Part shown: positions 1 through 64,000 of the stretch, in pieces | Layout: each line of letters starts with the position of its first letter | Position numbering within the stretch: the stretch's first letter is position 1 | From: Deuterostichococcus epilithicus | Lineage: Eukaryota > Chlorophyta > Trebouxiophyceae > Prasiolales > Stichococcaceae | Assembly: GCA_033439295.1 (NCBI GenBank) | Contig: JAVTLE010000007.1 | Span: 1,674,001-1,738,000, forward strand | DNA length: 64,000 nucleotides | Direction of reading: 5' to 3' | Program-made: the position numbers and the translations under genes | Notes under the pieces: generated by a model | What the model was told of the DNA's origin: nothing | Databases searched by the model: none | Seen by the model: only the letters and a program-made list of their open reading frames with translations

Positions 1-28
1 TCTGGCGGCGGGGTTTGACTCCCGGTGC

Positions 29-928
29 ATGATCCGGCGTGTCTGGCGGCACCACGCCCAGCAGCAGCCCCGAGCTCCTGCACACCGACAGTGGATTTCA
101 GCAGCAGCACAGCGCATGCGCAGCAATGTAGGGCCATTCCAGGTGCCGCTCCGCATAGAAGTGGACCGTGGAGCCTCACAGGAAACCTTTCGTTTGCTAG
201 AATGCGCTGTCACCGCATGCCGGCGCAGCCAACTTCCCGTCCCCAACACGTTTCTGCGGGGTGAATCACAGCCTCACGATCAGGGGCACTGGCCTGTAGT
301 GGCGGTGCTCATGCGCTGCCCAGCCGGCGTGGCCGCCGCTGCGGCCTCCGCCATAGTGGTCCAGCTGCCGGAAGCGCCGCCGCGGGGCGTCTCGCTCGCT
401 GGCGCCGCCTCCTCGGCCTCGACTGCCGCGGCGGCCGCCGCCTTGGCCGTCCGCCGCGCCCCCAGCTCTCCTCATGGTCACAGCCCCAGCGTCAGCATTT
501 CAGCATGTAGGAATGGAGCATGCTGGCCGCTGGACGCTGCAGGCACGGGCGACAGTGCGTATAGCCTCGGCAGAGCTCCAACCAGACGGAGGCCAGTGCT
601 GCGTCTGGGTGCGCCGCAGGAGGACATCGAGAAGGACTCGCGCGGCCGCGGGCGCGCCTACCTGAGGGCGCACCCGCTGCTGGCTGGCGAGCTGGTGGCC
701 TCGCCCTACGTGTACCACAGCCGTGCTTCCTGCGTGGAAGGAGCCTTCCGGCTGCTTCCCACCCGCGCCGCGTACCTCGCGGCCGCCGGCTGTGCAGGTC
801 TTGGCAGCGGCGGCAGCAGCTGTGCAGGCCTCGACGGTGGTGCCAGCCTCAGCGGCGGTGCCGGCGAGGTGCACTTCTGCGAGAGGGCGTGGGACCCAGT
901 CACGGGCGCGCCAGTACGGCGCGGCTGA
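29..928 (+). CDS. Unrecognised 3' gene end, partial at left edge
   Basis: A frame is open from 29 to a TGA at 928. I do not recognise the product. The more protein-like part is after about 625, where a possible acceptor (CGCCGCAG) is followed by EDIEKDSRGRGRAYLRAHPL and, further on, SPYVYHSRASCVEGAFRLL. The stretch between about 780 and 870 becomes Gly/Ala/Ser-rich. The first part of the frame may be intron or a different exon, since a second frame near 500-620 is also open. It would be a plus-strand gene entering from the left and ending convergently with the translocator gene that ends at 1279. Gene identity and exon limits are unresolved, and it could be chance openness in GC-rich DNA. Confidence 0.3.
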   Translation: MIRRVWRHHAQQQPRAPAHRQWISAAAQRMRSNVGPFQVPLRIEVDRGASQETFRLLECAVTACRRSQLPVPNTFLRGESQPHDQGHWPVVAVLMRCPAGVAAAAASAIVVQLPEAPPRGVSLAGAASSASTAAAAAALAVRRAPSSPHGHSPSVSISACRNGACWPLDAAGTGDSAYSLGRAPTRRRPVLRLGAPQEDIEKDSRGRGRAYLRAHPLLAGELVASPYVYHSRASCVEGAFRLLPTRAAYLAAAGCAGLGSGGSSCAGLDGGASLSGGAGEVHFCERAWDPVTGAPVRRG

Positions 929-1278
929 TGGTGGCGGGGGGTGCTGCAGGCGTTCGGGGTTGGGGGCGGGGACCTAGATAGATTGATGCGCTGGTGCAGG
1001 CAACATGTTCACTGTGCGACCGGTCCCACACACGCCGATGCTGCCCCATCGGATTTGGAGTGAGGTTCGACTGGCAGTGCGCACAGGAGGTGTTATAGCT
1101 TTCAAATGATTTGCAAGTCGGTTCCGGGGTCTCCCTACGTCTAGATCTGGCGACCGAAGAGTGAAAATCCGCTATGTCACGTCTGCCTACAATTCAACCC
1201 CAAGCATCTCAGTACACAGCGCCGGGAGTGTCACCGTGTTATAATTGTTCCATCACTGCTGTTCATCCACATCAAAGT
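929..1278. other. Convergent 3' intergenic interval
   Basis: About 350 bases lie between the putative plus-strand gene end at 928 and the minus-strand stop at 1279. I see no conserved coding segment, RNA gene or repeat here. It is probably the two 3' UTRs. Confidence 0.4.
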
Positions 1279-3707
1279 TCATTTGGATGTGTCTATTGCC
1301 TTCCCATTGGAGCCGTTTGCAGACATCTGCACCAGCGGCTGCTTCTCCGCATCGCCCGGCAATGCCGCCGCCGCCGCCGCCTTCTCCGCCATGGCTGACT
1401 GGATCTTGCTGTAGTTGTACCTGCGAATAAATTGATCACGCAGGCTGCTGTCAGGTATCATTCAATGGAAGGGGTACAACACGCGAGCAACAAATGAAGC
1501 TGTCACTCGGCCGTCGACGGTGATGCACACGAACCCAAACGACATAAGCCTTGGCGGCTGCATCGCTGCCTGCAGGAGGCAAGGCGGCCTGGGAAACAGC
1601 AACCGCAGTGCAAAGACGGTCAGCGGCACTCACCACAGCACCGCCGCAAATGCGACGAGGTAGCCGCCCAGGTTAATGGCCGTTACTGGTGCCGCATACA
1701 GCCACACGGACAGGCCGATCAGGATCCAGTCCTTGACCACGCCTGCAGCCATCAACAGAAGTTGCAGCTGAGAACTGCCAGCATCACTCGATTCGCTCCC
1801 AGCACGTCAAGCGGCCCTGAATGGGACAATGCAACCCCCGGACCTCTGCCTTCTGCGCCACCCTTCTGCCCCACTCAGATGCTGCTGCTGATGCAGGAGG
1901 CCAAAGGTCGCCATGAAAGGCGTCGGCTGATGATAAGATCAGCAAGTTGCTGCCTCCCCATCAGCCGGCAGCCCGCTGAGGCCCGGTCAACAAACTCAGG
2001 CAAGCCAACACAGGGGCTCACCGGCAATGTTCATCGTCAGCGCTGATGTCTTGCCGATGAGCAGGTACACCGCCAGGTTAAGCGCGAAGGCCGCGACAGC
2101 GTTGCTGGTCAGCACCAGCGGGTCGAAGGTGACGGTGCCCGCCGCCGCTGCCAGTTTCGGGTACTCCAGGAAGGTCCAAGGCAGCAGCAGGAAGACGAAG
2201 CAGCAGGGGGACACGTAGTACATGGTCGTGATGGAGTTGAGCTTCAGGTTGCCGCGCCGCTGCAGCAGCAGCTGCGCAGCAGCATGGGAGGGTACGGATG
2301 CTGAGTACGTGAGGTGATCAGATCGTGCTTTAGCGCACCCATTGATGACTGATCAGGAGCTGTGAAATTTCGCAATGTAATGCCACCAGCCCAACACACA
2401 GCAGCAGCTGTTCAACACGGCTGGGCAGGGCAGCTGACCCTGCGCCCGCCCTGACAGGGACAGAACTACTGATGCGACCCAAACCCCACCTGGACCATCG
2501 TGAGGCGGGTTGCCTCCACGGCGATGGACACCAGCTGCAGCAGCACGCCGACCAGCACAAAGTTGAGCTCCCCGTACGCCGCGATGGCGACGCCCAGGGT
2601 GATGACCACCATGTTGGCCAGCCGCTTCTGGGTGAAGGACTCGGTGCCGAACAGGGTGCCCACCAGGAATACCGCCATCGGCATGAGCGCCTGCATGGAG
2701 AGCGGCCGGCAGGCGAGCATCAGAAATGGGCAGTCGCTCGGCAAGGGGAGGTTCCAGGCGACATGACGCCGGTTAGCCGCCGTTCGTTGTGCAGTGTGAG
2801 CCGAGAGCCATGCCGCCCGGCGCAGTAGGCGCCGCCCGGCCCAGCATGCGGTGAAAACAGACACCGCTGTGGCTGGTTGGTCCGCGTCATGGCCAGAAAA
2901 CCGAGCAGGCGAAGGGCTGAAGAATCACGTTCAGGGACCGCTTTCTACCTTGAGCATCTGAATGAAGGAGACGCTGAGGTACAGGTATGCCGCGTTGCCG
3001 AGCCACAGCACCACGGCAAAAGCGCCGCCAATGGGCACCACCGCCGTCTGCAGTTGTGACCATGAATGAATCACGAGTCGTGTTGTGGGACACAACTCTT
3101 TGGCGTCACAAGGGAGCCGACCCCGCCGCTGTTAGGCAGTGATGCAGCATATGCACATCGCCAGCGGAGGCAGGCACCAACCTTGTAGACGTCCAGGGTC
3201 ATGCCCTCCACAGGAGCCACGAACCCGGCTTTCACGATGCAGAAGCTTACAACGCTGCAGAAGAACATGTGCCTACGGCAAGCATGCAAAGGGTCGCGAC
3301 GTGATCGCAACAGATTGTTGCGAAAGTTGTTTCTGTTGCAACCGAATGCGCCACATGAAGTGGCATGCATGCATGCGCTTCTCCACGAAGCCTCACCACA
3401 TCGTGAGCGTGACTGGGAATGGGAATCCGCTGTACGCCAGCACATACCTGCGGCGCAGCATTGTCGAGCATCACGACTGTCGGCGCGTGACCAAGCAACG
3501 AGCGGGGCCGGCCTCATGCATAGCGTCCTCACACAGCAGAACATGTGTGCTTCAGGAGGATAGACCACCGTGACGCGTCTCTTACTTGTTGTATAGAATA
3601 ACCGTCGCAGAAAGAGCGATCCACAGTGCTACGTAGCCATACGAGATGAGAGCCTGCAGGATCTCATTCTGCGACAGCTGCGGGGGTTTGCTTGGGTTGT
3701 CCGGCAT
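1279..3707 (-). CDS. Sugar-phosphate/nucleotide-sugar translocator (TPT/DMT family)
   Basis: A polytopic membrane antiporter of the triose-phosphate-translocator family, expected in Golgi or plastid membranes, where it exchanges sugar nucleotides or sugar phosphates. Eight exons join in frame. Exon 1 is 3707-3586 (start ATG 3707, [13 protein letters not shown], then a first helix ending VILYNK). Next come [31 protein letters not shown] (about 3275-3183), SVSFIQMLK (about 3055-2949), [11 protein letters not shown] with VAIAAYGE and VEATRL (2699-2488), [14 protein letters not shown] with [12 protein letters not shown] (about 2282-2025), [14 protein letters not shown] with [10 protein letters not shown] (about 1749-1636), and YNYSKIQ plus a short tail to the TGA at 1279. 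The FIQMLKALMP, LYYV.P and [15 protein letters not shown] blocks match the plant 'probable sugar phosphate/phosphate translocator' group. All seven introns are canonical. Family is certain; substrate is not predictable. Confidence 0.9.
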
Positions 3708-4406
3708 GGCGGCTGGCTGTTGTATGATCTAGATCATGCAAAGCTCAGAGGGCTGCCAAATGCTCAGGGTGCCCGATCAACGCCGCCGTGTTGCGGGTGA
3801 AGAGATTGCAGTACTATTTGTTGTGCCCAAAACTCGGAATTGTACTTAGATCACATGCGCGAAGCAAATCACAAGCGAAGCATCAGATTCACCTTCAGGA
3901 GCCGTTGCAGATCACGAGGCTGCCCACAAGCGTCGCACACTGACCGCTGAGCCAGCTGCCTCGAGCTGTCCATAATTAGTGTCGTGCTAATCGCTACAGG
4001 GCGGCCTGGCATAACACGCGCCACCATTCAACTCCCTTCAACCCAGTGGCGAGCCCCTCTCAGCCTTAGCCAAGTGCCTGAGTGCGTTGTGCAGTTCGTC
4101 CGGCTCCCTGCGCACAAAGGAAAGTTGCATGCGCTGATCACAGCTGCTCAGCGCTCCAACCGAAACAGCCAGTTGAGATGGTCAACCTTGACCGACTGAG
4201 AATCTTCCAGGGGGCTGCTGCGCTGGATGCGCCACCGGCAGCTGCCTCCAGCGCCTGTTTCTGCTGCTGCACGTCGACAGACCAGCAGCAGACTGGCTGC
4301 CTGAATGACAATCTATCGCCTCGTTTGCCGCCGCACCCTGCGCCTTTGACCGCCATCTCATCGAGTGGCTGAAGCGGAGCGTTACCAATCGCCCCGCACT
4401 TCAACC
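3708..4406. promoter_or_regulatory. Shared upstream region, translocator (-) / SMG7 (+)
   Basis: About 700 bases separate two divergent start codons. This must hold both 5' UTRs and promoters. I see no clear TATA box, repeat or small gene. Confidence 0.5.
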
Positions 4407-7400
4407 ATGAACCCCAAAGCCGAGGCTCAAAAGGCCCCCGCGCTGCCGCCGGTGGCCGCAGCGGTGACGGCACGGCTGCGGGCGGCCACGAAAGCCGGAG
4501 CCGGCTTCTATGACCCGGCGGTCCGCAAGTTGCGTGCGGAGCTGGCGGACGCCCTGAAGGCCGCCCTGCTGGAGGACTACACCACAGCCCAGGTTGGTAG
4601 CCTCTCGAGAGATTTGCCACCCTGCCATCCCATCACCACCACTCTGCGGGTTGTTGCATGGCACTGCGTCCGACTGATGGGGTGCGAGATTCAAGCGCCA
4701 TCTGCTGGCCTGGCAGCAGGCGGGCGACCTCAGGTTGATGCTGTCCGACCGCAGGCGGCAGGCGTCGAGCAGACGCTATGGAAGGTGGTGTACTACCGTC
4801 CCATCGAGGAGTTCCGACGCCGCATCCGTCTGGCCGCCGATGCCGGTGATCGCGGCCGCGAGCCGCTGCGCAAGGTTGATCGCGTGTCAGCCTGATCGAC
4901 ACTGCGCTCGCTCGCATGCTTTCCTCACTGCAGCCCGTTTGCTGTTTGCATCAACAAAGTGCGACGGCTTCGGCCCATATATGGATTCGGCCTGGTGGCT
5001 GTGGCCGGTCACATTTTTCCTACAGCTGCGCAGGATTCCAGGACCATTGCGGAGTGGAACAGGCGCGACATGGTTTCAGCCTGCTGCTGGAATGACTGAA
5101 TGATGCGATCTGACGATTACTGCAATGACCATTCGTACAGGCAAAGGCGGCATTCAATCAGCTGCTCGACAGCGGTGCGGGGTTCTACCAGCGCCTGGCG
5201 CTGGACATGCAGGCGGTGCACGGCGATGGCGGCTGCCCTGTGGTGTTTCCCGGTGAGCCGGCGTCGCTGCTAGCGGTCGGCAGCGGCGCGGCTCCAGCCG
5301 CCGCTGGCGGCGCGGCGCNCGTCGACGCGCGCCCGACGGTGTTCCGCTGCCTCATCTGCCTCGGCGACCTGGCTAGGTGGGTAGCGCACGATTTTCCACT
5401 AGCGTCCACACGGGAGCCTCTGGAATGTGGCCCAACACGCCCCTGGGCATGTGCACCAGAAGGACCTGGTTGGCTGGTTGACGGCGGTGTGAGCGCCGCT
5501 TGGCACTGCTGGCTGCAGACGTGTGGCGGCAGTCGAGCTGGCGCTAGGTGCCATGCAAGCATGTCTCTTACGCTTGATCGACGGACAGGGCGACATTGCT
5601 TCTCGTTGGAGCCTCATTGATGCACCATCCGGCTCCTGCAGGTACCGGATCAATGCCGCCAATGAGGCGCCGGGCCGTGATTGGTCGGCGGCGGCAGTTC
5701 ATTACCGCCAGGCGGCACGTGTGCTGCCCGCCGGCGGCAACGCCCACAACCAGCTCGCCGTGCTTGCCACGTAAGTGCTTCGCCCCCTCCCCCCCCAGGG
5801 GCTCCTCGCTGCCCGCCCGCCCTCCCTGCGCCCTCGGCAGCTGTCTGGCCTGTCTGGCTGCAGCTGCCCTCATTGGCTGCGCGCTGCGTCCCTCTGCACG
5901 AGCCTGTACGTCAACTCATACCCAAACCATTCCCGAAACCAATTGAAGATATGTGGTGAGATATGTATTGGGCGTGATTGACACTGTAACCCTGCTGTTG
6001 CGGCAGGTATGTGGGTGACGAGCTGGCGGCGGTGGCGCATTATTTCCGCGCTCTGGCGGTGGCGCAGCCATTCCTCGTTGCACGCGACAACCTGCTGCTG
6101 CTGTTCGAGCAGAACCGCATCAGGTGCTCACACAACTCAACACCCGACCCGTGACTAACTCGATCAATGCGTCCGAGCAGTTGTGGCAGTATCATTTCAG
6201 GGTGTCGCTGCCAGTCACAGCATTGCTGCAGTCGCTTCACCATCAAGGTGCATCGAGTCGCATGAGCACGAGCCTTGCGCCTGACCTGTCGCAGGTACGA
6301 GGCGATGGTGCAGAGCAGCCGCGGTCGTGCCGGTCTGCGGACGCCGCAGCAGCAGAGACAGCCCCCCAGCCACCGCCCGCAGCAGCCCGCTAGCATGGCA
6401 GACTTCATCACCCACTTCGTCCGCCTGCATGGTGGGTACTGCAGGCTGCTTCACAAAGCCCTGATGACCTCTCGATTACTGGAGACAGCCTGCTGCCTGA
6501 AACTCGAAACAGCCATATTCGTACTGGCTTGCTGTCTTAGATGGGCTGATTCTATTTCCTGCCACAGTGCTGTTCAACCTGTCCTGGCGTTTGTCAACAT
6601 TTGTGAGCATAACGAGAAGACAAAGAAACGTCATGTCCTCCATGTGCTTGCAGGCATCCTGTTCACACGCATCAACGTGGACACCTTCCCTGTGGTGCTT
6701 GCGGGCGCCCTTGCAGAGCTGGAAGCGGCGCTGGCGGCGCCCGCGATGCTACGGGCGCTCACCTCCGCGCCCGCTGGCAGCGGCCACGAGTCGCCGCTCA
6801 TGCGGCTGGCGGTCATGGCCACGGCGGCGCTTGCAAACGTCGACTACAGCCCAGGCGGCCAGCCGCCGGGGTGAGCATTGAGCTTTGAAAGGCGGAAACC
6901 TGCAGCTGTGGACAGCTGGATTTCGATGCCAGAGGCCGCCTTGCCGACGCCGCAGAAGGCCCTGCCACGGGGCAGTCTGGACTTTGCACTTCTGGCAGCC
7001 CTGGCAGCCCCAGGCCCCGGCAGCACAAGTGGTGCATCATCGCTTCCTGAGAGCGAAGCGAATGTTCTTCTTGCCTTCTGATGCAGTGTGTCTGAGGCGC
7101 TACAGCGGAAGGAGCTGCGGCAGCATGCCACCGAGGCGGCGCTGCAGCTGGCGGCCACCATCTGCGCCGCCGCCGCATCTGCAAACACTTCTCCCCGTAA
7201 TGTCACAGATGGCGGCGGCAGGCACGAAGCGGGGGCTGCGCGGCAGGCTGCCAGCGGTGGTGCCAGCGGTGGCAGAGTGGCGGACCTGCGACTGCGCCTG
7301 CTGCCGGCGGCGCACGTGCTGCTGCTGTGGCTGGCCGCCCACCCGGAGGTCGCCAGGTGCTGGTTGCCTTGTCTCTCTGTCGCGCTTCCTGCGTGCTGTG

Positions 7401-9860
7401 CCGCTGTCATTGTGAATAAAGGTCCTCGTCCTGTTGCGCTGGTGCGCTTTGTAACAATCACGGCATCTGTGGTCCACGAGCATGCACAGCAGAGTAGCAC
7501 GATCAGGGTTTGGGCAGCTTTTGTCTTCCCTTGTATGCATCGTACCATTCGGGCCTTGGTGGTGACGATAGACCCCGCAGGCACGTTTCAGGCCGCCTGG
7601 TATTTTTATATTTACTCGAACCCCATGCCGTGGCCGCAGGGCTGAGGTGGCGCGAAGCAGGCCGGGGCCGGGGCAGCAGCGGCTGGCGGAGGTGGCTAGC
7701 AGCCTGCGGGCATGGGCGGAAGGCCAGCTGGTGCCTGGTGTAGATGCCGCGGCGGACCGCCCGCGGCTGCCGGAGCTCGTATCGCTGCGTGGCTTCCTGC
7801 CGCTCGCGCCCGCCGGCCTGGACTCTGCCGCGGCGCCGAGGCCGCTGGACCGTAAGGTACATTGCGCGGCGGCGCTGCTGCTCCAGGGGGCCTCCGCATT
7901 GCATGTGTCTCAACCCGGAGCCGCCTCGAACCTCGTCAGGAGGAGGAGGAGAGGCAGAAGAGGGGGGTAGCTGTCGTGCTGCGAGCCGGCAGGTGGCGTG
8001 TGCCGCGGCTGCTCCTGCTTGTGCATCAGCATCAGGAGGGACGCTCGCTGCCGCAGTGCGCCCCGCTTCAGGCTGGCCGGCTCACTGCAGACTCAACATG
8101 TGCCCTGCAGGAGGAGCCCGCGGTGCGTCTGGCGAGCATACAGAAGTGCCTCGACCAGCTGGGGGCAGGCGACGCCGGCCTCGCGNCGGCGCCGCGACGT
8201 GCGGCGGCTGCAGCGGCTCAGCAAACGTCCGCGCAGGGCGGGGTGGGGCAGGCAGCGGCCCTGACCGCGGGGTCTGCCGCCCTTGGCCCGCCGCTGCAGC
8301 TGCTGCAGGCTGAAGACGAAGTTGAAGACGAGGAGGTGGGTCGCAGCTCTCAGCATTGCACCACCTTCGATTTAGGCACTTGTTGGACGAATCATTGGTC
8401 ATTGGAATCGTGCCGCATGCCTTGGCCATCCCAAACGGCCGTATGTCATGCCAACATGTCAGGCGACCATGATAGGGCAAGGGTCTGCACTGAACTCCGG
8501 GCCATACGTGCAGACGAAAGACACGTGCCACTGCGCAGGTGATCGTGTATGCACCAAGGGCCGCCAGCCCAGCACCGCCGCCGGTACCGGTTGCTGTGCC
8601 CGCTGTTCCGCACGCCGGCGCCGCTTCGACGCCGCCAGCAGCGGCGGCGCCAACGGCGGCGCCGCCGTCACGCGGGTACTGGCCGGCCACGCCTGCTGCA
8701 CTGCGCTCCCCGCCGCACAGCCCGGCGCCCGCCGAGGCAGCCAGTCCAAGCGTCGTGCCGGAGACAGAGCAGCGCCCGTCGGCCGACGGCTGTGGCTCTG
8801 ACACGTCGCCGTGGGCGCCGCCCGCCGGTTGCGTGCCAGGGGCTGCGCGCGCGGTGACCCTCGCTCCTGAGGGCGGCGCCGCGGGCGGCGAGGCAGCCGC
8901 CATTGGCGGCCGCGGCATCTGGGNGGGNCGAGGGCGGNCNGGTTGAGGGCGGAGGCGGCCGCGGTGGCGGGTTTCTGGGGCGCGACATCTTTGCGGGCCA
9001 CCGCGCCACCGGCGGCAGCATCGGTTTCGGCCTCGCCGACCTCGGGGACACCGCCGGGGGCGGCTCCTCTGGAGGTGCGTTGCAACGCTCTCCCGTCACT
9101 CACGGCAGCGCGCCTGCCGCAGGTTTCGAGGTGCGGCGCAGGGCCACGCTCGTCAGACCTGCACGCGGCCGCAGGCCACAAGCAAACGGCGTGAGCGTTG
9201 CTGTTATACTCCACACCACTGTGCTGGTGCATCTCGCCATATCGTCGACAGTCAGAAAAGCTGGTTCCACGAGCCCCACGCAGCTTGCTTCCCCTGAGGA
9301 GGCGCATCACATGGGCCGCAGGCTTCTCGGGCGAGGCGCGGGCGAGCTCGCCGTTTGCGGGCGACCTCGATTGGGGTCGGCCGGCGCCGGCGCCTGTCGC
9401 ATCGCTGTGGGAGAACGCGGCCCCGCGGGTGACACCCTGCCACCCCTCCGTTCCCACCCAAACTGGCCGATCGCAATCCCTGGAGTATGTAGCGGTTGGG
9501 CGCGGGCTCTTCATGCTCTGTGCACCATCCACATGTGTGGAGCCCTGGCATGGGAGGCTGCCGTTGACGCGAGTGCTGGGTCCGCCCGCAGGCCATGTCG
9601 CAGCAGGACGGTTCGCAGCAGCAGGCCCCGGGGGCAGCAGCGGCCTGGCAGAAGCAGCGGCCGGCGCAGCAGCCGCCTGGGCCCTGGCAGCCGCCCTGGC
9701 AGCAAAAGCGGCCGGCGCAGCAGCAGCCGCCCCAGCAGCAGCCGCCTGCAGCGGCCCAGCAATCCTATCAGCAGTTCCCTCTGGGGCCGCCGCCGCAGCC
9801 GCAGGCACAGCAGCAGCCAGGAGGGCGCCCACGCGGTCTGACGGGAGCCCCGATCGCAGC

Positions 9861-9896
<36 letters not shown>

Positions 9897-9984
9897 AGCC
9901 GCACAGGGCACGAGAGAACCTGCACGGCCGCTACCACCACCAATGCAGGACTGGAGCTGGCTCAGCAGCCTTGACGCACCCTGA
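4407..9984 (+). CDS. SMG7: SMG7/EST1-like nonsense-mediated-decay factor
   Basis: A cytoplasmic 14-3-3/TPR-like adaptor expected to bind phosphorylated UPF1 in nonsense-mediated mRNA decay; the family also includes telomerase-associated EST1. The start is ATG 4407 (MNPKAEAQKAP). Exons joined by GT-AG introns give TLWKVVYYRPIEEFRRRIRL, CLICLGDLARYR, the diagnostic DWSAAAVHYRQAARVLP followed by GNAHNQLAVLATYVGDELA and HYFRALA, then the EST1 DNA/RNA-binding-like region (FTRINVDTFP; LRGFLPLAPAGLD) and an acidic block running into EEVIVYAP. The long C-terminus is Pro/Ala/Gln-rich, contains 11 consecutive CAG codons (9862-9894) and ends DWSWLSSLDAP at 9984. Ambiguous bases at 5319, 8186 and 8924-8940 lie in exons, and the last run breaks the frame, most likely an assembly fault. 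No PIN nuclease domain is seen, as expected for SMG7 rather than SMG5/6. Confidence 0.9.
9862..9894 (+). repeat. (CAG)11 coding microsatellite in SMG7
   Basis: Eleven perfect CAG units encode a Gln tract near the C-terminus, within a wider Gln/Pro-rich exon (9595-9984). Length variation between strains is likely. Confidence 0.9.
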
Positions 9985-11275
9985 TGCCATCGTGCAAGCG
10001 GGGAAAGGCGCGACGGCAGCGACATTTCGTGCAGGCACGTTGACCACATTCAACATTTCGGCAGGTCCCAAGAGTCTAGCCCCTTGTCTATTACAATTTC
10101 TGCTTATCAACTCCTGATTCCTCATCAAGGGGACGAATGGCAGCTCGCTTGATTCAGAAAGACTTTGTGCAAAGCCGCCGATGCTCTGTTCGTTCTTCAG
10201 GAGGCTCACAGCCCGCGCTGCACTGCACCAGGGCACAGGCGCGCTCTTCAGCAACGGCAGGGCTTCTCGGCGTAATGACGTGGCTACTCAGGACCCACTG
10301 CCAAATCGAGGTTGCACTACCTATGTCAAAAACCGCGCAGCACAAGGGGTTTACACCTTGCGTAGCATTTGGCTGCTGCTGGACGGATGGTGTGGTCACC
10401 ATGCCCAGATGCTGGAACGTGTGGTGGCAAAACACCGCCTTGTCGTCTAGAGCTTCTGAGGAACACAAGGATGTGAGTTTCAAATGGCAATGACGTCATC
10501 ACGGCGTCGAACTCGAAGGTGAACACGAGCGTGCCACAGTGCATCCGCGAAATACCACTCATGCCGCAGACAGCTGGCGGCTTGGCCAGAAGAACACGTC
10601 GCCAATCAAAACCCAGCACGTTTGGGGGAGGCCTAGAGAAACCCAACGAAGGAAGCAGTCTGAGGGAATACCCCGGAGGTCGGAAATGAACAAGAAATCT
10701 CAACGTCGCAGCAAGCTCACTCATATAGGTTGCCGCGTCAACAAAATCCTGAGAACCTACGCGTCATGCAGCGCTGAGCCCTGCAGTGCCGGCGGCAGCA
10801 GTCTGCTGAAGCAGTTACTGGCTGGAGATGCGGGCGGCATGCAAGCCAGCCCGATGCCAGCCGCTGCACAGACAAGCAAATGTATGGTTCTGCTCATACC
10901 AATCCATTTGGCGCCCAAGAGAATACCAGAGGAAAGAGATCTGGGGTCAGGGATGAGCCACCATCCCCTGCGAGTGCTCGCAGGTTCCTCTCAACGCTTC
11001 GCCGCTGATGAATCTGTGAGCTCGCTATAAAGCCAGCGCCTGCGCATTTGATGTCTGTGAGGGGGTTAGATGGAGCTGGTTGCTGCACTGCACATTTTGG
11101 CGCCGGACGTGCATGGTGGCCCACAGGAAGGTGTGGTGCCACAATCGCCTTCGCTGCCGCCCGGCCGGGTGCACTTCGGATACTTGTTTGGAATTTCAGC
11201 TGCTTGCATTTGCTTCGGCACTGGGCTTGCCGGCGAGCACGCTGTGGGCGCACTACCCCTGCCGCGGCCAACCGC
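9985..11275. other. Convergent 3' interval, SMG7 / bZIP
   Basis: About 1.3 kb lies between the SMG7 stop and the bZIP stop on the opposite strand. Short ORFs exist on both strands (for example near 10137-10493) but none shows a recognisable family, codon bias or splice-linked continuation. Probably 3' UTRs and spacer. Confidence 0.45.
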
Positions 11276-14200
11276 TCAGAATGGCGGCTGGCTGCTCATG
11301 AGGGACAGGCCGCTGGCGCCCGGGCCGGCGCCGCCGGCGCTGACGGCGGCAGCGCCCGCCTCGAGGTCATCGAGGNCGAATGGCTGCCGCGCCGGCTGCA
11401 TGGGGAGCAGGCCGCCCATGCTGCCGGCGGACGAGAAGCCAGACAGGCCGGCGCCGCCGGCGGCGCTGCCGCCGCTGCCGCCGAAGCCCCACACAGCCGA
11501 GCAGCCCATCGGCGCAAAGCCGACAGAGGCGGGCAGGCCGCCAAAGGCGCCGCCGCCGCCGCCCCCGCCGCCGCCACCGCCCGTCAGGAAGGCCGGCATG
11601 CCGCTGGCGGCGCCGGCGCCGCCGCCGCCGCCGAATGGCGGCAGCCCACTGCCCAGGCCGAGGCTGCCGGGCGGCGCGCTGGGGCTGCGGCCGGAGGATG
11701 TGCCGCCCAGCGGCGACGGGTCCTGCGCACCCAAAGATACTGCTCAGGCACGAAGCTCATCGCTCCTTAACGATGTGACGTGCTCTGGCACGGGCCCGGC
11801 TGCAGTTGTAATTGGCTGCCGCGACGGCAAAGGGGAAGCGTGGGTGCTCCCAGGCGCCTCAGGACATCGAGCGCGCACATGCAAGCATCGAACCATGGTC
11901 ATGTGTGCATGAAATGCCTCCTGGTAATTGGTAGGGGAGGGCGACGCAACCGGTAGCTGGGAGCGCGTTGCCTGCGTGAGCATGGCAAGCGCATCCGGCT
12001 CGTTTTCCTCTGCCGCAATCCAGGTGGCCATCGCCAGCGTGTCCGGCGCCCACGGCCACGCCTGCAGCGTGGGGGGCCATCTGCCAGGTGAGGTGACGGT
12101 GAGCCAGCAGGGTGATCCCGCCACACACGACTGGTGCGACTCGTGCTCGCAGATATGGCTGCGATGCCCCGCTCGCATCCTGGTCGGGTGGCCTGTATGC
12201 TTGCAGGTTTCGGGCAGCAACTGAAATCTGGCCCTTGGATCTGCCCCCCGGGTGCACATCACGCCCATGGGACTGAGGCATGGGTGCCAGATACAGTCCA
12301 AGGGTGTCGCAGATTGTCCAGGGGGGCTGGCAGGCGCACCTGCACGAGGGCGCGCGCCACCTGGACGGGCGTCAGCGTGTGCTTGAGCAGCGTCATGACC
12401 CAGTCCATCTTCAGCATGTGCTCCTCCTTGAGGTTGAAGCGCAGCCGCTCGATGCCCTCGTGCGTGCGCAGCGACTGGATCGCCGTCGCGCGCGAGAAGC
12501 TGGGCGCCGGCATCGCGTACTGCGAGCGGGCAGCGTTTCATGGTCGGTAGCGGGCCAGGAGCAGCAGCTCGTCGACTGAGGGCGCGCGATTGAGGACGCA
12601 CATTTGGGACGCACGACTGGGGACAGCCGACTGTGACGGTGTCGATTCCCGCCATGCAGGCTGGGACCGGCGAGCCCGACCACCGTGCAGCTCCGAACAG
12701 CAGCCGCTGTCGCCGGCAGCACGGCAGCAAAGCGCAGGGCTGAGGCAGCGGCAGGCGCATCAGTGGCGAGGTGAAGCCCGGGGTTCACGCATGTGCGCAC
12801 CGCAAGGGACTGGTGGATCTCGCGGCGCTGCTGCACGATGGAGTTCATCTTGGACAGGAAGAGCCGCCGCAGCTGGACGATCTCCTGCCGCTGCTGCTGG
12901 GTCAGCCCCAGCGCCCGCTGCAGGCACGGCACAGGGACTTAGTCGGTCAGTCGGTCAGGCAAAGTCGGTCAGGCGACGAACATGCGATGGAGCTGCGCAA
13001 GCGGTAAGGTTGAAGCCCGCGTGCGGCAGGCGCTTCCTCGGCTGGGATGCGAGCCTCCCCGCGGCTTCATCCAGTGCGAAGGGAAACTGTAGACGAATCC
13101 CTTTGGACACGGTTGAGAGGGTGACAACAAAACAACGCCAGGGCGGACACAGGCAAGAGCGGATGCTCTGCTGCTGCCGCGCAGCATCAATGGGGCACTT
13201 TAGAAAAGGGCGGAGGACGTGCGGGACAGCAGTTGTAAACTATAAACAGTCAGAAGTGAGAGGCGCACCGCGAGGGTGAGCCACCGCTCGGAGGAGTCGG
13301 CGTCGCCGGGCGCGTCGGGCGTGTCCTCCAGCTTGGCGGCGCTGAACTCGCGCGTCGTCAGGGGGTTGAGCATGTGCATCTTCATCACCAGCGCGCACTG
13401 CAGGGGGGGCGCACGAAGGGGCTCCTCAGCGCTCGAAATCGAGAACAGCCAGGCCCGCAGCGCCAGCAGGCTGAAATCGCAGCTCGAGCTAGTAGTGGCC
13501 TTCATCAGATCAGGAGGGCAGACGCTGTCGCCTTGCAGCTCAGCGACCCGGTCACAGTGCGCATTTTCCTTGTGCCTTCACGCCTGGAGCTGCCCAAATA
13601 GTGTGGCAGTAGAAATTATGTGGGACAATCAGGATCAAGGGTTGGAGGCAGGGCACACCAGCTCCTGCACCAGGCGCTGTAGGGTGGCCATGGTGGAGGG
13701 CGAGGCGCCGGCATCGGTGTCCACCAGCAGCACCGCCATCTGGTTGACATAACCCTTCCAGATGCCCACGGCCTGGCATAAAGGGCAAGGGGAGCCAGTC
13801 TCAGCAGCGCTTGCATGCATCCCACGTCCAAGAATCGTGTGTCATGGCTGAAGAGCAATGCTGCCCAGGGCAGGGGTACCGACAGAAAATTGCAAACCAG
13901 ACCTGCATTCCCATGCAAGTAAAGAACAGAGTGTAACTGTGGCGCAGCAGAGTGTCTCTAGACCCGACAGGCGAGGGGCAGCGGACACACCTGCGCCTTG
14001 GTGAGCGCCTTGACTTGGGCGGGGGTGAAGGAAATGGGCTGCCCCTGCTGCGAGGTGAGGTGCAGGTCGTCCATTTGCTCCTCGACCAGCTCGTTGCCAC
14101 TGCCCTGCACACGCATTACCGAGCGGTGCAGTGTCAGTGCCTTGAGCATCGTAGCGTTCCTGGCGAGGAGCGATGCGGGAGAGGGAGCGATGCAGGTGGG

Positions 14201-14770
14201 CGTCGCAAAGCATTCACTGGCCGTGCACATTGCAGAGAGATGATTGTCTGCTGCGGGGCGGGCGCACCTTGCGCTGCAGCAGCTCGATGTGCTCCTCGCG
14301 CATGCGCAGCACGCGGTTGAGGATGCCGATGCGACTGTCCAGGGCGGCCTTGTCGGAGGTGAGCCCCGAGATGCGGCCCATGAGCTCTGCCACCTTCTCC
14401 TCCAGCTCCGACACCTTGTTCTGCATGACGACATGGTAGCAGTGAAGGGTGGGCTTCGGAAGAGGCGAGGGCGGCGGCGGTTCCTGATTGGTACGTCATA
14501 CCAAGGGGCAACGGCAGCAGGCGGGCGGGGTCACTTGATGTGGCAGCGCTTGCGAGACGTGGCAGCGCTCGCTGCCAGCCGGCCGCCAGGCGTCAGGGTT
14601 GACACGGGCACCCAAGCGCCCCGTGTTGATGCACCCAGGCATGCTGCTGCTGCAATGCAAACAGTGCCAGGCTGGCAAAGGGCGCCCACCTTTTGCCGCT
14701 CCCGGAACCGCCGCTGCGCCCGGCGGTTCTTCTCCTGCAGCTCAGCTGTCCGCTTGGCCGCCGAGCTCAT
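11276..14770 (-). CDS. bZIP transcription factor, YAP/Pap1-like basic region
   Basis: A nuclear DNA-binding regulator. The first ATG in frame is at 14770 (MSSAAKRTAEL). The exon also reads upstream without an ATG, from an acceptor near 14885, so a 5' UTR intron is likely. The basic region NRRAQRRFRERQK has the N-x7-R signature with the Ala-Gln pair typical of YAP/Pap1 proteins. The next exon supplies the leucine zipper (NKVSELEEKVAELMGRISG and so on to LQRK). Later exons give WKGYVNQMAVLLVDTDAG, a helical Gln/Arg-rich piece (LTQQQRQEIVQLRRLF), EHMLKMDWVMTLLKHTLTP and PWAPDTLAMATWIAAEENEP. This long C-terminal region has no domain I can name. The last exon is a Gly-rich low-complexity tail ending at 11276. 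The intron before it may be GC-AG (donor at 11971). One N is at 11376. Targets cannot be predicted. Confidence 0.82.
12942..12974. repeat. Short GTCGGTCAG tandem repeat
   Basis: Three near-perfect GTCGGTCAG-like units lie in an intron of the bZIP gene. It is a simple slippage repeat. Confidence 0.7.
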
Positions 14771-16726
14771 GGCTTTGCCTTTGGGATGGCGGGGGGAGCC
14801 CTCGCTCTCCCCGCTGCCACCGCTCCACGTTTCCGTGGTGGCGTGAGCCGAGTCGGCGCCTCCCAATCCGGTTCTGAGGCGGTACCTGCGCAGTAGGGAC
14901 AGACTGGTATCATGGCGCGACCGGCTCACCTGTGCAGGGAGTGCTTCTATGTCAGGGCTTCGAAGGTTGTTGCTGGTCGGCAGGTGCGCCGCGCCTGCCG
15001 CACGGCGCGGAGGTCATGGTGGGATTGCCTGGCGGGGACATGCACAGCGTCACGCAGTGTTGACCTTCGGGGTTGCAGCTCTGCCCTGCCAGGTGCGGCC
15101 ATTGCCGGGGTGCCACCGGCAGCGAGTGGCCGCGCAGCGCCGTCTGCGGAGTGAGCGGCAGTTCATCGAGGAGCTCGATCGGCTGCAGAGATAGTCGAGC
15201 AGACTCTGATGGAGCTCTTGCTGAGAGTCACACCGCATTTGCCGCGTGTCTTGCCCCAACTCAGCATTGTGCAGTACTTGCACGGGAGATGAGGTCTGCG
15301 GGTTCCGGCTGGCCACACCAATACGGCTGCTCGGCCCGCAGCTGGAATCAAAACAGCGGAATAGTGCCGTCTCCTCTGCTTGATGCTCGGGCCCGCGCTT
15401 GACACAGCTGGCGGCAACGGAGCACAGAAATGGACCGCTCGACTGCGCGGGTCGTCCCGCCCGGCTGCTAGGTTTGCCTGCCTCCCGGATTCCTCAGTCG
15501 CACGGCAGGCTCAAGGGTCATGAGCGGCCGCGCAGCAACAGCGTTTTAGAGCAGGCGGCACCAGGCCGATACCCGCCTGGGTTGAGGGGTTGCCCGCCGG
15601 GCTTTTAGCCGAGACTGCGGTGAAACCGTCGTCATGAAAGAACGATTGTCTGCGGCGGCGAGCCGGGATCAGCACGAGGCGTGCACGAGGAGATCACCGT
15701 GCGCCTCCGCTGCTTTTCGAATCGCCAGCCTCCGGGGTTCAGGGACGGAATGGCGCCGGGCAGCAGCCGTGTGTACAGCAGGCGGTTTGGGCCGCCAAAC
15801 GAGCCGGACAGCCGTCTGGACCCCACGATCAGCGCTGCTAAGGCACCGGCGCCCAGAGCGCAGTGCAATTGAAAGCGCGAGTCAGGCCCTGCCACGGCGG
15901 AGCTCAGCTTCGCCTCAAGTGCTCCCAGGCCAAAGGGCCTTATGCAAAACTCACAGGCGCGGCGGCAGTCTACGGCACTCAAGATGGCAAATTTCCGGAA
16001 GAGAGTTCTGAGACCTGTAAAGAAGGGACGTGCTTTACTAACAGTGTCGATGCTAGCTGCCAATCCACGTGACGACTTGCGGAAAATTCGTCTCGCACCT
16101 TGCTGCTTGCTTCGACTTCGCTTGAGGCAGCGCGGCCACCTCGTCTGGCGAGCAGATTGCCTTTGAGGTGGGCAAGGACAGTAGCGTCGCTTCAAAGAGG
16201 TCTTCAAAATTGCTCGTCTGCCAGGCCGTCGCGGCATCGTTTTTCTCCATGTCAATAGCAAGAAGCATCTACGATGAAGTTTGCGCTTTAGCTGCTTGCC
16301 ACATCCAAGCAAAGCTTGATGCCGTGCAATGTCGCCCACAACATGTTCGCGCGATGACACACGGTTATGCAGCTTCCAGGTTACCGCGGAACCACCAGGG
16401 AACCTGTCCCGTACAAGACATTACTCGTAGGTCTTAGCACAAGTTACGCTTCAGTTCATCGGATGATCTCCCAATCAGATGTGGAAAGGTGAAATATTGA
16501 TCAAAGCAAGAGAAGGGACTGGGTTGTTCGTTGAACAGCTCCGAAAGGGAGGGAAGTGCACAAATTTGTGACACAAGGAGTTGAGCTTTATTTGGTGTTA
16601 CCTGGCTGAGAAAGCAGCCCATTTGAAGGTTTCACAGGAAATAGACAAACGTGGTATACGGCGCCATCAAACAGTCCAGCCTTGATCCAAATCAATTCGG
16701 GCTGCTTGCGCAACATGGCCGGGCCG
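14771..16726. other. Poorly resolved interval upstream of bZIP
   Basis: Nearly 2 kb separates the bZIP start from the NLE1 stop. It should hold the bZIP promoter, at least one 5' UTR exon (a donor-like CACAG/GTGAGC lies at 14926-14936 on the minus strand) and the NLE1 3' UTR. An ORF at 15632-16360 is listed separately. I see no RNA gene or mobile element. Confidence 0.4.
15632..16360 (-). CDS. Unrecognised ORF, possible exon(s)
   Basis: A minus-strand frame is open for about 240 codons, beginning at a GTG rather than an ATG. The last third (LHCALGAGALAALIVGSRRL, then NRLLYTRLLPGAIPSLNP) looks more protein-like and has one hydrophobic stretch. The N-terminal part is Arg/Lys-rich without pattern. 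Overlapping plus-strand frames are also open for 60-130 codons, so this may be chance. No family is recognised. Confidence 0.2.
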   Translation of the reverse strand: MSSREHVVGDIARHQALLGCGKQLKRKLHRRCFLLLTWRKTMPRRPGRRAILKTSLKRRYCPCPPQRQSARQTRWPRCLKRSRSKQQGARRIFRKSSRGLAASIDTVSKARPFFTGLRTLFRKFAILSAVDCRRACEFCIRPFGLGALEAKLSSAVAGPDSRFQLHCALGAGALAALIVGSRRLSGSFGGPNRLLYTRLLPGAIPSLNPGGWRFEKQRRRTVISSCTPRADPGSPPQTIVLS

Positions 16727-19700
16727 TCAGTTCTTCCACAGCTTGACCACCCGATCTTTGCCGCCGGAGGCAACCATGGAGCCGTCGGGGCTCCAGTCCA
16801 CTGCATACACCTCGTCCGCATGCCCCGGCAAGTCCAGCTTCAGCTTCTTGCTGCGCACGTCCCACACCTGCGTGCGGCAACTGCGCTTTTTGGGATCAGC
16901 GGTTGTACAGTTTGGCTGCTGCAGCGCCCGCCGCGCATATGGCGTGTGCAAAACACATGCCCACAGCCGGACAGACACTTCAGGGGTGCGATCCGTGGGA
17001 GTTCCAACACCCGGGCAGCAGCTGCTGTTCCAATCCTGCACGGGCCATGTCAGACCTTCAGGCCTCAGGACATGGGTTTGAGATGTCTGTCATGTACGAC
17101 AGTCGACTTCGTACACACTTGACCTATTGACACACGGTGTCACACTCCTGCCCTCGGTCAGCATTGGCCCTTGGCCTAGCTCCTGTTATGTCACATTAGA
17201 CCCGCATTGTGTCACTTGACGAAATTGGTGATTCCGCGAGCAAACAGACAGCAAGCATGAGCATGACTGATCCCAAACTTTGCTTGACTATACAAGCTTT
17301 GAGCCTTGACTACCGGCCCCACTCGCGCTCTTCACCAGCAACCGCCCGGCTGAGGACCGCCGGTGAAGTAATAGCTCCAACACCCGCCCGAGCTCAGGTG
17401 GAGGTGGGAGGGGGAGGGCAATATTTTGAATCGAGACCACATCAGAGCAAAGTATTCGGGGTCGACATTGATGTCGCCAGGTGATGGAGTATGTCGGCAT
17501 CGACAGGCGATGTCGCGAGCTTCAGCTTGCCCATCGCAGGCGGCCCAGCGCCAGCGTGCGTTCCCCACCACTTCACGCTGACCATCAGCAGCCAAGGTGG
17601 CTCAGCGGGAGGGCTGGTCCTCCCCAGCCCATGCCCCGATGCTGCACTTTTCAAGCCTCGAGGTCCAGCATTGGGCCCGAGAGTCGCAAAGAGGCAGAGG
17701 AGCGGCTCGCCTTGAGGGTGCTGTCCTTGCTGCCGGAGACGAACAGGCGGCTGTCCGAGGACCAGGCGACCTGGTAGACGGGGCCTACGTGCGCGCGGAA
17801 GGTGGCCACGAATGTGCCCTTGAGCCCGTCCCACAGCTTGAGTGCCTTGTCAAAGGACGCCGACACGATCCACCGCCCGTCCGGCGAAAACTGCACCTGC
17901 GGAGCAGCCAAGCAGGGGCGCGGTCAGCGTCCTCGAGCGCCGGACGCTACCCAGTGGCCCGCGGGCGACGCCAGGCTGCCGCACATTATGGGGCAGGCAC
18001 CCGGCGGGCTGAGCCGTCGTCCGCGGCGCACCCCTGGCCTCCTGGCCCCCCGCGCCCTGCGACCCCTGGCCGCGGCGCGACGGGACTCTGCGCCATCTGC
18101 GCCGTGCCGCCGGTTTCTGCAGCGTGTGCGCCTGGACGGAAAACCTGGACGACAGCCACGTGGCGGCCGCGCATGGAACACACGCCCAACCTGGTTTATG
18201 AGCTGCATGTGGCCCGTCATCCGCGCGATCGGCGACTTGCTGGCGGCTGGCTCCCACAGGAACATGGTGAAGTCGTCCGAGCCCGACACCAGGCGCTCCG
18301 GCCGCCCCGCCGTCGCAGCCTGGTACCGCGCCTCCGCTGCCTGCGCAGCCGGGACGCTGCCTGAACCAGTTTCACGCTGGTTTGATCGTCTGCAGCCGAG
18401 ATCGCCGAGGTCAATGTGCCCAGAGGGGAGGGACAGGCTGCCCAGTGCGTGCTCGCAGCCGAGCACATTAGCAGAGTCGCTCATGCGGTGAGGATGCTCC
18501 CGGCCCCTCTATCCGGCGCAAGGGTGCGTGGCAGAGGGCCGGCGCTCCAGCACGCTCCCTGCCTGAGTTCATGCACATAGTCACCCAACGTTCACCCGGC
18601 GCCGCCACCAGATGCAACTCCAGCACATACGAAGCAGCGGCCGCACCTGCTTTGCTGCCTCGGGGTCTGCCGGCGCCTGCCCATGGTGGTCGAAGGCGCC
18701 CGTGCGCAGCGCGTGCTCCGTCGATAGCGCCAGCGTGTTGACCCAGTGCCCGTGCCCCTTGAGCGACCGGATGAGCTTGCCTTGCTGCGCGCACGGCAGG
18801 GCGGCAGCTGGTGAGGCGCCAGGCGCGCCACGATGCCCGTCCAAGACCCAAAAAACGCAGGCGGTCGGCACCGCTCATCATGAAGCGCCCAGCGATGGCG
18901 CCGGCAACGCAGGATGTCGACGGGCATAGCGAATGGCGGCAAGCAGGGCAGCCGCCTCTACAAAAGCAAAATCTCACCTGCGAGTCCCAGACGTTGATGG
19001 TGGTGTCCTTTGATGCCGAGTACAGCAGGCCGTCGCCGCCCCACCGCACGCAGCTGACCGCCAGGCTGTGGCTGGACATGCTGCCAGCACCGAAAGCAGG
19101 CGGGGTGTTGAGGGCCCCGACCGTTAGGGTGCGCCTCCAAGGAAATGGCAGGTGTGCAAGCCTGGTGTCTGCCAAGAACCTTCTGGCAAGCAGCAGCTCG
19201 GCAGGCTTTGCAGCGCTCAGTCCACCAGCCTCCTTCACGGTGAGGTGGACCCAACCAGCAGGCCCCGCCTCGAGAGGCTGGCGCTCCTGGGGCAGGAGGC
19301 TCGACAACGGTGGTCTGCTTACGAAGAGTCTCTTACCTGAATAGGCACTGCAGTGTGATGGCGTCCCAGACGCGCAGCGTCTTGTCCTGAGAGCCGCTGA
19401 CGAAGCGGCGGGCCGGCAACCGCCGGTGCGCGGGCTCCCACGCTACTGCCGTCACCCACTTCGAGTGTCCCTGCGGACATGTTGTGGGTGCAAAGATCGA
19501 GACAGAGGAAGGTTGCAGTTGCGCAGAGCTCGAGACTGAGAGACTGTCCATCGCAGACCCTGGCCTCTTGAGCTGCAGGGCAGCATCGCACTGTGCCGCA
19601 AAGCAGCTGGCATCGCGCGGGCCACCAGCCAACTGATGCAACGCACATACAGCCAGCGGCCCATCGCAAAGAGCGGGTCTGCAGCTCGCTTGTCAACACA

Positions 19701-21105
19701 GGCTGCGCGGCGGGCTGGGCCAGCAGTCTCACCCGGCACACGCCCTTGAGCGTGCCGGTGTCCGCCTGCCACACCAGTATCTGGCCGTCCATGCTGCCAC
19801 TAACCAGGTACTTTGCGTCTGGCGACCACGCCAGGCACAGCACCCAGTTTTTATGCCCCTGCAGTCCAGAGGCTCCGCATGTTGAAGTCAACCCTGGGGC
19901 ATGTGCCAGTGGCACATGCGCACAGCTGGCACGAGCTGAGGTGACCCCAGGCGGACTGTCCAGCAGCCAGATCAGAAATGCGCGTCTGCTTTGGCAACAT
20001 GTCACGGCGTACCTTCATGGTCTGCGCCGGCGTGGCGGTGCTGAGGTCCCAGAAGCGCACTGTGGTGTCCCCCGACCCCGTGGCCAGCCGCTTGCCGTCC
20101 GGGCTGAAGGCTGTGGACAGCACCGCCTCCGCGTGCCCTGCAGATCACCCACATCGCGCTTTGGAGGGGGTGTCGCCTGTGAAAGTGCCGTACACCCCCT
20201 GCTTCACTCTCCACACCTGTTAGATGCCTTTCTTCACGGGCGCAGCACGACTCATTTGGCAGGTTCCGCAGCATTAATCAACAGCGGTATCTCAATTGCC
20301 TACGTCCGTCAGCACTGGCAGAGCTTGAAAAGCCATACAGCTGCCGCTCACCGGGCATCGAGGCTGTGCATCTGGACACTGGCCGCACCCTGAACACTGC
20401 CTGCGGCTGATATGTGATGTCCAGCGCAGTCTCCACAGACACCTGCGTGACACATGCGTGCAATTATCAGCACCGAGCTCAACATTCCTACATGAACATC
20501 GTACAGCGGGTTGTGACTGCGTCATGCAGCCGCAGCACTGCCACCGCTCCTTCCCACCGCCGCCGCCGCCGCGCCCAGCAGAGAACTCCCTTCTTTGAGC
20601 AGCCCTGCTGCCTTGCAAACGGATATACCACTCGCAACGGATTCTGCGAGCGGCACACCTTGTTTTTGAGCAGGTGCTGGCCCAGCTCGTCCGAGAGCTC
20701 CACATCATCGACGAAGAATGAATAGGGCAGCTTCTCCTCGTTTGACAACAGCCCATTGAGCAGCGTCTCCAGCTGTGCTACCGTGACGTTCTGAGGCAGG
20801 TCCAGCTGCGGTCCTGCACGGCAGATGGCAGACTGTAGATAAGTTTGCGCCAAAGGCGGCGGCGGGAGGCGGAGCGGTCGCTGGCGGTAGACGCTGCCTG
20901 TGTCTGACATGGGAATGACCCGCCAATGCTTCAGAAGACATCCTTTGCATCGTGCGAGTCACACGGCGGTTGAACGAAGAATCCACGCGCCCGAGAGCTG
21001 GCCATCGGCGGCGCGGAACTGCACAATGATGTTGGCAGCCGTGGGCGCCGGCGGCGGCTCGCCCAGTCTGGCTTGCTTTGCTGGTGGCTCCTCCACATTT
21101 GTCAT
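16727..21105 (-). CDS. NLE1: Notchless homolog, WD40 60S ribosome-assembly factor
   Basis: The yeast Rsa4/animal NLE1 orthologue. Its N-terminal NLE (UBL-like) domain engages the MIDAS domain of the AAA+ protein Rea1/Midasin during pre-60S maturation in nucleolus and nucleoplasm. The start is ATG 21105 ([14 protein letters not shown]); a longer frame upstream begins only with TTG. The NLE domain runs [53 protein letters not shown], then [22 protein letters not shown]40 blades follow: [117 protein letters not shown] and [13 protein letters not shown] to the stop at 16727. The full eight-bladed architecture is present. The last intron (17710-16868) must use a GC donor, because STLK/VWDV is otherwise broken. 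The first donor may also be GC. Confidence 0.95.
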
Positions 21106-21634
21106 GGCTCCAAGCAATGCCCTCTCTGCCCTGCGACTACTTGCGCGTTCCAACGGAGGTGTCGGAAAGCCTGGTAAACGGCTATTTCAGCTCTGCTTGC
21201 TGAGGAGCTGAGCGGCTGCAAATGTGAACTTCAATGCAGCTAATTTCATGCGCAACGTCACTGTATCGTAAATGCTGTGCTATGGGCGACGATGTGGCAG
21301 CACACCGCCGGCTGCTGAGCATGCGTTCCGGAACGTCACATGAGCCATTTCTAAGGCAGGCACTCGAGTTTCATTACTCTTCTGCATCCATTGATGTGCA
21401 AGGATTAGGCTTTCCAATCAAGCGGCGCTTTGATCCACGTAGTTGCAGTCGCTGTGCTTTGGCATCGCGCAAGTGCACTCGCAGTCGTTCAGTCGACCAG
21501 CAAAGCTTTGATGCAATGAATGCACCCAAGCAGCTGCTCTAGAACTTATCAAATGGTGAGGCGCTCATCAGACCATTGCGCTCCAGTTTCAAAACGACAC
21601 CATTTGCAGCAGTCCAACAGAGACGCTTGTATGC
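21106..21634. promoter_or_regulatory. Divergent promoter, NLE1 (-) / NTMT1 (+)
   Basis: About 530 bases lie between the two divergent ATGs. No coding segment is evident. Both products act on ribosome or ribosomal-protein maturation, so shared control is plausible, but I identify no specific element. Confidence 0.5.
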
Positions 21635-23605
21635 ATGCAGGAGGCCCGTTCCACAGAAGATGATCTGCAGCAGGCTTGGCAGAAGAAGGAGACCTGGTAC
21701 TCGAGGGCAGTCTCGTACTGGGACAACCAGGCAGCCACCGTGGACGGTGTACTCGGCGGCTTTGGCCATGTCTCGCCTGCGGACATTCGCGAAAGCGAGC
21801 GCTTCCTGCTCAAGGTAGACGATCGGTCGCTCCTGCATGCTGGCACAAGACTCATGCGCCTCCAGGGCAAGCGCTGCATCTGCGGCGCAGGTCTTGATCA
21901 TTTGAGCACGCTGCGCTCCTGCGACCGGTATGCAGCCTGCATGCGGCGGACGGCACCATCATGCATGGCTGTCGCAATCATGCGCAGCTGCTTCAAAGAT
22001 GGAGGTTGCACTTTCCCTCTCGCAATTGCAGTGCTTTGGGCAGCGGCTCAAGGCGGCGGCGTCAGGGCAGCAGCAGCTGGTGGCGCTGGACTGCGGATCG
22101 GGCGTCGGCCGCATAGCGGAACAGCTGCTGCTGCAGCATTTCCAGGAGGTGAGGCGCCAGCACCATGCTCACGGGCAGCAGACTGCCACCTGTGCTTCAG
22201 CACCTGGCGGCAGGCGCCGGCAAGGTAAGGGCGCACATCTTATGCACATGTTGTCTGGCACGACTGCTGAAACGCAGCTGGCGCCGGGGCCTTGATCGGG
22301 ATCAAAGTGCCTGCACCACGACCGCGGTGCTGCTCCGGCTGCTGCTCGCTGAGGTCTGACTGTGATGGCAGTGCTGACGCCGACTTGCAGGTCGATCTCA
22401 TCGAGCCCTCGCAGCACTTGCTGCAAAAAGCAGAGCAGAACCTCACAGGCTCCAGCCGGAAGTGCGTCGCTCTGACTGACAGCCAGCTGCTGGCTGTGTC
22501 TTTGCCTCATCGTACTTACAGACTGCGTGAAGTTTATTAGTATGCCTACAACATCCCCCTGCAATATAAGTTGCGTGCGCGCCATACACTGAAAGGCTGG
22601 AGCGGTCGCTGCAGGTCGTTCCCGGTGGCGCACAGAGCAGTGAACTTCTTCCAGATGGGGCTGCAGGACTTCACGCCAGAGCCGCAACGGTGGCGAACCA
22701 TTCGTTTCCGCCTCCTGCATTATGCGCTGGCAGCTGTTACGAACCAATGCCGTGCCTGTGACACTATCAATGTCATGTGCATGGTGGCGTCTCGATGCAG
22801 GTACCCGGAGTCCTGTCTTCTTGCATGCAGCCCTTGACTAGCCCTGCGTTTGTTCGGTGCAGGTATGATGTGTTCTGGGTGCAGTGGTGCCTGATGTACC
22901 TGACAGATGGTGCGATGCTCGGGTCCTGGCGGCCGCATATCCGGATGCCTTCATACTGTCCTACACTATACACTGGCGCGTGCTGTGTGGCGACCTTGCC
23001 ACTTGCACCTTCGACTCCCACTCAGCACTGCTCCAATGCTCACAAACCCTGGAACCCTCCCGACAGCTTTTGCTGCGCAGACGACGTGCTGGCGTGGCTG
23101 GCGCGGTGCTCAGCGGCGCTGCGCCCTGGCGGCCTCATCATGGTGAAGGAGAACCTTACGACGGTGTCGCGCTTCGAGATCGACGACGACGACGCCAGCG
23201 TCGCGCGCAGCGATGATTACCTGCGGGAGCTGTTCAGGAAGGCGGACCTCAAGCTGCTCTACTCGGCGGTCCAGCGCGGTGCGCGGCCTGTTCCCAGATT
23301 GTTTGAGTCGCTGTCACCTGCAGGAGCTGTTCGAGAATGCGGACCTCAAGCTGCTGCACTCGGCGGTGCAGCACAGTGCGTGTGTTTGGCTGCCGATCGT
23401 TTGTGTTCCGTGGGATCGACATTGCAATAGCGATGTGGCAAGAGGCCCGCAGCGCCATTTGTGCTCCTGGATGCAGCTGCTGAAGTGTGACCAAAAGTCC
23501 CTTCTGCTATGCCACAGCTGAGGGACGCCCTGGCTCAGCGCAGGATTTGACGAGGGCCTGCTGAAGGTGCGCATGTACGCGCTGCGGCCGGCCGTCATGC
23601 TGTGA
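21635..23605 (+). CDS. NTMT1: Protein N-terminal (alpha-amino) methyltransferase
   Basis: A SAM-dependent enzyme of the NTMT1/METTL11A/Tae1 family that methylates the exposed alpha-amine of X-Pro-Lys-type N-termini; ribosomal proteins are known substrates in yeast. ATG 21635 starts MQEARST. Joined exons give the family signature ETWYSRAVSYWDNQAATVDG then LGGFGHVSPADI, the SAM motif LVALDCGSGVGRIAEQLL, VDLIEPSQHLLQKAEQNL, FFQMGLQDFTPEP, YDVFWVQWCLMYLTD, DDVLAWLARCSAALRPGGLI with MVKENL, SDDYLRELFRKADLKLLYS, and a last exon FDEGLLKVRMYALRP ending at 23605. It covers the whole family length. A 52-base copy of the penultimate exon end lies downstream at 23324-23375 (see repeat). Splicing copy 1 directly to the last exon (donor after 23278) keeps the frame. 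Confidence 0.93.
23227..23375 (+). repeat. Partial tandem exon duplication in NTMT1
   Basis: Copy 1 (23227-23278) and copy 2 (23324-23375) are each 52 bases, 97 bases apart, and identical at 44 positions by my count. Copy 2 is preceded by an acceptor-like CACCTGCAG and followed by a donor-like GTGCGT; copy 1 is followed by GTGCGC. Copy 1 encodes ELFRKADLKLLYSAVQR and copy 2 ELFENADLKLLHSAVQH. Adding copy 2 after copy 1 shifts the frame. Confidence 0.9.
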
Positions 23606-24087
23606 CGGCTACCAAAGCCCGCCGTCATGGTGGCGGCTTTGCAGTTTATGCGACCGCAAACAGGGCAGGCTGAGATAGGTTTAGCTGCGCACTGGAAGGC
23701 AGTGTGCTGCTGACTGCAGCCATGGCTTGATGTGCTGCGTGCCAACGAGGCTACTTTGGCAGAGGCCGGCAGGCATTCCACGCGAACGCACCGGAATTAG
23801 AGTGCTTAGCTTGTCACGGATGTCCGTGTAGATATTCAGTAGGTGGGCTTTCTCAGACAACGTCAATTTGGAACAGCAATCAGACTACCACCATAATTTT
23901 AGCAAAGCACCCCAATAATGAACCAGAAGTGAGCGTCAGCCGCCATTAACGAGCTCTCGAGGCTTGCAAAGAACTCCCCTCTCGCATCCCCTAAACCTCT
24001 GTTTGTTATCGCCAGGCACAAGACAGGTTGTTCGCTCTCCAATCCTTTTTCGCCTCCTCTGCCGCTCCGGTTGGTCCTAGCCCATTG
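23606..24087. other. Convergent 3' interval, NTMT1 / PI4K
   Basis: About 480 bases lie between two convergent stops. It is noticeably more AT-rich around 23860-24010 than the genes and has no coding signal. Probably both 3' UTRs and their poly(A) regions. Confidence 0.5.
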
Positions 24088-36591
<12,504 letters not shown>

Positions 36592-37349
36592 CTCTACGAG
36601 ATAGCCTGAACTCCTTCGAGTCCAGCGGTGATCCCCGAACACACCGAGGCATGCGCCACTGCCACTTGAACACCGCAGAGGAATTAGCTGCTCATGCGAT
36701 TGTCGTGCTGTGGATCGCAGTGGATCATACGGCACGAATGTGGTGCACTACAGCGACACCAGCAACATTCTAGCTGCTGAAACGGGCAGCTTGTGCAGAG
36801 TTGACTGAGGGATCTGCGACCGAGTGCAAGCGCCAGACATCCCAACACACATGATGCTGCTGCCTCATGCCACAAACATCCACAGTGCAAGTGTCGAACG
36901 TGGGCGAGAAGACTTGCAGCGCAAAAGCATATTTCTTTCTGCACTGCTTCCAGCTTTCGCATGCTGAAGAAGCTGCTTCAAGCTAAATGAAGCGCGCAGA
37001 ACTGGCTCACTTTGCGGTTTCAGGTTGGCAGCCACGCGCCAGCTTATCGGCTTGCATACACACAGCGTGAAACGACTGACAGCCGACTGACAGCATCGGT
37101 CTCGATCTAAGCTGCAAATGCAACGACTTGCAGCAAATTTTCAGCCTCTCTCGTTGCTGAAACTGGTCGAATGAGCTTAGAGGCATGTTGAATCGCGTCG
37201 CTCGAAGGTACCGACGGTCGGGCTGCATCTGCAGAGGCCGACTCGCTGAGCAGTGCTGCACTTGCACGTCAGAACGGCACGCGAGCTTGACCTGACGACG
37301 CAAGAGTATTCGCGCTGACAGCGCGAGGCAGAGCCTGAAGGGCGGCACC
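36592..37349. promoter_or_regulatory. Divergent upstream region, PI4K (-) / NSF (+)
   Basis: About 760 bases lie between the best-supported start codons. The first 150 bases may still contain PI4K 5' coding sequence, since the frame of the first exon stays open to 36735. The rest shows no coding pattern. Confidence 0.45.
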
Positions 37350-40300
37350 ATGTCGTATGTCACTGTGACGGTCGTCAATTTACCAGACAAGGTGGGACGC
37401 CGCTGCAGCCCGCGCACCTGAATATCAAGATTGAAAAAATTCCAGCGCATAGCCGTGACCTTGCACTGTGATCACTGATTAATACGCAAGATGTTGTCCT
37501 GGACGCCACACAGGCGCTCAGCTTTTCGAACTGCGCGTATGTCTCGCCAACTGACTGGCTAGCACAGGCGTCGCACGTCGAAGTGGGGACATGGTGAGTC
37601 ATCAGCACTTGGAAACACCAGCAGCGGCTGAGCACACTGAGGCAGCGCGCATTGCATTGGTTGCGGGCATCCACACTCGCAAGCCGGCTGAAGCATCATA
37701 TCCCTGTGCAGTGTCTTCTCGCTGAAGACACATCCGGCGATGCAGCCGGGAACGCTGGCCCTGAACGCATTGCAACGAAAGGTGAGTACGCAGCCGTGCT
37801 GCAGGCAGAAGGGATGTGACATGCTGCACGCCAGTCTCTGACGGGCAGGCCCTGTCGACACGCAACTCAGTTTTAACCAGTGGCTCCAGCTGAGACAGAT
37901 GTGGAGGCCAGGGACCGTGACAGCCGGCAGGCACTTTGCGTGCAAATTGTCGAGGCCCTCGAGGGCTGCGAGGCGAGCGCCAACGACACACCTGCGACGT
38001 GACGCTTATGAGAGAAATCCCCTGGCAGCTCATGCGATCCATGATGCTCCTGGAACTCCTTCTGACGCTTGTGGATTCCCAATATTTGCAGTTCACCCGC
38101 ACATCAACAGGCGACCATGTGGACGCAGCGCCGTTCGCGCTGCCGGCCGAAAACTTCAATATCGTGCTGCTGCAAACGGAGGTGGACTACATCCAGAAGC
38201 GGCCAAACCGGCCGCCATTCGAGTTCGAGGCGGGCGACCTCACGCAGCACCTGATCAGCCGTTTCCTGGGCCAGGCAGGGCTTTTAAGTCAGGGATCGTT
38301 GCCGTCTGTGTTCTGCTATTGTTGACATCAACAACGGTGGTTCGGTCACGGTTGTGCTGCAAACTGCCCGGACATGCCGTGTGCTGCCTTGAGTTGCTGC
38401 ATGTACGAGCGCCAGTCGTCGAATTGCTGGCAGCACGCGATATTGGCGAGACAGCCTTTTTGGGCCGAGGATCCGGACAAGGACTTGGCATGCGACACGC
38501 CGTCAACACGTTGCCGCAGGTGTTTGCGCTGGGGCAGGAGGTGGCGTTCGAGTATCAGGGCCAGAACTTCGTGCTGACGGTGAAGAACCTCATGGTGCTG
38601 GACCGCAAGAACGCGCAGATGAGCGTCACCCGCGGCGCGGTCGTCAATGTCACCTCCTTCTCCTATGAGGCGCCCGCGCCCTCCAACATCAAGGCGAGTG
38701 CTCTCCGTCGGGGTGAGAGGGTATGCTCCGGGTGCACAGCGAGTTCTTGGGTGCATGGGATTCGCCAGAGGACGAACAGTACAGCACAGCGACAAAACAT
38801 ATTGAGCACTGCAAACACCCATCAAGGCGCGCCATGGCCTCGTGGCGGCCGCACTTTCCCTGTCGGACCCCGCTGCAGGACCAGGTTGCAGGCTGCCTGG
38901 TGTCCTGCTACCACTGGTCTCGAGCCCATGGAGCTTCAGCGGCTGGTGCAGCACGGCAGCACCCCGCCAGCAGAATCTGCTGGGTCACTCTGCCGCGTCC
39001 GCAGCGCAGCTCGTGCATGTTCCATGTTCTACAGTCTCAACGACATCTCCCACCTGGCATGCACGGCCCCTGCAGGTCGCGGGGCAGAGGGGCGCGATGG
39101 CGGCGCCAACACTGTTCAAGGAGAAGGAGTTCAATTTCGAGAAGCTGGGCATCGGCGGCCTGGACGCGCAGTTCGAGCAGATCTTCCGGCGCGCCTTTGC
39201 CTCCCGAGTCTTCCCGCCCGACATGGTGGAGCGCCTGGGCATCAGGTGAGACCATGTGGTGGGCTGACACAGGAGGTTGAGTAGGGTTTTCCCTAAAGCG
39301 AGGTTTCCCCTTGGAGTTTTGGATCGAGGGGCACTGAGGATCTGCCGCCGTCTTCTGCTGTCAAGCGCGAGCCTGGTGCCAGACATTACATGCTTCCTGT
39401 TTTGACCCGAGTCCGCATCGGGCAGGCAGGCCATGCGGCGTGCGCACTACCCACGGAATGCCAAACTCGCAGGAACAGAGATGAACTTGGCCCGTCCACG
39501 AGCCGTTTCACCCTCGTGCTGCAGGCATGTGAAGGGTGTGCTGCTGTACGGGCCACCCGGCACCGGCAAGACACTGATCGCGCGCCAAATCGGCAAGATG
39601 CTCAACGGCAAGGAGCCCAAAATCGTCAACGGCCCCGAAGTGCTCAACAAGTTCGTCGGTGCGCGCCATTGCTGGCATGTATTTAGCCCGACCTGGGTGA
39701 CCTGTGGTCGCCGCAGGGGAGATGTCCCACCTCTGCCTTCCTCCGCCCTCTGATGCGCTTGCATGCCAGGATGCCGAAGCCTGCAACCTCCACTCGGGCC
39801 GGAGCTTGCAATGTTCACACGTCAGTTGGGTGACTCAAAAGTGCAATGGCCCCCCTGCGATTGACAGCGACATTTGTGTCTGATAAACTCGCAGGCGAGA
39901 GCGAGGCGAATGTGCGCAAGCTGTTTGAGGATGCGGAGGCGGACCAAAAGGCCCATGGCGACGCCTCCGAGCTGCACGTCATCATCTTCGACGAGATCGA
40001 CGCCATCTGCAAGTCTCGCGGCAGCGTGCAAAGCGGCTCGGGTGCGCGCGCGCACGCTGCGGAGCAGGCAGCACCATTGCCCACACAACGCAGTGCATGC
40101 CACTCTCAGCGGAGCATGCGATGTGGCTGAGGGGATACGGACCCCCCTGCATTCGTATGCGTTGTGCGCCCTCTGCGGCGGCCTGCAATTGCGTATCGCA
40201 GCAACCACCTTCTGCGACAAGCCTGGCTGACCTTGCCCGCAAGAAGTGCAAATTTTCGCAGTATCAGTGTCATGCACAACAAAGCAATAGCTGTAGTGAT

Positions 40301-43238
40301 GATCAGCACGCATTGCATGCGCAGGGGTGCACGACACGCTGGTCAACCAGCTGCTGACCAAGATTGACGGCGTGGACAGCCTCAACAACATCCTCCTCAT
40401 TGGCATGACCAACCGCAAGGACATGCTGGACGAGGCGCTGCTGCGCCCGGGGAGGCTGGAGGTGCAGGTGGAGATCGGTCTGCCCGATGAGGCCGGCCGT
40501 CTGCAGATCCTGAAGGTGTGGCCTCGTCCGAGGGTCCCCTGGGGAATGCATATGCTTGACAACCGTGTGCTCGGAAACTACGTGGGCTGCCTCGTGCCGG
40601 CTGACTGGCTGATCAGTGTTTCAGGCATGCATGTCCTGCTGGGGAGTTGCGAGTTTTATCCTATTCCAATGCTGGCCTTCATCTTCGATGGCTGGAGCGG
40701 TGCTGGTTCACCTGGCGGAATAACTCGTGGTGTGCAAGACAGAAAGACGGTGTCCTGCATGTGCACAGCTCACCCCTGTTGATACTATCACCTGCTGCCG
40801 CAGATCCACACCAGCAAGATGTCGACCAACTCCTTCCTGGCGCGCGACGTCGCCCTCGCAGAGCTGGCAGGTGCGTTTGTCGCATGCCGCAATTTCGCGC
40901 CTGATGATGAGCCTCAGCACGAGGGTCAGCACAAGCAGCAAGCGGCACACAAGGTGGGGCAAGTTTACACCGAGCATGTGTCATGCCGTAGACGCCTCAT
41001 GAGACAGTAGATTTCACCACGACTGTTCCTGCATGCAGCGACGACCAAGAACTTCAGCGGCGCAGAGCTGGAGGGCCTCGTCAAGGCGGCAGTATCCTTT
41101 GCGCTCAATCGGCAGGTTGATGTGTCGGACCTGTCCAAGCCCATCGACGAGGATAACATCAAGGTGTGCTGCTGCCGTCAGTGTCCCTGCGATTCCGGCT
41201 GCTGATGGGTGCCCGACTGTAGATGTCCCCCTCGCCAGAGGACGGCAGAGCACTATTGGGGGTACATCCAGGGCAACCGCCAGGAGCTCCTTGCACAATT
41301 TTGCCTCCCACCCTAGCTTTTGTGATAACCAGAGAGGAGGGAGCCGCCCAGAATTCTTGAGAATGGATCTTTACTAGTTGGGTGCTGCCTGGACTTTGAT
41401 TGAAATCGAAAAACACAACCACATTTCACTAAACACGCAGGTGGCGATGGAAGACTTCAAGATGGCGCAGGACGAGGTGCGCCCCGCATTCGGAGCGGTG
41501 GTGGACACGCTGGAGATGTACCGCCTCAACGGCATCATCGACTATGGCGACCGCTTCCGTCACCTGGCCTCCAACTGCCAGTCCCTCGTGGAGCAGGTGC
41601 GTCTTGCTGCTTCAGGCGTGGGTTGCTGCGTCCTGGAGCAGTACCCTGCGATGGCAGCGCTACCCACGTGGCGGCATTGTGGCGGAAGCATCTGGGCGGC
41701 ATGATTGTGGCAGAAGCGACATGCTGGCCTGAATGCCCGACTTTGCCAGAACTTGCATGTCAAGACAATGCACTCGAGCACCTTCAAAACAGCATCGCGC
41801 AGATGGTGCGTTGCAGCCTCGCACTGCTCCTGCATCATGTCAGCTGACACCCTGCCGCGAGTGCTCCTTCCCAGGTCAGGAACAGTGCGAAGACGCCGCT
41901 GCTGTCGTGCCTGCTGGAGGGGCCGGCGGGCACTGGCAAGACGGCTCTGGCCTCCTCCATGGGCATCGACTCCGACTTCCCCTTCGTCAAGATCGTCAGC
42001 GCGGAAAACTACGTCGGCTTTTCCGAGGCGGCCAAGTGCCAGAGCATCGCCAAGGTGTTCGACGACGCCTACAAGGTGAGCCTGGCTCTTTCCTGGTGGA
42101 CCTGTGGTGCAGCACTGACGTGCCTACATGGTCTGTGCCTGTTTCAAGACGCCTTCTGCAGCTGCACTCGTGCAACTGGGTGTGGAGGGCGCCTCGCTTG
42201 TCACCGTCCAGCAGCTTGTGTCCTCGGGGTTGAAGATCTACTCAGACCAGATCCAGGGTCTGTGATTGGTGCTGGACATGGACCGAGTATGACATGCACA
42301 GCCCCGATGCCGCAGTCGCCGCTGTCGATCGTCATCCTGGACGACATCGAGCGGCTGCTGGAGTATGTGGCCATTGGGCCTCGCTTCTCCAACACCATCC
42401 TGCAGACGCTGCTGGTGCTGCTCAAAAAGGTGTGTGTGACATGCTGCAGGGCTGTTGGGAGCGTTGTCCTCAGCTGTATGTTGACAAGGTGCTGCACCGC
42501 CTGCACAGTGCTGGCTGGAAGTTCCTCGCGAAACTTCCAGCGAACTTCCAGGGTTCAAGACATGTTCAGGTGCTGTGGCAGCCGCCGATGCGGCATGGGC
42601 TGAGGCACCAAATGACAGCCCGTGATGGCAACTGCTGATGGTGTGCATCCTCCCACGCAGCAACCGCCAGAGGGGCGCAAGCTGCTGGTGGTGGGTACGA
42701 CCAGCGTGGGGCCCGTTATGGAGGACATGGGCGTCTCTAGCGCCTTCAACGTGACGCTGCACGTGCCAGTACTGCGGGAGCCGGAGATTGGCGCCGTGCT
42801 CACCACGCTGCAGGCCTTCGACCCCAGCGAGGTGTCCTGATTCGCCATTGAGCGGCATGCTCTGCTCCTCAGAATGCCGTGCTTCCAGGCATGATGTGAA
42901 GTGGATTCGCGCAGGCGGCAGGCATGATGCACTGCTGTTCCTGTCCTGCTGATTTTGACAAAACTCGTGCGCTTGCGGCAATTTCGAGGTCATGCTGAGG
43001 GCGGCTCGCGTGTGTTGGACGCGAGGCAGTTCCTGATGGCAGCTGTTGAGACATGCAGATGGAGCTCGCGATGGCGGTGGTCATGTCGGCGTCCCAGAGC
43101 GGCACCTTCGCGGCGGAGATGCCCGTCAAGCGGCTGCTCATGCTGTTGGAGCTGGCACGGCAGGGCGGCTCAGCGCACCATCCCGGCGGCGTAGACGTGG
43201 AGCGGTGGAAACAGGTCATCCAGGATCTGGCGTCTTGA
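37350..43238 (+). CDS. NSF: NSF, vesicle-fusing AAA+ ATPase
   Basis: A hexameric ATPase that, with SNAP adaptors, dissociates SNARE complexes after membrane fusion. The short first exon (37350-37391, [14 protein letters not shown]) joins 37514-37593 ([15 protein letters not shown]), 37712-37781 (LALNALQRK), 38092-38274 ([31 protein letters not shown]) and 38520-38693 ([18 protein letters not shown]) to make the N-domain. From 39076 come [15 protein letters not shown] and [21 protein letters not shown]1 has Walker A GPPGTGKT (near 39550), Walker [11 protein letters not shown] and arginine-finger context [20 protein letters not shown]2 has GPAGTGKT (about 41920), [20 protein letters not shown] and [11 protein letters not shown], and ends [13 protein letters not shown] at 43238. 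All catalytic motifs are intact. It is closer to plant than animal NSF ([16 protein letters not shown]). The introns at 38275-38519 and 38694-39075 appear to be GC-AG. Confidence 0.95.
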
Positions 43239-44218
43239 CCGCGTCGGTTTGAGCAGCACAACGGAGGAGGAAGGCATAGGTTGAGCGGGTCAGAGCACTG
43301 TGGCATATCGGCACGGTCTGGAGGCACCGTAAGCTCCGTTATTGGCCCCTCTGGGACCCGCACAAGCAGGACGCACGCTGCACAGTATGTCGTTGCACAC
43401 ATATCCACAAGAGGGCACTTGCAGAGTCTGGGAACTGGACATGAACCTAACCTCGAGGCAAAATGCAAAGCCCTTAGCCGAAACTCTAGTTGCGCCCCTC
43501 GAAATTCCGCGGCCGCGCACCCCGAAACGGGTGCACATTTGGGATTTCTCATGCCCGATACACCCCAGCAAATGTGACTGCAAGATACTGGCTCGCACTC
43601 GGGGTTTGCATACCGCTAGTGCCTGCACACAGAGCAGCAAACGTACTGGAACAGTCTGCAGCAGCTTGGCGTGAAGTACGAAGCGGGAGCGCTGAAGGCG
43701 ACTGCCCAACGCGACTGACTGACTGATTTGCGCGGGTGAGAACGCGTCCGCCTCGAGCAGGCCTCCTGACCCATACACAGAGCTTTGACACCTGCGTGCA
43801 AGGATGTTGTGATTCTGTTAGCGCTCCAGGTCGGTCCTGGTCGCTGGGTCGGCCCGGGAGGCCATGCTTGTCATGTTGCACCTGCCTGACACCTGCTGGC
43901 CGCTCGCCTGCGCCTCGAAGGGCGAGGCCGGCGGCCGTCTCTGCTTTGATATGCTGCATGTTAGCAGGGCCAGCCCGGCGCTCCCCGCCTTCTTGCGGGT
44001 TCAGGCCCTGCTCACGCGGAAAGTGCACCGGAGTTCGTCGCCTGCTGTACCGGCGGTGTGTCCTCTGCTTGGCAAGCCATCGTTCACGCCCAAACACATC
44101 CGCCAGGCTGCCGGAAACTGCTCGCACATTGCACAACCGGAGAGTTTTACAGGAGGACCTTGTTGGCAGGTGTCAGAAGCAGCTCAGGCGTGGGCGCTTG
44201 GCCGGCAGCTAAAGGCAG
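43239..44218. other. NSF-to-BTB interval, likely with missing 5' exon(s)
   Basis: Nearly 1 kb lies between the NSF stop and the first exon I can place in the MATH-BTB gene. The start codon of that gene must lie here, since its first visible exon opens at an acceptor (AAAGGCAG at 44211-44218) without an ATG in frame. Candidate ORFs near 43736-44212 and 43864 are not convincing. Confidence 0.4.
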
Positions 44219-45279
44219 GTTACACGAGCACCGGCGGCCAGAAGAAAGCTAGCCAAGCTGGCGGGCGTCGAGAATGCAGTGGCGGTCGTGCCCGCGGGCG
44301 GCCAGGCCCCGGCCGCCGCCGTTGCGGAGGACAGATCATGGCGGTCGACCTCGAGGACGGTCACAGACACAATCACAGGCGAGGCCACCACAAGCACCAA
44401 TTTTGCTTCCAACTCCTGTTGCTGATAATCGGCCGGCGTCTGACATCCGGCCCCCTGCCAGCATGTCGTCAGCATACATCTCTGCGTGCTAGCGCACTGA
44501 GGGTGAACTCGCTCTGACTTCTGAAGCACATACAATGCGCAGGCGAGCATGAGCACACGATCGTGGGGTACAGCCTGGTGAAGGGCATCGGCGACGGTGA
44601 GCCCATTGCCAGCGAGCGTTTCACGGTCGGCGGCCACGAGTGGGTGCGTCGCTTTGGCCACTGCACTGTCGCACGTTGCAAGTCTGTCGGACTTCTGCAT
44701 GACATTCTCTTCCAGAAGCTGAAGCTGGTCCTTGCCTGCTAACAACCTGTTCTTTGTGGGCTCGATGCTCGATTTCGTTCGCCAGCGCTGCGCATTGTGT
44801 GACCTCTCAACCCCTGCCCTGCAGGTGCTGCTGTTCTACCCAGACGGCAAGCGCAGCTCCTCGTCCGACGCCATGGACATGGAGGGCGGCGTCGCCCGCA
44901 TCCAGCCGCCGCAGCCCGGCGTGGCCCGCGGCCCTCCAGCGGTGCAGCCCGCGGCGCCCGGCGCCGCGCCCGCCGCTCGCCCGCCGGGCGGCGGCCCGCC
45001 GGCCGCCGGCGGGCCCGCGCCACTCCCCGGGGGCCCCGCCGGCCGCGGCGCCGCAGCCGCCGCAGGTGCTGCCGCCACCCATGCGCCCCGGCATGCCGCC
45101 GCCGGTGCCCCTGCCGCGCCCGGCGCCGCGCCGCCGCGCGCGATGCCGCCCGCAGTCGCAGCTGCACAGCCGCCGCCGCAGGCGCAGCAGCAGCCCGCCC
45201 CGCCGCCGCAGCAGGGTCAGCCGGCGGGTCAGCCGGCGCCGCAACAGGGACCGCCGCCGCAGTACGGATTTGGCCCGGT

Positions 45280-45324
<45 letters not shown>

Positions 45325-48300
45325 CAACGTGCCGGCGGCGCTGCCGCAGCAGCCGCAGCAGGACGGCAATCAGCAGCTGGCCATGAACCCCGCGCATGCG
45401 ATGCACCCAGCAGCAGCAGCGCAGGTGTGGCCCAACTCCTGTCGCAGGCCACCTCATCTCATGCTGCAATGTGCGAACGAGGTCAGCAAGTTGGCCCGGC
45501 AGCATGCAACTGCATGCCGCCAGCAAGAGGGTGCAGCGTCGGACAGCCTGGAAGCAATGCTGAGCCGAGCCTCCCCTGCTCAGTGCAAGGCGCGTGCCTG
45601 ATCCGCAGCTCTCTGCTCGCCGCGGAGCTGTTTCGCCACGCTGCCGCAGACCTGTGCCGACATCGCCCTGCCGCGACACCAAACCACCTGTGTTCCTTTC
45701 TCTGTGCAGCAGGCGGCGTTGGCGGCGGGCGGCGCGCCGCGGCGCGAGGTGGACCAGTATGCCGCGCTGTTTGTGGCGCTCATAGGCGAGGGCGACCAGC
45801 CACAGGGCGTTGTGTCCACAAGCGACGGCCGCGTCGTGCGCGCCTTCCACCGCTTCACCCTCGTCGACCAGTCGCGTGAGCGCGCTGCACCCTCTGCTGC
45901 CTCCCTGGCTTCGTGCTTGCCCATCGACGCGCGTTATTCCTGCTCCACACTCGTCGGCCTGAGCGTGCTGGATCCTACTTGGGCCAGCCCCAGCACACCC
46001 CTTGCCACGAACTTGGAACATGCGATGCGTTCAGCGCAACCTGGCCGAGTGCTTAGTCTGGCGAAGAGAGCTCTGCACTGGGACAGCTGCGGCATGTGAG
46101 TCTGCTATTGCATTGACAACTCATTGATTCCTTCTGCGAAGAACTACGATCTGTGTCCTGAAATAAGATTGGCTTCTAATGCGGTGCAATGTTTGCATGC
46201 AGCAGCGGGCGGCCGTGATTTGACCAAGGGCCGCCGGCGCGATCAGGGCGCTGTGAAGATCAGCTGCGCTCGGCAGGTGCGCAGCGTTGGTTGCAGAAGA
46301 AGTTCAACGGACTGCTGATGGCGCATCTGTTTGCATGTTGCATGCGCAATGTATTGGTCCGTCAGCCGGTTGTGGAAGCATCAGAGGGGCCCCAGCATGT
46401 CCCCGCTGCACACATGCTCTACACCGACATACGACCTCTGCCTCAAATTTTGTGGTCTCCAATATTGTATTCATCTGTTGCATCGCAGGACCCGAATGCG
46501 CGCAACTGCCATGGCTACCGCAAGTTTGTGCGGCGCTCCACCCTGGAGAACCCGGCCAATGGGTACCTTCTGAACGACACCATCGTCATCCGGTACACCA
46601 TCGAGCTGGTGGTCTCCTCTGGCGGCGCGCTCACCCGCGCCGGCCAGCCGCTCCCCCGTGCCCCCTCCGTGCAGGTCCGCAGTTCGGGCGTATTGCTGGC
46701 TGCGTGGCCCTATGACGACTTCAAATGTCCTGTTCGTCGCATGTAGGACGTCTTTGTAGCCGTGTGCATCAACATGGTACCGCCTTTCATCGAAACGCCA
46801 TAGTACGGCACCGAGCGTCACGCACCATGTGCCGAGCTTGCAGCTGGTCCCGCACAGGTTCCGCCACCAAACATGGGCAAGGACATGCAGCTGCTGCTGG
46901 AGTCGGGCGTCGGCGCCGACGTCACCTTCAAGGTCGAGGACGAGCTCACGCGCGCGCACCGCATCATCCTACAGGTGTGCAATGGAGCCTGAACAGGACC
47001 TAGGAACCTGTGTTGCACCTTCAAGGCTGCGGCGGGCCTCTGCTGCGTTCCTTCCTCGCGTGCATTGGACGGGCGTGTGCTGGATTGGGTGTTGTCACTG
47101 ACAGGAGGCGGCAGAAGCTGCCACCACAGTCAGATGCACATGACCCGCCCAGCTTCACCTCATATGCATTACATCCCGCGCCTGCCCCCGTCATGCCTGC
47201 AGGCAAGGCCGCTGATGTTCAAAGCGCTGCTGGGCATCGGCATGGCTGGCAGGTGCTGCAAGCCCTACATGGCATGGAAGCATTTTTCGCGTCGTGATGC
47301 CATCCGAACCTCACGTCGCCACCTCCGCGCCTGCAGGCGAGGTCGCCAGTGTTCAAGGCGCTGCTGGGCGGCGGCATGCGGGAGGGCAAAGAGGAGGAGG
47401 TGGTCATCCAAGACGTGCGCGCCCCTGTCTTCCGGGCCCTCCTGCAGTTCGCCTACACCGACTCGCTGCCTGAGGTGAGCGCAGCCTATGGCAGCTGCAT
47501 GCTGTACTCGTACAGCAGCTGACGACCAGACTCTCAGGCGCCTCAAAGCGCAGCTGCGTGCTGCAGTGCGTTCCGGTACGATGCTTCCCTGCTCCCCTGC
47601 AACCACCAGCACGTCCATACCGCACGCGCCCTGGGAGCGCCAGCTGTTGATTCATTATCCATGCTGCAGTGACAGAGCTGGGTGTTCAAATCTGAGAGCC
47701 GCAGCCCCGAATGTCGGACCCTGACCCGCGCTGCAGGACTCGGACGGCCTGAACCTGGACGTGGCGATGGCGCAGCACCTGCTGGTGGCGGCGGACCGCT
47801 TCCAGCTCCCCCGTCTGCGTGGCATCTGCGAGCGCCGCCTGTGCGAGACGGTGTGTCGCACACCCTCTTGGCATCCGCCGTCGCCCCTGTCTGCCGGCGG
47901 TGCTGGTGCCGACCGGCAGCACAACCCAACGGGGCTCGCTGCGACCACCTGTGTCCGCTGGAGCACACACGGGGCGCTGGGTCTGCATCGCATCCCTGCA
48001 GAAGGCCAGGAGCCTTCCCTGTGCCGGTGAGCGGAGAGCCGGTCTGAAGTCCAGCTCACGCAGTTTTCACAGGCGCATCTTCTTCCCCATGGCTTGTATC
48101 TGACTTGACGACCCGTGACAACTCGCGCAGGTGGAGGTGGACACGGTGGCGACCACGCTGGCGCTTGGGGAGCAGAACCATGCGGCGGAGCTCAAGCGCG
48201 TGTGCCTGGAGTTCGTGTCCCGCAACCTGGGCAACGTCATGCGGTCGGAGGGCTATCAGCACATGATTCGCTCCTGCCCACAGCTCCAGGTGCGCGTGCA

Positions 48301-48634
48301 GCCACCTGCCCGGCGCCTGTTATGTGCCGGGACTTGCGGCGCGTGGCTGGGCCGGGCTGCCCATGGAGGCGCACGCGCGCAGCCAGCGCCCACTTGCTCA
48401 CTGCAGACGAGGTGTCGCGCCGCAGCGGTGGCCGCGCCCGACCGTCGCTGATCCAGCGCTCTGTTGCCCCGCGCGCAGGCGGAGCTGCTGCATACCATCG
48501 CTGCGGCCAGCGGGGAGCGCGCGACCCGGCCACGCGGATACAGCACCTACGGCCGCCACGAGGGCGGACCCGGCGGCGCGGACCCCCCGGCCGCCGACCA
48601 GGAGGCCCGCCGCGTGCGCCAGCGTCGCGAGTAA
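44219..48634 (+). CDS. MATH-BTB/POZ protein (BPM/SPOP-like), 5' incomplete
   Basis: Expected substrate adaptor for CUL3 ubiquitin ligases: MATH binds the target, BTB binds cullin. The first placed exon ends STSRTVTDTITG (44378) and joins EHEHTIVGYSLVKGIGDGEP and FTVGGHEW, then VLLFYPDGKRSSSSDAMDME. The MATH fold is then interrupted by a Pro/Ala/Gln-rich exon (about 44910-45434, with 14 CAG codons) before resuming at YAALFVALIGEGD, RFTLVDQS, HGYRKFVRRSTLE and NDTIVIRYTIELVVS. BTB follows: MGKDMQLLLESGVGADVTFK, ARSPVFKALLGGG, VFRALLQFAYTDSLPE, DVAMAQHLLVAADRFQLPRL, CERRLCETVEVDTVATTLAL. It ends with a charged tail at 48634. The splice path at 45880-46490 is unsure, and the 5' exon is not found. 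The first placed intron (44379-44542) appears to be GC-AG. A partial copy of a BTB exon lies at 47203-47252. Confidence 0.88.
45281..45322 (+). repeat. (CAG)14 coding microsatellite in MATH-BTB gene
   Basis: Fourteen perfect CAG units encode a Gln tract inside the low-complexity insertion that splits the MATH domain. Confidence 0.9.
47203..47390 (+). repeat. Partial tandem exon duplication in BTB domain
   Basis: The true exon starts at 47337 after CGCCTGCAG (ARSPVFKALLGGGM). A decayed copy of its first 50 bases sits 134 bases upstream at 47203-47252, also after GCCTGCAG, encoding ARPLMFKALLGIGMAG and followed by a donor-like AG/GTGCTG. Including the copy would shift the frame. Confidence 0.85.
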
Positions 48635-49553
48635 GGCGACGCGCCGGCTGTGAGCGCCGGGGTGCAGCTGCGGCTGCGGCTGCGGACTCTGCCGCGCAGC
48701 AACGGCAGGAGCGTGGTGCTACATCTATCTACCCTAATCTGTGAGCATTTGATGACCTTCCCCAGCGGTAGACAAGCGGCGGCGCCGGCCGGGTGGCGGG
48801 CGGGAGTTGCAGTTCGGAGGCCGCCAAAGAGCGGAGCGCAAGCTGGTGATGAGAGTGCTGTGCGAGCCGCAGCGGAGGACTGGGCACGGGCAAGCAATAG
48901 CGGACCATGAAGACGGATCAGGACTTCTTTAGCATTGGCGTCTGGCTGATTGTTGCCATTCACATTCGACAAGCAAGTATCCGCGTCCCGTCACTGTGGC
49001 GGGGACCTAAGCGAGACATTGTGGTTTGTAGCTCCGACAGATCTGGAGCTACCCGCTTCGCCTCTCAGATTCCGAAGAGTCAGTTCCCTTCGTTGCAGCT
49101 CTCAGAAAACCTCTAGCTACTTTTGAGCAGTCTCCAAACCTGTGCAACTTTACCTATCTATATCCTGTAATTGACTGATAGCCGAGGCATCGGCTTGTCG
49201 ATGGCTCTCGCATCGTGGAGAAGAGGGAAAAGGAGAGGAGAAGAGGTGGAAAAACATGACGTAGATAGGCACCAAGTGAGAAGGCATTAGCCCGAAACAC
49301 AGCTCAACCACCAACCCCTGATGCGTAGGCACCAGCAATCATGAAAGCATAGAATCCATCTCAATTGCGCAATGTGCACAAGATCCCAGCAGACCTTTTT
49401 CCGGCCGAGGCGCATCAAACCGTACAACGAGGCGCTGGCAGCGCCAATAATGCAGTGCCGCCAACGTCGCCACCACTGTGGCTGCTGACGTGGCTTGTAG
49501 CCTGTCCGCCAGCCACATTGCATCCCGCCGCCAGGGCCCCGATGAAAATATGC
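48635..49553. other. Convergent 3' interval, MATH-BTB / NRAMP
   Basis: About 920 bases lie between convergent stops. The centre (about 48940-49300) is lower in GC than the genes. No coding pattern, RNA gene or repeat is seen. Confidence 0.5.
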
Positions 49554-52500
49554 TCATCGGCTGCCGTCCCCGGCCAGCAGCGGCGTCTTGGCATTGCCTG
49601 ACGCCACACCCGCATCACCAGGAGCCTCCTTGTGCCGCCGCCGCGACGGTCCAACGATGAGCCACACCACGAAGCCCAGGTACAGCAGTACGCCAGCGAT
49701 CACGCCGGCGATTGCCCAGGGGGTCTCTGTCAGGTTCTGGGCCGCGGCAACGTACACCAGGTACCTGTGGCCAGCCAGCCAACAGCCGCATTGCCACATG
49801 GATGGCTGCTTGTGCGAGGGGTCTGCACATCTAGGGAGTCGGAGCCCATGTGATGCAGCTCCGCTTCAGCGGAGCCCTGGTGCTGGAACGAGGCACGGCA
49901 ACCACATTCTGCTGAGGTTGCCGGGTCTCAGGCTAGAGTGCACTTGGGCGACGCACCCGTTGACGCCGATGATGACGGAGGCGACGACCCAGGCGCCGAC
50001 TCGCGTCGCCAGGGAGTTCACAAAGAAGGGCCCCATGATGCGGCGCGACGATGTGAGCATGATCACCTGCAGCGGCATGGCATGACGCCGCGGTGGATCC
50101 ATCGGAGAGTGGTCAAACAGTTAGCTAATGGCCTCGTCATATCAATACGCCTGCACTGCTGAGTCAAGCAGCCCCCGTGGGCGAGGTCGAGGTGCAGGAT
50201 GGGGGGCGTGTTTCATCCCTCTTCTCCCACAGGACTCATGGAGGGGCCCCACGGCGCCGGAAAGATAGCCAACAGGAGCGGGACGCCACAAAAAAGGTGC
50301 ACCGGGATGACGGCAAAGGGCAGCTGGATGGACTGCAGGATGTTGAGCCACTGATTCAGGACGTCCAGCTTGTTGGGCGAGCGCGCCAGGAGCGCCACCA
50401 GCAGCGTCGGCGCCAGCGCCACAGAGCGCGTCAGCAGGATGCGCTTCCAGGGCGCCACCTGCGTTGCAGCGGCGCCGCGTGCTTTGTGTTTGTGAATCCT
50501 TCAAGGGCCAGCGGTGCTGTGGGGTGCCAAAGCACCAAGCAGGCACGCCAGTCCGACTCTCGTTGGTGTTTCCGCCTGAAGCTGCCCTGCAAGCTCGGAT
50601 AATGCGCCGTTCAGACTCCGACGGCGGCGCCCGAGGAAGCAAGCTCATCTGAAAAGCACCACCAGGAGCGACACACTTGGTGCTGCGAAAGCAGCTCGGG
50701 GCCGCGGAGAAGTGGAGACAGGAGCTGCAGGAGGGACAAGGCACATTGAACCAGGGTAAACAGTGAGATGACAACACCGAGAGAGAACTAGGAGGCACCT
50801 TGAGGTTGAGGTAGCCGCCCATGACGAACTGGCCCGTGTAGGTGCCAGTCATCGTTGATGACTGCCCGGCAGCCAGCAGCCCCAGCGCCCAGATGAAGGC
50901 CTGCACGCCAGGAACGGAGTTGGGCAAGGCTGAGGCACCAGGTGGCACGAAGTCGTGCCCTGAAGGGCGGGTTTCGATGTTGTGCCTGTGCCAACTTGTG
51001 AGATGCCACTGGCAAGAGGCTCTGCCCACGACCAAAAGACTGCGACACAGAAGGCTGGCCCATGCACACTGGCAACTGGAGTGCGAGACTCACCGCAGTG
51101 GTGCCAAAGGTGTTGCCGATGTACTTCCCGGCGTTGGCGAGCCCGATGTCCGAGATGCCCTTGCCGAAAAAGGCCTTGGCGAAGACGGTGACCACGAACA
51201 CGTTGATGAACAGCGACACGAGGAGCGCGAGCGCCGACTCGATGCTGAAGTAGCGCATCGCCTCGCGCTTGCGCGACACGTGCCGCCCCGCAAGGCTCCT
51301 GCATCGCAGCATGACCGCGGGTCCAGCCTGGCAGCAGCAGCCGCGTGGACCGCTGACTCTTCTGGCCTGCTGTCCTTGCTGCTGCAGCAGGTGCATGTGC
51401 GCAGCATGGCAGTCGTAGGACAATTGGGTCCTTTGCAGCTGTCGCTTGCGTTGCTGCCTCCTCTGGCCTGCTCTGTTGCGCCGCTGCAGCAGGTTCGGCA
51501 TGTGTGCGGCCCGGGCTCGGGCTCGCACTAGATGGGGTGCGCCACCCAAGAACTCGGGTCAGGAGGAATGGGTCTCCCTGCGATCGTAGGTGCCATCGTC
51601 ATGCCGCGGGCAGTCGCACCTGCTCTGCACCAGCGCGGAGTGCAGGTACAGGTTGTGGGGCATGATGACAGCGCCAACGATGCCGACCGCCACTGTGACA
51701 TCCGATGCCGGCAGCCGCGGCACCACCAGGCGCCGCAGGATGTGGCTGACCGACGGCGCCGCGTCCCAGAACATGTAGCCGAAGGAGCCGGCCATGACGG
51801 CAATGAGCAGCCCGAAGAAGGCTTCCAGGCGGCGCGCCCCCAGTCGGTCCAGGAACAGGAAGAAGAACGCGTCCACCGCTGTGATCACAACGCCTGCGGA
51901 GCCGGTGGTCCGTCTGCTCAGGCTTGACTGGCGCGCGGCAGGAGGTTGCGTTCAGACGTGATGCCAGACGAAAGGAGTTGCATCTCTCGCTGCGGTGGAC
52001 ACGTGGAACGAATCGCGACACCGTGCGGCTCAGACTGTGCTCGCTGTGCCTGCCGGCGCGGTGCTGGCCTGTTCCTCGCGCCCCTGCATGCGGCTGCTTC
52101 ACTGCTGACAAAGACTGTGCGAAAATGCCAGTGGCCGACAGCAAAGTGCACGCACCTGCCCAGAGCGGGATGTGGCCCAGCGACAGCAGGTTGATGGCAA
52201 TGGCGGAGCCAATGACCTCCTGGATGTCGCTGCCGATGATGGCGATCTCTGCCATGATCCACAGTGCATAACGCGAGAACGCCGGGTATTCTTCCCTGCA
52301 GAAGCAATTACAGTTTGGTTGATGCACGCAAAATCTCGGCAGAAGATGAGCCTTCGCTCGGTCTTGCTAGGGACGCAGCGCCGCTGAAGACCAGCTGCCC
52401 AGGTTGCCGTTGCACAGCCTGCAGCAACTGGCTTAGCATGTGCTGCATGGCCAGTCCCACAGGAAATGCAAGAGAGTTGGAAACATCCAGCCAGCTGCCC

Positions 52501-53128
52501 ACCTGCAGACCTCTGCCAAATGGCGACCGGTAGCCACCCCCAGCTTGGCGGACAGCATCTGCATCGCATACCCCTGCAGCGCCAGCCGTCCGCCGTCAAG
52601 ACAGAGCCTTCCAGGCTCGTCGGTGCATATGCAAGGGGACACAGCAGCGTCCTCTCAGCGCACCGGCGTCGATCGTTCATGCTTGCTGCTTACATCATGG
52701 CGTCAGCTGCGGCGTCCTCACGGCGTGCGCACCATGATGGTGCTCCACAGCAGCACCCACAGGATGGTGTACCCCGTCTGCGCGCCCGCCTGCAGGTCGC
52801 TCTCCAGGTTGCCCGGATCGATGTACGCGATGCTCATGAGGAAGCCAGGGCCGGTGAAGGACCACAGCGCCTTCCAGCTAAACCAGTTTCTAGGCAGCTC
52901 GTCCCCTTGCCAGGCCGGGTCCTCCACGAAGTGTTGCTCCCCATCTGTCGGCGTCCGTCCTGCTTCTCGCAACGTCTCCGGATCCGCGGACACTCCGACA
53001 TCGCTGTTTGTGCCAGGCGCGAGCGGCTCCAGCTCCGAAGAGGGCTCGGCGTCATCGGGGGGCACTTGCAGCACCGAATTTGCTACGAAATCCACCGCTG
53101 ATCTGCCCAACGCAAACAGTCTCGCCAT
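49554..53128 (-). CDS. NRAMP: NRAMP divalent-metal transporter
   Basis: A proton-coupled importer of Fe/Mn and related divalent metals, at plasma membrane or vacuole. ATG 53128 ([14 protein letters not shown]) opens an acidic cytosolic N-terminus, then [20 protein letters not shown] with the metal-binding DPGN of TM1. Canonical GT-AG junctions add [40 protein letters not shown] then [38 protein letters not shown], the second key motif [19 protein letters not shown] (TM6 MPH), [111 protein letters not shown] and a last membrane segment with a short cytosolic tail ending at 49554. All expected segments and both metal-site motifs are present. It faces the metallothionein gene across an 870-base intergenic region. 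Confidence 0.95.
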
Positions 53129-53999
53129 GCGTCCCCAGGCAGGGCACTTTTAGCTCTCTGCAACAGCGTTCATAAACTCAAGTATCGCAAGTATCGCCGC
53201 ATGCCCCTCGAATTTGATGTCTTGGTGAAGTTTATGGTGTAACAAGCTGCTTGCGAACACTTAACAGCTGAACGCCAGGCAGACGAGCGGAGACGAAGCT
53301 GGAGCTGCATGCGACACAAGGCATGCACGTGCGATCTGCAACGGGGGCTGCCATCTCGCCACTTTCTCAGCAACCTTGCCCGGTTACGTGTTCCCAGTGT
53401 GCTCACACGCGAAACCGCACACGCAGCTACCTCTTTGGCGAAGTCCTCGGCTCCTCGCATTTCGGCATTTGCGGTATCGCAGCATTAACTGCGCAACAAA
53501 TCATAACTTTTCAACAGGTGTGTTGCATTTGGCTCTCTTAGCTGCCTGTTGCTGTCGTTCCGCGCGGCTGTTGGGGGTGGTGGGCGATTCAGAAAGTGGG
53601 GGGCGCCCCACTGTCAGCGAGACTGAGCTGTCTGTCTGCTTACAACGTTCCTGGACTGCAACAGCCCGGGGATGTTCCGCAGCAGTGTAGCTGCAGCTTG
53701 CGGTCCCACCAGGCTCACCCGTCTCTGGATGGCCCTAGAATCTGCCTGCCACACCGCCTGTTATAGCCGACTTGGGGCAGTACGCTGGTCACAGGATCTT
53801 GGGTTGCTGCTTGCTGAAGACAGGACCCTTTCAGCAACTCCTGTGCCTTCACGAAGGACTGACAAGCAGGGTCTTAGGGACCACACTGCCCCTTTGACGC
53901 AGTCGTTTGACGCAGTCCTGCGGCGTTAAACAACGGCAAAGCGCCAACCTGATGTTGCGGTGTTGCTGACTGGCTGCGCTTTGTTGCTGTGCAGAGACC
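53129..53999. promoter_or_regulatory. Divergent promoter, NRAMP (-) / metallothionein (+)
   Basis: About 870 bases lie between divergent ATGs. It is lower in GC around 53160-53530 and holds no convincing coding exon. A single GTAC core (the motif bound by algal copper regulator CRR1) occurs near 53779, but one copy is not significant. Shared metal-responsive control is an inference from gene content. Confidence 0.5.
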
Positions 54000-54524
54000 A
54001 TGGGTTGCCCAGCATGCGGCGACGCCTGCCAGTGCCCGGCGGGCGAGTGAGTGGTGTCGACTGACGCTCCCCTGCAGTGCTGAAATATGCCTGAGTGATG
54101 GAGGTCCATGCTTGCCAACATCCGCCTTGATTTCATCCAGAAGACTGAACGGTGTTGCAGGTGCAAGTGCAACCCATCGGAGTGCACCTCAAAGCAGTCC
54201 TGCGGCAAGGCAAACTGCGGGTCAGTCACAAGTCCATATTGCATCATTGTGGATTTTCATGCTATCGCAGCACTGGCATGACGCCTTGCGCTGCTGTCCT
54301 CTGCATGATCATGTACTCACACTATTCATGTGTCTGATGCGCAGCTGCGGGGACAACTGCAATTGCGGTATGTTGCATCTGGCTGCATGTTACTCACTTG
54401 CTTGCATGTGTGCATGTGCATATCATATTATTGGCTGAAGGCGGCGCCCCTCTTTATCCTAGATTTATCCACCTGCTGTGCCGCAGGCGCCAAATGCACG
54501 TGCGGCAAGTGTCCTAGCAACTGA
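54000..54524 (+). CDS. MT: Metallothionein, four mini-exons
   Basis: A small cytosolic Cys-rich protein that chelates Cu/Zn/Cd-type ions. Exons 54000-54046 (MGCPACGDACQCPAG), 54161-54220 (CKCNPSECTSKQSCGKANC), 54345-54367 (CGDNCNC) and 54487-54524 (AKCTCGKCPSN, TGA 54522-54524) join through introns GTGAGT..TTGCAG, GTCAGT..GCGCAG and GTATGT..CCGCAG. Phases 2, 2 and 1 match at every junction. The product has about 55 residues, 15 of them Cys, in C-x-C, C-x2-C and C-x3-C spacings with no aromatic residue, the classic metallothionein composition. Each exon boundary splits a Glu or Gly codon. Exons of 47, 60, 23 and 38 bases are too short for ORF detection. The gene is divergent from NRAMP and convergent with the next gene. 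The Cys pattern is very unlikely by chance; the exact subclass is open. Confidence 0.85.
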
Positions 54525-54834
54525 GCTTGCATCAGAGAGGAAAGTTAGCCGGGTGACAACGCTGAGAATGCGAGAGCAAGCGCAGACATCTCCAAGAAGC
54601 CCGTCCCGTCGCCACGACACATCAGCAGCTTGTTTTGGGACATGAGACTATCAGCTAAATCCTTCAGCCGCCTGAGAATTTGATTCACACTTGGCATCAG
54701 AACGGAGCTTCCAGCCGGTGGTGTTGCAGCTTGTACGTTGACCGTTGACCAAGGTACTACCCTGTGAAACAATGAGTTGTACAAGTACCTGAGATCCACA
54801 ATACCTAGACCACTCCGTTCTACGTATTGGGTAC

Positions 54835-57535
54835 TCAAAGTTCGACGTTTGGTGGCTCGGTTTGTGAAGCCGGCTTCAATTTCGAAGCGGCACTGAACGC
54901 TGCTGATATGCCCTGTTTGGCCTTGCTGAACAGCGGCGCAGCCACAGCAGCTGTCTTCTCCAGCGCGCTCTGCACATCACAACATGGACATTCATCAGGC
55001 CTTTCACTTGTCATCTCATCACCAAGCTGCATCACGAACAACTATGTTTTTTAACTGCTAGAGATCAGCATCCGCTATACACAAACGACAAGGGCTGTGC
55101 ATCATCACACTGATGACCTCTGCTCGCACACTTGCGCACAGCTCCGACACACTCCTGACTCAACAACGCTACCAAGCTAAGGGAATAACAGCAACACACG
55201 CCCTGCTGCAGTTGCACGGGGTGCGGGCTCACCTGAGAGGCGTCCGCCATGCGCTGCTGCACATTTTGCAGCACACTAGCCGCGGTGGGTTTTGACGGCG
55301 GCCCGCTGTCCTCGTCCTCGTCCTCATCTTCATCCTCGTCGCCGCCACCACCGCCGCCGGCCATCGCCATCGCCTCCTCCCTGTTGAATAGCGACCCCTT
55401 CATCCCCGTGCCCTGTGCGCACACAGACGGCGCGTGGAGGTGGGGCTACCTCATGTGTGCCCAGCAGACGAACTGGAACTCGGTAACTCTGCAATGGCAA
55501 CAAGCTGGGAGGCGGCTGCAGACCGCTGCTGGCTGCCGGCTTGTTCCCTTGCCGCTGCCTCTTTGCCAGCATGTCATAGGAGCAGCACGTCATAGGGCAG
55601 CACGTCATAGGAGCGGCACGTCATGATAGCAGCCAAAGACTTGAAGCTTGGCAAGACCCTACTTCCTGGCCGTGCGGCTGCCACTCAAACGCAGTTCCGC
55701 CAACGAAGCGATGACACTGCGGTGCGGAAGATTACGATCGGGGCTCCTTCACGACTGCGGGAAGGGCCGGTGCAATACCTGCATGCTGGCCATCATGCGC
55801 TGCATGTCCAGCTCCTTCTTGTCCACCATCTTGAAGGGCGGCCCCGGCTTGCGCCCCGCCGGCAGCTTTGGCGCCGGCCTGCTGCACGCCGACGTCTCCT
55901 CCCGGCACAGCCACTTGGTGACCGTCTGACGCCCGGCGTCACCCTGCGACATTCAGGTTCGCGCCGTTGGTGTTGACAGCAGACAGGGGCTGGGCTTCCC
56001 GACCCCAGGATCCAGCGGCGGCTGCTCTGCGTCCACCACAGATTCGCAGTGAGCCCTTGGCGCCGGAGCCCAGGCTCGCAGCTGGAGCTCGGCACCTCCA
56101 CCCTCCGCGGCAGCTGCAGCCCACGTTGCAGAGGTGCCGCGAGGCACCTCTGCCGCCGCCGCGGCTTGTCCAGGACAGCAAGCCGGGCGTCTGCACTGTC
56201 GCCTCTTTCGCCGCGCCGCTAGCAGCTGCTCAGGAGTCAAGCGCCTTTCGAAGTAGCTGCCCCAGGTCGAAATGCGCCGACCCCTCCACAGCGACAACTC
56301 CCAAGCTTCGTCCCTACACTCTTTCACTGCAGCAGCACAGGAGTGGCCTGCCTTCCACAGCAGCTCTCCCAGATCGGTGTCTCGGTCGCCCAGCACCTCC
56401 TCCGCCGCCTTCGCAATGGTCTTGCACTCCGACCCGCACACACCCGGCTCCGGCTGCTCCACCAGTTCCAGCCTGCCGCCCTTCTCCACCTGTCATGCCA
56501 TGAGGGGTGTGAGGCTGGTATGGCGTTGACAGGGAAATGTAGGCTAAACTTTTTAGATGCACTCCGACCCGCGCACGCCCGGCTCCGGTTGCTCGACCAG
56601 CTCCAGCCTGCCGCCCTTCTCCACCTGCCGCCCATTGTTGTTTTTCGAAAGGGATCCATAGTTGGTGCTTTTGGCTCAAGGGACAGCGCTGCCGCCAGTA
56701 GGCGTTCAAAACGCGGGCTACAAGTTGCAGTTGGAGAGTCTGCTGGATTTGACAGCCCAACGCCACGGCCAGCGGCTGCTTGTTACCGCGCCGTCCGGTG
56801 CATCACACGCTACCCCTGACAACTGCATTGACCGCAGCACAGGCAGGTGCACATGCTAGGCATCGACAGCATGGTGACCATCCCGGCCGGTCTGATGAGT
56901 AATGGTTGCGCCCAGCATGTGTGTCTGGTGACGCACCAGGTCAATCTTGGTGATCCATTCGCCCTCCGGCGCCACGGGATCGGTGAGCTTCTCGATCGTC
57001 TCCAGGATCGCGATCTCACTCAGCTGCGCGTCGGCCAAGCGCCGAATCACTAGCAAGCCTTTGTACGTGCAGGGCCAGGCAGCGGGCGAGGGTTGACGTC
57101 AGTCACGAAAACTTGAAAATTGGTAATGACCAGCAGCCAACAGCAAGAACAGCGACACACAATGTTGTTGCTTGTGTTGCATAACACAAGCGATGACGAA
57201 CATCATCAAGGCACACGACGAGGGGAATGGGGGTGTGCCCAACTCCAACGCACCTTCTTGCCGGGCCTGACGTCATCCCGCAGCGCCTTGATCTGCCTGT
57301 GCGCATTCTTCGCGAGAGCCTCGCAGACCCCACACCTGTGCATCCGGAATGCGGCATTTCGCAGGCCTGATTGGTTGAAGACTTGAAGTGCGGGTCGCTC
57401 AATCCTGTGCAGCATTGCGCGCCTGATGTATGGGATGTCACTGCGCACAGCTCGCTCATCTGCCCCAGGGAGAGTGTAGCCCGTCGACACGGCGAGGAAG
57501 CCCAGTGCAGCGACTGCGGTTGTAAATGCTCTCAT
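54835..57535 (-). CDS. TLR4-regulator/MIR-interacting MSAP (canopy-like) ER protein
   Basis: A secretory-pathway protein of the saposin-like canopy family, thought to act as an ER folding co-factor. ATG 57535 begins a hydrophobic leader (MRAFTTAVAALGFLAVSTGY), consistent with a signal peptide. Then come CGVCEALAKNAHRQIKALRD, LSEIAILETIEKLTDPVAPE with WITKIDL, VEKGGRLELVEQPEPGVCGS with ECKTIAKAAEEVLGDRDTDL then GELLWK, WLCREETSACSRPAPKLPAG followed by PGPPFKMVDKKELDMQRMMA, an exon GTGMKGSLFNREEAMAMAG with an Asp/Glu run, and a C-terminal exon ending PPNVEL at 54835. Cys pairs and the PGPPF..KKELDMQRMM block fit the plant members. The intron at 56351-55944 reads best as GC-AG. A 48-base copy of an exon start lies at 56577-56624. 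No KDEL-type signal is seen; retention may rely on partners. Confidence 0.83.
55309..55340. repeat. Asp/Glu codon microsatellite
   Basis: Imperfect GTCCTC/ATCCTC units on the plus strand encode an alternating Asp-Glu run in the ER protein. Family members commonly have an acidic stretch here. Confidence 0.8.
55568..55625. repeat. Short repeat containing GCACGTCATAG
   Basis: Three to four imperfect units of GCACGTCATAGGAGC lie in an intron of the ER protein gene. The CACGTCA core resembles bZIP/CRE-type sites, but location inside an intron and tandem origin suggest simple slippage. Confidence 0.7.
56427..56624 (-). repeat. Tandem cassette-exon duplication in ER protein gene
   Basis: The true exon starts at 56489 (VEKGGRLELVEQPEPGVCGS). 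A near-identical copy starts 135 bases upstream in gene sense at 56624. In the copy the GVC codons read GVR and create a donor-like GGC/GTGCGC at 56577, so a 48-base exon (56624-56577) is bounded by an acceptor (GGCGGCAG) and a donor. It is in phase 0 with the true exon and could add 16 residues in frame. Confidence 0.88.
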
Positions 57536-58871
57536 GCTGCTCCAGCTGACAACAGACTGTCCAACTGATCCGACGGCTGATGTCGGTAACCGAACAAGAC
57601 TCGTCTGGGAAGACCAGTGCGCCCTCCTTCAGCGCATATACGACACGCGGTGGCAAGCACACTTGCTTGATGAGGTTGTAAAACATACCGCAAACGTTTG
57701 CATGTCGCATCATGACGCTTCGAGAACCCCTGGGGCTTTGCCGTGATTAATCCGGCGGCGATTGCATGAGCAGCAACTAGCGTGCTTACCTGTAGCAACG
57801 GAGATATACACTGAAGCGCAGGCAGGTGGAACGCAACAATCAAGTGTGGTCGGCCAGGCAAGCACACAATCATCGAATGCACCGAATTAGAGGAAGCGCC
57901 TGAATCGAGGGGTACTGTGTGCGCGCAAGGCGGCGGCTGCGAAAGTTCACAACAACGGAGACGAGCTCAAAGCGCAGGCGGCTGCAACATGTCAAGCAGA
58001 TGTTGAGCCATCGGATGTGATGCGGGCGAGCAGGGCGCCTTGGTATCAGGCTTGCTGCCCCATGCGAGGCGGCGGAGGTGCTGGTACACCTGCAGGCAGC
58101 CCCAGGATCCGCCAAGGAGCGCTGAAATTCTAATTTTTGGCATGTCTCTTATAGAGAAGGCCTGCAAGTCCCTCTGAGACTCCAAGCATGAGTGCTGAAC
58201 CTGTGGTCCAGGTTTCCGGTCATTACAACATGTAATAGGCGAGATTGGAATAGGCGCATTCAAGACACAGCACGGGAGCGTTCCCAGGCGCCGAGCGAAT
58301 GCTGAAAACTGAGGAAGATTCTGATCCCACCCTGATCGCATAAATCTGTCGCACATGGAGCTCCAATCTCCGCTCCAGCAAGGCAACTCGCTGGAGGGTG
58401 GCATGCACGCGCAGCTGCAGCCTGGAGCACTGGCAGATAATGAAACATTGTATTGCTGAGGCCAGAGACGGAAAACCAATGCAAACTCAGCGGCTGAGGG
58501 TCCGACGTCAAGCATCATCGGTCGCTGAGGTACTGAAATCTAACGAAGGGGTTTGTTTGGCGGCCCCGCACAGGGCCACCTTGCCGGCGGGCTTGCATGC
58601 CGTGCCTCGCGGGGTGCTGAAGGACACTGCTCGGTCGCGCAGCCAGTGCAGGATGCGAGCGGCTCAGAGCGGCATCAAAGTCTCCAATGACGTGGCGAAG
58701 GAATATTGGCTGAAACTGCTCAACGATCTCCCGGCTGGCAATGATCTGCTGGCTGCAGGGCGCCCCTCGAGGCCCAGCGGCGCTCTGGGCGCCGCTTCTA
58801 CTCGGAGTGGGTGACTTGAGGGGGACGGCGGAGGCCGCCTTGGTCGCTCGCCTTGGTCGCATATGTAGTGT
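57536..58871. other. Interval between GATA gene and ER-protein gene
   Basis: About 1.3 kb lies between two minus-strand genes. It must hold the ER-protein promoter and the GATA-gene 3' UTR. Two weak coding hints exist: a minus-strand frame ending at 57967 whose last exon-like part (from CAG/GTG near 58090) reads VYQHLRRLAWGSKPDTKAP, and the plus-strand ORF at 58653-58814. Neither is convincing. Confidence 0.35.
58653..58814 (+). CDS. Unrecognised small ORF (54 codons)
   Basis: ATG 58653 follows an acceptor-like CAGTGCAG and encodes MRAAQSGIKVSNDVAKEYWL, then KLLNDLPAGNDLLAAGRPS, ending at 58814. The first 20 residues faintly resemble the start of actin-depolymerising-factor-homology proteins, but no continuing exon is found and the ORF overlaps the expected 3' UTR of the GATA gene on the other strand. 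It may be chance. Confidence 0.15.
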   Translation: MRAAQSGIKVSNDVAKEYWLKLLNDLPAGNDLLAAGRPSRPSGALGAASTRSG

Positions 58872-61800
58872 TTATTCTGCCGGCTTTGGCTGCGGCGGGG
58901 CGGCGGCGGCGGCCTTCTTGTCGCTCTTAGCCAGCTGGCGGTAGCGCCGCAGGCCGCATGCATTGCACAGCAGCTGCCCGCCGGCGCGCCGCCAGGTGGG
59001 CGTGTCTGTCTCGCCGCACGCAGCGCACACCTGCGGCCAGCAACTGGACCGGGTCGCATGCTGCGCTGCACCATGTTGCTGGGGCAGGCAGCCAGAAGCT
59101 GCCCGTCCCTTTTGCTTACATGACCCCTGGCACAGCAATCTGCACCCTGACTCAGATCGACCATGGACCTGCCCCCAGGGTTTGCCAGCAGAAGGGGCGG
59201 CAGACCGCACTGGAGCGCTGGACGGCAGGCGTCAGGAACCCACTCACCTGGGAGTTTGCATGGGCCACCCTGCAAACAGTGACTGCGACAGTTCTTGCAT
59301 GCTGGTGCGCACCTGGCTCGTGTCGCGGGGGCTGCCGCCCTGACTGGCCGCCTTGCCGCGCTGCTCCAGGTTGGCAGATGCTGCGCGCTTCCTGTTGGCG
59401 GCAGCAATGACGGCTTCCGTGTCTGAGTTCAGGCGGCCGCCGCCCATATCCGGCGCCGAGCGCGACCAGCCCTGTAGGAATACACAGGAGAAGATTTGAA
59501 ACGTGCGCATTGGGCCAGCTGAGCGTCTGGCGCATTGTGCAGAGGCTGTGCACCGGACACTGCCCGAAGCTGCCGAAGCTGCCACGGATACGAACAGCGG
59601 GGAGAATCCTAGCCGACTGTGTACGAGACAGGAAGCGTGATGAGGAGAGCTGCAAGGCTGTTTGAAAAGGCTTCCGCACCAGGGTGGAGGAGGCAAACAT
59701 GGAGGCAGGGCAGGCCGCGTGCTGGGCGAAGGTCGAGGGAGCAGGCTGGCGCTGCAGCCCGCTGCTGCACAGTGATGGGTCTGTAGCGTTCAGTTGGCCG
59801 GCGCCCTGCGAGTTTTAGATGCAAGCTGCGTCAGCAAGGCCGCAATTCACGTGAGACCCATTCGTACACTTGTGGGGACGCCAGAAGCTGCAATGCAGCC
59901 CAACAACGCTGCAGCACTGCTGCTGCGGCGCACGCGCCACGCCGCCAACAGGCATGCAAGCTCGGGTGCCAAAGTGTTAGCACCTCCCACTACAGAGGGA
60001 GTGCTCGCCTGCGAAAGCTGGGGGTTGGCAAGCGGGAAGCCGCTGGCGCCGCGGCCGGGACGCGGCTGCACCGCCTGGAAGCCGCCGCTGCCGGGTTGCG
60101 GCGCGTGCAGCAGCCGTGCCAACTGCTCCTGCTGCAGCCGCCCAGCCTGCAGCCGCTCGGCATGCATCGCCTGCAGCTGCTGCTGCTGCCGTTGCTGCTC
60201 GGTGAGCCACTTCATAGGGCCAACCGGCGGGGCATCGGCGCCGAAGCTGGGCCGCGGGGCAACGGCCTGCGGGGGGTCAAAGCCCCCGGCCAGGAACGGC
60301 TGGGAGGCTCCCGGAGCGCTGGCGGCGGAGAACGCCGCAGCCCAGCCGGCCTGCTGGGTGGCCAAGTACTGCAGGGGGTCCAGCCCCGGCGGCGGCAGCG
60401 ACCGCGGGACGCCGCCGCCGCCACCGCCGGTGCTGCTGCCGCCACCGCCGTCGCCGCCGCCACTGCGCAGCGGCACCGCCTGGGCCTCCTGCCACATCTG
60501 CATAACGGACTGCACGGCGGCGGTGCGGCCCTGCTGCGCCGCGCTCAGGTACGCCATTGCAGCGTTGTGCTGCAGGGTCTCCTGCTGCTCCGCGGCCTGC
60601 TGCAGGGCCTCCTGCGCCGCCGCCTGCTGCATGAGCGCCGCCTGTTGCGCGGCTGCCGCGGCGCGCTGCTGCCACTGCACTGCCTGCTGCGCCGCCGCCT
60701 GCTGCTGGACCGCGTGCAGCGCCCGCCTCTCCGCCGCCTGCTGCGCCTGCTGCTGCTGAGCACGGTCCAGCTGCCACTGCGCCGCGAGCACCTCAAGGCT
60801 GCCAGGCATGCCGCCCAAGTCCAGGCCCACCGCATGTTCCCCGCCGCGTCGCACTGATGCGACTGTCATGGAAGCAGCCAGCGTCGGAGGCGGCAAGGGC
60901 CTGCCCATGAGAGACATACCTTAGTCTCAGCAGAGTCACTAGAAATACATTGCATCTTAGACATAGATTTAAGGGTGTGTGTTCCAGAACCTTGCCACGG
61001 GCAAACCCTGAGCCCGCGTTCAGCCCCTGAGGCCATATAGCTCATCATATCACGATGCATTACACTCGCCATGCTCCAGGAGACTGATACCGCGAGTTGC
61101 GGGACCATGCTGACCGAGCGCTATGTGAGAATGTGCACCAATTCAGACAACGGAGCTTGCGGAGAGGGGGAGGGAGTGCGTCATCACCTGGGAACAGAAG
61201 CAGGCATACGGAGGCATTCCGGCTGCGAGCTCCCGAGCAGGCTGCCCTGCGACGGGCTGCAAGCGCCCGCGCCGCTCATGCTGAGCATCAGGCCGCCGCC
61301 GCCGCCGCCCTGCTGCTGCTGCTGGGCCAGTATGATGCACAGCTCCGCGGAGCTGCTGCTGCTGGAAGGCAAGTTGTCTGCCGCCCCCGACCCCGCGGAT
61401 CCGCCGCTATGCAGGGCGGAGGCTCCGCCGCCCTGCAGCACGCAGCCGACGCTGGCTTCAGGGGAGGCGGTGCGCGGAGAGGCGGCCAGGCTGCCGGGCG
61501 CGCTGCCAAAGGTCCGCAGCCCCGGCGGCACCGCCCCGGAGCCGAGGCGGGACAACGGCGAGGAGGAGGGCTGCCACGCTGGCGGGCTGGAACCTGTGGA
61601 CCGCGCCGGGCGCACAACGCCGGGACGTATGGCCACTGGGCGCAGCACCGGGCTGTCTGTTGCGCCTACGGCGCCATGGGCGACGAAAGGGCGGCCGCCC
61701 TCGGGATTGGGCTGCGCGCCGCCGCCGCTGCCGGTGTCGGAGGATTGGGCGGGTGACGTGCCGGACGGTCGGCTCTCCGGCGGCGTGCGCGAGCGCTGCT

Positions 61801-62266
61801 GCAGCGGCGGCGGCAGCGGCGGTGGCGGCGGCGGCGGCACCTGCCATGCAGGCACCTCTGCTGCCTGATGCCAGCCAGACTCGGCTGGAGAGGGAAGCAG
61901 CCGATCGTTTCGTGGCTCTGCCTGCTGCGAGGTCACTTGTCTGAAGTGCTTAAGCTGCTGCAGCGTGCGGGGCTGCGGCGGCTCGGCCGGAGCCGTGCGA
62001 TCCCTGGCAACATCCCTGGCAAAATTTGCGAGCGCGCCGCTGGCCGACACGCTGCGCATGCTGACACTGGTGGACGCGAACTCGAACGAGGCTAGGCGCA
62101 GGCTGTCCTGGCCGCCGGACGGCAGTTGTTCGGCGGCAGGCGATCCCTCCCGTGGATCGTCAGGGGTGACTTCCTCGGCCGTTGCTGCCAAGGGCCCCGC
62201 GACGGTGGCTTCGTCGCCTGGCGCTGACTGTTGTCGGTCGGCGCCCGGCTGCTCATCGGGCTGCAT
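58872..62266 (-). CDS. GATA-type zinc-finger transcription factor, Gln-rich
   Basis: A nuclear regulator binding GATA motifs. ATG 62266 (MQPDEQPGADRQQ) opens a long Ser/Pro/Ala-rich exon to about 61192. An AG/G phase-2 junction (acceptor TCATGGGCAG near 60903) leads to a Gln/Ala-rich coiled region (LAAQWQLDRAQQQQAQQAA and on) with a Gly/Pro-rich part to about 60009. Then a basic exon GWSRSAPDMGGGRLNSDTEA with ANRKRAASANLEQRGKAAS, and the last exon with one finger: CAACGETDTPTWRRAGG, QLLCNACGLRRYRQLAK, stop at 58872. The finger is at the extreme C-terminus, and its spacing is CX2C-X16-CX2C, one residue shorter than the usual X17. The TPTWRR and LCNACGLR core is intact. The intron after the Gln-rich exon may be GC-AG (donor at 60008) or use a weak GT 12 bases on. 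Confidence 0.85.
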
Positions 62267-62965
62267 GTCATTGCCCGTGGCTGCCCGGTGCTGGACAGCG
62301 CACCTGGCAGGTTGCAAACATCAGTGGAGTTGTCGGAAAGCTGCTAGAAGCACAGCAGAAATGTATATGATGTGTAGATCGCGGCCAATTGTCAAGGGCT
62401 GCGCAGGAAGACGTGATGAGGGCAGCTATTGCACCTGGAAAACTGTCCCGCCCGCAACGCGTTTTGGGGCCGAACGCCCGTCCACGACCAGGCCGGCAGT
62501 TGTGCGGTCCTGGCGCAGCCCAGCACGAATAGTCGTCGACTGTGGCGCGATCGCACTCCAGGTACCGGGGCGGATAAGTTTGTTTCACGCGTTCGGCGTA
62601 AGTGACAAACGTCACAGATCTGTGACGTCAGTTACTAAGGCTAATTTCGCCATTAAATCGCCATTAAATCGTGGGCAGGGGGGATATTGCGTCTTCACGC
62701 ATACATGGTTGCAACCAATTGAAGAAGTGTATTTTCAATAGACACCTTGTGTCAGTACCGTTTCGGGTCCGGCAGCCTGCTGAAAGCCCCTGTGACTTCC
62801 CCCGGACCAGCCCTATGGGCATCCACGGCCGCATGTGCCGGTAGCGCTGCGCCGCATGACCAGCTGCGGCAGCTCCTCCGCTCGCGGCCGGACCAGAGAG
62901 CCACATGCTTCGGCCGCCGGTGGCAGTGCCGGCACCGCACGGCCTCTGCCAAAGACACTCTGGCG
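62267..62965. other. Interval between sphingosine kinase stop and GATA start
   Basis: About 700 bases lie between tandem minus-strand genes: kinase 3' UTR and GATA-gene promoter. Short direct repeats (CGCCATTAAAT twice near 62649-62670, and GTGACAAACGTCACAGATCT with dyad symmetry near 62602) are visible. No coding sequence is evident. Confidence 0.45.
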
Positions 62966-64000
62966 TCAGGCGACCAGCACGCGGCACAGCCCCGGGTGCA
63001 CCTGAGCGTACAGCCGCGTGTACGGCACCTTCTCGCCGTCCACCACCATCCACGTATCGCTGCTGACCGGCTCCATGGCCAGCGCCGTCACCTGCACACA
63101 TTCTCAACAAGGTGTGCCTGGCAGATAGAAAGAGGCTGTCACCATCCAGGTGTTGCTGCTGACCGGCTGCGTGGCCAGCGCAGTCCCGTATAACACCGCA
63201 AGAGCATGATCCTGGGGCAACATGAATGGGGGACCGCACATGCTGCGATAATGGCAGAGCGACCTTGTGGCAGTGCAGCCGGCCAGGCCCGACACGAGTG
63301 CTGGCCCCAGGCACAACAGCATTCCTTCCTCAGGGCATGGCACGCTTGCACGCAGGAGTGCCACTCTTGGCCCCGCGCCAGAACAAGCCTTCGATGTTAG
63401 TTGTCGCCCGATGAGCTGCAGACAAAATCATTCGGTTCGAACCAATGCCGGTACCTGGCGGTAGTTTAAAATTGGCAGATCCAGGTGGTCGCCGTTCTCG
63501 CTCTTGATCATGAACTGCAGCCCCTGGAAGCGCGATGCCTTGCCGGTTGAGATGACGTCCAGGCAGCCTGCGGGCACAGCAGTGTTTGAGGTTTTCCCCG
63601 GGGGAAGGGGGGGGGGGTGTGTGGTGTGCTGGTGACGGCCACAGACACAAGCATGCGGCAGCAGTCGTCACGTAATTGCAGCTTTTGAACTGCACCGCAT
63701 GCCCTGCGCTCGGGAAGAAGGCGTGGCTTCTGTTCGAAGAATTGCTTAGAGTTGTTACACACCTGTGGCGAGGCCGGAGCGGGGCGCGATGTGGTAGGTC
63801 ATGTCCAAGAACGGCAGAGCGCACGCGGCAAACAGCGTCACGTCCTCGCTGGGTTGCTGCTGCCAGCCCTGCGGCGCGGGGCAGACACCCAGGCGCCGTG
63901 AGCCGCATGTCGGGAACGCGGCAGGGTGTGCCCCCAGTGGCGGCGACAAAACCCTCAGCAGCGGCAGGTTGCATGCGGCAGGGTGCATGAGGCGTACGCG
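62966..64000 (-). CDS. Sphingosine/long-chain-base kinase, 3' part
   Basis: A lipid kinase that phosphorylates sphingoid bases, on ER or endosomal membranes. Only the C-terminal lobe of the DAGK-like fold is in the window. The exon at about 63870-63765 reads SEDVTLFAACALPFLDMTYH and IAPRSGLATG, the next (about 63564-63455) CLDVISTGKASRFQGLQFMI with GDHLDLPILNYRQ, and the last (63090-62966) VTALAMEPVSSDTWMVVDGE with KVPYTRLYAQVHPGLCRVLV, stop at 62966. The pattern 'M..D..LAP..GL..GCLDV', then a VDGE strand and a '.VHPGL.RVL' strand, is typical of sphingosine kinases. ATP-binding and catalytic motifs lie beyond the right edge. A partial copy of the last exon lies in the preceding intron at about 63143-63187. 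Confidence 0.8.
63046..63187 (-). repeat. Partial tandem exon duplication in sphingosine kinase
   Basis: The last exon (from 63090) has a copy of about 45 bases 96 bases upstream in gene sense (about 63143-63187). The copy reads TALATQPVSSNTWM against TALAMEPVSSDTWM in the exon, and ends at a donor-like ATG/GTGACA. Confidence 0.85.

Follow-up and report, generated by a model that had tools for sequence, protein, structure and literature searches.

A predicted four-exon metallothionein gene head to head with an NRAMP transporter gene in the green alga Deuterostichococcus epilithicus

Structure and composition of the locus

The window analysed here is a stretch of 64,000 nucleotides (C6:1674001-1738000) from a genome of 46.8 Mb in 21 contigs. 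On its plus strand, four short exons join in frame to encode a small, cysteine-rich protein. Head to head with this gene, on the minus strand, lies a gene for an NRAMP divalent-metal transporter that starts at 53128, leaving 871 bp between the two start codons. In all likelihood the four exons form a genuine nuclear green-algal gene encoding a metallothionein (MT) of 55 residues. The features of the locus, in window coordinates, are as follows.

49958..53128, minus strand: gene for an NRAMP divalent-metal transporter, drawn by eye with 8 exons, the last of which has only an approximate end
53129..53999, no strand: 871-bp gap between the divergent NRAMP and MT start codons, a candidate shared promoter region
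54000..54046, plus strand: MT exon 1, 15 residues and two bases of codon 16, ATG in ACCATGG
54047..54160, plus strand: MT intron 1, 114 nt, GTGAGT...GCAG
54161..54220, plus strand: MT exon 2, 60 nt
54221..54344, plus strand: MT intron 2, 124 nt, GTCAGT...GCAG
54345..54367, plus strand: MT exon 3, a 23-nt micro-exon
54368..54486, plus strand: MT intron 3, 119 nt, GTATGT...GCAG
54463..54486, plus strand: 24 nt by which exon 4 could grow in frame, through a CTAG acceptor ending at 54462, judged less likely
54487..54524, plus strand: MT exon 4, ending in the stop codon TGA

The exons, of 47, 60, 23 and 38 nt, total 168 nt, or 55 codons plus the stop, and all three introns are of the GT-AG type. 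The predicted protein, MGCPACGDACQCPAGECKCNPSECTSKQSCGKANCGCGDNCNCGAKCTCGKCPSN, carries its 15 Cys at residues 3, 6, 10, 12, 17, 19, 24, 30, 35, 37, 41, 43, 47, 49 and 52. An earlier note on this DNA had proposed four mini-exons in phase, giving a protein of about 55 residues that has 15 Cys but lacks aromatics, and the exact join bears this out. None of the 40 non-Cys residues is Leu, Ile, Val, Phe, Trp, Tyr, His or Arg, amino acids that account for 36-39% of background codons. Read in the other five frames, the joined exons hold 0, 0, 2, 1 and 9 Cys and 12 to 29 residues of those eight kinds.

Further features of the DNA bear on the gene model from both sides. Exon GC is 0.58-0.74 against 0.48-0.54 for the introns, and GC at third codon positions is 0.80, compared with 0.86 in the NRAMP gene. 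Acceptors are GCAG in three of three MT introns, as in seven of seven introns of the NRAMP model. Counting against the model, two of the three MT donors, which begin GTG, GTC and GTA, differ from the GTG found in all seven NRAMP introns, and TGTAA, the poly(A) signal of green algae, is absent from 54525-55600, downstream of the gene. The smallest of the eight modelled NRAMP exons measures 71 nt, against 23 nt for MT exon 3. A GCAG acceptor-like site lies at 53991-53999 (plus strand), five bases 5' of the MT start codon, and its closeness to the ATG makes an intron in the 5' untranslated region possible.

According to passages of PMC7216689, MTs are proteins of at most 300 residues in which Cys, arranged in motifs like CXC, makes up 15-35% of the sequence and aromatics fewer than 10%. 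The predicted protein has 55 residues, 27% Cys with five CXC motifs, and no aromatic residue among its 55. Together with the spacing of the C-terminal Cys and the NRAMP neighbour, these properties give good support to the identification as an MT that the earlier note had made, as far as sequence features can indicate.

Searches for relatives returned little. Against Pfam, the joined protein drew a single hit, a weak one along its whole length to Metallothio_5 (PF02067), at 9.6 bits and E 1.4, under the cut-off of 25 bits and no sign of kinship; it matched neither the vertebrate (PF00131) nor the plant (PF01439) MT family, and searches of NCBIfam and PDB gave no match. In control runs, human MT scored 81 bits and a true Neurospora MT gave nothing; since Pfam misses a real MT of that kind, its silence on an algal MT is weak evidence. 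A search of the genome for PF00131, conducted exon by exon, found none, and the controls likewise gave none. PF01439 had three weak matches elsewhere in the genome, all below cut-off, and these places were rejected as MT genes because the chain search described below shows no MT-like chain there. Relatives sought by pattern comprised 6 viral and 30 prokaryotic (bacterial or archaeal) matches, none of them confirmed. Searched against the genome, the joined protein matched only its own locus, twice (exons 2 and 1); this search also runs exon by exon and left exons 3 and 4 unreported, so it is insensitive. The gene is likely to be single copy.

The NRAMP neighbour and the wider genome

The NRAMP gene was modelled by eye, with splice sites picked to preserve the transporter frame. 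Its identity rests on three window ORFs, and the locus in the genome search, scoring over the cut-off for PF01566, and on PDB, where the joined model matches 9f6n best (E 8.5e-139). In the genome search, pieces of NRAMP were found at just two loci, the present one and C18:150270-152871 (11 matches; counts are lower bounds). With two such loci among an estimated ten thousand or so genes, adjacency to the MT gene is unlikely to be due to chance, which is suggestive only; if every metal-related gene that would have seemed noteworthy is counted, the probability is perhaps one in a hundred. The 871-bp gap contains one GTAC, one TTCnnGAA and one CACGTG, motifs for which no regulatory role is claimed, and neither TGCRCNC nor a TATA-like or CCAAT element was found in it. 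The Pfam scan covered 30 of the 109 listed window ORFs, with 3 matching NRAMP, 1 PI3/PI4-kinase and 26 nothing; none of the 10 ORFs scanned on the other side of the MT gene had a match. The kinase match (E 8.9e-15) belongs to an ORF at 25559-26413 on the minus strand.

Elsewhere in the genome, a phytochelatin synthase locus (PF05023) is marked by four exon-like matches at C5:3833481-3834890. Given this locus and the MT gene, both of the thiol-based systems for dealing with metals appear to be present in the alga. A second MT was sought near the C18 NRAMP (about 18 kb) and near the C5 phytochelatin synthase (about 10 kb) and was rejected in both places, the best chain scoring 5.6, being GC-rich and containing hydrophobic residues. 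As a separate observation, psaA and psaB lie on a 211-kb plastid contig; psaA is split into two parts with about 1.2 kb between them (C21:139151-142539), which suggests an intron, and the best PDB matches of PsaB, 9kqp and 6igz, are photosystem I chains. The top matches come from green algae, 6igz from Bryopsis, in keeping with a photosynthetic host that is very probably a green alga.

Chance and other readings of the locus

Splice-compatible exon chains were scored on MT-like composition, and residues avoided in MTs lowered a chain's score; the scoring was set after the protein had been seen, but from general MT features. Over both strands of the window the MT locus came out on top, at 30.3 with CAG or GCAG acceptors (55 residues) and at 32.9 with any YAG acceptor (63 residues). 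The runner-up, at 20.7, was a low-complexity intronless reading at 60631-60759, the best minus-strand chain reached 9.0 and the best chain in the reversed window 0.6. Thirty loci from elsewhere and here in this genome, overlapping in part, were also scored; two include the MT gene. When Cys alone was counted, the MT locus scored 26.5 (63-residue form) and the best of 40 shuffles 22.1, and a harsher +3/-1 scheme failed to recover it in the window. Binomial estimates, made post hoc and with codons taken as independent, were 7e-9 to 4e-10 for the absence of Leu, Ile, Val, Phe, Trp, Tyr, His and Arg at 40 positions and 7e-8 to 3e-6 for at least 15 Cys in 55.

The 60631-60759 reading (plus strand; 15 Cys in 42 residues) was rejected as a second MT: it is a repetitive run of TGC and GCC and contains Trp, His, Leu and Arg. 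It also overlaps longer frames on the opposite strand and is a trap for searches by Cys density. A large minus-strand chain (73 Cys in 447 residues, 14 introns, hydrophobic-rich) is regarded as an artefact, the search having been permissive.

That the locus is an accident, in which splice-like sites and TGC-rich DNA imitate a Cys-rich protein where no real gene exists, draws some support from its surroundings: TGC is frequent here, as that low-complexity reading illustrates, 20 places in the genome, the MT locus not among them, carry a TGC-spaced pattern, and on Cys density alone two other window chains, at 36.9 and 38.3, outscore the MT locus. We nevertheless regard it as very unlikely, for 1000 shuffled strands scored on composition never exceeded 11.2 (mean 2.5, s.d. 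1.7), the 28 same-genome loci without the MT gene scored at most 5.6, and TGC richness leaves unexplained why no position outside the Cys is taken by any of the eight residues that are missing. Another kind of Cys-rich peptide, such as a secreted disulfide peptide, would share the high Cys content, as such peptides commonly do, and is extremely improbable as the identity of this product: it lacks a hydrophobic N-terminal signal stretch, its CXC-dominated spacing and want of hydrophobic residues would fit thiolate clusters better than a disulfide fold, and a metal transporter adjoins its gene.

Within the same gene, intron 3 might instead be spliced at the CTAG ending at 54462, adding the eight residues DLSTCCAA and giving, as sole or second form, a protein of 63 residues and 17 Cys that includes a CC pair. 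This acceptor is in frame and has a pyrimidine-rich tract, and the longer form has the higher of the two chain scores. Its use is rather unlikely all the same, given that every modelled NRAMP acceptor and both other MT acceptors are GCAG, that CTAG occurs 124 times on the two strands of the window against 2023 for GCAG, and that the insertion would introduce the only Leu of the protein. As judged from sequence, the acceptor usage of the NRAMP gene argues for the 55-residue form.

Proposed role and comparison with known metallothioneins

After splicing, a small, Cys-rich peptide free of hydrophobic residues would be expected to remain in the cytosol, where its 15 thiolates could wrap soft metal ions (Zn, Cu(I) and Cd). 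These would most likely form two clusters, with 8 Cys in the N-terminal one (residues 3-30) and 7 in the C-terminal one (residues 35-52), which resembles a beta domain. The Cys-to-metal ratios of other MTs would put the capacity at about five divalent ions, or more of Cu(I). We infer the transcription, metal binding and location of the MT, its induction by metal and its co-regulation or co-expression with NRAMP. The head-to-head position suggests joint regulation, by which metal import or vacuolar release through NRAMP may be matched to cytosolic metal buffering by the MT. Tentatively, then, the two genes might be a divergent module for metal homeostasis, with the 871 bp serving as a bidirectional promoter for metal entry or vacuolar release and for the cytosolic buffer, and with the optional acceptor of intron 3 yielding a form of 15 or 17 Cys. 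Results from Ulva compressa, given in part of PMC13300706, that MT levels are uncorrelated with Cd content would, by analogy, weigh against a simple detoxification role.

The gene itself is probably real and belongs to a familiar general kind, and its pairing with NRAMP is the most interesting part of the locus. A limited literature search found no report of a compact metal module of this kind in green algae, and the available parts of PMC7826186, on gene neighbourhoods, and PMC12633428, on Auxenochlorella, mention neither MT nor metal gene pairs. New here are the head-to-head MT-NRAMP pair, the GCAG acceptors, the optional 63-residue form and the phytochelatin synthase locus in the same genome. 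MTs of microalgae are sparsely documented. The presence of phytochelatin synthase and an MT in one genome makes a division of labour between them testable, the divergent NRAMP neighbour offers a direct test of co-regulation and, where homology searches fail, scanning for splice-compatible MT-like chains may uncover further MT genes.

Among MTs of known structure, the copper MT of Neurospora crassa (1t2y) shares with the algal protein a CNCGxxCxCxxC stretch, identical spacing of the last five Cys and the absence of aromatics. It differs in having 25 residues, 7 Cys and no second domain, and its first two CxC pairs stand 5 residues apart, whereas those of the algal protein stand 3 apart. The beta domain of human MT (2mhu; PF00131) likewise has CXC motifs and the arrangement C-x-C-x3-C-x-C-x2-C seen in the C-terminal half of the algal protein, and vertebrate MT genes, like this one, have short coding exons; the algal protein departs from the vertebrate family in lacking a CC motif, and Pfam does not match it to PF00131.

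Pea MT contains CxC-x3-CxC-x3-CxC, as does the algal protein. Plant type 1 MTs (PF01439, family 15) are likewise described, in the sources available in part, as having CXC-dominated Cys clusters. In types 1 and 2, as passages of PMC4382971 describe them, a central Cys-free spacer separates two Cys domains, whereas the longest internal Cys-free run of the algal protein is 5 residues and it has no Pfam match to the plant family. Closer in organism are UcMT1-3 of the green alga Ulva compressa, which according to excerpts of PMC6981760 are also CXC-rich, with 24-30% Cys, yet have 81-139 residues and CC motifs, against 55 residues and no CC (in the 55-residue form) here. The Ulva genome paper, in the part available, places UcMT1 copies in the genome and reports UcMT2 and UcMT3 as absent from it. 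Other green algae carry MT annotations too, a likeness at the level of annotation: 6 from Chlorella, 2 from Micractinium and 1 from Ostreococcus among the 153 MT-annotated proteins of microbial eukaryotes in GenBank in November 2019 (PMC7216689, in part), and a Metallothio_2 entry for Chloroidium at E 0.0074 in the section available of PMC5509433.

MT families are regarded as convergent, as PMC7216689 puts it in the passages available, and for this reason we claim no kinship from shared Cys spacing. In gene structure there is precedent: 47 of 53 MT genes of the rice genus have two or three exons, as stated in part of PMC8431808, and split MT genes overlooked by annotation have already been reported, so the mini-exon structure of the algal gene is a known trait of MTs.
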